Positions 1 to 64,000 of a stretch of 64,000 bases of DNA are shown in pieces. The DNA comes from Eutypella sp. D-1 (Eukaryota > Ascomycota > Sordariomycetes > Xylariales > Diatrypaceae). The DNA lies in contig JAJTTP010000020.1 in the NCBI GenBank assembly GCA_023313575.1, positions 124,001 to 188,000 of the forward strand. The letters are read 5' to 3'. The position numbers and the translations under genes were made by a program. The notes beneath the pieces are model-generated. The model was given only the letters and a program-made list of their open reading frames with translations, was not told where the DNA came from and made no database searches. Each line of letters begins with the position of its first letter. The first letter of the stretch is position 1.

Positions 1-228
1 CCCCCTCCCCCCTTTTCGGTGAGGGCAAGCGATTTGAACACAGCGCTAACACCATCGCATAGATACCACGGAAGCGGAAGTGGAAGTGGAGGCGACGGTG
101 GTCTGGACTGGGCGCGGATGCAGGAGCTCGATCGGCAGTGCGACAAGGTCGCGTTCCCGGAGGACGAGGGCTTCACCACGTTCTCGAGCACCAGCATTCA
201 TGTGCGCAGAGCTGTGGGTAGCGTCTGA
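1..228 (+). CDS. C-terminal part of an unidentified gene, cut by the left edge
   Basis: A probable last exon runs from 63 to a TGA at 226-228. A plausible intron precedes it at 19-62 (GTGAGG donor, GCTAAC branch point, CATAG acceptor; 44 bp). The exon is GC-rich with strong third-position bias, unlike the DNA after the stop. It encodes a Gly/Ser-rich stretch (GSGSGSGGDGG) followed by an acidic segment LDWARMQELDRQCDKVAF. I do not recognise the family. The upstream exons lie outside the window, so length and function cannot be given. Confidence 0.45.
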   Translation, partial: PPPPFSVRASDLNTALTPSHRYHGSGSGSGGDGGLDWARMQELDRQCDKVAFPEDEGFTTFSSTSIHVRRAVGSV

Positions 229-1350
229 GGCAACGCCCCTCCCCTCACAAAAATCACCCGCGCTTCGAGGTCCGCCGCCCACGCCCACACTTCGTTACGA
301 TGATGCATCGCATCGCGTCGCGTCGCGTCGGACCATCATCCTTCAATGAAGGAATCCCAATCTGCTCCTCCGGAATTAGGGTAGGGACTTCGGAATCCCC
401 CATTACTACTTACCACCATTTCCCTAGCGAGTCCGGGGGTGGAGAGGTTAAACTCGGCCCCTGAAGGACCCCGGAAGGGATCACTCTGTGACATGGCTAC
501 GGACAGACACCTGTCAGGCGATTCGCGGAGGCATGCGCGCGATCGTAAGCTGCTGCTGCTGCTAACCACCCTCATCACTGATCCCCATCAAACCCACAAC
601 GTCAGATGTAAACGGTCTGAGGACCCCCCCCCCCACCCCCCCACCTCCCCACGTTCGAGACCCACCAATCGCTATACTCCAGGTCTCCATCCTTGGAGAA
701 GATGTCTATTGGGAAGCATGGGTGTGCGAACCTGCCACGATTCGGCCTACGAAGAAGATCGACGTCCTATTTCCCCTCTCGCCGCCAGGAAATCCTCGCG
801 CTTCTGATATAGGCATCTTCGTCGATTGTCTCCATTACGGTCGCTCAGGTGACGTGGTAAAGACCTGTCTAGGTTGTAAAGGCTGTACTTCCCAACTCTA
901 CAAGTCTGCACATGGATACTACACTGTCCACGGCATATGTCGGACTGACATCGCACTATATCAGTAGTCGGTGATGCTTAGTTCGCAAGAAGGCCAATTT
1001 ACGATTCACACATCATGTAACCTCATATGAGTCACCTGGCAGAGTTTACAGAACACGAATGTATACAAGCTATCTAGCTACCCTCCATAGCAGTCTTAGC
1101 AGGAGACCATTGTTACCGTGCAAAATGTACCGGGCCTAGTGTCCATAGGGCATAGCATGATTCCAACATGATTCCAGTGACCATTATCCTAGCTACCAAG
1201 CTCGTCGTATGCCAGAGTCAACTAGTAGGATTTCATCAGTAGAGGGTAGGGGAAAAGCTAAGCCAGATAGTCTGGCTGTCAAGTGAATTTTGGATATCTA
1301 GAAGTCCGCAGTCTCGAAAATGGGAAGCCGGGCGATTGACATATCCGGAA
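229..1350. other. Intergenic, no gene seen
   Basis: The 1.1 kb between the truncated left-edge gene and the 3' end of the helicase holds short open frames without splice support or recognisable domains. A C-rich tract lies at about 626-645. It probably contains the 3' ends of both convergent neighbours. Confidence 0.6.
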
Positions 1351-4300
1351 TTAGAGGTCTATGAGAGGCTCATAGTCATCTTCTTCCTTCGCGCCGCCAT
1401 TTCCCTCGAGTCGTAGAGCGGCCATGCGGTCCCGGATTCCTGAGGGATACTGCGGTACTATACTCTCTGGGGAGTACGGGCGTGGTGGAGAGTGAGTGGT
1501 AAAATGCGGAATGTCCTCGTCAAGCAGCGAGAAAGGTCCCCCGATGGAGTAATTCCGAATGCCACTGTCGTGATCCGAGCCCTGACCAAGATGTAGAGAG
1601 GTATCATGGAGTACGGAAACCTCTGGGGACACCGTAGCAGCCTCCAATTGGCTATGGGAATGAGTGGAAGGTAATTCTCTACTCGTTCCTGAATGCGCTA
1701 AAGGCATCGAGGTCTGGCCATTGTTATCTGGAGATGTCTTAGGAAAACCTTCGACCTCGGATATGTTACGTGTTGGAACCTGAGGCTTACCAGGCGACGA
1801 CGTTGACTTGATGCTTTCGCCGACCACGCGTTCGCCAAAGTCAGTCAGAGTCACAGGCCGGTAGATCTCTTGAACAATGACGTCTCCGTCCTTGAGTACT
1901 TTCGAAGAAGATTCGTCAGGTAAGTTAATGAGACTCGGGCGCCCCTCCACAGGCTGCGGCCTATCTCTCTTGGCCTTTGCGTCTTCTACTCGAGGGTTCC
2001 AAGAAGGCCAATTTGTAGAGCCTGCAACCATCATCCCACCAATATGTGGGGGCTGATAGCCGCCTGGAGCTCCCCGTCTACGTCGATTGTGGTCGCCAGG
2101 AGTGACTTCTTTCTTGAACTCATCGTGTGGATAAGCTCCTGTGAATTCGGGGCAATCGCAGGTGCACTTCTTGCCGCATATGTGTTGGCATCGATGGCCG
2201 CAGCGAAGGACGCGTGTGCATGGCTGTTGGCACATGAGAAGCTCATGGTCCATCCTGTATTGATCAGGGGTTAGCATACTGGCTTCGTCGAGACGATTTA
2301 CTGTTGAAGGTAGTTTGAAGTAGAAGAAGTTCGGATGCTCAGTTAAACTACGCAAGTGGGGGAACCATGGCGCCAAAGAGAGACTTAGGAACTTACGGAT
2401 GACATCTGCGCTCGCAAATATGTCCACAGGATAATTTTTCCTGGCAGGGCTGGTCACACCCGCCGTGATTCATCACCCAGTCTTCGGGGTGAGAGACATG
2501 AACAGTTTTCCCATGCTTCTGGCATGTAATGGGCAAGCGGCTGTCTTCGCCTAGACGGCCCTGGGCCTTGAAGGCCCTGTTAACCTTACCCCACATCTGT
2601 CTGGATTCAGGGCTGGCGTCGAGTAGGTTTCTCATATTGCCAAAGATATAGAAGCCGCGCCGTGCTCGGCTGATGGAGACCACGCCGCGATTCTGGTCCG
2701 CTAAGAAGCCAACGTTGGGTTGTTTGTTGGTGTCGTTACTGCGTACAAGAGACAATATGATGATGTCATTCTCCTCACCCTGATACGAGTCTACTGTGTA
2801 GACGTTGGTGAAGGGCCTAGCGCAAAAGAGTTTTCTTCTTCCTTCAGCAAGAATCTTCTTGCGTTGGCCTCTATAAAACGTTAGTATAGTGACCTGGGAA
2901 TCATGGATCCCGTTCATACGCAGGTAGTGAACGAAACCCATAATCATCTCAGCTTCCAGGATATTGAACTTGCTCATATCCTCGTCGCTGGCTTCGCTCC
3001 AGGTGTGGTGGAAGAAGTACGACTCGGCGGCCATGCCGGGAATCGGGGGGCGGGAGCTTGGGTTCTTCACTACAGGGTGATCCTGCAAGCGGGGATAGAA
3101 CTCGTTGAGTACCATTCGTAGACTAGGAATCATGCGGCGCTGCATGTTGAGCATTGTGTAAGGCATTTCCAGTTTAACAAGCCTCTCGAAAAGGGATACC
3201 CGCAAGTTGTACGGCTCCTCTCCAAGCCCTCGCGTGTCGCAGTGTGGCACCAGCTGTTGGTGATCACCAACAAGGATGAGCTGCTGGAGAGTGGGGTATA
3301 TGGCAGAGATGATATTGGCTTCACGAGTTTCGGCCGCCTCTTCGACGAGCATGGTTCGGGGCTGCAGAGCGGCTAGAAGACCACGATATTTGGTGAGACC
3401 AGTTGTAGTGCATCCGATGACTTCCACCTGAGCATTTCTGATTATATGCATATCCTTGTACCAGCGGCTGATCTTCAGATTGTCAGTGATGCGCTTGCTG
3501 TCGGCAATTACCTGACGAAGCTCTGTGGCGCGCCGCTCCAGCAGCTGTGCTTGCCAAGCTCGATAGACGGCACCTCGAAATTTGGTATCGATTGACCACA
3601 GGTTCGGACGCTTCATCTCCTTGCGGATTCTGAAATCATTGCTTAGGAATCCCTGGCCAGTCTGGCCGGTCCAGGTATGACTGATGGGAACCCAGGTCCC
3701 TCTGATCGCAAAGTTTTCGGCCTCTTCATCAGCGTGATCTTCGAGCTCCATGCCATACTCTTTGGCGTCTTCCATTTCGTCCCAGAGCCCTTCTTCTCCG
3801 TTATCTTCATCTTCCGCCGTGAAGTTGAATTCTTTGTAAACTGCAGGAGGTTTTCTGATGAGCTGCTCTGGTCCTAGCCACTGTGCGATAATTCCGACGG
3901 GAAAGTCAGGCGGCAGAGTATTCACCCATCCGTCATCGACTGCCAAGGAGTCGTACTGCTCCTGAGTGATGATGGCGGCTTCGAGAAGTTGATCTGGGTC
4001 AAGTACCCCCTCCGGACAGACTTGTTCAATAATGCTCTGCAGAGACGCAACATTCTTCCGTTGAGCACCCTCGGAGTTCCTGAAGTTGCGATCGCAGATC
4101 CTCTGAATCGCCTTCTGGAATGTTCGTCGACGAAGATTGTACAGACTGAACTCCTTCATATGCTCGTTCCGGGTCCGGCCACCGAGGCGTACGATTTGGT
4201 ATCCCCGTTCAGTTAACTGCATCAGGATCTGGTCTACTGCATGATTGGTCTGCGCGGCCACGATGACAGGACTACTTCCCCGCTGCTGGCTTTGTAGTAA

Positions 4301-5514
4301 GATATCAAGCGATTGAACGGATGTGAAGGTCTTGCCCGTTCCCGGAGGCCCTTGGATAATGGACAGCTCCTTAGTGAGGATGCGGTGTACGGCCGTAAGT
4401 TGTGAGTTGTCGAGATTGGTGTATCTCGAAAGCCGATCATCGATACCGCCCAGAACAGGATATTGAACGAGATTGTCTTTGACCTCCTTCATCTTCTGTA
4501 AAGCCTCGGTTCTGCTGATGGAATCCATGCCTGGGACGTGATGGACTAAGCTGGCAAGATTCATCTCCGGGGCTTGAACGACAAAGTCGGCATTTGAATC
4601 GCATCTATCGGCTTGGACCTGCAGCGGTGATTAGTGAAAGGTTATCTCTTTTAGAGCCGTCGCCGTATGCTTACCAAGTACTTGTCCAGAGGCGAGTTCT
4701 CCTCTGCCGCCAGTTGCAGTCCAACCATAGTGTGACGGGTGGACTCAAAGTATCCAACCCTGCTCTCTATCATGATGAGCTCCAAAGAAGGGTCTACGAC
4801 CGTGTCGTCAGGGTTGGCCCAGAATATCTGAATGGTAGGTGGGCTCTGATCGAGCCCACCCCGAATGACAAAGTCGGCGATGACAGCAGGGATGCATATC
4901 GTACGAAACTTGTCTTTGGCCGTCGACAAGGCTACGAGCGTGCCAGTAGTAAGACGACGGGTCTGAGTCCACCGAATCCTCTTTCCGGCACGCTCGGTAG
5001 AGAAGCTGACCCGGCACATAGGTCCTATGCGAGTCATGAGGTATCCTTGGACGAACACCTTGGTATAGACACATGTATCCCTATCATCTTCCATCGCCGG
5101 GTTGCTTTTGTACTTGGATATGGAATATCGAAGCATCGTTATCGACTCTTCTCGTTGAAGTCGATAGTGGGTCTCCAGATAGAGAGCCTTGTCTTGCCAA
5201 GGGGCTTCGACTGTGTTGGGCAGAAGCACCGAGTTAATCTTCGCAACCTGCGCCGGATCGTCCCAGTCCGGGTTCAACTCCTCGGACGTGGGGATTTGAG
5301 CGAGGCATTGCCACTCCTGGGCCGGTCTGTCCAGCCCAGAACGGCTTTGGGGCTCGAATTTGATGTGATCCTTTATTGTCTCGAGTTGGGCCTGGAGGAG
5401 CAACATGGAAAAGAAACTTTTAGCTCTCTGTTCGGCCTTCTCTAAGTTCAGTATTGGATTACTTACCAGAGCCGGATCGGCTTCCAGCGGCCCTGGACTA
5501 TCGCAGTCCGCCAT
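1351..5514 (-). CDS. NFX1-type zinc-finger-containing SF1 RNA helicase (ZNFX1/Hrr1-like), 1,321 aa
   Basis: Three exons: 5514-4675, 4618-2397 and 2254-1351. The introns are 4619-4674 (GTAAGC...CAG, branch CTAAT) and 2255-2396 (GTAAGT...ACAG, branch GCTAAC), and the joined frame is open for 1,322 codons. The N-terminal domain has the LxTHYxLxREE signature of NFX1-type helicases. Walker A (GPPGTGKT) is near residues 370-377, a DExx-box variant VEEAAE near 704, and the motif V/VI region DSYQGEE near 888. CGHxC-type zinc knuckles follow at about 1000-1050 and straddle intron 2. The last 250 residues are low-complexity and Ser/Pro-rich. In fission yeast the homologue Hrr1 works with Argonaute and RNA-dependent RNA polymerase in RNAi-directed heterochromatin, and ZNFX1 acts in small-RNA pathways. 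That role here is inferred from the family. The gene looks intact and housekeeping-like. Confidence 0.93.
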
Positions 5515-6166
5515 AATGGAGATGAATTGCTCCTCTTATTATAGTCGCGTCAGTTCTTGATGACTTGGTGGGGGTAGGTGATGGTAGGGATGGACCTGCA
5601 CGAGAGGAATTGATGGGGAGTTTAGGTTGGAGAGGTCAATCGGGTGAGTACAGAAAGTGCGCTGCAGAAGTACTATCACACAGGGATGATATATACTTTG
5701 GAGACTGAGGAGGGGGTCAATAATTATTTAGAGATAGAATTAGTGATGGTGACGATGGAGATGGTGGTGGTGGCGACTGTAGTTCTGGTAACTTAGAAGC
5801 GGGGTGTCTAGGTATGATGGATGTGATGAAGGTGAGGGAGTAACCAAGGCTGAATGAATGAACCTGAATGAACCTGGATGAATAGTCGTATAGTGCCTTC
5901 CTAATCTACAAGCAGAAACTGTATGTCATGTAGGATGGATGTTTGGCAAACACGGTGTTGGGTCGCGTTGATTAGGGAATCCAAAACAAACAGAGCAGGA
6001 CGTGTGTGGATGTAGAGGTAGAGGTATGTACTGGGGTCGCCGACGTGGTCTAGATGAGGAATAGTGGGGATAATACAACTCGGGGTGATTGCCTTGACAC
6101 TATCAAAGGCGGGAATGGCTTCACAGTCGCAGATGGCTGGAAAAGCGAGTATGGATGGAGTGGGTA

Positions 6167-6250
6167 GGGAGAGAGGGAGAGAGGGAGAGAGGGAGAGAGG
6201 GAGAGAGGGAGAGAGGGAGAGAGGGAGAGAGGGAGAGAGGGAGAGAGGGA
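6167..6250. repeat. (GGGAGAGA)n microsatellite
   Basis: About ten perfect 8-bp GGGAGAGA units, purine-only on the plus strand. Such mirror-repeat tracts can adopt triplex DNA. The artefactual open frames through it are repetitive (SLPLSLSP on one strand, ERERGREG on the other). Confidence 0.95.
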
Positions 6251-6449
6251 AAAGATTGGGTAGGTGTATCTGGGGAAACAAGGAAAGAGGTTGAGTAGAA
6301 GTGACCTGTGTGGATAGATTAGACCTCGGGAATGATGAACCTAGCGTATATGATCTACCTAGTACCATATAAGTAGATGGGTACATATATAGGTACCTAC
6401 CTATGGAGGTAGCTACCTGGGTAGGTACCTATCATGGAAGAGTGTAGAT

Positions 6450-6464
6450 GGGGGGGGGGGGGGG
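6450..6464. repeat. Poly-G tract
   Basis: Fifteen consecutive G. Similar homopolymer tracts occur at about 47,103-47,117 (C), 50,801-50,816 (A) and 63,510-63,521 (G). Confidence 0.95.
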
Positions 6465-8758
6465 TAGTAACTGGGAAAGTGGGCTGTTGCTTGTTGGATA
6501 GATGCCTGAAATTTGGCACTGTTGGGCTAGGCAGCTGTCTGAGGTTTGCAGAAATGCAGGCTAATACTTGTGGAAGGTGATGGCCCAGGTAATGCCCAGG
6601 TGGTGTTTGGGGTGAACTTCTCCTCCGCTTCCTTATGTCGATGCCTCCTCAGAAGGAAACAAACAACTCGGCTCAAGGCTACCCAAGGTGCGAGGCAGGG
6701 GATCCAGTTCGGGCAAACGGTGTATGTGCAGTGGGGAGAAGTAGGAAATCAAGATCTTTCCATCACCATACATGCCAATGTTTGGGGATGGTAGGGAATG
6801 GAATGGCAAGATGAGGGAATCAAGAGGGACTGGGCTGGTAACTCACTTCAGTGTCCTAGAATGGGAGAGTGGCGGTGGAAACTTTGGCGGTCGATCTCCC
6901 TGCGAGTTGATTGTTAGCAGCAGTTTGCTTAATACAGTGCCCAGTTGAAAATACAAACAGGATAGGAAACAGATTGCCCGGATGGGTGGGAAAATTCACC
7001 ACCAGAGGAGATCGAGAGATGTGTGGTTTGCAAGTAGGAAGAATGCTGTGATAGGAGGATGAGAAGAGGATTACGAGAAATCAAAGTCTGGCATAGGTGT
7101 TCCGGTGGCATTCTTACGTTATGTAGATGAAGAAGTAATTGAAGAAGATGATGATGATGTTCTGGTGTTTTGGTGTAAACAAGACACGTACCTGGTATCT
7201 GAAAAAGAACTCTGGTCAAAATGAATGACCACAATGAATTGGGATGCTCCGCCTGACCTGGTGGAAGAAGCCGGAAGACTTTGGGGGAGGCGGAGAATCT
7301 CTGCACTTGAACAGTCCAATCAGGCGCTCCTCTATAATAACAACAATGACATCATTCTCAAACTCATGACATCGCCATACTCAGAGCTAGAAAGTGCTAC
7401 CTTATGTAAATAGCCTCTAGGTAGGAATGTTTTGCTGTTAGGTACTTCTCTATAAGTAACCAGACCTTCACCTCCTTACCTAAGTATGTACTTTGTGTAC
7501 GTGCTTAGTCGCATATAGATTTACCTACTCCTACTAGGTAGTGTGAGGAATCAAGAAGCTCCAAGGAGTGCCGGTGTAGCACCTGTGAGCCCAAGAGCTA
7601 TCAGGTTAAGCTACGAGGCACCCATGGTATTCCAGAGTCACATTGGGTACTCCCATGGAGCTTGATATATAGACGGCATGCTCACCCAGGCACCATAGAT
7701 AGTCGCCTATGACCTGTGGAAAACGCATTACAGTCTAAACAAGTGCCTGACACCATTATCAGACTACTGTTGTTATAAAAGGGCGTGTGAGGCACACAAT
7801 CCTCCCTCCGTGCTACGAGGTTGTATTCTTCTTGCTATTTGTGAATAAAGGTTGAACGAAGACAAGGGATGATGCTCCTATAATACCACGCATCTTTGGG
7901 GGCACCTTGAAAGGACTTTTATCTCCCGTCAGAAGCCCAATCCAGGACTAGGAAATACGACAAACCATTGCGAGCATCATAAAAGGTCATGCCTGGATCT
8001 ATGCCACCCGCTTCTCTCCGGATGGCATTACAAAGAGTAAACTCCAGGCCAGGCTTCCATATATTGGCTTGAATGCTAGGTTGGCAGCATTACACAAGAG
8101 TTAGTTTTCACCCAGCCGCAGCTACTGGGGGGTTTGATGAGTGGCAGGGAGCCAGCTTATAACTTCGACACACATGTAGAGGTAACTGGCGAAGCCATAT
8201 TCATACGCTATGTCTAGTGGTTATCTGACAGGAGCCCAGCTCACAACTACAGTACGATATAAGTGCTTTATGTATATTAGACTTGATTTCCTCTTGGTAG
8301 GTTTATAGGGAGAAATCTATTAAATCTTGGACTCGTCACGACGTAAGTGGTGGCATTGCTCCAAGTACGACGAAGCTCCCGAATACGTAGTTGAACCCCT
8401 TATAATAGATCTAGTAGAGTAAGGGGCTAGGCAGCTGTATACTAAAGCACTTGGGATAGTGGCGAGGATCGATGAGGCTAAGCGACAAATAGAGACACAC
8501 TCAAGAAGTAGTAATTGCAACAACAAGGGCTGACGATCACTGAGCAGGCGGTTCAAGAGACACCCATATCACATGTCTGATACTTATAACCACCTAACAA
8601 GGCTGTGATCCACATTGCTACCTCCTTGACATCGACTTATGAACCCAACGACACGATCTGTACGATTTGATCGACTTGACCTGACCTGCCATTGCCTCAA
8701 ATCCACTCCCTCCCCTATATCTCCATGCCAAGCTACTGATCACATATAAGCAGCCAAC

Positions 8759-9198
8759 CTATTCCCCTTCCTCTTCGACGATCCGGAGAGCGGCAGGGCT
8801 ATACTGACGCTTCTCAGTGGTCTCTTCCTCCAAGAGCCTCAACGCAGAGGGACTATACTGGCGTTTCTCGCCGGCCGCCTCCTCCTCGGCGATCCTGAGC
8901 GCTGCGGGACTATATTGGCGCTTCCCAACAGTGTCCTCTTCCTGCTGCTCCGCGATCCTCAGCGCTGCGGGACTGTACTGCCGTTTCTCGTTGGCGTCGT
9001 CCTCGGCAATCCGCAGTGCTGCGGGGCTGTACTGACGCTTGCTTGCGGCGTTGGCATTCTAACAGATGATATTAAGTTAGTTTACCCAGCTCTGAGTTCT
9101 GAGCCGATCCAATCCGATAGGATCCGCTCTCTTACCTCGATGGGGGCAGCCAGGACGCTGGCCGCTAGTGCGGTGAGAGCTACGATCGAGACGCGCAT
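8759..9198 (-). CDS. Kexin-processed repeat precursor peptide (putative dikaritin-type RiPP precursor), 120 aa
   Basis: Two exons: 9198-9136 (21 codons) and 9058-8759. The intron 9059-9135 (GTAAGA...GTTAG) is phase 0. Exon 1 is a textbook signal peptide (MRVSIVALTALAASVLAAPIE). Exon 2 encodes five tandem copies of KRQYSP(A/S)ALR(I/L)(A/L/V)E, separated by acidic spacers of 4-9 residues. KR is the recognition site of the Golgi protease Kex2, so the product should be cut into five nearly identical Tyr-containing peptides. The signal peptide, KR-bounded near-identical repeats and acidic spacers match UstA, PhomA and other dikaritin precursors, whose Tyr is cross-linked by UstY-type oxidases; such an oxidase is the divergent neighbour. 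A TATA-like GATATAAG lies about 105 bp upstream of the ATG (9303-9310). An alpha-pheromone precursor is unlikely because the repeats lack Trp and Cys. The core boundaries and any cross-link are inference; the gene model is solid. Confidence 0.88.
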
Positions 9199-10267
9199 TA
9201 TGAGTGCAAGGCTAAAAGTGACTGACTGATTTGGACGGGCGAGTTTGAATGTGATGTCTCGATTACGATGGTAGTCAGTGGATGGGAGAATCACCGCTAC
9301 TTCTTATATCCCAGTACCAGTCCCTATCCGCTTGGCACGACTATAGGACTCCCGGTCGGAGAATATAGAATGAGGGGAAGCTTATTCCGACGTATCCGTT
9401 CGAGACCCTGCTTGTTGATCCTTCGAGCTGCCACTATCTCCAACTCTGGACCTGTCAGTCTGGACTAGGCTCGGATCCTTCCCGTCGATCACGTTCCTTC
9501 ACCCCATCATGGCGTAGTATCTAGTATATGGCATTGCCACTGGTTAGTCGCGGGTTCTATCTACCATCGACTGACTTAGGCTCGCTTCGCAGATCGAGGA
9601 TCAATCGGCAACTGTCTACCTTGTTCTAAGCGACATCACCATGATCATCATGCAGCTCTGCGGGTTTGTTTGCTCATCCTGTCGCTTACTCTCGTGCCTG
9701 CATGCATACCATCACGCAAGCCACTACATCAGCACTACTTACCGCTGGATTCTGGTTTGCGCGCCCTATCAAGATCGGGATCTTGCGAATGAAACCCCGC
9801 GCTACTACATTTCAGTCCTACCAGTGATCCTGTCGCAGTCTGCATCTGATAATTGCTATATACCCCTGCTTGGCAGGGTATTTGCTCCGGCGACCCACAC
9901 GCTCACTAGTAATACTTCGGCAATCATCATACAACACCAAACATATACCCATCATCCTGCCTATCTACTGCCAGTATTAGTTCAATTTGATGGGCTAGGG
10001 CTGAGATGACTGCAGTGGAGGACACGGTAGCTGCAGCTTGGCGAGTTTCCCCTCTTCGTGTGGAATGGAGGAACGAAAAGCGGGATTCACTACCCGGCCA
10101 AGAGAATGGCCTCATGAGTTACGTGCTCATGACCACCCATCTCCTCACCCGATAGCTACGTGGACCATGCCAACTGAGGATTCCTGCTGCTGTCTCTGTT
10201 CTTCTAGATGCTCGCCCTTTTCCCCCCGAGCTCTTCAGTTTCCGTACTTGCGTGATCTCCTGGAACA
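9199..10267. promoter_or_regulatory. Shared divergent promoter of the precursor and the UstY gene
   Basis: This 1.07 kb separates two genes transcribed away from each other, an arrangement that allows co-regulation. On the minus strand GATATAAG (9303-9310) is a good TATA box for the precursor. No equally clear TATA box is seen for the oxidase. A CCGGTCGG motif near 9352-9359 resembles paired CGG half-sites of Zn2Cys6 regulators, but this is only suggestive. An open frame at 9641-10009 has no coding signature. Confidence 0.5.
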
Positions 10268-11375
10268 ATGGCTTTCTTACAAGTCATGCGGTCGAAACAC
10301 ACCTCCGTAACCTCAGAGGCTGGCGATGATGTCGAGTCTTTGTTGCCTACTTTAAACTCACGAGAGTTGGGGGATCGGCAGAGCAAAGAGGACATTTCGG
10401 GGCTCCATGCCAAGCGAACCCGTTGGTTATGCACCTCCAGTTGCGGTCTCATACTCTTGACGGCCTTCAACATCATTCTGTTCATGAGTACACTGATCGG
10501 GTTCCCCGCAAGCTCCCAGCTCAATCGAGACCTACGACGCACGTCCACATACAGTTCAGAGACACCCGTTCATCCTATGCTGAGTTAGACAAAACTAATA
10601 TCACTACAGGCCCTATTCACGACAAATTCGACTTGGAACTACAGTCCAGAACAATCCAGGGCACCTTGTTTCCGTCGAAAGATGGAGCATCCATCGCACG
10701 TGAAATGCCAAACGCAGCCGCGGACGAGGTCTGGGAGGAATGGGAACTGACCCGCTTTCTGCCTCTGACGGAGGCAAACATTGTGAAGATGGGAAAAGAC
10801 CCGTCCACCGTTCCAAAGCTTGATGACAAACAGTGGGGCTTGGGCGACAATGCGTACATCGGCGCCTTCGACGTGTCCCATCAGATCCATTGCCTGAACT
10901 CGCTCCGGCGCATCATCTACCGGAGCTACTACAATGAGACGATGCCCAACCCCGAGTCTATGGGCTTACCTGAGATCCACGTCAACCACTGCATCGACAT
11001 CCTGTTGCAGGCGATCCAATGCAGCGGCAATGTGAACCTCATGACGTACCATTGGGTAGTGGGCCAGGAGTACCCACAACCCGACATGTAGGTGAAGACG
11101 GATGATGAACCGAACAGACTTGGCATCTTAGGCGCAGAGCATGCTGACCACGCCGACCTAGGTCTATCAATCGGCAGTGTATCAACTTCGACAAGCTGAC
11201 GGCTTGGCGGAAGGAAAATGCGCTCGATCCAGACAAGTACCTCAGGACGATGAAGAAGTCGTTACACCATGGAGTGAAAGAGAGACACCAGAGCGATGCA
11301 TACTATGAGTACTTTCGCGAGGAGAATCCAAATCACGTCAATGGCGCCAACCCGGGGGAAGATTTCAACCTGTAG
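10268..11375 (+). CDS. UstYa-family (DUF3328) oxidase, 325 aa
   Basis: Three exons: 10268-10553, 10610-11087 and 11162-11375. The introns are 10554-10609 (GTTCAG...ACAG, branch CTAAT) and 11088-11161 (GTAGGT...CTAG, branch CTGAC); the spliced frame is 326 codons. A single membrane helix at about residues 55-80 follows a cytosolic N-terminus. The DUF3328 domain has the two diagnostic motifs HQIHC (186-190) and HVNHC (219-223), a YSP start after the first intron, and a PDMSINRQC C-terminal motif across the second. UstYa proteins act in the secretory pathway on Kex2-released peptides and catalyse oxidative macrocyclisation at Tyr; the histidine motifs are needed for activity in characterised members. 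The neighbouring precursor offers Tyr in every repeat, so this is its likely modifying enzyme (inference). A copia LTR begins 12 bp after the stop codon, so the transcript must end inside transposon DNA. The coding sequence shows no RIP damage. Confidence 0.92.
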
Positions 11376-11387
11376 CTCTTGTATCAA

Positions 11388-11584
11388 TGTTGGTTGTTAG
11401 TGGTCACTGGTATGGACCCACATACCAGTAGGAAGTACCTATGTATCTATCTCCCGTTTATATAAAGATACGGGCTTCGCCCGTATCCCTTTTAAATAGA
11501 TAGATAGACCTTAAACCAGAATACCACACCAGTTTTACCTTTTTTTATTATTATTTCTTTCTTTTACGTACGTATTTATTAATA
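11388..11584 (+). repeat. 5' LTR of element E
   Basis: It aligns base by base with 38174-38379 apart from short length differences in the T-rich part. The first 140 bp are nearly clean; the last 50 bp carry C-to-T changes (for example the end CCAACA is now TTAATA). It contains two perfect hairpins (11407-11428 and 11467-11487) and a TATATAAAG promoter-like sequence at about 11459-11467. Confidence 0.93.
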
Positions 11585-12394
11585 TTAATCAGTATTATTA
11601 AACAGTTAATAATATAAATTAATAAGGTTAAAAAAGTTATTATCGCGATAATTTAAAGATTCTTTTACGTTAATATTATTAATAGATTTTTATTATTACC
11701 TTTTTTTATTATTATTATCTTTAAAATCACTTATTATATTTAATAATTAAAAATAAGCCGGCCTTTTAAAAGCCGTTAAAAAATAACTTTTTAACGAAGC
11801 CCTTTAGTAAATATTAACATAAAAGGTTACGGGAAAAGAAGTTATAAAATGGACAGAATTCGACCTAATATAAGTTATAAACCTTTAAAAAATAACTTAA
11901 ATATTATTTATTATTAATAACTTTAAAAAAACCGATAACAGATTAGGTATTAACCGGATAATTAAAGAAAATTTTAAGTAATATTAAAACCATTTTTAAA
12001 AGTTTACGAAAATAAATTTTAATATTATATTAAAAACGTTTCGGTTTACGTTAAAGATTATATTAATATAAAAGGGCGTATATATTAAAAAATATAACGT
12101 TAATTTCGTAACGATATTAATTAACCTTATTACGTAATTTTAATTTTTAATATAAAATTTTAACAAACTCGAGTTAATAAAAAGCCGATAATTTAACGCC
12201 TTAATTTAAAAGGTTTTAATTTATAATACGGATTAAAGGTTAATTTATTTATAAAGTTATAAAAATTCCACCCGTTTTATAATATATATTAAATTCTTTA
12301 TAAAAGTATTAAATAATTTTTAACCTTTAACCCGAAATAACCGGTTAAAAATATTAATAATATAAGCTATGTTAAAATTAATAACCCTTATTAG

Positions 12395-12824
12395 TGTTAT
12401 GACCGGTCGGGCCATTGGGCCTAGTGGGGCTAACATAGTAAGAAAAGATCCTTAACTCAAGTTCTGGAGAAAGAGATAGCCATATTAAAATAAGCCATAT
12501 ACGCTATATAATTAAAAAGGATCGGTTAAATCGGTAATAATCTTAATAACGTTAAATCGCTATATTCGGATATAATCCTAACGATTTAATAGCAGCTATA
12601 TATTTTAATGTCAGGAATAAAAGATATAAATAATATAAAATTACGTTTATTACTTTTTTTTTAAATAATTTTCAAGCTTATTAATTTATAATATAATTTA
12701 ATTACTTAAAGCATTTTTTTATTATTATTATTAAACGTGATTATTTATTGCTTAAAACCTTAATATTCTTATTAATATAAATCCCTCGACTGGATTAATA
12801 ATTAGGAATAAATTAACCGTTATA
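12395..12824 (+). repeat. 5' LTR of element A
   Basis: 430 bp, starting TGTTATGACC and ending CCGTTATA (unmutated family end CCGTCACA). It is followed directly by TGTTATAAG, the expected primer-binding region, which is conserved next to the 5' LTRs of B and C. Confidence 0.92.
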
Positions 12825-13149
12825 TGTTATAAGTTTTTATTTAATAATATTATCAGCTTTAAATAATATCCGATATTATATTTTTTTTAAGTTAAAACTT
12901 TTAACAAGTTATTTAATAATTGCTTAAACGAATCGAATAAATCAAACAAACGGTAATTATATTTATAAATTAAAAGGTTATACTTATTAAATTTAAGTTT
13001 AAAAGATTTGGATTTTATAATGGTATTACCTTTATATGATTTTTTGTTATTACAGCCGTAACTTATTTATATTAATAATGTTATATGTATATTACGGAAA
13101 TTAATAAAATTTTTAATATTATATTATGTTTTACCGGGGGGATAATTTA

Positions 13150-16100
13150 ATAGTTTAAACTTATTTTAAGTGCTTTCGTAAAGGTAAAAGAAAAAAAAAG
13201 ATTTATAAAAATTAAACGTTTTTTCGAGAAATATAAAAATTTCGAGAAAAAGGTGAAAGTTAATTACGGAAATCCGGATAAAGCCCGAGCCGTTACGTAA
13301 TAATTTCTGATTTTTAAATAAAAAAAGGCAGCTTATATATATACCGCGTAATTTAAGTAATTTATTATTAAAATAAATTAAATCGATAATAAGTTTTTTA
13401 TTAATACGTTTTATTAAAGATTTAAAAACTTGGTTAAAAATGAAATTATTACATAAAATAAATTTGGTATTTTTAATAAGTTTATTATTTTAATAATTAA
13501 AATCGATAATAAATAATTTAAACGATGTTAAAAAAAAAAGGATATTATGTATTTAAAAAATTTAAAAGATATTAAAATAATAAAAATTAAAATTAAAAGC
13601 TTACCGATATATTTTACGGGACGGTATTAGGATTAATATTATTCGATATGATATAAAAAGATAAGCGATAAATTAAATGCTATAATTATAATAAGATAGG
13701 ATATTTTAAAAAAGAATATAAAGGATTTAAACGAAATATAAATTAAAAACTTATACCCGAGGGAAAATAATTTTTTACCGGTGGAAAAACGTTTAAAATA
13801 ATCCGTTATATATATTCGGATAGTAATATTTATTAATAAAGATTATAAGAAATTAAACGATTAGCTTAAGCCGTAATAAAACGATAATATTAATAATAAT
13901 AAGATAAATATTTCGATAACGATAAAAAAAAAGCTTTTACGGAAATTTATTTTACGGAAAAAGAAAAAATAAAATAATTAATTAATTAGTTTAAGAAATA
14001 ATAAGATTATAAATTATAGGAAATATATAGTATTTACGTTAAACGATTTTAATAACGTTTTAAAAAATAACGATTTAAGATTTATTTATAATAGTTTTAT
14101 AACTGGGATAAGTTTATTAATTAAAAAATTTAAACTTAAATGCCGTATTTTTTAAAATATTTTATTAATTGCCGAAAATATAAATGTTATTAGCATAAAG
14201 AACGAAAAATCGGTATTATTAACCGAATTAAACAAATAGTTAAAAAAGGATTCGATTTTTTATAATAAAAAAAAAACGAAACCGATTAATAATAATATAA
14301 GGAAATTCGGCGTTATTATAACCGCGTACCGTATAAATAGGAGTGATTAAAAAAAATATCCTGCCCCGGAAGATATTAAGTATGTTATTATAACGAATAT
14401 ACATATTAAACATTAAAAGCTATAAAGATCCGGAATAAAATCGAATAATAAAAATACGAAATCCGATGTTAAAAAGATAAGTTATTAAGCGCCGACCTAT
14501 ACGTTTATAAAGATTTATTAAAAAAGATAACCTTTAATAAAATTAGCTTTAAATATTTTTACGAAAATTTAATAATAAAAAAATAACCGTACGTATAAAA
14601 AAGAATTAATAAGGAAAAATTTTATAATAATTTATATAACGCCGTATAAGTTTACGGCAAGGATTTAAAAAAATAAAGCCGCCTGTATTAAAGTTATAAA
14701 ATAGTATTATAAAGTTTAAAAACGTAATACGATATTTATAAACTATTTTAAAAGTTTAAAAACGATACGGATATATTATAATACGAATAAAAATTAAAAA
14801 TAACTGGTATACCGTTATAATAAATAACGGAGCCGAAAGTAATTATATAACCCCGAAATTATGTAATAAGTTATAGTTATTATAAAAAGAGAAATAATAT
14901 TTTTATAACATAATAAAAACCGAAGGTTATATTTTTTAATATAACGAAAAAAAAGTATTACGAGAGACCGATTAATTCGATATATATATTAAAGGATAGA
15001 AATAAAACGTTATTTTTAATATTATGCTTTTAAAAAAATACGATATAATCTTTAGGTAATTATAGCTGTATTAATATAATTTATCGATTAATTAAAAAAT
15101 TGGCTAAATAATATTCCCTTATTTTTTAAAAACCGACGATAACTTAAAAAAAAGATTTTAATACTTAACAGATAATAAATACGGGTATAAAAATATAATA
15201 AAAACCTTATTAAAAAGAATACGATAAATTAAAGAAAAAGGATACGAAAAAAGGATTAAACAAATTGTTACATTTATCCGATAACGATTCCGCTTTTTTA
15301 ATAATATTTTAAAAAAAGAAAATACGATAATATTATAAATACGTAACGTATTATTATAATATTATTAATACGATAAAATGTTATATAAAAAATTTAAAAA
15401 AGGATTACCAGACCGTAATAAATAAAATTATAAGATTATTTTTATAAAAAGAAAAACGTTACGATTTTATAAAATTTATAACTTTAACGAAATCGAATTT
15501 AAGGAATTACGAAAATATTTCGAAAATAAGTTAATAAAAAGATATATTTAACGATTAAAATTATTAATAAAATACTTTATTATGTTTATATTTAAAAAGA
15601 ATGGCAAATTATAATTAATAATCGATTATCGATAATTAAATAAGATTACCGTTAAAAACCGAATACCGTTATTATTTATTATTAAAATAAAGGACCGTTT
15701 ACACGGAGTTAAATAGTTTATTACCTTAAACTTTAAGGATAAATATTATTATATTAAAATTAAACCCGGAAACGAATAAAAAATAATTTTTAAAATAAAA
15801 TACGGTTTATTTAAGTATTTAATTATGTTTTTCGGATTAATTAATGTATTAGCATTATTTTAACGTATAATTAATTACGTATTACGAAAATATTTTAATA
15901 TTTTTATTATCTGTTATTTTAATAATATTTTTATTTATTTAGAATTAAAAAAATAGCATGAAAAATATGTATATAAGGTATTATAAATATTATAAAACGT
16001 TAACTTATTAATGGAACCCGAAAAAAATATATTTTATGTATAAAAAGTGGAATTCCTCGGATATATTATTATTTTTAAATATATTAAAATGGACCTTAAG

Positions 16101-16627
16101 AAAATTATAACTATTAAAGATTAAAAGGTGCTTATTAATGTAAAAGAAATACAGGCTTTTTTCGGCTTGGTAAATTATTATCGGAAGTTTATATAACGAT
16201 TTAGATATATTATAATACCTTTTACGGAATTAATAAAAAAGGATAAACGGTTTATATGGATTAATAAAATAAACGAATTTTTTAAAAAATTAAAAAATGT
16301 TATTATTAACGAATTAATATTTATTATATACGATTTTAAAAAACCCGTTAAATTAAAAACCGACGTTTTAAATTATACCTTCGGAGCATAAATTGGATAA
16401 CGAGATAAAAAAAGAAAATTATACTTTATTGTATTTTATTTTTATAAATTTATTAAAACCGAATTTAATTATTTAATTTATGATAAGGAATTTCTTATTA
16501 TCGTTAACGTATTTAAGGAATTTAGATATTATTTTATAAGAAATATATATTAAGTTAAGGTTTATACCGATTATAAGAATATTATATATTTTTTTATTAT
16601 TTTAACTTTTAGCGGAAAATAATTACG
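13150..16627 (+). pseudogene. Gag-pol relic of element A, 5' part
   Basis: A degenerate CCHC knuckle (CYNYNKIGYF, Cys and His replaced by Tyr) lies at about 13,677-13,725. Reverse transcriptase is recognisable at 15,590-15,950: IIDYR near 15,620, FFGLIN near 15,830, and a YFNNI remnant of the YxDD box near 15,915. RNase H follows at about 16,200-16,450. The frame breaks at 16627, where element B is inserted. Integrase continues at 22,997-23,843, 24,258-24,359 and 31,263 onward, and a chromodomain remnant (KGYNNSENI) lies near 31,785. Stops are frequent throughout. Confidence 0.82.
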
Positions 16628-17056
16628 TGTGACGGCTGGTCTATTCCTAACTATTAGTCCAGTCGAAAGGTTTATATTAGCAGAAATACTAAGGGTTTTA
16701 AGCAATAAGTAATCACGTTTAGTAATAGCAAAAAGAAAAATACTTTAAGTAACCAAGTTATATTATAAATTAATAAGCTTAAAAACTATTTAAAAAAAAA
16801 GTAATAAATATAGTTATATATTATTTATATCCTTTATTCTTAATACTGGAATATAATATTAAATGTTAAATCATTAAGATAATTAAATTATTTAAGTTAT
16901 TTAAAATTATTAAGATAATTAGGCTATCCAGGCTATCCTTTTTATTACGTAACCCAAATATGGCTTATTTTATCGTGTCTATCCTTTTTAATGTTATGGT
17001 TAAAGATTATTTATGCTAATCCTATTTAGGCCCAATAACTTAGCCAGGTTATAACA
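16628..17056 (-). repeat. 3' LTR of element B
   Basis: 429 bp, TGTGACGG...ATAACA as read on the plus strand. It is more heavily RIP-mutated than its partner in the last 120 bp. Confidence 0.92.
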
Positions 17057-17639
17057 CGATCTCTCCCTTTCTAAAGTTTTTATCCTTAAAACCTATTATT
17101 CCTGTTCCTCCTTTGCTATAAGTATTTCTTTCTTTCTTATCTTATATTTTTATTATATCTGATCGTATTAATAAATCGATTTCCAAACGCGTAACTTCTT
17201 TATTTTAGCGTAAAACTTTTTAACGTAATTCCTTTTTTACGGCAGTTTTATTATCCGATCCGGTTAATATAACTTTTTATTTTTATTATAAACGTTGTTA
17301 ATTAAAATATAAAGTTTTTAACTCGGATTTTTCTTATTATTCGTTATATATTCGTTATAACCGGAGTTAATATAACGTATTTAAGCTTAATCCGGAGCAA
17401 TTATAAAAAGTTATATTTTAATATCGAAAATTAAAATTAAAACTTAAAGTTACGGAAAAAAAGGTTAAAAAAGTAATTTTTAAAATAAACGTAAAACTTT
17501 GCCGTTTACGTCGTTAAAAACGTATATGGTATAAAAAGATAATAAAGGCGGTCTTTTATAATATCGATAATTTGAAAAAATTAAAGGAAAAAAAGCGTCG
17601 GGCGGAAAATACGCATTTTACGGGGTTTATTAAAACGTT

Positions 17640-20600
17640 TATAAATCCTAAGGTTATTCCGGATCTTAATTAATTTAGGATAAATATATCGGGTAATCTT
17701 AATTAAGATACTATTTTTATTAACGTTTTTATCGGCATTAATAAAATTTTTTTAAAAAACGTTAAACATTTATTAAATAATTAATAAGTTTTTATATATT
17801 TTCGAAATTATTATATCCCTTTTATTTAACCTTATATTTTATTTGTCCATTTTTTATTTATACGTTTAAAATTTTCTTTATTTCGTATTTATTTATTTTT
17901 ATTTCGACGTTATCTTGTCCTGTTTTTATAACGTTTATATTCGTTACGTTTTCGAATAAAAAAATATAAAAGATTAAATAAATCCTAATTTTTAATAATA
18001 AGTTTAATTCGTAATTATTTTTTAATATTTTTTTAATAACTAAATACGGTCCGATATACTTATAATTAAATTTTTTATTAAATCATTTTATCGTGATATT
18101 TTTTATAACTAAATAAACCATATCTCCTTCCGAAAAAATTAATCCTTTTAACTTTTTTTAATTATAATATTTACTTATTTATTAACGTATAAATTCGAGT
18201 TTTACCTTTATTTTTTTATGTAATTATTTAAGTTATTCCGATATTAACATAACTTTAATATTATTTAATCCTTTTTTATAAACATTTTAATAAATGTCCG
18301 GGGTAAATCCGAAATTAACGTTAATAAATGTTATCCGTATACTTTTATAATAAGCTATATTATAAGCTAATTATATAATAAATAACTATTTTACCTAATT
18401 ATTTTATTCATAATTAATATATTATCGAAAATAAGTTTTTAATATTTAATTAATTCGTTTTATTTATCCGTTTACTTAAGGTTTAAAAACTATCGTAAAC
18501 TTAGGGTTTAATCTTAATCTTATTATAAAACTTTACCAAAATTTCGATACAAATATTATTCCTTTATCGGAAATAATTTCGAATATAAAGCCGTATATTG
18601 CTATAATATATCGTAAAAAAATATATACCATTTACTTTACGTCGGTATTTTCGTTATATAAAATAAAATAAAAAAACTTTATAAATCGGTTAACGATTAT
18701 AAATATGCTGTTATAACCGTTACATATTATTAGATCTTTTAATATCGGTAACTTAATAATAAAATCAAATATAATAAATTCTTATAATTATTTATTAATT
18801 AATAATAGTTATAATTTTCCATAAGGTTTATATCGTTTTGTTTTAATTTTTCCATATATATTATATCGTTATCGTACTTGTTATATTATTAATTTTATTT
18901 TATCGAATATATAAATCCGTTATAATCGTTTAAAAATCTCATAATCTTTTAAATATCCGTATAAAAAATATTCGTAAATCTCCTATATTAACTATTCCTG
19001 TAATTTTTGTAATACTTATAACTTTTTTATTTATTTTTTTATTAATAATTCGTTATTATATTATTCGATTTATTTATATAAATCATTTTAAATAATCTTA
19101 ATAATAATAATTTATCGTTATTCCAGGTATCCTTTTAACGTTTATCGGAATACCGCGTATTTAATTAATATATACTTTTCTTCCATAATAAGTTATTTAT
19201 TAATAACGTTTACTTATCCGTTTTTTAATCCTTTTTTATAAATAATAATATAATCGAATTCCGTAAAATATTTAACGTATCGTAACTGTTTTCCGTTAAA
19301 GGTTTAAATAATAAAAAAATATGTAATATTTTTATAGTCGGTATAAACCTTAACTTAATGCATATTTCCCATAAAGTAATATCTAAATTTTTTAAATGCG
19401 TTAACGATAGTAAAAAATTCCTTATTATAAATCGGATAATTAAATTCGGTTTTAATAAGTTTATAAAAATAAAATACGATAAGGTGTAATTCTTTTTTTT
19501 ATCTCGTTATTTAATTTATATTCCGAAAACGTAATCTAAAGCGTCGGTTTTTAACTTAACAGGTCTTTTAAAATCGTATATAATAAGTATTAATTCGTTA
19601 ATAATAACGTTTTTTAACTTTTTAAAAAATTCGTTTATTTTATTAATCCATATAAACCGTTTATCTTTTTTTATTAATTCCGTAAAAAATATTATAATAT
19701 GTTTAAATCGTTATATAAACTTCCGATAATAATTTACTAAGCCGAAAAAAGCCTATATTTCCTTTATACTAATAAGCATTTTCCAGTCTTTAATAATTGC
19801 GATTTTCTTAAGGTTTATTTTAATATATTCAGGGGTGATAATATATCCGAAAAATTCCATTTTTTATATATAAAATACATTCTTTTCGGGTTCTATTAAT
19901 AAGTTAACGTTTTATAATATTTATAATACTTTATATATATGCTTTTTATATTATTCCTTTAATTTTAAATAAATAAAAATATTATCGAAATAATAAATAA
20001 CGAAAATATTAAAATATTTTCGTAATACGTAATTAATTATACGTTAAAACGATATTAATACGTTAATTAATCCGAAAAACATAATTAAATACTCGAATAA
20101 ACCGTATTTCGTTTTAAAAGCTATTTTTTACTCGTTTCCAGGTTTAATTCTAATATAATAATACCTATCTTTAAGATTTAAAATACTAAACCATTTAACT
20201 TTATATAAACAGTTCTTTATCTTAATAATAAATGGTAACGGTATTTAATTTTTAACGGTAATTTTATTTAATTATTAATAATCGATTATTAATTATAATT
20301 TACCGTTTTTTTAAGCATAAATATAATAAAATATCTTATTAATAATTTTAATCGTTAAATATATCCTTTTACTAACTTATTTTCGAGGTATTTTCGTAAT
20401 TCTTTAAGTTCGATTTTGTTAAGGTTATAAATTTTATAAAATCGTAACGTTTTTCCTTTTATAAAGATAATCTTATAATCTTATTTATTACGGTCTGGTA
20501 ATTTTTTTTTAAATTTTTCGCGAAACATTTTATCGTATTAATAATATTATAATAATACGTTACGTATTTATAATGTTATCGTATTTTCTTTTTTTAAGAT

Positions 20601-22250
20601 GCTATTAAAAAGGCGGAATCGTTATCGGATAAATACGATAATTCGTTTAATCCTTTTTTTATATCCTTTTTCCTTAATTTGTTATGTTCCTTTTAATAAG
20701 GTTTCTGTCGTGTCCTCATGTCTGTACTTGCTGTCCGTTAAGTATTAAAATCTCTCTTTTAGGTTATCGTAAAGTTCTTCCTTGCTGGATTCCTTTTATG
20801 CGTATAATTATTTTTCTACCTTTAAATCCTTATAAAAATGTTTAAAATTAATTTTATTAAAGGTTATTCTTTTTAGCAAATCCTTAAATATATATAAGTT
20901 AGCATTTAATAACTTATCTTTTTAATATCGGATTTCGTGTTTTTATTATTCGATTTTGTTCCGGATTTTTATAACTTTTAACGTTTAATAAGTACATTCG
21001 TTATAATAATATACCTAATATCCTCCGGGGTAAGATATCCTTTTTAACCACTTCTATTCGTACGGTACGCGGTTATAATAACGCCGAATTTCCTTATATC
21101 ATCGTCGATCGGTTTCGTCTTTTTTTTATTATAAAAAATCGAATTTTTTTTTAACTATTCGTTTAATTCGGTTAGTAATACCGATTTTTCGTTCCTTATA
21201 TTAATAACACTCGTATTTTTAATAGTTAATAGGATATTTTAAAAAATACAATATTTAAATTTAAATTTTTTAATTAATAAACTTATCTTAATTATAAAGC
21301 CATTATAAATAAATTTTAAATCGTTATTTTTTAAGGCGTTATTAAAATCGTTTAATATAAATGCTGTACATTTCTTTTAATTTATAATCTTATCGTTTTT
21401 TAAACTAATTAATTAATCGTTTTATTTTTTTTTTTTTACGAAATAAGCTTTTATAAAAGCTTTTTCTTTATCGTTATTAAAGTACTCGTTTTATTATTAT
21501 TAACGTTATCGTTTTATAACGGCTTAAATTAATCGTTTAGCTTTTTATAATTTTTATTAATAAATATTACTATTTAAATATATACGGTAAATTATTTTAA
21601 TCGTTTTTCCACCGGCAAAAAGTTATTTTTTTTCGGGCATAAATTTCCAATTTCCATTTCGTTTAAATCTTTTACATTCTTTTTTAAAATGTCCTATTTT
21701 GTTATAATTATAATATTTAATTTATTATTTATCTTTTTATATTATATCGAATAATATAAATCCTAATACCGTCCCGTAAAATATATCGGTAAACTTTTAA
21801 TCTTAATTCTTATTATTTTAATATCTTTTAAATTTTTTAAATATATAATATCCTTTTTTCTCCTATCGTTATTTAAATTATTTATTATTAATTTTAATTA
21901 TTAAAGTAATAAATTTATCGAAAATACCTAATTTATCTTACGTAATAATTTTATCCTTAACCGAGTTTTTAAATCCTTAATAAAACGTATCGATAAAGGA
22001 TTTATTATCGACTTAATCTGTTTTAACAGTAAACTGTTTAAATTATGCGGCGTATATATAAGCTGCCCTTTTTTATTTAAAAGTTAAAAGTTATTACGTA
22101 ACGGCTTAGGCCTTATCCGGATTTCCGTAATTAATTTTTACTTTTTTTTTAAAATTCTTATATTTTTCGAAAAAGCGTTTAATTTCCGTAAATCTTTTTT
22201 TTTCCTTTACCTTTACGAAAATATTTAAAATGGGTTTAAACCATTAAATT
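17640..22250 (-). pseudogene. Gag-pol relic of element B
   Basis: On the minus strand, from right to left: a degenerate CCHC knuckle near 21,700, reverse transcriptase with an IIDY remnant near 20,290 and a YFDNI active-site remnant near 20,000, RNase H near 19,500, integrase at 18,200-19,300, and a chromodomain remnant (KGYNNFENI) near 17,830. Stops and RIP substitutions occur throughout, so no product is possible. Confidence 0.8.
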
Positions 22251-22569
22251 ATCCCCCCGGTAAAATATAATATAATATTAAAAATTTTATCAGTTTCCGT
22301 AATATATATATAACGTTATTAATATAAGTAAATTGCGGCTATAATAAAAAAAGGTTATACGGGGGTAATGCTATTATAAGATCCAAGTTTTTTAAGCTTA
22401 AATTTAATAAGTATAACCCTTTAATTTATAAATATAATTACCGTTTACTCGATTTATTCGATTCGTTCGAATAATTATTAAATAACCTGTTAAAAGTTTT
22501 AGCTTAAAAAAAACATAATATCGGATATTACTTAAAATTAATAACATTATTAAATAAAAGCTTATAACG

Positions 22570-22996
22570 TATAACGGTTAGTTTATTCCTAATTATTAAT
22601 CCAATTAAAGGGTTTATATTAACAAAGATGCTAAAAGTTTTAAATAATAAGTAATTACGTTTAATAATAAAAAAAAAAGGTGCTTTAAATAATTAAGTTA
22701 TATTATAAATTAGTAAGCTTAAAAATTATTTAAAAAAAAGGTAATAAATGTAACTATATATTATTTATATCCTTTATTCCTAATACTGGAATATAATATT
22801 AAATATTAAATCATTAAGATAATTAAGCTATCCAGGCTATTTAAAATCATTAAAATAACTGGGCTATTTAGGCTATCTTTTTTATCACGTGACCTAAGTA
22901 TGGCTTATCTTATCGTGTCTGTCCTTTCCAGTGCCATGGTCAGGGATTGTTTGTGCCAATCCTATTTGGGCCCAATGACCTAGCCAGGTCATAACA
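22570..22996 (-). repeat. 5' LTR of element B
   Basis: 427 bp, TATAACGG...ATAACA on the plus strand. The stretch 22,880-22,996 retains near-normal GC, whereas the equivalent part of the other LTR has C-to-T changes. Confidence 0.92.
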
Positions 22997-23843
22997 TTAC
23001 GATACGCTAAATATTTTACGAAATTCGATTATATTATTATTTATAAAAAAGGATTAAAGAACGGATAAGCAAATATTATTAATAAATAACTTATTATGGA
23101 AAAAAAGTATATATTAATTAAATATACGGTATTCCGATAAATGCTAAAAGGATATTTAGAATAACGATAAATTGCTGTTATTAAGATTATTCGAGATGAT
23201 TTATATAAACAAATCGAATAATATAATAACGATTTATTAAAGGAAAAATAAATAAAGAAATTATAAGTATTACGAAAATTATAAAAATAATTAATATAAA
23301 AGATTTACAAATATCTTTTATACGGATACTTAAAAGATTATAAATTTTTTAAACGATTATAACGGATTTATATATTTAATAAAATAAAATCAGTAATATA
23401 ATAAATACGATAACGATATGATATATGTGGAAAAATTAAAATAAAACGATATAAACCTTACGGAGAATTATAACTATTATTAATTAACGAACGATTATAA
23501 GAGTTTATTATATTTAATTTTATTATTAAGTTACCGATATTAGAAAATCCAGTAATATGTAACGGTTATGATAACATATTTATAATCGTTAACCGATTTA
23601 TAAAGTTTTTTTATTTTATTTTATATAACGAAGATACCGATATAAAGTAAATGGCATATATCTTTTTACGATATATTATAATAATATACGGCTTTATATT
23701 CGAAATTATTTCCGATAAAGGAATAATATTCGTATTAAAATTTTAATAAAGTTTTATAATAAGATTAAGATTAAACCTTAAATTTATAATAACTTTTAAA
23801 CTTTAAGTAAACGGATAAATAAAACGAATTAATTAAATATTAA

Positions 23844-24257
23844 TATAACGGCTGGTCTATTCCTAACTATTAGTCCAGTCGAAGGGTTTATATTAATAAA
23901 AGTGCTAGGGTTTTAAGCAATAAGTAATTACGTCTGGTAATAATAAAAAGAAAGGTGTTTTAAATAACTAAGTTATATTATAAGCTGGTAAATTTAAAAA
24001 CTATTTAAAAAAAAGGTAATAAACGTAATTATATATTATTTATATCCTTTATTCCTAACACTGGAATATATAATTATATTAAATCCTTAAATCGTAACGG
24101 ATCTAACTAATACCTTTAAATCTATAGATTATAACGGATCCATATGTAGCTCTTTTTATAACTTATTAAATGTGGCTGGCTTACGTTTTTATTCTTCCGG
24201 CAGTACCGCTAACGAATAGGGTTACCAGCCCCCACTTGGCCTAATCAGGCCATAATA
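23844..24257 (-). repeat. Solo LTR of the chromovirus family inside element A
   Basis: 414 bp with a perfect ATTAA duplication (23839-23843 and 24258-24262). It interrupts A's integrase sequence, which is continuous across the site when compared with B at about 18,440. Solo LTRs arise by LTR-LTR recombination. Its 3' half (24,070-24,240) differs from the other copies and may represent an LTR subtype. Confidence 0.9.
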
Positions 24258-24359
24258 ATTAAAAACTTATTTTCGATAGTATATTAATTATAAGCAGAAT
24301 AATTAGGTTAAGTGGTTATTTATTACATAATTAGTTTATAACATAATTTATTATAAAAA

Positions 24360-24797
24360 TGTAACGGCTGGTCTATTCCTAACTATTAGTCCAATCGAGG
24401 GGTCTATATTAACAAAAGTGCTAGGGTTTTAAATAATAAGTAATCACGTTTGGTAATAATAAAAAGAAAAATGCTTTAAGTAACCAAGTTATATTATAAG
24501 CTAATAAGCTTAAAAACTATTTAAAAAAAAGGTAATAAACGTAACTATATACTATTTATATCCTTTATTCCTAACATTAAAATATATAATTGCTATTAAA
24601 TCGTTAAAATAACTGGCTATCCCAGCTATCCTAAATTATTAAGATAGCTAGCTATCTTAGCTATCCTTTTTATCATATGATTCGGACGTAACTGACCCAT
24701 TATGGCTAGGTCTTTTTAAAAACCTTATTTTTTCGGATAAAATCGTAATTCGTTATTGGCCCTACTTAGCCTTTTATAACCTAACCAGGTTATAACA
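24360..24797 (-). repeat. 3' LTR of element C
   Basis: 438 bp, TGTAACGG...ATAACA as read on the plus strand. It is longer than B's LTR because of an extra repeat of the GCTATCCTGG type. Confidence 0.92.
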
Positions 24798-25379
24798 CGA
24801 TCTTTCCTTTTCCAGGGTTTTTATCCTTAAAACCCATTTCTCCCGTTTTTATTGCTATAAATTTTTTCTTTTCTTTTTTATTTCATTTTATCTTTTATTA
24901 TATCCGGTCGTATTAATAAATCGATTTCTTAACGCGCGAAACCTTTATTTTAACGTAAAACTTTTTAACGCGATTCTTTTCTTACGGCGGTTCTATTATC
25001 TAATCCGATTAATATGGCTCTTTATTTTTATTATAAACGCTGTTAGCTTAAATATAAAGTTTTTAACTCGGATTTTTTTTATTATTTATCGTATATTTAT
25101 TATAACCGGAATTAATATAACGTATTTAAGCTTAATCCGAAACAATTATAAAAGGTTATATTTTAACATCGAAAACTGGAGTTAAAACTTAAAGCTATTA
25201 AAAAAAAAGCTAATATAATTAATACGAAACTCCGTCGTTTTCGTCGTTAAAAGCGTATATAATATAAAAAAATAATAAAAGCAATTTTTCGTAATATCGA
25301 TAACTTAAAAAAGTTAAAAAAATTAAAGGAAAAAAAGCATCGGGCGGAAAATATACGTCTTACGGGGTTTATTAAAATG

Positions 25380-28300
25380 TCGGTAAATCTTAAGGTTATT
25401 CCGGATCTTAATTAGTTTAAAATAAATATATCGGGTAATTTTAATTAAGATATTATTCTTATTAACGCTTCCGTTAACGTTAATAAAAATTTTTTAAAAA
25501 ACGTTAAGCGTTTATTAAATAATTAGCAAGTTTTTATATATTTTCGGAGTTATTATATCTTTTCTATTTAACCTTATATTCTATTCGTCCATCCTTTGTT
25601 TATACGTTTAGGATTTTCTTTACTTCGTATTCGTTTGCTTTTACTTTAACGTTATCTCGTTTTATTTTTATAACGTTTATATCCGCTACGTTCTTAAATA
25701 AAAAAATATAAAAAATTAAATAAATCTTAACTTTTAATAATAAGTCCAATTCGTAATTATTTTCTAATATTTTTTTAATAACTAAATACGGTCCGATATA
25801 CTTATAATTAAGTTTTTTATTAAATCGTTTTATCGTAATATTTTTTATAACTAAATAAATTATATTTCTTTCCGAAAAAGTTAATCCTTTTAACCTTTTT
25901 TAGTTATAATATCGGCTTATTCGTTAATGTATAAGTTCGAGTTTTTCCTTCATTTTTTTATATAATTATTTAAATCGTTTTAATATTAATATAGTTTTAA
26001 TATTATCCGGTCCTTTTTTATAAACGTCTCGATAAACGTTTAAAATAAATCCGAAATTAACGTTAATAAATATCGTTCGTATATTTTTATAATAAGCTAT
26101 ATTATAAGCTAATTATGCAATAAATAACTATTTAACCTAATTATTTTGCTTATAATTAATATACTGTTAAAAATAGGTTTTTAATATTTAATTAATTCGT
26201 TCCGTTTATCCGTTTACTTAAAGTTTAAAAGCTGTTATAAATTTAAGGTTTAATCCTAATCTTATTATAAAACTTTGCTAAAATTTCGATACGAATATTA
26301 TTCCTTTATCGGAAATAATTTCGAATATAAGGCCGTATATTACTATAATATATCGTAAAAAAATATATACCATTTATTCTGTATCGGTATTTTCGTTATA
26401 TAAAATAAAATAAGAAAATTTTATAAATCGATTAACGATTATAAATATGCTATTATAACCGTTACATATTATTAAATTTTTTAATATTAATAATTTAGTA
26501 ATAAAATCGAATATAATAAACTTTTATAGTTATTTATTAATTAATAATAGTTATAATTTTCCGTAAGGTTTATATCGTTTTATTTTAGTTTTTCCATATA
26601 TATCATATCGTTATCGTATTCGTTATATTATTAATTTTATTTTATCGAATATATAAGTCCGTTATAATCGTTTAAGGAATTTATAGTTTTTTAAATATCC
26701 GTATAAAAGATATTCGTGAATCTTTTATATTAACTATTTTTACAGTTTTTATAATACTTATAATTTTTTTATTTATTTCTTTATTAATAATTTGTTATTA
26801 TATTACTTAATTTGCTTATATAAGTTATCTCGAATAATTTTAATAGTAGCAATTTATTATTATTTCAGGTATCTTTTTAGCGTTTATCGGAATACCGCGT
26901 ATTTAATTAATATATATTTTTTTTCTATAACAGGCTATTTATTAATAGCATTTGTTCGTCCGTTTTTTAATCTTTTTTTATAGATAATAATATAATCGAA
27001 TTCCGTAAAATATTTGGCATATCGTAACTATTTTCCGTTAAAGGTTTAAGTAATAAAAAAATATGTAATGTTCTTATAATCGGTATAAACCTTAATTTAA
27101 TGCATATTTTTTATAAAGTAATATCTAAATTCCTTAAATGTGTTAATAATAATAAAAAATTCCTTATCGTAAATCGGATAATTAAGTTCGGTTTTAATAA
27201 GTTTATAAAAATAAAATGCGATAAAGTGTAATTTTTTTTCTTTATTTTATTATTTAATTTATATTTTAAAGGCGTAATCTAAGGCATCGGTTTTTAACTT
27301 AACAGATTTTTTAAAATCGTATATAATAAGTATTAATTCGTTAATAATAACGTTTTTTAACTTTTTAAAAAATTTATTTATTTTATTAGTTTATATAAAC
27401 CGTTTATCCTTTTTTATTAATTCCGTAAAAAATGTTATAATATGTTTAAATCATTATATAAACTTCCGATAATAATTTATTAAACCGAAAAAGGCCTATA
27501 TTTCCTTTATATTAATAAACACCTTTTAATCTTTAATAATTACGATTTTCTTAAGGTTTATTTTAATATATTTAAGGGTAATAATATATCCGAGGAATTC
27601 CATTTCTTATATATAAAATACACTTTTTTCGGGTTTTATTAATAGGTTAACGTTTTATAATGTTTATAATACCTTATATACATGTTTTTTATACTATTTT
27701 TCTAATTCCGAATAAATAAAAATATTGTTAAAATAATAAATAACAAAAATATTAAAATATTTTCGTAAAACGTAATTAATTATATGTTAAAACGATATTA
27801 ATACGTTAATTAATCCGAAAAGCATAATTAAATACTTGAACAGGCCGTATTTCGTTCTAAAAACTGTTTTTTATTCGTTTCCGGGTTTAATTCTAATATA
27901 GTAATACCTATTTTTAAAATCTAAGGTATTAAATTATTTAGTTCCGTACAGGCGGTTTTTTATTTTAATAATAAGTAATAACGGTATTCGGTTTTTAACG
28001 GTAATTTTATTTAATTATCGATAATCGATTATTAATTATAGTTTGCCGTTTTTTTTAAGCATAAACATAATAAAATATTTTGCTAATAATTTTAATCGTT
28101 AAATATATCCTTTTATTAACTTATTTTTAAAGTACTTTTATAATTCCTTAAGTTCGATTTTATTAAAGTTATAAATCTTATAAAATCGTAACGTTTTTCT
28201 TTTTATAAAAATAATCTCGTGATCTTATTTATTACGGTTTAATAATCCTTTTTTAAATTTTTTACGAAACACCTTATCGTATTAATAATATTATAATAAT

Positions 28301-30500
28301 ACGTTACACATTCGTAATATCGTTATATTTTCCTTTTCCAAAATACTATTAAAAAAGCGGAATCGTTATCGGATAAACGTAATAATTTGTCTAATCCTTT
28401 TTTTGTATCCTTTTTCTTTAATTTGTCGTATTTTTTTTAATAAAATTTTTATCGTATCCTTATATCCGTATTTATTATCCGTTAAGTATTAAAATCTTTT
28501 TTTTAAGTTATTATCGGTTTTTAAAAGATAAGGAAATATTATCTGGCCAATTTTTTAATTAATCGATAAATTATATTAATGCAGTTATAATTACCTAAAA
28601 ATTATATCGTATCCTTTTAAAGGCATAATATCGAAAATAACGTTTTATTTTTATCTTTCGATATATACGTTAAATTAATCGGTTTCTCGTAATACTTTTT
28701 TTTCGTTATATTAAAAAATATAACTTTCGGTTTTTATTATATTATAAAAATATTATTTTTCCTTTTATAATAGTTATAACTTATTACATAATTTCGGGGT
28801 TATATAATTATTTTCGGCTTTGTTATCCATTATAACGGTATATTAATTATTTTTAACCTTTATTCGTACTATAGTATATCCGTATCGTTTTTAAGCTTTT
28901 AAAATAGCTTGTAAATATCGTATTACGTTTTTAAGCCTTATAATACCGTTTTATGGCCCTGGTATAAACGGCTTTATTTTTTTAAATCTTTACCGTAAAC
29001 TTATGCAATATCGTATAAGTTATCGTAAAGTTTTTCCTTATTAAATTCCTTTTATACATATAATTATTTTTTTACTTTTAAGTTTTTATAAAAATATTTA
29101 AAGCTAATTTTATTAAAGGTTATTTTTTTTAATAAATCCTTAAACATATATAAATCGGCGTTTAATAATTTATTTTTTTAACATCGGATTTTATATTTTT
29201 ATTATTCGATTTCGTTCCGGATCTTTATAACTTTTAACGTTTAATATATATATTCGTTATAATAACATATTTAATATCCTCCGGGGCAGAACATTTTTTT
29301 TAACTATTTCTAATTATACGGTACGCGGTTAATATAATATGTAATTTCCTTATATTATCGTTAATCGGTTTTATTTCCTTTTTATTATAAAAAATCGAAT
29401 CTTTTTTTAACCATTCGTTTAATTCGGTTAATAATACCGATTTTTTATTCCTTATATTAATAACACTCGTATTTTCGGCAATTAACGGGGTGTTTTAAAA
29501 AATATGGCGTCCGAATCTGGATTTTTTAATTAATAAATTTATCCTAATTATAAAGTTATTATAAATAAATTTTAAATCGTTACTTTTTAAAGCGTTATTA
29601 AAATCGTTTAACGTAAATGCTATACATTTCCTTTAATTTATAATTTTATCGTTTTTTAAATTAATTAATTAATCGTTTTATTTTTTTTTTTCCGTAAAAT
29701 AAGCTTTTGTAAAAACTTTTTTTTTATTATTATTAAGGTATTTATTTTACTGTTATTAACGTTATTATCTTATTACGGCTTAAGCTAATCGTTTAGCTTT
29801 TTATAATCTTTATTAATAAATATTATTATTTAAATATATATAACGGATTATTTTAAACGTTTTTTTACTAGCAAAAGGTTATTTTCCCTCGGGTACGGGT
29901 TTTTAATTTACATTTCGTTTAAATCTTTTATATTCTTTTTTAAAATGTCTTATTTTATTATAATTATAGCATTTAATTTATCGTTTATTTTTTCGTATTA
30001 TATCGAGTAATATTAATCCTAATGCCGTCCCGTAAAATATATCGGTAGGTTTTTAATTTTAATTCTTATTATTTTAATATCTTTTAAATCTTTTAAGTAT
30101 ATAATATCCTTTTTTTTTTTATCGTCGTTTAAATTATTTATTATCGATTTTAATTATTAAAGTAATAAACTTATTAAAAACATTTAACCTATTTTACGTA
30201 ATAATTTCGTTTTTAACTAAGTTTTTAAATCTTTAATAAAATATATCGATAAAAGATTCGTTATTAATTTAATCCGTTTTAACGGTAAATTATTTAAATT
30301 ACGCGGCGTACGTATAAGCTACCCCTTTTTATTTAAAACTTAAAAGTTATTACGTAACGGCTCGGGCTTTATCCGGATTTCCGTAATTAGCTTTCACCTT
30401 TTTTACGAAATTCTTATACTTTTTAAAAAAGCGTTTAGTTTCCGGAGTTTTTTCTTTTTCTTTCACTTTTACGAAAGCATTTAAAGTAGGTTTAAACTAT
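25380..30500 (-). pseudogene. Gag-pol relic of element C
   Basis: Colinear with B on the minus strand: CCHC knuckle remnant near 29,950, reverse transcriptase with DYR remnant near 28,020 and active site near 27,730, RNase H near 27,250, integrase at 26,000-27,000, chromodomain region near 25,560. It is saturated with stops. Confidence 0.78.
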
Positions 30501-30824
30501 TAAACTATTTTTCCAGTAAAATATAAAATAATATTAAAGATTTTATCGGCTTCCGTAATTATTACATAACGCTATTAATATAAGTAAGTTACGGCTGTAA
30601 TAAAAAAAGGTTATACGGGGGTAATGCCATTATAAGGTCCAGGTTTTTTAAGCTTAAATTTAACGGGTGTAATTTTTTAAGTTACGGCTATAATCGCCGT
30701 TTACTCGATTCGTTCGATCCGTTTAAATAAAAAGTTAATAATTTACTAAAAGTTTTAGCTTAAAAAAATATAATATTAAATATTACTTAAAATTAATAAC
30801 ATTACTAAATAAAAACTTATAACG

Positions 30825-31262
30825 TATAACGGCTAATTTATTCCTAACTATTAATCCAATCGAAAGGTTTATATTAATAAAAATATTAAAGTTTTAAATA
30901 ATAAATAATCACGTTTAATAATAATAAAAAAAAAAGTACTTTAAGTAACTAAGTTATATTATAAGCTAATAAACTTAAAAACTATTTAAAAAAAAAGTAA
31001 TAAACGTAATTATATATTATTTATATCCTTTATTCCTAATATTAGAATGTATAATTACTATTAAATCGTTAGGATAGCTGGCTATCCCAGCTATCCTGGA
31101 TTATTAGGATAGCTGGCTATTTTAACTATCCTTTTTATCACGTAATTCGGACGTAGCTAACCCACTGTGGCTAGGTTTCTTTAAAAACCTTGTTCTTTTA
31201 GATGGGATCGTGATTTGTTATTGGCCCTACTTGGCCTTTTATAACCTGACCAGGTTATAATA
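30825..31262 (-). repeat. 5' LTR of element C
   Basis: 438 bp, TATAACGG...ATAATA as read on the plus strand. It is preceded, in minus sense, by the conserved primer-binding-like segment (AACTTATAACG on the plus strand). Confidence 0.92.
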
Positions 31263-32538
31263 AAAAGTATATAAACGATATTTATTAACGTTAATTTCGG
31301 GTTTATTTTAAACGTTTATCGAAATGTTTATAAAAAAGGACCGGATAATATTAAAGTTATGTTAATATTAGAATAATTTAAATAATTATATAAAAAAATA
31401 AAAAAAAAACTTAAATTTATATGTTAACGAATAAGTAGATATTATAATTAAAAAAGGTTAAAAGGATTAACTTTTTCGGAGGGAAATATAATTTATTTAG
31501 CCATAAAAAATATCACGATAAAATAATTTAATAAAAAACTTAATTATAAATATATTAGATCGTATTTAATTATTAAAAAAATATTAAAAAATAATTACGA
31601 ATTAGATTTATTATTAAAAGTTAAAATCTATTTAATTTTTTATATTTCCTTATTTAAAAATGTAACAGATATAGACGTTATAAAAATAAGATAAAATAAC
31701 GTCGAAATAAAAGCAGACAAATACGAAGTAAAAAAAATTTTAAACGTGTAAATAAAGGATAAATAAATAAAATATAAAGTTAAATAAAAAGGATATAATA
31801 ATTCCGAAAATATATAAAAATTTGTTAATTATTTAATAAATGCTTAATATTTTTTAAAAAAATTTTATTAACGCCGATAAAAGCGTTAATAAAAATAATA
31901 TCCTAATTAAAATTACCCGATATATTTATTTTAAATTAATTAAGATCCGGAATAACCTTAGGATTTACCGACGTTTTAGCAAACCCCGTAAAATGCGTAT
32001 TTTCCGCCTAACGTTTTTTTTTTTTTAATTCTTTTAACTTTTTTAAATTATCGATATTATAAGATACCGCTTTTATTATTTTTTTATACCATATTTTTTT
32101 CTGTTTTTAAATACGTTAAATATGCGTTTTTACACGTTTTTTAATTTTTATAACCTTTTTAAGTTCCGTTTTTAATTTACGATATTAAGAAAATATTTTA
32201 AGAAATTATTTAATAATAAGGTTAAAAACGTTATACCGAGGCTGGTTTTTTTAAATATAAAAAAAATAACGAGAAAAGTCCGATTCCGAAACCTTATATT
32301 TAAAATGGCGACGTTTATAATAAGAATAAAGAGCTATATCGGAAAAATCAGCGGATAATATAGCAGCTAAAAAAAAATCGCGTTACGTTATTTTTATGGA
32401 AAGTTTAATACGTTTAAATATATAACCAGATATAATAAAAAAAAAAAGTAAAAAGAAAAGAAAAAGGAAGAACTTATTAAAGGATATAAAAAAAACGGAA
32501 TAAGTTTTAAGGATAAAACCTTAAAAAGGAAGAGATCG

Positions 32539-32968
32539 TATTATAACTGGTTAGGCCATTAGGCCTAATAGGGTTAACATAATAAAAAAAGATTTTTAAC
32601 TTAAATTTTAAAAAAAAAGATAGCTATATTAAAGTAAGTTATATGCGTTATACGATTAAAAAGGATCGGTTAGATCGGTAATAATTTTAATAACGTTAGA
32701 TCGTTATATTCGGATACGATTTTAACGATTTAATAGCAGCTATATATTTTAATGTTAGGAATAAAGGATATAAATAATATATAATTACGTTTATTACCTT
32801 TTTTTTAAATAATTTTTAAGCTTATTAGTTTATAATATAACTTAATTATTTAAAGCATTTTTTTTTTATTATTACCAGACGTGATTACTTATTGCTTAAA
32901 ACCCCAGCATTTTTACTAACATAAATCCCTCGACTGGACTAATAGTTAAGAATAGACCAGCCGTTATA
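32539..32968 (+). repeat. 3' LTR of element A
   Basis: 430 bp, from TATTATAACTGG (RIP form of TGTTATAACC) to CCGTTATA. It is followed by the ATTAG duplication. The preceding GAGATCG is the same sequence that abuts the 3' LTRs of B and C. Confidence 0.92.
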
Positions 32969-34699
32969 ATTAGCTTATTTTTTATAGCTACGTATTAAAT
33001 TTTTCCCCCGGCCTTAATTAACTTTTTTTTTATTTTCCCGCGCCTTAATAAATAGCTTTAATTAACCCTGTTTTTAAATATTAATAGCCGTAATTAACCG
33101 GAAAACCTTAACCTAAGCCTTAAATATTACGTAATATATTAACGGTTTTAATTAACTTTTTACCGTTAAAATAATTATATTCCTTTTTTATTAATATTTA
33201 ACTTTTTATTAATATTTATTTAACTTTTAATACTTAACTTTTTCCCGTTAATATTTAATTATTTTTCGGTAATATGGGGTATTTATATTAATACTTTTAT
33301 TTTCCGGGTTATTTATTATATTTTAATTACCCTTTTTTTAATTATTACCCGGGTTACCCGTTTTAACTTACGGGATATAATTATTAACTTTTTAAACAGC
33401 TTTATTTAATAATAAAACAGGATAACCGGACCGTTTTTTTTTTTAAATCTAAATTAATTTATATATTATAAAACCTAAACAGTTTTTATATTAGCTTTCG
33501 GTACCACTTTCTCCCTTTTTTTAAGTAATTACTTTAAATAAAGGACCGGGGCCCGTAAAGATTTTAAAAAGTTCCGATTTCTTTTAAACGGTATTTAAGT
33601 TTACCTCGGGACTTAATTTATTATTAAAACGGACTTTTATACCTGTTAATAATTAATAAGAATAAATTTATTATATTATTTTACCGGTTAATATTGTAAA
33701 TAAATTATATTTATCGATTATCGTGAAATAATTTAAAAAGGTTTAAAATAAGGAAAATAATTACACGGGAAAAGTTTACGATATTCTAAAGGATAAATTC
33801 CGTTTTTTTTTTAACGTATATTATATTAACGGTATCCGATAAACGTAATTTTACGTTATATTTTTAATTATTTTATTAAAATAAATGGTATTATTTTTTT
33901 TATATAATATCCCCCGTTATTTAATATTTACCAATATATATCTTATTATAAAACGTTATTATAATACTGAATAAAATAAGATTTAATACTATTATAACTA
34001 AATCTTTACGACTTTTTTTAATATTAAGGTTAAAAACGCCAGTAAAAATAATTTAAAAATGTTATAAATTATATTTAATAAGCTTTTTTATATTAAAAAG
34101 TATTAAAACCAGATTTCCGTGGAGAATAATAATTAATCGCTATTATTTATCAGGTTTATTAAATAATGTTTTAACTTTAATATACCTTTTTTAAACCTGT
34201 TACTTACTTTAAAAACTTAATAAATAAATTTCGCGCTTTAATCGGTACTTACAAAATTATAAAAAAAGCTAATTAATACATGGTTAATAAAGATAATAAC
34301 GATAATAATAATAATAATAACGCCTTTTACGTTAACCGTAAATATTACCGGAATAATAAAAACGGTAAATATTATTAAAAAAAAACTTAACCGATAATAA
34401 AAACGTAAATGCTAAGTATATAAAAAAAAAGGTGCTAATTTATTAAATATTTTAAATAAGAACGTAAAAAAGTAAAGGCATAATAAAAAGTTAAAAAAGT
34501 ATTTTACCGAAATAGTTATACCGCTTTTTTTATTAAGTATAAAAGAAATAAGCCCGTTTTAAAACTTAAAAAAGATACCGCGGATTATTTTAACTACTCG
34601 GATAATGGTTAATATTTTACGGCTATTTACTTATTTAATTAAGCTTTTTAATATCGAATCGATCCTTTTTTACCGATTAAAAAAATAACGCCCCCGATA

Positions 34700-37600
34700 T
34701 TATACTCGTTTTAAATAAATATATTAAAAACGTATTTTAAAAAATTATATTAAATATAGGTGTTATTAAAATGTTTATTATAAAAAAAGAATAATATCTT
34801 ACTTTAATAATGGAATACTTTAATTAACGATTAAAAATGGATAAAAATCGTGCGGGAAAAGCTAATATCCGTTTCGGAGATAAACCCCGTATTAAATTAT
34901 TCGGTATAATCTTTATTAATACCCTTTTCGGCCAAATTAACTTTTACGTAATAAAAATAAATACCTTATTTTTAATATTAATTAAAGATATAAATCGATT
35001 CGGAATATATTTTAATAATATTACGAACCAGCTAATTAATAAAAACGGCGTAACGGTTAACGTTATTCGGAAATAAAGGCACTTATGGTTTAAATTTAAT
35101 AATATCACTTATTTTACGGAAATAAAATTACGTAAAATTTATACGCGTTTCGGATATTTATTTATTAATAAATTATATAACTTTTTAAATAAAGCAAAAT
35201 ACGATATTAATATCGACGTTTTTAAAAAAAAATTAATAAGTTTTATTATTATTATTAAATTAAAAATAAAGCACCCCGGAGGTTTAAATTTAATTTAAAA
35301 GATTTAAAAATAAACTTTAACTTTAAAATAATTATTAATATAATATATTTAAATAAAAAACTTATTTTTTATATTATCGATATAGTTATAAAATTTTAAA
35401 TAACACGTTTTATAAGGAATATATTAATTAAAAAAAAATATAAGATATATTTAAAAAATACTAAATCGATACGTATTTAAAACCCCCGGATATTATTATT
35501 TATAACGTTAATACGAATTTCGATAATACCGAATTCCGTAATAAAGCACGTTTTATCGAAATTATTTATTATTAAATGTTAATAAAAGTATATTAATTTA
35601 TCGGTAAAGTAAAAAGGTATTATAATCTTATCCGAAAAATATATAAAATTATTACGGAAAAACTTAAAAATATTAAATTAAAGTTATTACGTTTATAAAT
35701 AATAATAAAAGCAATTAATAATATAACTAACTTTAATAGCTTTATTTTTACTTTATTAATTTTTAAAATTTACCCCCGAATTAATATAAATTTATTTTCT
35801 ATTTTTATATAAACTTAAAAAGCTTAAATAATATAAAAGGTTATAATAAAAGTTAGTTTATAACGTGTTAAATATTAAAAATGGCCCGAATACGTAAAAA
35901 ACACTTTTAAAATCTTTTTTTTAATGTGACGGCTGGTTTATTCCTAACTATTAGTCCAGTCGAGGGGTTTATATTAATAAAAGTGCTGGGGTTTTAAGCA
36001 ATAAGTAATTACGTCTGGTAATAAAAAAAATATTTTAAATAATTAAGTTATATTATAAGCTAATAAGCTTAAAGATTATTTAAAAAAAAGGTAATAAACG
36101 TAATTATATACTATTTTATATCCTTTATTCCTGACATTAAAATATATAGTTATTGTTAAATTATTAAGATAATTAGTTATCTTAGCTATCCTGGATCATT
36201 AGGATAGCTAGCTATCCTGGCTATCCTTCTTATCACGTGATTAAAATGTGGCTGACCCACTGTGGCTAGGTTTTTCTAAAAGCTTTATTCTTTCGAATAA
36301 GATCGTAATTCGTTATTGGCCCCATTTGGCCTTTCATGACCTGACCGGGTCATAACATTTAAGCAGTAAAATGCTTATATATAAAGAAAAAAAAAATAAA
36401 AAAACCTTTTTAAAGTTATCGCGGTTATTAATAAAAATATAACGGTAAATTTAAAAGTAATAAAAAGCACGGTAACCTTTCGGAGTTTATACGTTAAACT
36501 TTATACCTAATTAAAAAAAGAATTAATAAACATTTTTAATAAGGAAATTAAAAAAATACGTATAAACTTTTAATACGTTAATATTAAAAAGAAACGATAA
36601 AATATTAGTTTTTAAGCTTAAAGCAGATAAAAAGATTATAACGTTTAAAAAGTTATTTAAAACTTTTAACCTTAAAAAATTAAACGCTTTATTCGAAAAA
36701 AGTATATTACGACCCGAGATATATAATGCCGTTAATTATTAAAATATAACGATTTTTAAATTAAAAATAGTTCGTAAAATAAAAGGTAAAAATACTTTAT
36801 CGTTATATAAAAAGTTACGATTAATCGTTTAAAAATATAAAAACCCCGATAAAATTTTTATTATAACTTACGTATTTATTATTTAATAAACTAGTTAACG
36901 TTTTATTATAATAATAACTTTTATTTTACGGCTTAAAAGAATAAAGGTTATAATATAAGATATTACCATGGTTTATACTTAATTTAAAACGCCGATATAA
37001 TAAATTATTTTTATACGATTATTTATTAAATTAAAAAATAAATACTTTAAAAAAACGTTATTACGTATTATTAAATTATTATATAACTTTACGGAATTTG
37101 GCATTTATTAATTTAAAACTTATTTATAATTTTATTAATAAAAATTATATATAAAGCTATTAATATTTAACATTTATTTATTAATATCGGATTTAAAATT
37201 ATTCGGGATTATAAAACTTTAAATAAACAATATTTTTAATATCGGTATTATAAATTTTTTAACTTTAAAAAATAAAGCATTTAATAAAATAAAGATTAAG
37301 GCACGGTTATAAAAAATATTAAAAAACGGATTAATCGAAGATTTTAACAGCTTATAAATTATCGTCCGTAAATATAAAGTATTTGCTATATAAAAAAGAT
37401 AAGCCAAAAAGATAAGATTTTTAAATTTAAAAATACCTTTCCAGAAATTAATAAAAAAATATATTAAATAACGAATATACGGAGCTTATATCTTTTTTAT
37501 TTATTAATTAAAAGCCGTATTCGATTGTTTTACGGCAGCATAATACGTTAAACCCGGTTTTAAAAAAGTTAAAATATTAAACGTTAAAATTAAATAATAA

Positions 37601-38090
37601 ATAAATAATAAGGATTACGGATTTAATTATATCGAATTAAACCTTATTAAGCTAAAATTATATATTTTTATCGATAATTTATTCGTTAATAATAAAGATA
37701 TAAATTTATAAATCGGTTATATTATCGTTTTAAGTAATAAGGAATTAAAGGATTATAATAATAAGCTTAATATTAAAAGTAATATTATTTATTAATTATT
37801 TATTATACGTTAAATATTATTTTAACCCGGTTATTACTTTTTTACGTTTTATTAATTTTATATACCGACTTTTTTTTTATATTAATAAAAAGAATTAATA
37901 ATCGATTTAATAACGTTACGGCAATTTTATAAAAATAAAAAAATTAACGATATTCGATAAATTTATAACATTTATAATCTTATTAATGCCATAATAAAAA
38001 CCACTTTTAATAAAGTTATAAAAATATTTATTAAAAATAATTAAATTATTTTAAAATTAAAAGGATAGGTAAAACGGGAGTAATATTATT
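34700..38090 (+). pseudogene. RIP-destroyed copia gag-pol relic of element E
   Basis: The longest surviving open stretch is 34837-35076. It contains FNNITNQL, followed shortly by a degenerate LRKIYTRFGY: the region between protease and the GAG-pre-integrase domain in fungal copia polyproteins. At about 37,655-38,040 a degenerate copia RNase H can be traced: an IDN...NNKD start, GYIIVL, and an LMIDL/LRQFY segment. All catalytic regions are interrupted by stops and typical RIP substitutions (Trp to stop, Asp to Asn, His to Tyr). The solo LTR at 35925-36357 interrupts the frame as well. Confidence 0.8.
35925..36357 (-). repeat. Solo LTR of the chromovirus family inside element E
   Basis: 433 bp, TGTGACGG...ATAACA, with a perfect TTTAA duplication (35920-35924 and 36358-36362). 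It has higher GC than its surroundings, so it is less RIP-mutated or arrived late. Confidence 0.92.
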
Positions 38091-38173
38091 AACGTTTATT
38101 ATTTAATTATTTATTTACTTTTTATTTTAATAGCATTTTGTAATTAATTAATTACGAAAAAAAAATAAATAAA

Positions 38174-38379
38174 TATTAGTTATTAATAGTTACTGGTATG
38201 GACCCATATACCAGTAAGAAGTACCTATGTATCTATCTCCCATTTATATAAAGATACGGGCTTCGCCCGTATCCCTCTTAAATAGATAGATAGACTTTAG
38301 ACCAGAATACCACACCAGTCTCACCTCTTTTCATTATTGTTATTGTTATCTCTTTCCTTTACGTACGTACCTACCAACA
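38174..38379 (+). repeat. 3' LTR of element E
   Basis: A direct copy of the 5' LTR. The first 20 bp are RIP-mutated (TGTTGG is now TATTAG) and the remainder is nearly clean, the mirror image of the 5' copy. The hairpin GATACGGGC-TTC-GCCCGTATC is intact at 38253-38273. The ATCAA target duplication follows. Confidence 0.93.
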
Positions 38380-38384
38380 ATCAA

Positions 38385-38716
38385 TCACAACATACCTTGG
38401 AGGATGCAGAATTACCTGCATATGCCTGAATTTGCCCCTGTCACGTCCCATCTTCATTGTATCTATCTCGAAAGCTTACAGATGGAAACCTTATCGACTC
38501 CATCACATTTCGCCGCCGTATTTTACATCTATTAGCTAAGTAAATATTTCAAAGTGGTATCCAGCATTTTAAAGCCATCGCGTAAACCGTGGGCCCGTAT
38601 CTTCAACACTAGACTTGGCCATGACCTTAACGGCAGACGATGAGGCACGCAGACAATCACGCCCCCACGTCCCTTCTCAGCTATTTTGGTGAATCGCGAT
38701 CATTCCGATCTCGTGC
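38385..38716. other. Short intergenic stretch after element E
   Basis: Normal base composition resumes immediately at the end of E. It is probably the 3' region of the minus-strand gene that ends at 38717. No gene seen. Confidence 0.6.
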
Positions 38717-39376
38717 TTAGCGCGCCTCCTTCCTCTTCCTCTTTTTATCCCTAGTATCTGAGGACGAGGACACGGCGACGTCACCAGAGCTCTGAGGGCG
38801 ATCACCATCTGATGAGGCCCCGCCCTTGCGTAACAAGTTAACATCGAGAGACTCGTGCCTCCATTTCATTCCCGGCAGTACGTCCCACGTCTGGGACCAT
38901 ATACCCCATCTCTCCCACCGCTCTTTGGTCTTCTTGTACGCGGCTGTGTTGACGGCGTCTTCGCCGACACTGCCGACATCGAGCAATTCCTCATTATCAT
39001 AGTTCATCTGATGGAGAAACATGTTGAGTGGGAGGGACGCTTCGATTTCTTCGTTCCACTTCTTGTACTCGGCAAGTGTCATCGGAGCTAGCTCCTGTTC
39101 CTTCTGCTTGAGCCACTGTTTCAGATCCTCCTGGCTGCCGCCGCGGAGTTTTCCCTCTTGGAAAGTCTTCTCGTCATCCATCAGCCATCTCAGTGAGGAA
39201 GAGAGGTGCCCGAACTCGTGTTTCCATTTGTCGTCCTCATCAAAGACCTTCGTTGGGGGTCTAGAACCCTGCAGCGCGGGAAGGAAAAGGGTCTCTTCCC
39301 AGCAAGGCCTCCAGATTCCCTGTTGTTGCCATCGCTGTTTGATGAGAGTGACGGCCACCTTGCGTAACTCTAACAT
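38717..39376 (-). CDS. Two-module 'GIW/WKHE' protein, short paralogue
   Basis: The open frame gives 219 aa from the first in-frame ATG. Coding sequence continues upstream, in frame, to a probable acceptor (TTGTAG) near 39,453; a short first exon beginning near 39,628 is likely, but its donor could not be fixed. The protein has two copies of a module, RWxxxGIWxxxW followed by W(K/R)HE: RWQQQGIW...KWKHE near the start and RWERWGIW...LPGMKWRHE near the end. The C-terminus is Ser/Asp-rich and ends KKRKRKEAR, a plausible nuclear localisation signal. The same modules occur in the 543-aa protein at 51,212. I do not recognise a characterised family, so function is unknown. Confidence 0.75.
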   Translation of the reverse strand: MLELRKVAVTLIKQRWQQQGIWRPCWEETLFLPALQGSRPPTKVFDEDDKWKHEFGHLSSSLRWLMDDEKTFQEGKLRGGSQEDLKQWLKQKEQELAPMTLAEYKKWNEEIEASLPLNMFLHQMNYDNEELLDVGSVGEDAVNTAAYKKTKERWERWGIWSQTWDVLPGMKWRHESLDVNLLRKGGASSDGDRPQSSGDVAVSSSSDTRDKKRKRKEAR

Positions 39377-39453
39377 TTTAGACTTCTCCCAGTCCGGAAC
39401 TAAATCACCGTCAAATGAGTATTTGAAGTATATGGACGTTGTCTCCTCAACCT

Positions 39454-40311
39454 ACAAGCAATCAGGCCATCATGCCGCGCTTCCACTGCGCGTATCAACT
39501 CTTCAGTGACTTGTAGAAAGAACTGATTTTTGGCGCAGTCATGCCAATACTTCTAACAGCACGCATTACTTCGTAGTCTACTTCGCCACTCATCGCCTCG
39601 TCCCCTTTGCCTTGACTGTTGTTGCTCATCTTGAGTATATGGCTGACCGACTTGTCATTTAAATTAATTGAGCGAGATGATGTGGCCGTTCGTGATTGGC
39701 GCGTACCTTGTGAGAAGAATCCGAGCAGGTGGTCGATTAAAACCAGGAACTGCGTGGCTATAGTGGACTGAGAATCTGATATGTGTTATAGTCTTTGTTC
39801 TAATTGCTTTTATCAGATTTCCTTCGCGTGCTATGTCGTGGTGCTGGTCTAAAACGCGCCTCCAAAACTGAAATCTGAAAACATCGAAAAGAACAAAGGA
39901 GCGGATGTGATGTTGTCAAATGGAGAGGGGCCCTGAGATCAGAATGTGACAGGTGTAAGAGCACAAAGAAACCCCTCAGAGCTATTTCGAAATGATAATA
40001 CAATCAATTCTATGTCTATGACAAAAGTATTTGCCGTTGGAAGGTCATCACGCCACGTAGTATGTCCCAGCCGTCTACACCGCTAGATTTCATGATGTCT
40101 AAGAGAAGTTCAACTCTTTTGATCATTTGAAACTGACTGATCATAAGTGATGCGAATTTGACGTAAGCATGCGTAATGGGGCAAGCAACCCCGGGATGTG
40201 TAAAGTTCTATCTATCATGGAGAAGTCTATACTACAATGTAGGGTATAATAGCGCCTGTTCTCCTTCCTACGCCCAGTGTCTCTCTCACTGCGACATGCA
40301 TCTAGGCATCT
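39454..40311. other. Divergent intergenic region
   Basis: It lies between the minus-strand WKHE gene and the plus-strand kinase. It probably contains the first exon of the WKHE gene (ATG near 39,628) and both promoters. Other frames here have no support. Confidence 0.5.
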
Positions 40312-41392
40312 ATGCCTTACACTCCAAAGATGTCGATAGATGGTTCAGATACGCAGTTTACTGTAGGGACCAGGACGTTCACACCTCTCGGGGTACTGTG
40401 TCGGAGATTTTACAGCACTTTGATGAAGGTTAGAGATGAATCAACCCAGGACATATTAGTTCTGAAAGTCATGAGAGATCCAGTCCCAGCTGAGGCTCAA
40501 CGCAATGCGCGACGAGAGACAGACTTTCTCAAGTCCCACAGACATGTAAAAGCATCCACGCACCATATTTACTATATCGCGCTAACTTTTACAGCCCCAT
40601 CTTATTCAACTGCTCCACGAGTTCCATCATAACGTCCCCGGCTATATTATGCCGCTGTCATTCGGGAGCCTGGAAAGTCTACTCCTGACCGGCACAGACA
40701 GTCGATGCGAGAAATCGGGTGCTATTGATGATAATCTGGGCGAGCGAATGATACACCAGATTCTCCAGGCGCTGGACTTCATTGCCTGGAACGGTTTCAT
40801 TCATGGGGACGTCAATCCCGAGAATATTCTGTGGAATATGCACCGTGATGAGGGGTTTCGCTTCATCCTTGGAGATTTTGGCCTGTGTGAGCCGAGCGCA
40901 TATACGGAAACGGTTTGTAGCGCCGAGTGCTACATACCTCCCGAGATAGGCCTCTGCGGTATGTCCAAAATTGAGGCGCAAACAAGCAAAATCGACGTAT
41001 GGTCTCTCTTTGTATCTCTGCTCTGGGCGAGAGATGGGAGCTTTTTTGACCCGCCTCTTCATAACAGGCACCCAGAGACGCTATACAAAATCATCAAAGA
41101 ACACGTGGCTGCTAGGCCCAGATTTGAGTGGGATATCATATACAAAGTCCGTGCAATGAGTATCTGGAATCCGAGACTTCGTCCCTCCGCGGCACAAGTG
41201 ATTTTGGAGTATTTCAACGGCGAAGGCTTGAGTACACCACAGGATCAAGTGCAAGCATACTATGGTACATCAATTTACGAGCAGTGGGTGTCACACCCGG
41301 AAGGATGCAGCTTTCATAATGGATTTTCCGCAGCAGCTGTGGATCAGGTCGAACTATTGTCCGCTGAGCTGGAGAAATTTCATATAACTTGA
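40312..41392 (+). CDS. Protein kinase-like protein with altered catalytic loop, 343 aa
   Basis: Two exons: 40312-40545 and 40595-41392. The 49-bp intron (GTAAAA...ACAG, branch GCTAAC) is phase 0. Visible kinase landmarks: the ATP-binding Lys in LVLKVMRD, the catalytic loop HGDVNPENIL, DFG (ILGDFGL), a PPE motif in place of APE, and KIDVWSL of subdomain IX. The Gly-rich loop is degenerate (LGVLCRRFYSTLMKV). In the catalytic loop HRD is HGD and the usual Lys (HxDxKPxN) is Asn. Asp and the Mg-binding Asn remain, so activity is possible but doubtful. It resembles the FHA-kinase at 48,315 (QALDF/QALDY; DFGL; K(I/V)DVWSL) but has no FHA domain. Substrate and role are unknown; this kinase type is commonly expanded in accessory regions of filamentous fungi. 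Confidence 0.82.
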
Positions 41393-41613
41393 GATAGTTT
41401 CGCTACCCTACTTAGGTAATGTTAAAACAGGTACCTGTAGCTCGATCATTTTCACTCATTGAGGAGAATAGAGGGGGCTCTGCCGATGAAGTTTATAAGG
41501 CCGTGGAGTTAGCGGTATACAAAACAACCACTACGCCATTTACTCCCCGGGGTAATTCCAGAAGGCTATTCTAGCGCGTGGGGTGCCCCATAGGGATCTG
41601 CATAGCACCAGAG

Positions 41614-42169
41614 GAGTAACGATAACTGAGCAGTGCCTTAACCGCATTTAGATGGATCCCCCACCTACCCATTTTGTATAGCCTTTTTATTAAGCGATCC
41701 TAGCCATTATAATAATTACAATCACTGCAATTATTAAAATAGCTAAGTGGTTATAAAGGCTATAAATCCTATTAAAACTATAGCGGTTATAATAATGGCT
41801 AATAAAACGTATTAAGCCGGTATAGCCATTACAGCCATTGCAGTTACTGCAGCCATTACAGCTATTACAGCCACTACAGCTATTGCAGCCATTGCAGCTA
41901 CTGTAACCACTATAGCCACTATAGCTATTATAACCACTATAACCACTGTAATAATCATTATAATAGCCAGCGCCACGTAATAATTATAGCAAGTATATAT
42001 AATTACCCGTATTTAAAAAACAGCTTCAATTTGCGGCGGCATAAGTTAAAGCAATCGTATACATAAAGCTGGAGGCTCCTCCTATTTAAAATGGGTGGGT
42101 GGGGCATCTATTTAAATACGATTAAGGCACCGCATAGTTATTTCGGGCACTGGTCAGTTATCATTACTC
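41614..42169. mobile_element. Non-autonomous TIR element (MITE-like, 556 bp) with 9-bp target duplication
   Basis: GCACCAGAG is directly repeated at 41605-41613 and 42170-42178. Imperfect terminal inverted repeats begin GAGTAACGATAACTGAGCAG on the left and GAGTAATGATAACTGACCAG on the right (reverse complement). They extend inward through GTGCCTTAA and CCCCCACCTACCCATTTT to about 90 bp. The right arm has an extra 20-bp segment with a second GGTGCC. There is no coding capacity. The 9-bp duplication and long TIRs are typical of Mutator-like elements; an 8-bp hAT duplication cannot be ruled out. The interior is a degenerate tandem repeat. Confidence 0.85.
41824..41950 (+). repeat. Degenerate 9-bp tandem repeat GCYAYTRYA inside the TIR element
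   Basis: About fourteen consecutive 9-mers of the type GCCATTACA, GCTATTACA, GCCACTACA and GCTATTGCA fill the middle of the element. The period is exact although the bases drift, mostly by C/T and A/G transitions. Confidence 0.85.
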
Positions 42170-42178
42170 GCACCAGAG

Positions 42179-42552
42179 CGCTTAAGGTTAAAACGTCAGA
42201 TCCACCGCCAAGGCGCTAAACAGGGGTGAAAAGGGGTTCAGACAGGGGGTTTGCAACCACTGGACGTATGTAGCATCATTAAGATGCCACCGATACAGCC
42301 AAAGGTGCCGCAAAACCACTGCCTGGGAAAACGGGAAGCTTTTTGTCGGCAGTGATGAATCTACCATGAAAGATGATTATTTAATATATGACTACCCTTG
42401 GGTCAGTGTAAGTTACTAAGGACGCACATGGATTGACACGGCAAGTCCCTGCCAGGTCTGACTACCCATCCTGAGATCTGTACAATGCAATATTGCCATC
42501 TTACGGCAAGTACTATTTGATTTACCAAGTCCTTCCCCTCTACTATCCCAAA
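42179..42552. other. Short intergenic stretch
   Basis: It lies between the TIR element and the next small gene. No feature is seen apart from probable promoter sequence. Confidence 0.5.
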
Positions 42553-42954
42553 ATGACGAGCAACAATTTCCCAGTCTGGAAAGCAAGCAGCTGGATCAAA
42601 GACTTGCTCGTGAACCTGGTAGTCAAAGCCCTAGACAAATTCCGCGCCGCCTGTAGCCCAACACCCCTATCGCACGAGTGCACTGAAACCAAAAGTGGCG
42701 TGTCGACCGCCACTACCCCAAGTCTAAATGAGAAGACGTGGCACGTCTCTTCGCAGGCAAGCGCCAGTGATGGTGACTGGGACAATGTCAGCGTGAATCA
42801 TAATCGCGACGATGGTTTAGAGGAGAAAGCCGAGAGTATAGAAGCACGAGAAGAGGTGGACGAGGTTGATATTGCGGCTAACGACTTGATCGATGAGTAT
42901 GATAGTTACTTCGGACCCACCGTGCAAATAGAGCATATTGCCTACTTGTTATAA
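42553..42954 (+). CDS. Small acidic hypothetical protein, 133 aa
   Basis: A single-exon frame from the ATG at 42553 (MTSNNFPVW); an in-frame ATG at 42493 would add 20 residues but lies in less coding-like DNA. A short amphipathic N-terminal part (SWIKDLLVNLVVKALDKF) precedes a Ser/Thr-rich then strongly acidic, probably disordered C-terminus. There is no signal peptide and no recognised domain. Codon use is moderately biased. Lineage-restricted or spurious; function unknown. Confidence 0.5.
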   Translation: MTSNNFPVWKASSWIKDLLVNLVVKALDKFRAACSPTPLSHECTETKSGVSTATTPSLNEKTWHVSSQASASDGDWDNVSVNHNRDDGLEEKAESIEAREEVDEVDIAANDLIDEYDSYFGPTVQIEHIAYLL

Positions 42955-43309
42955 TGAGGTGATGTACTCACAGAAGACAAGTGTCGTTGTAGGCATTCTA
43001 CATACATGCGGAGGTTTGTCCAGGAAGTAGATCATTGATCGTTACACTACGATGCCGCTCGTTTCTACAGTTGACTCATGGCCGCGTGTGAGTTTGCTTG
43101 ATATCGCATTTCATTCACCATTACTCAAAGTGAGTACGGATGACCACTCCTGACTCTGAGCCAATAAAACCTACCAGCCAGTATTACTTACCACAAAAGC
43201 TTTAAAGCAGCACCACACTCCTCAGCTTCTACTTAGCTAGAAGGGGGACGAAGAGCACAAGGAAGCCCATCGCATAGTCATCAACGATAAGGTAGAACAA
43301 ACATCCATC
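42955..43309. other. Intergenic, probable promoter of the next gene
   Basis: No gene seen. An in-frame stop precedes the following ATG, and a CATCATG start context closes the stretch. Confidence 0.5.
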
Positions 43310-43795
43310 ATGGCCCCCAAGAAGAGCGATCGGCGCCTGAGCGAAGGCGGGGGATCCAGGCTTTTCAGTTTCGCCCAAAGCGCAGTGCGACAGGGGGTAT
43401 TCAGGCGGGGCCATGACAGCCCCGCCAAGCCCGCGGACGACTCCCAAGACCCCAGCAGCAGCGACGACGAAACCCTGACCATATCGACGGTGAGCTCCGA
43501 CGGCACACAGGGACAAGGTGGTGCGGCATTGCGCGGAAAAGGCCAGAACCGCGACCGCGACCAGCACAGCTCCAGTAGGCCCGACACGAATCTAGCGTTC
43601 TGGACGACGGCGCGCGGTAAGCAGCTTGAGGGCCGGGTCATGGTGGCCCTGCGTGCGGTGGTCGAGGAAAAGCTGGCAGAGACGCACCCCACCACCGTGC
43701 AACGCGTCGTGGATGAGGTCTTACCGGAGCTCGAGAGTATCGTGGCCGAGGTGATGGACCGGGAGGAAGAAGAGGAGTGGATTCGGTGCGGCTAG
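43310..43795 (+). CDS. Hypothetical protein, 161 aa
   Basis: A single exon with strong GC3 bias, starting MAPKKSDRRLSEGG. The N-terminal half is basic, then Ser/Asp-rich and disordered. The C-terminal half (about residues 92-155) is predicted helical with charged heptad-like spacing: TTARGKQLEGRVMVALRAVV, then VDEVLPELESIVAEVMDREE. No catalytic motif, signal peptide or membrane helix. I do not recognise the family. The next gene downstream has a similar layout (disordered N-terminus, helical acidic C-terminus) but no clear sequence similarity. Confidence 0.7.
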   Translation: MAPKKSDRRLSEGGGSRLFSFAQSAVRQGVFRRGHDSPAKPADDSQDPSSSDDETLTISTVSSDGTQGQGGAALRGKGQNRDRDQHSSSRPDTNLAFWTTARGKQLEGRVMVALRAVVEEKLAETHPTTVQRVVDEVLPELESIVAEVMDREEEEEWIRCG

Positions 43796-44283
43796 AGTGT
43801 GTGCATCAGTCCCCTTTTCCTGCAGATTGTCATGGTTAGAGCTCTAGATACGTAATTTTGGCTGCCTTAACATAAATTACCTGTAAACACAGTGATCATG
43901 GTTCTATTGCCATGATACAACAAAGGCCTAGTCCTCACTACAATGTTCTGTAATAACGCCATTATTTCCTTCAGCAAGGTGAAAGTTCTCAACAACAGAC
44001 AATGACGTCTTTGTCACATTGTTTCTCCGTTTTACTTTATTCCACGAAACTCCATAATAGCCTTTGTCTATAGCTGCAGTTCGGAGAGAGATACAAATAA
44101 GGGCCTATGATCCCCTCGTCTAATGGTCAAGAATCTCCAGATCATCCTCATCATCAGCCTCATCAAGACGGATAACCTCTGTTTAATATTCGGCATTGCC
44201 AGCTTTCATAAATACAAGAAGATTCCATTTTTGCTTTACGTAACCATATACCAGACGCTATTCACTGTCGAATATTCGCAACA
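43796..44283. other. Intergenic, no gene seen
   Basis: AT-richer spacer between two co-oriented hypothetical genes. It should hold the terminator of the first and the promoter of the second. Confidence 0.5.
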
Positions 44284-44994
44284 ATGAGCTCTTCCTCACG
44301 CAACCGGCACCAGGAAAACCAGGGAGATGTGGGGATCCGGCCTCAAGAGGACGAGAGGCGGGGATCGCCCACCCGCGCTGACCTGGAAAGGCTGCGGCGG
44401 AGGGCGGGCCGGTTCGGCAGCGTAACTGTGCGACCCAATGTCAGCGCGCTGCGGTCACAATTCGAGTCGCTCAAGACCCACGAGACCAAGAACGCCACCA
44501 AAAAGACCACCGTGATGACCTCCACTAAAAATGCTCGGCACGCAGGTAAGGGGCAGCAACAGGCAGAAGCCGTAACAGAGGCCAAGGACGTCGCGGGCGC
44601 CATAGCGACTGAGAACGACGGCGAAGACGACGCGGCCTCTGAGTACGGCGGTGATGAAACCGCGGTGGAGGGCGCTATCGCGACCAGCGCTGACGGCTCC
44701 GGGCGCTCGACACCAGAGCACTACCTGGGGATCGCGACGACGAACCCGTACGGCGAGCAGTCCAGTGAGCCAAAGCAGAATAAAAAGAAGCAGCTAGACA
44801 GCGGCTCGTACTCCGACCATCCGGTGTGCCAGACCCTCACCGTGCCGATCCCATCGCCGCCGCCGCGCGAGGAGATGATGGAGGAGACGCTTGGCAGGCT
44901 AACGCAGGAGCTGGAGGAGAACCACCGCGCCATCGAGTCCGAGCAGAAGGCGTCCCTGGAGATTTTGCAGGACAGGCTCTCGAGCTTGAGCTAA
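44284..44994 (+). CDS. Hypothetical protein with C-terminal coiled coil, 236 aa
   Basis: A single exon with strong GC3 bias, ATG context CAACAATGAGC. The N-terminus (residues 1-80) is Arg/Ser-rich with a short basic helix (LERLRRRAGRFG). The middle is Ala/Glu/Asp/Gly-rich and disordered. Residues of about 195-236 (REEMMEETLGRLTQELEE and onward to LQDRLSSLS) look like a coiled coil. No known domain and no signal peptide. Function unknown. Confidence 0.7.
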   Translation: MSSSSRNRHQENQGDVGIRPQEDERRGSPTRADLERLRRRAGRFGSVTVRPNVSALRSQFESLKTHETKNATKKTTVMTSTKNARHAGKGQQQAEAVTEAKDVAGAIATENDGEDDAASEYGGDETAVEGAIATSADGSGRSTPEHYLGIATTNPYGEQSSEPKQNKKKQLDSGSYSDHPVCQTLTVPIPSPPPREEMMEETLGRLTQELEENHRAIESEQKASLEILQDRLSSLS

Positions 44995-45452
44995 GGTGGA
45001 TCAGCAAATCGAGTAGTTCCCCATTTGCAAGACTAGAGAAGTTAGCTAAGCTTCGTTATCAGTAGACTACAGCGTATGCGGGGAATATGTGTTTTTGATC
45101 AGAAGAAAGTGTACATGAATACTAGCTGTAAATCGAGATTGATCACAATACTAAGTACTAATGGCGTTGTGACAGGAGACTGATCGTAAAGTGTTGAGCA
45201 CCCAATCACTTAGTATAATAAGATAAAAGAGTTGCACCGATAGAACAGGAACATCATGCCAGATGATATGACATGCAAACTGTAAACGCTAATAAGGATT
45301 TGAAATTACCTATATAGTTGAATCCTTGCCACCCAAGTTCTTATTGATTAGATCATGATCTCGTAGATACCTAATGTAGCTCCCTACCATATCATACAGA
45401 ACTGCCTACTTCCGATTCTCCAGCTGTTACTACACCAAAAAGCTCAATCATC
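44995..45452. other. Intergenic between convergent genes
   Basis: AT-rich 3' regions of the plus-strand gene ending at 44994 and the minus-strand gene ending at 45453. No other feature seen. Confidence 0.5.
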
Positions 45453-46043
45453 CTACTTAGGCTTTCCAGACTGCGTGTAGTCGTACGAGCGACCGGAGGA
45501 GTCGTGCTCAGCAGCGACGGTCTCGGCACTCTCAGGCAGACGCTCGGAGGCGATGGGGTACTCGGCGCTGGCCTTGCCGCGGGAGCCGGGCTCGACGCCT
45601 TCCGGGAGATCGGCGCCTTTCTGACGTGCGATGTCGACGCCCACGCTAGCGCCGACACCCTCCAACCCGGCGCCCTCTCGTTTGTTCTTGCGCTTCCCGT
45701 GCAATTCCCTGTTCTCCTGGCCCTGGAGGGGCTTGCCGTGGCCAGTGTGGAGGTCAGCGGACGTAGCGCCAGGGAGAGTGTCGGTGGTGTTGGTCTGAGA
45801 TGAAGCGTCAAGGCTTTCGTTGAGGGCTTGAGCGGGGACCTCGCCTTCGGGGCGCGGCGGGAATGTGCCCTTCTGGGGTGCTGTTCCCGGGGGGTGCGTC
45901 TCAGCGTGGAACTCCAGGACGGCTTCATTGCCGACCTTGACGCCGGGCTTGTGGCCACCGGTTTGCAAGGGCTCGGCGGGTTTGACACGACTGTGGAACT
46001 CGCCCTGATTTTGCATAGACTCGGCATTGAGTGAGGCAGACAT
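45453..46043 (-). CDS. Conserved fungal protein of unknown function, 196 aa
   Basis: A single exon (MSASLNAESMQ...). Hydrophilic and low in hydrophobic residues, with motifs I associate with a widespread Pezizomycotina family of unannotated small proteins: GGHKPGVKVGNEAVLEFHAE, PPGTAP, and DTLPGATSADLHTG followed by a GLEGVGA segment. No signal peptide, membrane helix or catalytic signature. The composition (Gly, Glu, Lys, Pro, Thr) suggests an intrinsically disordered cytosolic protein, perhaps stress-related; that is a guess from composition. It is the only gene of this central block that looks widely conserved. Confidence 0.8.
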   Translation of the reverse strand: MSASLNAESMQNQGEFHSRVKPAEPLQTGGHKPGVKVGNEAVLEFHAETHPPGTAPQKGTFPPRPEGEVPAQALNESLDASSQTNTTDTLPGATSADLHTGHGKPLQGQENRELHGKRKNKREGAGLEGVGASVGVDIARQKGADLPEGVEPGSRGKASAEYPIASERLPESAETVAAEHDSSGRSYDYTQSGKPK

Positions 46044-48314
46044 GATGAAGACTTGTGGATGCAGATTTTGGTTCTAATTCGTGTTTTTGATTGTGGTTAT
46101 GCAAGGCACCTGGGATCAACGGTACAAAAGAGTAAATATTTCGAAAGTTTTAAAGGGTCTCAATTGCTGGAGAAGTATGAAGACAACCCTCGAGTTAATG
46201 TATGTCCGTCCAACCTGCTGCCAGTCCCTGGCATCATAGATAAATACTTTCAGAAATATATTTTAGGGATCATGGACGTTGCTATGATGTCAACCCGTTA
46301 CCCTGCGCGTGACATCACTAGAAGCACGAAGAAAACAGGGGTTGTGGGGCGAGGGGGGGGGCCTCTTCAGAGTCGTCGGGAGTGTTAGTACTTGCAGCTG
46401 TACTTGGTACCTAGTAGCCGAGGTAGGGAACTAAAGACACAGTTAGGTACTGAACGAAGAGTCATACCTGCATTCGCAACCAAAGATAATGCAGGGAATG
46501 GGTGGAAGAATTTTATTTAATGCTACATTCGGTAATATGTTGGATGTCTTGAGATCATATACAGAAGCATGTGACGTATGAGTGCACACACAATCATCGG
46601 AGCTTTTGCTGCGGGTATGTCTCCACTCCTGGCCCTGAAAGATCCAATCAGATATTCGTGTTTACTGGCTTTGGACCAAAACACACAGCCACACCTCAAC
46701 CACATACAAGCCATGGCTCCACTATTACCCCTATCGCCAGCACCTTGTGCTCCATAGGGGCTAGGACTACGCCAGGACGCCGACGCTGCAAGTAGGGATT
46801 CACCAGCATATAACATTAGAGTCTGCCCATCCTTTAGAACAAATCAAAGCTGAATTGGTAAGTTGATACGGCCTAAGACTATCATACCATGTTACCTAAA
46901 GTAGGTAGTATTTGAACAAGATTTGGTTCGTACGACGCGGAAGGGGTGGCGAGTTTTCTTGGCGGGGTTGGCGTCTTGATATAGTGGCCTGGCAACATCG
47001 TGAATAAAGGAAATTGCATCGGCTAAATGCCAAACCTTATTGTAGGACAAGTCCTACTTTAATCATAATGCTGCCGGTTACCAGCCCGAATTACAAACTA
47101 GACCCCCCCCCCCCCCCGGCGCAACCGTCGGCTTCATCCATGGTTATAAGCACCACAGTTAGGTAGGCGATGGTCAGATAAACCCGTTAAACTTTTAAAC
47201 TGTTTGTTAAGACTCTGGTTATCCATAATCGAAGAACAGGTGTCCGGTTGGGTGGGCAGTCGTTGCATGGAGAGCGTCGCGTAAAGGCTTGGAGATCGTC
47301 TTGAGGTAAAGAAATGCTTGACGCGGTACCACTCGCTCTTTTTATGCAGGGTTGCGGTTTTAACACATGAGGCTAGCACGGTGTTTCCAGTACCAACATA
47401 GTAAGAGATCTTAGCGACTTGGGGGGTCGGTACTCTATATTAACCAAACTTGTGCCAGTCGACGTGTTTTTATGTCCAGCTCACAAAAGGGTAAGGACTA
47501 CATTCAGAGCGAAGCTACTTGTGACATGGCATGACTGGTGATCAGGCTTTTTGTAACTGAGTATAGTAACAGAAATAAAAGTAGTATCCAGAAAGTAAAC
47601 CCGTAAAACCGTAAAACCTAGGTTATAAAGCAACCCACAAGTATAATACATAAAGAAGTTCGAAGTCAGGGGTATAATTATGAAGCCTGTACATGGTAAG
47701 ACCAACCAACCCTTAACCACTGATCTCCAGCGTCCCCCCACCCCCCTCCCCCAACCGGACCCCGTAAAGGCCACTAAAACGTATCGTTAAATTGGATAAT
47801 TTAGACCAACCTTATATAAAATCCAAGACTGGTTCTCACATAGATAACGTAGACAGATGGGCTTCTGCCGAAGGTATTAGCCGATGTCTTCGCGAAATAT
47901 ATAAGACCGAGCTGACTATATAAACCAGATAGATAGTTCGAATTCCTCTCGAATCTAGTATGTAGGCCCTGCAGGGCACATTTTACGGCATCAATAACCG
48001 GAGCACCCGGGTTCTATGTTAGGGAGATTCTCCTTTTTTGCCTTCCGTCTCCGAAGTCGTAACGGGCCGCAAATGGCCCCAAAATACAACCTTTTTGGTT
48101 ACGACAGTTCCATTGGGTCGCCAGCATCGAAGGGCATGTTATGATCTTGATGGCTCGCTGGGGCTTGTCCGGGAAACTTCTCAGTAACGAAACCGCCTAG
48201 CTGTCCCGTTTGTGCTGAAGGAGGCTGGGCCATGTTGACGCGGTCGTCTTTCGTAGGATTGATGGATGGGAACTGATCGCGTGACATGGGAAGTCCCCAG
48301 CGTCTCGGTGTTGA
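46044..48314. other. 2.3-kb gene-poor region
   Basis: It contains a G-run near 46,352-46,360, a 15-C run (47,103-47,117) and scattered short frames without domains or splice support. A frame at 48099-48287 (minus) directly downstream of the kinase could be an alternative 3' exon of that gene but has no clear acceptor. Confidence 0.5.
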
Positions 48315-49815
48315 TTATGCTGGAACGTCCGTTGCGGGTCCTCCCTTCGGGAAGCTACGTCCTGCTCCACCGAAGAGTTTGTCAAGCATCTCCGCCGCAG
48401 ACGCGCGCTCCTCTGGATTGATCATCGCAATTTTGCGAATAAGTGAGACCGGGCTGACCGCGGACGCTATTACACAAACAGCGTCGCGGATTTCATCATA
48501 AGTTGTGAAATGATGCGGGTTGGTACGGAACCCATGGACATCTAAGGTCCAAACAATGGTGACGTAGAGTGACCAAACGTCAACTTTATGTGTCTGTCTT
48601 CCCATTTGCAACATCTCAGGGGCCATGAAAAGGGGAGTGCCAGCGCCCCTGGTATTGGCCACGAAAGCCCAGCTGCTAAGCCCAAAATCTCCGAGCTCGA
48701 AATGGTATTGGCCATCCTTCCTCAACACGTAGAGAATGTTATCCGGCTTCACATCTCGGTGGACGAGGCCTTCCACCGCTAGATAATCGAGCGCTTGCAA
48801 CATGTGATTGAAGACGGTGGTGGCCAGTTCTGGGATGGAACCCGTGCACCCATCATTGACCAGCTTTGTCAAGGTCCCGTCCTTAAGACCCATAAATATC
48901 TTAGGGTTTGATGTGCCCCAATGCTGAAATGTAATATATTCGACAATGTGTTCCTAGAACTGATATTAGGTTGTGCAAAAGTGCAAATGAGGGACCTGAA
49001 GATATCTGGCTTACGTGGTTGATCCTCGAGAGATTTTCCACTTCGCGTTTCACCCCATCATAAATGACCGCCCAATCATGCTCATTTGAAGCTTGATTAG
49101 GGGGTTTCAATAATTTGACGGCCATGAATTGGCCTGAGTCCACGTCGAGCGCTTTATGTACGTCTGCAAATGCTCCACTGCCGAGAAGGCCTCGATCCAG
49201 AGCCCTCATCGTTGGCTGTCGGGGTCCTGCAGTGTGCACTCTGGTTCCCCATCGAGTTGGCAGCTGGGTGTCAGTTGGGCTATCCCCATTCATTGTCAGA
49301 GCGAACTGCGGGTTCACTTCGAGTGCGGTGGTCACTCTATCCTTAGCCTGTTGTATTATATCAGTAGGATTGTCACTGTGCCACCGCAGCCGGAATTGGA
49401 AGAGATCTCGCCCCACGCCGCCCATTCCAATAACAGTCTCGAACTCAGGCAGGACTACGATCTTGCGAGCGCGTCCATGTTCAAAATGGTATCCATTTTC
49501 GCAGAACACTTGGCTCGTCTGGCTATGCGATTTGTCATGAAACATGACAACATTAGAGATGGGATCAATCTCGAACGAGCATTGAATCCTGGAGATTCTA
49601 CGGGCGCCCACGACGATATCGCCATCACGTCCGATCGTTGCAAGCGTGGTTTGATCTGGCGACTTTAAGCGGACATGGCCGATGTCGAGAACATAATTTC
49701 CGCCGAGCGACGAGAGGAGGTGCTGATTGGCTGGGAGTTTAAGCACTTCACTCGCTTGATTATTCAATGGGAGGAGGGAGAATAATGCTAGAGGATGAGG
49801 CTCGGTACGAGGCAT
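48315..49815 (-). CDS. FHA domain-containing Ser/Thr protein kinase, 479 aa
   Basis: Two exons: 49815-49015 and 48953-48315. The 61-bp phase-0 intron (GTAAGC...CTAG) falls in the kinase N-lobe. I chose the ATG at 49815 because the 37 codons upstream look non-coding. Residues of about 55-150 form an FHA-like domain (TIGRDGDIVV, RISRIQCSFEI, FHDKS). FHA domains bind phosphothreonine and often pair with kinases, as in checkpoint kinase Rad53. The kinase domain starts at LGSGAFADVHKA, with AVKLL (ATP Lys), HRDVKPDNIL, DFGL and APE all intact. It should be active. Related in sequence to the kinase at 40,312. The end is rather abrupt after subdomain XI; a further 3' exon is possible. Confidence 0.88.
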
Positions 49816-50191
49816 TGTTGAGTGATGCCCAAGTGTAATTTTACGAACAGTCTTCGGGATACTTGAATCATAGTAACCATAATTGTCAGCTGTGTGTAAT
49901 ATAGTAACGAAATGGTTATTTAACAAATAAAAAGTGATTATCCATAGTAAATAAAAGGGGCTTTTGTAATACTAAAGTATCAAACCCAGGTATTCTTGCC
50001 TAGGTAGTGATTATAATGCTACCTACCTACTAGGTAGGTACTTAGGTAGGTACTCAATACTAAATAGGTACCTATGAGGTACTAAGGTATGGCGTCTAAC
50101 ACCTGACAGGAAAAATAACCGTGTCTTTGTGCGAATTACCAGATCCGTTCCGGTTTATTGTTATGAAACTCTTACAGATGATGCTGGTGTA

Positions 50192-50226
50192 AGAGGAGCA
50201 AGAGGAGCAAGAGGAGCAAGAGGAAG
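50192..50226 (+). repeat. 9-bp tandem repeat AGAGGAGCA
   Basis: Just under four consecutive copies of AGAGGAGCA. Confidence 0.9.
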
Positions 50227-50499
50227 AAAAGGAAAGAGTATGCCCGGCGGAAAGTTGTAAAAGCAAGAGCCTTATGTTTCGAGAACCCGTCCTCTATTAG
50301 TTATCTACATACCTAGGTACCTACCTAGATACCGATAGGATGCTCTGGTACGGAAGGACATAGCGATAACTGTCTCACATCTTTTGTTTTCTTTTTTCTT
50401 TTCTTTTTAAATATGTCTTTTTAGAGTGATTACGTACCTGCTATACACTGATTAAATACATAATATCATACCTTTTTATTACAACTTATCAAAGGGATA

Positions 50500-50700
50500 T
50501 TACGGGCCATCGCAGGTCATTGCAGGCTATCGCAGGCTATCGAATCCTATCAATCCGATCTATCCCATCTGACCCATTCTATCTATCACATCCTATCTAT
50601 CCCATCCTATATATTCCATCCTGTTTATCACATCCTATCTATCGCATCTGAATGGGCTGCAATGGCTGTAGTGGCTGCGATCAAATAGGTGCGTGCGATT
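50500..50700 (+). repeat. Degenerate tandem repeat array, CATCCTATCTATC type
   Basis: About 200 bp of drifting short repeats: first GCAGGCTATC units, then about eight CATCCTATCTATC-like units, then inverse GGCTGTAGTGGCTGC units. Its ends are weakly inverted relative to each other. The left and right units resemble the 9-mers of the TIR element at 41,824 (GCCATTGCA and its complement), so it may be a relic of a related element. Confidence 0.6.
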
Positions 50701-50944
50701 GAATGGGTACGATTAAATAGGGTGGATCACACCCCATTTGGTGCCAGCTGGGCCCAAATATATATATACACAGGGGTGGCCCTATACGCGTTTTTGGGCC
50801 CAAAAAAAAAAAAAAAAGAAAAAAAACATGTAAGACAGTTAGCGCTATATCCTTCTGGACTCAAGTTGTCCTCCCTAGGTACCTAGGTACCTCGGTAGGT
50901 AACACGGAAGTTATCCTCTTACAACTTATAACAACGTAATCTGT

Positions 50945-51008
50945 GCCTCTTTGCCTGTTTGCGTCTCTACCTGTTTGTGTCTCTGCCTGTTTGTGTCTCT
51001 GCCTGCCT
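50945..51008 (+). repeat. 16-bp tandem repeat TGCCTGTTTGTGTCTC
   Basis: About four copies, with small changes in the outer ones, located 200 bp upstream of the WKHE gene start and within its probable 5' leader or promoter. Confidence 0.85.
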
Positions 51009-51211
51009 GCTCGCCTTTGAAGAGGTACGGGCTCGTTTTAAAAGACCAAACCAAACAACGAAAAATCTCATCCCATCCATACACAGACAATTTCTATTTT
51101 TCGCCCATCTGTTTCACATCATCGCTGAATTCTTTTTTCTTTTCCCCTTCTACTCTCATACCGACGTAGACGATATAGAGACAATACAGAGACGATATAG
51201 ACTCTTTCCCC

Positions 51212-52843
51212 ATGACCGATTCAATCCGAGGAAGGGGGCTTTTTTTCGTTCATGATGCCTTGCAAGAACTGGTCGACAATCCTCAGCGACTTGAGCGTGC
51301 AAGAAACCGCTTCAGCGACTCTTCGCCATGGTACTACAAATCCTACCCGTCTGGTACGACAACTTGCCTCCAAAGCCCCGACCCACCTGATGAGGATGAG
51401 GAGGAATTCCGACGACTCGATGACCGATGGTGCCGGCTGGAAGACCAGTATCGTGCCTCGTTCCCTTCCGAGCAATTCGACGCGGAAAGGAAGGAAGAGC
51501 AACAGCGAATCCTTGCAGCCAACAAGAAGACCCCCTTGATGCATAGTTGGTATGTCTTCGCCGACTCCAATGTAATAAAGCGTGCGAAGGAGACGGTCAA
51601 GAAGCGCTGGGTCGAGCAGGGTATCTGGAATCAAAAGTGGGAAAGAATGAACCCGCGGAATGATGATAAGCCGTATGGACCATGGAAGCATGAAGAACCT
51701 CTTGAACTTGAGTCTGAGCTGGAGTCTGAATCCGACACTGTCAAGACTGTCCCGGCCCGGTCTCTTTTTAGGACCCCGGAAGGGAAAGCAAAGAGCGACG
51801 CCGAATTACAATTAATGGCAGACCGACGCATCATCCGGGAGCGCCAGCGCGAAGCCTCGCGTCCATTTCATCAGTTTATTTACCAAGTCTCAAAAACCCG
51901 CGAACGTATGCAGACCGAGCCAGCGGGTCCTGAACAGTCTGAATGGTCTGGAGCGCGGCCTCCAGAGCGTTCTTCCCCCCTGGACTCGGCCGTTATAAAC
52001 ACCAAGGCCTACGAGAATGTGAAGAGCACCTGGACCAAACGAGGTATTTGGTATAAGAAATGGGGCACATTGCCTGGCATGTCATGGAAGCACGAGCAAC
52101 CCCTCGAGGAAGTGTTGGCTGAGGAGATGGGGGCCGACTACGCTCGTCTACAGACCTTACTCGGGAAAAGGGGCGGCGACAGCGAAGTGGCAGAAATACC
52201 TCCTCCACCTACAAATGTATCTGGCCCTCTCCAACGAGCCCAGTCACCATCCCAGTCACTATGCCCGCCACCAGCCGGGCCATCAGCCAGGCCACTATTC
52301 CAATCACCACGCCAACAGCCAGTTCAACCGCTAGCCCAGTCACCAGCCCAGTCACAAGGTGAATCGAATTCCGGCTTCGCACCAGGCTTCCCGAATACCT
52401 CTCAAGCAGAGTTGCCTGCGAGTCCCGGCCCAGCCGGATCCCAGAACAACAATACGAATCACATTTCCCTGGCACCGAACTCGCCATCCAGCTCCACGGA
52501 GAGTAGGCCAGATGACCACATGGCAACAGAGCAGAGGCCACGACGAGCGGAGAGTGCGCTGTCGCCGCAGCGAAACGGGCGGGACCGACCAGCAGCAGGG
52601 GAAACGGCTCTCGGGCCCGATTCCGCACCGCCGCGGAGAAGCGTACGCCTACGAACGCCAAGGCCCGAAGCACCCACCGATCAAGCCACGGTGGCTTCTG
52701 CGGGGCCAAGCAATGGTTCGTCCTTGGCAAGGGGCAGCAGCAGAAAGACCACGGTAGGTAATTCGAACGCCTCACGTTTAACGAGACCAAGCGGGGTGTC
52801 CAAGAGACCGCGCCGAGGTACGAGGAACCCGAAGTCGAAGTAA
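51212..52843 (+). CDS. Two-module 'GIW/WKHE' protein, long paralogue, 543 aa
   Basis: A single uninterrupted frame from the ATG at 51212 (MTDSIRGRGLFFV). Residues of about 125-170 contain RWVEQGIWNQKW followed by GPWKHE. Residues of about 270-300 contain TWTKRGIWYKKWGTLPGMSWKHE. The spacing and the conserved Gly-Ile-Trp, Trp and Trp-Lys-His-Glu positions match the gene at 38,717. The remaining 240 residues are disordered: Pro/Gln/Ser repeats (SPAQSQ, SPRQQP), then Arg-rich patches ending SKRPRRGTRNPKSK, a plausible nuclear localisation signal. The modules could be DNA- or chromatin-binding, as repeated Trp spacing recalls Myb/SANT folds, but this is speculation. Function unknown. Confidence 0.85.
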   Translation: MTDSIRGRGLFFVHDALQELVDNPQRLERARNRFSDSSPWYYKSYPSGTTTCLQSPDPPDEDEEEFRRLDDRWCRLEDQYRASFPSEQFDAERKEEQQRILAANKKTPLMHSWYVFADSNVIKRAKETVKKRWVEQGIWNQKWERMNPRNDDKPYGPWKHEEPLELESELESESDTVKTVPARSLFRTPEGKAKSDAELQLMADRRIIRERQREASRPFHQFIYQVSKTRERMQTEPAGPEQSEWSGARPPERSSPLDSAVINTKAYENVKSTWTKRGIWYKKWGTLPGMSWKHEQPLEEVLAEEMGADYARLQTLLGKRGGDSEVAEIPPPPTNVSGPLQRAQSPSQSLCPPPAGPSARPLFQSPRQQPVQPLAQSPAQSQGESNSGFAPGFPNTSQAELPASPGPAGSQNNNTNHISLAPNSPSSSTESRPDDHMATEQRPRRAESALSPQRNGRDRPAAGETALGPDSAPPRRSVRLRTPRPEAPTDQATVASAGPSNGSSLARGSSRKTTVGNSNASRLTRPSGVSKRPRRGTRNPKSK

Positions 52844-53476
52844 GATGGTTGTTCACTTCGAAATTGTGTCTGTCCACGTGAATGCGAAGGAACCACGTCC
52901 TTGTGCGAGGACTCGTTGGTATAAAGGGGGGAAAGGGGGAGGGGGGGCGATTCAGACATGGAAGGCTGGCTATACTTGTTTTCTTAATACACGCGGGATG
53001 TTATTACATCGAGCTCGATGTCTTGATATATTATTGATCACTCGAGGAGGAAAAGGATGGACGTTGATTCGTGGCCCTTTTGAGACGATTTCTCTGTTAG
53101 GTGCATATCAGCCGGGCACGCTCTTTAGCACGTAATCAATGATCGAGAAACTAAATCAAACATCCAAACCTTATGCCGGCGATAGCTAGCCAGATCGTTA
53201 TGGAGCTTCAAAGGAATAACCCATGAGGGGGAATAAGAGTTAGGTATCAAATATATGGAGCAGCTCTAGACTATTGCACTGATCTATCGTTTCCCGCTGT
53301 GAGCATATTATTATCGTGTTCCCCAGCGACCCATTGGCAGTAACCTGTAGGACACTTATATATACTTGGGTATTCAGATTAAGTCACCACGTTTCATCCC
53401 CCTAGCCTATGTATCCACAGCAACAGCCCCACTATGCTGCACTTCACTGCACTCGCCGCGTAAACGCTCAGCTTAA
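52844..53476. other. Intergenic between convergent genes
   Basis: 3' regions of the WKHE gene and the MFS gene, with a G-rich run near 52,925-52,950. No gene seen. Confidence 0.5.
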
Positions 53477-55426
53477 TTAGACGACGTCCTTGCGATAAGC
53501 CGCCAGCCACCTGCGATAGAAAGGCTTGGGCTGTTCATTAGTAATAGCAGCATCTTCCGACTCAGCAGCGCGCCTCTGCGGCACATCGACGGCCTCGCCA
53601 TCGAGTCCCGTATTCGTGACGGCGTTCTGCTGCTTGCCGAGGTAGAAGTCGGGCATGAAACAAGTGGCGATCATGGGGACGGCGGCCATGCAGAGGGCCG
53701 TGACGGCAATGTGACCATTGACGTACGCATAAGCGCGGATCGCGGCCTGGCGGACGGGGGAGTCGAAGACGTAGCTCGTGCGGAGCTTCTTGATGTTAGC
53801 GTAGAGCTTGACGATGGTCGGGTCGTCGACGTCGACGCCGACCATCTCCTCACGCATGCGGTTCAGCATCTCACTGGTCCAGATGGCGGAGGAGACGGCG
53901 CTGCCGATGGAGGAGCCGAGGGTGGACCAGAGCGTCAGCAGCGAGATAATGGAGGCCATGTCTTCGTGGGGGACGGAGGCCTGGCTGCCGACGCGCGCGC
54001 CGACGATGTTGAAGGAGCCCAGGCAGAAGGTCAGTTGGGCGATGACGAGGCGGGCTGTGTCCTGGACCATGTCGCCGCTGGGCTGGACCAGAAGGCCGTA
54101 CGCGACCATGCGCGCGGCGGCACCGAATAACATCATGGTCTTGTATCGGTGCGTGACGCGCTGGATAAGGCCGACGATGGGGCCCATGATACTCAGCCCC
54201 ATGGTCGTGACGCCCAGGAAGATGATCCACTGGTAGTTGGTCCAGTCCTTGATGATCCAGATATACGACGAGAAGTAGGTGTTGCGTGTGGACGAGGCCA
54301 TCTGGTTGAAGGTGTAGATGGTGACGGCGGCGAGGAAGGTGCGGTTCTTGAGGATGCGCTTGGTCATGAGCGGCTTGGGCGAGAGGTACATTTCGAAGAG
54401 AACGTACGCAATAAGCAGCACGAAGCCGACGACGAGCATAGCGATGACGCTTCCGTCGGACCAGCCGCCCTCCATGGTCTCCGCGATCGTGAAGGGCAGG
54501 AGGATGAGGGAGAAAGACACGCCGAGGATGATCAGTCCGAAAATATCGATATCAATCAGGCCTTGCTTCATGAGCTTCAGCCAGTAGCCGAAACCCTTCG
54601 AGTTCGAGGCTTCCTCCTCGCCGACTCTGACACGCTTCGAAGCGGCCATAGTGACCATGCCGAACTTTTCGCCTCGCTTTTGCATAGCATACAGCGTGAA
54701 GATGGCCGGTACAAGCAAGACAGGCACCATGATGGCGAACATACCCAAGCCCCATCGCCAATTATCAATAAAAGCGTCGCCAATGAAGCCGTTAATGGGC
54801 ACAGTGACGATGAAGGGGATCGAGAGGGCGGCTCCGAAGAAGCCACGCCACTCCAGGGGCGTCAGGTCACCGACGATGATGTCGCTCAACAGGTCAAGGC
54901 CGGATTTACCGACGGAGGTGAAGCACATGCCGACCGTGTAAGCCGCGAATGTGCTCGAGCTTGCGGCGACGGCGAAGCCCACGACGTAGAAGACGAGAAT
55001 GATGATGTAGGTTGTGGGACGCGAGGTGATATCTGCCAACTTGCCGATGAAAGGCTTGCTGATCGCCCGGATGATCTGACTAGCTGTGCTAATGGCTGCG
55101 AGCTGGCTGTGCTGGCCGAAAGTGGAGCTGGCCATGGTGTTGAAGACGCTCGAGGTCAGGCCCATGTCGAAGGCATAGGCAAACATGGTCAGGCCAATGG
55201 AGATACCCACGAGCCAGAGCAAGATCTTGCCAGACCTGCCCGACTGGTACAAGACCTTGTTGAAGGCCTCGACCCTGCTGACACCGATGACAGGGCTGCC
55301 CTCATTTTCCTCTGCCAAAATTGGCTTCAGTGATGAGGGGTCGGCGTTGGGCTGATCATTGGTAACCTCGACGTTGTTCTGAGGCTGAGGCTGATCAGCC
55401 CTACTGGCTCCAGCTGAGGTCGACAT
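53477..55426 (-). CDS. MFS transporter, siderophore-iron type (ARN/SIT/Mir family), 649 aa
   Basis: A single exon with very high GC3 on the minus strand. After a 48-residue hydrophilic N-terminus comes GVSRVEAFNKVLYQSGRSGK, closely matching the entry of fungal siderophore transporters (GVxRVEAF). Some 12-14 hydrophobic helices follow, with landmarks SKPFIGKLADITSRPTTYI (loop 2-3), GKSGLDLLSDIIVGDLTPLE and a central cytosolic loop near residues 265-290. A long cytosolic tail ends FYRRWLAAYRKDVV. These proton symporters import ferric siderophores; the precise substrate cannot be read from sequence. About 650 aa is normal for the family. The long plus-strand frame opposite (54149-55333) is a GC-bias shadow. 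Confidence 0.9.
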   Translation of the reverse strand: MSTSAGASRADQPQPQNNVEVTNDQPNADPSSLKPILAEENEGSPVIGVSRVEAFNKVLYQSGRSGKILLWLVGISIGLTMFAYAFDMGLTSSVFNTMASSTFGQHSQLAAISTASQIIRAISKPFIGKLADITSRPTTYIIILVFYVVGFAVAASSSTFAAYTVGMCFTSVGKSGLDLLSDIIVGDLTPLEWRGFFGAALSIPFIVTVPINGFIGDAFIDNWRWGLGMFAIMVPVLLVPAIFTLYAMQKRGEKFGMVTMAASKRVRVGEEEASNSKGFGYWLKLMKQGLIDIDIFGLIILGVSFSLILLPFTIAETMEGGWSDGSVIAMLVVGFVLLIAYVLFEMYLSPKPLMTKRILKNRTFLAAVTIYTFNQMASSTRNTYFSSYIWIIKDWTNYQWIIFLGVTTMGLSIMGPIVGLIQRVTHRYKTMMLFGAAARMVAYGLLVQPSGDMVQDTARLVIAQLTFCLGSFNIVGARVGSQASVPHEDMASIISLLTLWSTLGSSIGSAVSSAIWTSEMLNRMREEMVGVDVDDPTIVKLYANIKKLRTSYVFDSPVRQAAIRAYAYVNGHIAVTALCMAAVPMIATCFMPDFYLGKQQNAVTNTGLDGEAVDVPQRRAAESEDAAITNEQPKPFYRRWLAAYRKDVV

Positions 55427-57037
55427 TTTGCCTTCAGTAGGGTAGGTGGGTGGTGCTCAGAACGTATCCTTGAGGGGAAAAAAAAAAACACATGCAAAGA
55501 AAAGAAGATCGACGGAAAAGGATTTGTCGCAGGGCTGCATGGCCTTTACATATCTGCGCATCGCGGAGCACAATTCGAGCTAGACAGTCCAACACGTGTG
55601 GCTCGCATGACCCTTATTTTTTCAAAATTTTCTTCCATCTCCTCGGGTCTCGAAAACCGTACAGATCTGGTTTAAGTCCTGTGAACTTGTAAGGCCAAGC
55701 TGCCACTACCACTTGGTCTGCATCCTTGGCCTCCCGTTGTGTCCCCGGCTCCCGTCGTTGGCCCATACATGGATAAGACGCTAAGCCTTAAGGAACTGCT
55801 CCGATCGAAAACTAGTTCCATTACGGATACTTACCCGTATCTGATGATCTGATAATGCATCTTTTTGGCCCTGGACCGTAAGTGGACCCGATCCGAAGGA
55901 TCTGGAGGTAATCCATAGTGCACGCCCTAGCAGGGATTGTTGCAGTTAGTGACATATAAACCCACCTATTTCCAATGATAACGCTTGGCGCAGCTGAAAG
56001 TACCCATGAAGTACCAACTACCAAACTATCTGACAGTGAGCCTCATGCCGTGAGGAGCACTATAACAGGGTCCGGGAGGGCGCCACATGGGTTGCGCGAG
56101 AACAAGTCCTACATGGGTCTAATTCTACCTCAACATTATTGCTGACATAATTATTCCTCCTGTGTCACCAGCATATGGGTTCGAATTATGTCAACCGAGA
56201 GTTACTAAATACAAGGGCCGAAAACAATTACACACGAACTACCCACCTAGTAGGTAAGAGACCAAACAATAACCGTCATATACTTGCTATACGAAAGCCT
56301 ACAAACCCCGTGTAGTTAATCGTGGCGTAAAAATCACCATGGTCTCAGTCTTAGGGATCATAGCCGACCGCCACGTAGACCATCTCGTGTCGTCGGGCTT
56401 AGCCAGCGAGATGACATAGTTAAGGATGATGAAGCTCAAGACGACTTTCATGAACGTGGTCGCATGTTATCTGCCGGGACTGCTCGAGATTAACGGGGGG
56501 GGCCACCTAGAGGCCAGAGTTGAGACGTCGTCACTCACCATGCCATTCGTCCCGTGCCCCACATGGGGAATTTGTTGTCCACATCAGACAGTCTCGAAGG
56601 CGTCGACTGGGGTGTCCTGAAAGACGAGGGGCTGCCCTGTTGTTGTTGACAGAGTATTTCCGGATCTACGAATCGGAACCCGTTGAACTGTGAAGAGTCC
56701 GAGTAATGCTCTTCCGCGCTCATGATTGCCCCGGATGGTGTACAAGCCCATCAAGGCCAGTGGTGACGGCTTCGTTACAATCGTCCCGTAGGGCGATTGC
56801 CAACACTGTCAATATCTTTGCGCAGCAACTACGCATGCTATTTTTAAGTCGATGTTACACTACACATATCACATCTCCAGGTCAGTTGCACGCCAAGAGT
56901 TGTTGGGGCTAGACACACATGCCGCCAAGCTGGGGGCCACTGACCGTTCGCCTTTTTATCACCTTCCTGCTCCCCAACTTGCCAAATAATTCACCTAAAT
57001 CGGACTCAGCTCGTTACAATCCATTCTAACTATCATC
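55427..57037. other. 1.6-kb intergenic region
   Basis: It contains the promoter of the MFS gene (minus) and of the sulfotransferase-like gene (plus), with an A-run at about 55,480-55,489. Short frames here are unsupported. Confidence 0.5.
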
Positions 57038-57853
57038 ATGCCAGTAGATGAAACCTCTTCTCATTTTGACGGCCTAAAGGTCATTAATGCAGGCCTTTTT
57101 CGCATGGCAACAAAATCGATGGCCCGAGCTTACATAATTCTTGGTCTCAAAACGCACCATGGGTTATTGGAAGACGTCACGGAAAGTCCATGGACGTTGA
57201 TTGAAGCAGCTGCGGAAGCAACTTGGCCAAATGTCCCTGGTGCATCAGCTCGAGCACCCCATACTCGCGCAGACTGGGATAAAATCTGGGGCGCCTACGA
57301 CGCTGTTACCGATCTTGCATCCCCGTTTGCTCTTGAGTTAATCAAGGCGTACCCAGAGGCCAAGGTCGTTATCGTCCAAAGGGACTTCGACTCCTGGTGG
57401 CCTAGTTTCCGGGCTCAGATACGCGACACCGTCATGACGGAGCCTATGTCTAGTATCTACGCATTCATCACGTCCACATTTCTCGGAATTCGACCGGTAC
57501 ACGCAACGAAGAAACTCATTCTAGGGCTATTCAATGCCAAAACCAAAAGCGAAGTCAATGAGGCCCGAGCTCGGGAAGTGTACGAAGCATACTTTCGAGA
57601 CATACGTAGACTGGTCCCCGAGGAGAGAAGATTAGAATACAAGATGGGTTCTGGATGGAAGCCCCTGTGTGCGTTTCTCGGCGTTGAAGAACCAGACGTG
57701 GCATTTCCACAGGAGAACGATCGGGCCTTGCACTCAGTAGAGAACGAGTCAAGAACAAAGAAATTCATTGTTATTACAATGAAAGTCACTTTGCCTTGGT
57801 TGCTTGGAGCCGCTATGGTTGGCGGCGCGTGGATGGCTGTTCGGAAAGTCTGA
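57038..57853 (+). CDS. Sulfotransferase-like P-loop protein (Sulfotransfer_4 type), 271 aa
   Basis: A single exon from MPVDETSSHF. The order of landmarks fits Sulfotransfer_4 proteins of fungi: a strand VINAGL leading into a degenerate PAPS loop (FRMATKSM in place of PRTGTxSL), LELIKAYPEAKVVIVQRDFDSWW (3'-phosphate-binding Arg/Ser region), ERRLEYKMGSGWKPLCAFLG, and a PDVAFPQEND end. A final hydrophobic segment WLLGAAMVGGAWMAV followed by RKV is probably a C-terminal membrane anchor, common in these fungal proteins. Loss of the Pro and Gly of the P-loop makes PAPS-dependent activity uncertain. Family members are often found beside secondary-metabolism genes; the substrate is unknown. Confidence 0.82.
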   Translation: MPVDETSSHFDGLKVINAGLFRMATKSMARAYIILGLKTHHGLLEDVTESPWTLIEAAAEATWPNVPGASARAPHTRADWDKIWGAYDAVTDLASPFALELIKAYPEAKVVIVQRDFDSWWPSFRAQIRDTVMTEPMSSIYAFITSTFLGIRPVHATKKLILGLFNAKTKSEVNEARAREVYEAYFRDIRRLVPEERRLEYKMGSGWKPLCAFLGVEEPDVAFPQENDRALHSVENESRTKKFIVITMKVTLPWLLGAAMVGGAWMAVRKV

Positions 57854-58380
57854 GGCTTGAGACAAGCTGCCCCGTATCACGAGTTTGTCTTATTGCTCTA
57901 AACGTTGTCCTTAGACGGTTTCGATCATTCGAATATATCCTCTTGCACTTTCTATTCTGCAGCGGTAAAATGATTCTATTCCGGCGAGACAGTAGCAACA
58001 ATCGCCCATTCATCAGATTGAGGATTTACCGTGTTGTTTAGGTTAGTCGCGCATGAGGAAGGCTTTGAAGCTAAATTAGCCTTGGGGGGGCATATTGTTA
58101 ATTGCGGCGCTTTAGCCCGGAGTTTACTTATTATTATAACGATACGAAGACGACTAGATAGCGAATCACCAACTAGCCTGCCCCGTGCAGCACGGGTATA
58201 TATTAAGGGCCACGGTCCTCTTAGATAGCCCATTCTTTTCCCTTCTCTTCCATGAGCAATAACAGAATTCTTTTAGCCAACCTAATGTTCAGTCGGTGCC
58301 GCAATATGTACATGATCATATACCTCCACCACGCAATATATTTTAATTTCGTCAAGGTCTCTTTTTACTAGCTGGGCGTT
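57854..58380. other. Intergenic between convergent genes
   Basis: AT-rich 3' regions of the sulfotransferase-like gene and the hydrolase. No gene seen. Confidence 0.5.
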
Positions 58381-59230
58381 CTACAGCGTCATGAACCCCT
58401 TGATGAACTTCACAACCTGAGCGGCCAAGGCCATCGGCTGGCTAATAAACGGCATATGCCCCGTTGAGAAGTCGGCCACATCCCACTTGACTTGAGATTT
58501 TTCTAGCCACGAATTTTGTAACCATGCGGGATTGCAGCAGTCGTTTAGCGTACGCACATAGGATCTCCTTCCATCAAAGGCTTTGTCAGCCCATGCCGGA
58601 GAGGTAGCCTTAGTGTCAAAGGCGAGGAGCGCATGTGGTTGCATGGAGTCATTCAGCTCCGGGGCGGAGGAAGGATCACAATCGTTGTATAAGATGTCCA
58701 TCGCTGGCTCGATAACAGCCAAGCCCGCCGATGGCTTGAACATGTATTAGTTTGTTTTTCACAGTGAACGGAGACATGGGTTAATTAATTCCACCTACTT
58801 TGTCGATCTTGATAAATGGAGGATGAGCTCCGCCCACCGCGTGGGACAGAGATTCGCCCTCGAGCGCGATGTTACCTGCTACATAGATAAGGCCAATGAC
58901 GCCGGTAACTTGGCCGTGAGTGGCGCGTGTTTGCTTGTCAAGATTCTTAGCCGCACCACCGGCGACGATGCCGCCGTATGAGTGCGCAAGGATGACAACA
59001 TCTTTCTTCTGCTGGTCCAGCAAAGGGAGGAGGATGGTGTCCCGGAGCGAGGCGATATCATGTGCACAAGTTGTGATGGTGGGATCCGGGGGGTTGCAGC
59101 TAGGGTACGGCCCGGGATGGGTTGAATACCCAGCTTCCTTCAAGTAAGGTAGTAGTTTATCAAAGCAGGCTGGAGTTCCGAATGCCCCCGGGACAAGGAC
59201 AATCACCGGAAGGCTTTCAGACATGCTCAC
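58381..59230 (-). CDS. Alpha/beta-hydrolase, 261 aa
   Basis: Two exons: 59230-58799 and 58734-58381. The 64-bp phase-0 intron has GTAGGT...AAG with branch CTAAT. The protein begins MSMSESLPVIVLVPGAFGTP, with the oxyanion strand and loop of alpha/beta-hydrolases. The nucleophile elbow is AHSYGG (Ser near residue 85) and the catalytic His is in FSTGHMPFIS near the C-terminus; a general acid is likely in the FDTKAT region. Size and motifs match small soluble esterases of the salicylate/methyl-ester type common in fungi. It is divergent from the FAD oxidase gene with a 500-bp shared promoter, suggesting joint regulation. Substrate unknown. Confidence 0.87.
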
Positions 59231-59729
59231 AATCTAGGGAGACTCTATCGATGATAGATGGTTATAATAGCGGCATGCGTGAATGAAGACTAAGTCGGGA
59301 AAGGACGGGTTCTTGGGGTTGGAGAAGAAAAAAGGCTCCTTTTGTGGCCGGGGAATGAATATGTGCATTATTTTGCTGAGTGCAACGATAAATGAGTCGA
59401 TACATGTTGTACAACTCCAACCCCCCCGATGGAGAACAGGCATATTTACGTTTATTATAAAGGATTAATCTACATGCATGTAGCATGTAGTTGCATCGGC
59501 TTTCGATTCGTTCTAGCAAACCTGTTTTTCCTAACTCTTACAATCCAGCTGTAGGCTGCTGTCGGATTCAAGGGACTCGAATTACACGTCGGGTTACACC
59601 ACAGCTTGCTGCGTCCGGCGCTTTTCTGCCTTATTTTTGCTTGAGCCTGCCCGTCTGTGTCACACTCTCTCGACATGTACTTTTTCTCATCATATTCGAG
59701 AGCTGTAACCAAGAGAGCATCGTTTGAAG
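59231..59729. promoter_or_regulatory. Divergent promoter of the hydrolase and the FAD oxidase
   Basis: A 500-bp spacer between two genes transcribed away from each other. No consensus operator is obvious. A palindromic CTACATGCATGTAGC lies near 59,470-59,485. Confidence 0.45.
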
Positions 59730-61537
59730 ATGACAATGGAGCTACAGGTAAAATCGGAAGGACTAAGGCCTCTATTGACCGACAAGCGGAATGCGTGGTC
59801 CACAGGTGCAATAGTCTCATTTCCCGTAAAGGCCAACTTCGTAGACGCGACTCTACGATGGAATCTTCACCAAGCCCCAACGTTTGCTGCCAGCATCAGT
59901 GTAGGTACTGAGGCTGATGTAGCTAAGGCAGTGCGTGAACCGCCAATTCCCCCAGTGGCACCACCAGCCAATGATCATATTTAATGATGTTATATACTTA
60001 GGTCAAATTCTCAAGACTGAACAAGCTTCAGTTCCTAGCTACTGGGTCGCGCCACGGCTGTTGCACCACTCTGGCCAAGCTCCATGGCGGACTTGCTATT
60101 GACCTCAGTCGCCTTAACTTGGCGGAGGTAAACCAATCCGCAACGACAATTACAGTGGGCCCCGGAATGACGAATGAGGCTGCTGCCAGAGTCGCCAATG
60201 ACGCCGGCTTTGAAATACCGTTAGGTACCTGCTTAACCGCCTCTCTGATCGGCGCCACTTTAGGTGGCGGCGTAGGTCGCTGGTCAGGCGTGTACGGCTT
60301 GATGATTGACGGTCTACTCTCGGTTCGGCTAGTCACAGCGGAGGGAGAAGTTGTCGAAGCATCCGACACCAGCAATCCAGATTTCTTCTGGGACATTCGA
60401 GGTGCTGGAGCTAATTTGGGCATCGTTGTATCTGCCACCTACAAGCTCCATTCGCCGGTCAGTGAAGGCAAGGTGTTAAGCGTAGATTTTATGCTCTCGG
60501 TGGTATCGCATCCAGTATACTCAATATAAGGAGCGTCGTAATACAGATGGAACTGATCTTGTATTTTCTAAGTTGTAACAAAAGAAAAGCTATCTAGAAA
60601 GCCTATATATAGTAAAGAGCGGGGGAATGATACCCCGTGGCTCCATTGATGGGAGAGAGCCCCACAACCATAGTAGGCTGCTCTCATTGGTTGCGACAGG
60701 TGGACAGAAAATGGGAGTACTTCCGCATCATGAAAGATCTTAACGACAAAGGCTTGCCTGCGGAGCTAGCTATTGTCAGTGTCATTCTATATGACCCTAC
60801 CAGCAATTCAGTGAGTTTTAGCCAGTTAACCCCTTTATCGGCGAGCACCACACGTGTATCCAAAAACGGTTATGTTGGCTCTGCTAACGACTAGACAGAC
60901 ACTGATTGGTGGCAACTGGGCTTGGTTAGGCTCAGAGACGGAGGGCCATGAAGTCATCAAATCTTTTCTTAAAATGAATCCGCCTGTGTTCAACGATTCA
61001 GTCGTATCTTGGGCGGAGATCACCAAGTGCGCTGGACTTGGGTCTGATGGCTTGACGTGCCAAAAGGGGCAAAACCGGAGCATGTACGCGGCAAATATGC
61101 GTGACTTCCAGGTGCCTCTGTACGAAAAAGCCGTGGACAAGATGACTCAATTCTTTAACGAGCATCCATACGGTCGCGGAAGCAATGTCATTCTAGAGAA
61201 CTGGCCAAACACTACAGCTATGACCATTCCAGATGACGCGACTGCGTACCCTTAGAGGGACTCCACAATATATGCCATGTTCCAGTTTTCCTGGGCCGAA
61301 GGGGGCAGTCCTACGGAAAGGGCAGGGGACTCTCTGGGCGATGACCTAAGGAATGACTTCGCTGCAAATTCTGGCTACTCTGACTTGGCGGTACATGTCA
61401 CCTACGCCCATGGTGATGAGACGCTTGAGCAGACGTACGGCAAACACAAATTACCTCGTCTTGCAGCTCTCAAGCAGCGATATGATCCAGATGAGGTCTT
61501 CAGCTACTGCCACCCGTTGCCATTACAGTACCCATAG
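59730..61537 (+). pseudogene. BBE-type FAD-linked oxidase gene with in-frame nonsense codon
   Basis: Reconstructed exons: 59730-59930, 60002-60499, 60700-60810 and 60899-61537. The first intron is 59931-60001 and the third 60811-60898 (GTGAGT...ACAG); the 200-bp second intron (60500-60699) has a weak donor and is the least certain. The product shows the FAD_binding_4 fold: TEADVAKA, a RHGCC loop where the flavin-linked His normally lies, LGGGVGRWSGVYGL, FFWDIRGAGANLGIV. A BBE-like C-terminus (LKQRYDPDEVF) follows. At 61253-61255 a TAG stands within AYP-stop-RDSTIY. The same frame then stays open and conserved for 94 codons to the natural stop, so a single point mutation has cut off the last 95 residues. 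Such oxidases typically act in secondary metabolism. Confidence 0.82.
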
Positions 61538-61888
61538 GGAGGCAATCCGATGTCGCTAGTAGGGACCAATAAGATGATGATTGCTTTCCTACACCTGTGT
61601 AATAAACTGTGCTTATCTGCCTTCTAAAGGTTATGTTAACTCCGCATATTCTTATTCGCTTTAAGCACGCGCAAAGCTACATGTATCTAAGATGACCCGT
61701 AGGATGCGAGGTTCACATGCAGCTGCTACCTGGGCATGTAACCCTACCTGTACCTACTAGGTATGCTAGAGAACCCGTACCTATGCTAGAGAGGTCTTTA
61801 TAAAGGAACGAACCCCGCTCCAGCAAAGCCCTTTGTGCAATATTCATCTCCAGCCTTTCTCATCTAATTACAACGTATTTGACCAACG
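61538..61888. other. Promoter region of the FAD monooxygenase
   Basis: It contains TACCTACTAGGTA motifs and a direct repeat TATGCTAGAGA (near 61,761 and 61,782). No gene seen. Confidence 0.5.
61799..61804 (+). promoter_or_regulatory. TATA box of the FAD monooxygenase
   Basis: TATAAA in the context TCTTTATAAAGGAACG, 85 bp upstream of the ATG at 61889; good position for a fungal core promoter. Confidence 0.65.
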
Positions 61889-63348
61889 ATGGCTTCGCGT
61901 CCCTTTCGCGTCATCATTGTGGGGGCCGGACCAACGGGGCTAGTCATGGGAAATATGCTCAGAGCAGCGAATATCGACTTCATCATACTCGAGCGGTATG
62001 CTAATGTCGTAACCCAGTCTGGAGCCACCATCATCCTATGGCCTCACGCGACTCGCATCCTCGACCAGCTCGGTCTTATGGATATCGCCACCCGCAATAC
62101 TTTGCCTCTCCATACGAAAACCGTCATTACCCATAAGGGTAGGCAGGTGAGCAGCGATCCTGCTTTTCGGATGATTGAGGAGAAGTGAGCCTACATATCA
62201 CTTAACACGCGCCATACATCGGATTGTTATGGCTTACATATATTCCAGTCACGGCTACCCGGCTCTGGCGTACCCTCGTCCACAATTGATAAAGCTGCTA
62301 TATGAAGGCCTTGAAGCCCACATGTCCAAGGTCAGAACGTCCTCATCGGTTCAAGACATCGAGGTGAGTGAGGATGGAGTCATGGTTCGCCTTGAAGATG
62401 GTAGTGCAGAATGGGGATCCATCGTCATTGGCTGCGATGGGGTACATAGCCAGACCAGAAGCATTTGTGAGTAGCATTTGCGGTAGTTTGTCCCAAAAGG
62501 AGAATGCTTATTGTCACCTTCCCTTATATTAACCCTGGATGCGGTGGGAGCTAATACACCGCCTGGTAGTGCATCGAGAAGCAACGAGACATGGCAGGAC
62601 TGTGGACGAACACCGTCAACCTGCCGAATTCGAATGCCTGTTTGGGACAGCAACCTCTATTCCTGCAGTCCCCTCCGGCATTTTCTGGGAGTCTCATGGA
62701 CCAGGCATAGCTTCGCAGTTGGCTTCTGATGGTTCGACTTGCCGCTTCAGTATCTGGAGGCGCTTGGAGAAGTCGAGAACAGAGAAGAAGTACAACTGCG
62801 CGGAAAACGACAAGACAGCGGACTTTTTGCTGGGGATGGGAGAGGCACATTTAGCCCCCGGTCTTCAGGCCCAGGACTTGGATAAGCATTGCACGTGGCA
62901 AAGGCTGGTTTACCAACCAGAAGGCCTGTTGGAAGAATGGTATCATGGCCGCATAGTTCTCTGCGGGGAATCGGTTGCGCAGATGACCTCGATCAATGGC
63001 ATGGGCTTCAACGTGGCCTTCCAGTCAGCTGCAATACTTGCTAATAAGCTCTGCGCCTTGCTACGTTCAAACGGCAACCCAAGTAAGGGGACGTTGGAAA
63101 AGACATTCGCGGAGTATCAAGATATCCGCAAGCCGGAAACAAAAGCTGTCACTCAGATTTCGGTGCACTACGTCCGTGCTGCTACTTGGTCATCATGGCC
63201 AGGTAAGATATTCATCGACTACATACTACCCTTGTTCTATGGAGAAGCGGGCCTTCTTAAGATGTTAGGGGAGAAGATCTCAAAGGGAAGGAAACTCGAT
63301 CTCATCCATCACGAAGACAAGATGGGGACAATTCCATGGGGTGAATAA
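61889..63348 (+). CDS. FAD-dependent monooxygenase (FAD_binding_3 type), 430 aa
   Basis: Three exons: 61889-62184, 62249-62466 and 62570-63348. Introns 62185-62248 (GTGAGC...CCAG) and 62467-62569 (GTGAGT...GTAG) give a continuous 431-codon frame. The dinucleotide fold is IIVGAGPTGLVMGNML with an ILERY acidic end. The DG motif is GCDGVHS. A PHM7-like mid-part ECLFGTA...FWESHG follows. The third motif, usually GDAxHxxxP, reads LCGESVAQMTSINGMGFN, so the flavin-ribityl Asp is Glu and the His is Gln. About 430 aa is somewhat short for the group (typically 450-480). Such enzymes hydroxylate or epoxidise aromatic or terpenoid intermediates. The frame is intact, but the altered GD motif may mean weakened activity. 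It probably belonged with the adjacent FAD oxidase in one pathway. Confidence 0.85.
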
Positions 63349-64000
63349 TATGTGTATATCACTATTGCGATAGGATATAAAAGCTATATAGTAGCATCCT
63401 AGTTACAGTAAGCTTCATATTGCTGTCTAATCTGAATCGCGGACGGGATCCCGTTATATCCAGATGGGATGGTCGTATGTGGGAGAATTGTGTGTTGGGG
63501 AGAGGGGGAAAGGGGGGGGGGGTTCCATAAAGAGAGGATGGTATGCTACGGACATAAGTCTAGTTATTGGCCGTGCCGAGCTTTACATCTAATATCTGTA
63601 TACAGTTCTGTTAGAGGGTTTGGGTTCAGAGTGGGAGATAGAAGCTAAAGGGCCAGTGTGAGGTCGCTGCAATAGAGCGAATAGTTATTGGATTCTGGCC
63701 CTTATTAGATCCGCCGGAGCCGAAGCCCCTTATTTATAGACAATTCTGGTCTATGCCTGCGGCGCTCCCTGCGGACCCTGCCCCTTTACTACGTAACAAG
63801 TTCCTGAACAAGACCGGAGCTATGTACTGAGGATTTATATCTAAGAGATGTGATATCTGATTAAAAACCTTTCCGTCCACTATTAGGAATTTCATCAATG
63901 ACTATTGTCATTACCCTTTTCTATGACACTGGAGTTGCGGTGCCCCCCCATCCCCCCGGACGGGCCGGTGTGGAGCTCACTCAGCCGCAACCTTCTAGGG
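63349..64000. other. Right-end intergenic sequence
   Basis: G-run at 63,510-63,521 and C-run near 63,944-63,957. No coding signal or repeat boundary is seen. Confidence 0.5.

Follow-up and report, generated by a model that had tools for sequence, protein, structure and literature searches.

The precursor gene and the UstYa gene described below probably form a minimal, asperipin-like dikaritin-type RiPP locus, in which UstYa would oxidise the precursor's cores in the secretory pathway. Both genes lie in the window, which is the whole stretch of DNA that we analysed (64,000 nucleotides, C13:124001-188000, from a host genome of 48.5 Mb in 72 contigs). Positions refer to the window unless another contig or stretch is named. 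This assignment is supported by the signal-like N-terminus of the precursor, the KR before each core, the conservation of the core relative to the spacers, the divergent UstYa gene, and two further loci in the genome that combine a Kex2-processed repeat protein (KEP) with UstYa. Counting against it are the apparently orphan precursor, the Arg in the core, the single aromatic residue, the lack of a tyrosinase match nearby, and the lack of peptidase, methyltransferase, or transporter families in the neighboring ORFs that were scanned. The kinship to dikaritin-type loci that the earlier note proposed is borne out by a repeat precursor whose neighbour matches PF11807 and has both HxxHC motifs.

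The precursor gene

The precursor gene is on the minus strand (9198-8759), and in the gene model from the sequence, its two exons encode 120 amino acids. Exon 1 (9136..9198) includes the ATG at 9198 and a signal peptide that was predicted from hydropathy (MRVSIVALTALAASVLAAPIE). Exon 2 (8759..9058), which is supported by the gene model and by the repeat alignment, encodes five Kex2-type repeats and ends with the stop codon at 8761-8759. Between the exons is a predicted GT-AG intron of 77 nt (9059..9135, GTAAGA...CTAAC...TTAG); the earlier note had placed an intron at these positions, and the predicted gene model recovered the same one. As aligned, and all on the minus strand, the repeats are KRQYSPAALRI-AEDDANE (8987..9040), KRQYSPAALRI-AEQQEEDTVG (8924..8986), KRQYSPAALRI-AEEEAAGE (8867..8923), KRQYSPSALRL-LEEETTE (8813..8866), and KRQYSPAALRI-VEEEGE (8762..8812). 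These coordinates and the model agree with the earlier description of a 120-aa precursor with five KRQYSP(A/S)ALR(I/L) repeats and acidic spacers.

KEPs have an N-terminal signal peptide and repeats that are split by dibasic Kex2 sites. The top hydrophobic stretch of our precursor, by hydropathy, is IVALTALAASVL (residues 5-16), which is followed by AAP, and its five KR-QYSP(A/S)ALR(I/L) units have a spacing of 18-21 aa. The spacers are acidic, with D or E at 20 of their 38 residues. (The precursor also has a Pfam match to E3_binding, which passes the whole-protein cut-off at 6.6e-7, while no single stretch passes; we put this down to chance similarity of the repeated SPAA stretch and rejected it.)

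The repeat array

The five-unit KRQYSP array exceeds chance. Of the 7 matches to a degenerate DNA pattern for KRQYSP in the 48.5 Mb genome, 5 lie in a single 245-bp stretch of the precursor gene. The other two are a single KRQYSP on contig C12, without repeats and near stop codons, and a match on C34 whose codons read KRQYWP, which the degenerate pattern also permits. As a control, the pattern read backwards has 4 matches in the genome.

Within the KR and the nine-residue core, 11 of 11 codon columns vary, and amino-acid changes are found in unit 4 alone (A to S and I to L). Taking all 10 pairs of units together, pS is 0.811 and pN is 0.040 for the KR plus core, of which KRQYSP (six of the eleven residues) was fixed by the search word and the next five residues were free. 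The corresponding values for the first six codons of the spacers are 0.784 (pS) and 0.379 (pN). Because pN is 0.04 in the core and 0.38 in the spacers at similar pS, selection appears to hold the core and to leave the sequence of the spacers free. The array is old, since its synonymous sites are near saturation (pS of 0.81).

The UstYa gene and protein

The UstYa/DUF3328 gene is on the plus strand (10268-11375), diverging from the precursor gene, and in the sequence model its three exons encode 325 amino acids. The region between the two genes (9199..10267; 1,070 bp from start to start) is a possible shared promoter. Exon 1 (10268..10553) encodes the N-terminus and a membrane anchor (residues ~61-79, by hydropathy), exon 2 (10610..11087) encodes the bulk of the catalytic domain (from the gene model and PF11807), and exon 3 (11162..11375, from the gene model) includes the stop codon.

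Both introns were predicted from the sequence, and both splices agree with homologous proteins. Intron 1 (10554..10609, plus strand, 56 nt) has a weak donor, GTTCAG, and the acceptor CTAATATCACTACAG. Splicing it yields STYSPIHD, which agrees with the homologues' STYSPxxD and which, among the 30 longest models listed, arises only from models with the GTTCAG splice. The spliced stretch, LNRDLRRTSTYSPIHDKFDLE, is ungapped against 20 aligned homologues, except that P0018 begins just before the stretch and P0020 differs there. Intron 2 (11088..11161, plus strand, 74 nt) is GTAGGT...CCTAG, and its removal joins PQPDM to SINRQC, which matches the homologues.

The 325-aa protein matches PF11807 (UstYa) at 1.6e-47 across residues 49-274. 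It has one hydrophobic anchor and two HxxHC motifs on the plus strand, HQIHC (residues 186-190, 10879..10893) and HVNHC (residues 219-223, 10978..10992), so the description of a DUF3328 protein with both motifs and a membrane anchor stands. In an alignment of 59 homologues, chosen from the 120 listed, only 15 columns are invariant, and six of these are the H, H, and C of the two motifs. In the AF2 model of the homologue P0001 (72% identical by local alignment; mean pLDDT of 85.2), there is an anchor helix at 59-83, and the motifs at 190-194 and 223-227 are within helices 187-202 and 219-237. No solved structure matched UstYa, whether in a sequence search (E ≤ 1) or with Foldseek (E ≤ 0.001). 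As told in PMC12048977, a DUF3328/UstYa protein with two HxxHC motifs near a precursor gene is what defines a dikaritin locus. Here, this is the next gene.

The YSP of the core (9023-9031 in the first core) recurs in UstYa at residues 95-97, in STYSP at the start of the lumenal domain. This could be a coincidence or possibly a pseudo-substrate. A regular expression, [YWFN][SN]P, has no match in the first 140 residues of 48 of the 120 listed homologues, and the matches in the remaining ones are mostly S-x-YSP-V/I, with a few elsewhere. The resemblance involves three residues only and was noticed after the fact, and we dropped it as evidence.

Surroundings of the locus

The genes to the left of the locus are conserved and unremarkable. 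Pfam searches of ORFs identified a ZNFX1-domain and AAA helicase (2396-4630 and 4654-5535, both on the minus strand). The 10 kb upstream of the window has ORFs with PFU and PUL domains (which we take to be of the Doa1/PLAA type), an SRR1-domain ORF, and a BIM1-like ORF. The Pfam scan covered 41 of the 71 stop-to-stop ORFs of at least 100 aa in the window, 9 of the 26 ORFs of at least 110 aa in the 10 kb upstream, and the two spliced proteins. Among these ORFs, we found no peptidase, methyltransferase, or transporter families beside the locus. The nearest MFS ORF (53480-55456) is past the AT-rich island described below. It begins a row of MFS transporter, sulfotransferase, alpha/beta hydrolase, FAD_binding_4, and FAD_binding_3 ORFs (53480-63345), which looks like a separate small-molecule cluster. 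This row is over 42 kb from the locus, and its relation to the precursor and UstYa is not obvious.

An older definition of dikaritin clusters asks for five genes, including a tyrosinase, a methyltransferase, and a transporter or peptidase, and a newer one does not require the tyrosinase (both as told in PMC12048977). The earlier note had seen no tyrosinase nearby, and we agree: on this contig, PF00264 has its nearest match at C13:279707, ~144 kb from UstYa. The absence of a tyrosinase or a peptidase from dikaritin loci is described as "not uncommon" in PMC12048977.

Just past the UstYa gene is an AT-rich island (11400-38200, ~26 kb) with ~20% GC and strong RIP indices. Between 11201 and 11501, GC in 200-bp windows drops from 0.49 to 0.20, starting at about the stop codon of UstYa, and it recovers from ~38.2 kb. 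Across six 4-kb blocks from 12001 to 36000, the RIP product index is 1.14-1.27 and the substrate index is 0.25-0.39. One reading of this is that a larger dikaritin cluster once stood here and that its other genes were lost or moved as the RIP-mutated island (~11.4-38.2 kb) formed. In favor of a remnant, the fall in GC begins right around the end of UstYa, the blocks have 19-22% GC and RIP-type indices, and the classical clusters had the additional genes. On the other hand, neither reading frame is disrupted, and the core has been conserved; the island's only two ORFs of at least 100 aa have no Pfam family, and we found no UstYa or tyrosinase match inside it; and asperipin-2a likewise has a single UstY (PMC7329392, PMC12048977). 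We consider a remnant to be quite improbable.

Pairing of precursors with UstYa

Alternatively, the two genes might be neighbors by accident. Kex2 would release linear, unmodified peptides, such as a signal peptide hormone, and UstYa would act on some other substrate. This seems unlikely to us. As reported in PMC7329392, 6,120 of 7,878 KEPs lack a DUF3328 gene within their 15 nearest genes, which is compatible with an unmodified product. The other 1,758 (22%) do have one, most often as the adjacent gene, and Tyr is present in 65.6% of the repeats beside DUF3328 as against 38.2% of those without. An accident would also bring together two rare things: ascomycete strains average 5.25 KEPs (PMC7329392), and this genome has 11 UstYa loci, so adjacency by chance would be unlikely. 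Furthermore, alpha-factor-type mating pheromones have Trp-bearing repeats and usually lack a DUF3328 neighbor (all but three of the mating-factor KEPs lack one, according to PMC7329392), whereas the translated model of our precursor has Tyr and no Trp or Cys, and UstYa adjoins it.

We also asked if other UstYa loci in this genome have repeat precursors. The 21 UstYa matches were grouped by hand into 11 loci, two of which are at contig starts. We scanned for KEPs in 13 fetched stretches (12 around loci and one upstream of the window) and in the window. The first scan returned five ORFs: three repeat precursors (in the window and in the stretches L014 and L019) and two low-complexity false matches in the window (6098-6295 and 50182-50313), which we rejected. 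A second scan recovered the focal precursor and the one in L019 and missed the one in L014, so 3 of 11 loci with a precursor, including the focal one, is a lower bound. Because pairs of KEP and UstYa recur in the genome, the focal locus is one of several. In Venturia inaequalis, screening for DUF3328 identified nine dikaritin gene clusters (PMC9632046).

The second precursor (L014:4314-5123, plus strand; C45:1440714-1441523) has 11 copies of PAYVWAS and is ~4 kb from three grouped UstYa matches. Its YVWAS core fits the conserved motif YVW[G/A][G/S] that is given in PMC6339444. The third (L019:6487-7056, plus strand; C5:737186-737755) has five NPDYIYTDV(D/N)AIE units and is ~1.5 kb from a UstYa match. 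The repeats at these other loci were found with exact motifs, so their pN is zero by construction and pS alone is informative; by this measure, the repeats of the precursor on C5 look younger than the focal array (pS of 0.19 vs. 0.81).

Two other regions are of note. At C12:2684794-2692694, a UstYa match is less than 8 kb from tyrosinase matches, and this is a possible classical dikaritin cluster; the KEP scan found no repeat precursor in C12:2680000-2689900. At C34:309408-316103, six UstYa exon matches are packed in 6.7 kb, and neither KEP scan found a repeat precursor in the stretches fetched for this group.

Relatives of the precursor and the enzyme

The earlier note had suggested searching for both the precursor and the oxidase in other proteins. 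For the oxidase this succeeded: among 799 candidates, we found 156 homologues of UstYa at E ≤ 0.001, of which 120 are listed. Fifteen of these (P0001-P0015) are 63-72% identical to UstYa. The best matches are from Hypoxylon, Daldinia, Annulohypoxylon, and similar genera, and the second-best is from Whalleya. In the taxonomy, Hypoxylon rubiginosum belongs to the Hypoxylaceae and Whalleya to the Xylariaceae; the other genera are presumably Hypoxylaceae and their kin. Judged by this one gene, the host fungus probably falls in or close to the Hypoxylaceae. In viral contigs, there were 135 pattern matches to UstYa and none was confirmed, as expected since the gene is fungal.

For the precursor, the search came up empty. 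Elsewhere in the genome, there is no further copy: the three matches at E ≤ 1 are the two exons themselves and one match with E = 0.84. A search of 5.8 billion proteins yielded 3,731 candidates that share words with the precursor, and none of them was a relative at E ≤ 10. Because this search covers only predicted proteins of ~66-210 aa with an exact five-residue word in common, and gene prediction may miss small spliced repeat genes, the absence of relatives is weak evidence. In the literature that we searched, we found no mention of QYSPAALR or YSPAAL, and shorter fragments gave no fungal RiPP by title. The QYSPAALRI-type core therefore seems to be an orphan, and the statement in the earlier note that no characterised dikaritin is known to have this core holds for the literature searched and for protein relatives at E ≤ 10. 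We know of no characterised product with an Arg and one aromatic residue in its core.

This imbalance, with many homologues of the enzyme and a precursor that seems to be an orphan, is what weighs most against a conserved pair of enzyme and substrate (we surveyed the pairing in one fungal genome, the window's own). That the enzyme's homologues are found in many species, while no relatives of the precursor were found, also speaks for linear peptides and an accidental neighbor. More broadly, the imbalance could reflect a replaced precursor, poor annotation, or an accidental pairing. As published, 2,560 KEPs have no homologue (PMC7329392). An ustiloxin-like RiPP cluster was reported from all of the studied Hypomontagnella species, H. 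rubiginosum, and H. pulicicidum, in a survey of Hypoxylaceae that could not judge its coverage of the true RiPP diversity (PMC8403587).

Proposed pathway

If this is a dikaritin-type locus, as we favor, then the signal peptide would carry the precursor into the secretory pathway. There, UstYa would be anchored by a single N-terminal helix and would face the lumen with its catalytic domain; judging from its family, it would bind copper via the two HxxHC motifs. It would oxidise each QYSP(A/S)ALR(I/L) core before or around cleavage by Kex2. Kex2 would cut after each KR, and Kex1-like and other peptidases, encoded elsewhere, would remove the acidic spacer as well as the KR. Once exposed, the N-terminal Gln may cyclise to pyroglutamate.

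By analogy, UstYa would most likely join the phenol oxygen of Tyr-2 to the beta-carbon of an aliphatic residue, either Ile/Leu-9 or Leu-7. UstY enzymes are described as having a dicopper site, as in the asperipin-2a enzyme, which forms a Tyr-O to Phe-C-beta link (PMC12186524). Cross-linking of Tyr-2 is plausible, and our best guess for its partner is Ile/Leu-9, because Tyr is linked to Ile in ustiloxin, phomopsin, and probably epichloecyclin (PMC9233826). A cross-link is not the sole possible outcome, since UstYa-family proteins also desaturate, hydroxylate, and chlorinate (PMC10512285, PMC12048977), and desaturation or hydroxylation could occur here instead. The computed MH+ is 1018.568 for linear QYSPAALRI, 1016.552 after the loss of 2 H, and 999.526 after the loss of 2 H with pyroGlu. 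It is 1034.563 for linear QYSPSALRL and 1762.824 for the uncut form QYSPAALRIAEDDANE.

A bolder proposal, which we hold only tentatively, is that the two genes are a self-sufficient pathway. A copper UstY of a type that is widely kept in Sordariomycetes and other fungi would make a lineage-specific Arg nonapeptide, (pyroGlu)-YSPAALRI, with Tyr-2 linked to the C-terminal Ile/Leu. The enzyme would have stayed while the peptide was replaced, and the new core would be under strong selection. Having apparently just two genes and five near-identical cores, each with one Tyr, the locus would be a clean test of a single UstY acting unaided. A widely kept enzyme with an apparently orphan precursor also bears on how such enzymes change substrates.

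Comparison with known systems

The locus belongs to a populous known group. Its novelty is less than first thought, because the 1,758 KEPs with DUF3328 neighbors and the single UstY of asperipin-2a were already published, as was the average of five repeats in dikaritin precursors (PMC10512285). The dikaritins reported up to 2022 number just five (PMC10512285), as against the 1,758 predicted KEPs with DUF3328 neighbors (PMC7329392).

Ustiloxin and phomopsin resemble our locus in having a secreted multi-core precursor, a UstYa-family oxidase, and a Tyr near the start of the core, and in both, Tyr is linked to Ile (PMC9233826). However, they have 2 and 5 DUF3328 proteins, respectively, and need a tyrosinase (PMC7329392), while our locus has one UstY and no tyrosinase nearby. 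Like our cores, the epichloecyclins (from GigA of Epichloe) are nonapeptides from imperfect Kex2 repeats, and a Tyr-Ile link is thought likely (PMC9233826). As compared by description, they have an N-terminal Ile and an internal Tyr, whereas in our core, Tyr is the second residue and Ile/Leu the ninth.

Asperipin-2a from Aspergillus flavus also combines a precursor with Kex2-site repeats and a single UstY (PMC7329392, PMC12048977). Its pathway requires four genes (PMC10512285), including a reductase and a transporter (PMC12048977), as against the two seen at our locus. In its product, the side chains of internal Tyr residues form two links (PMC9233826), while our core has one Tyr and also an Arg. 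Overall, our locus is like the KEPs with DUF3328 neighbors that were described by Umemura in 2020 (PMC7329392) in its architecture, in having UstYa as the next gene, and in having a Tyr in each repeat.
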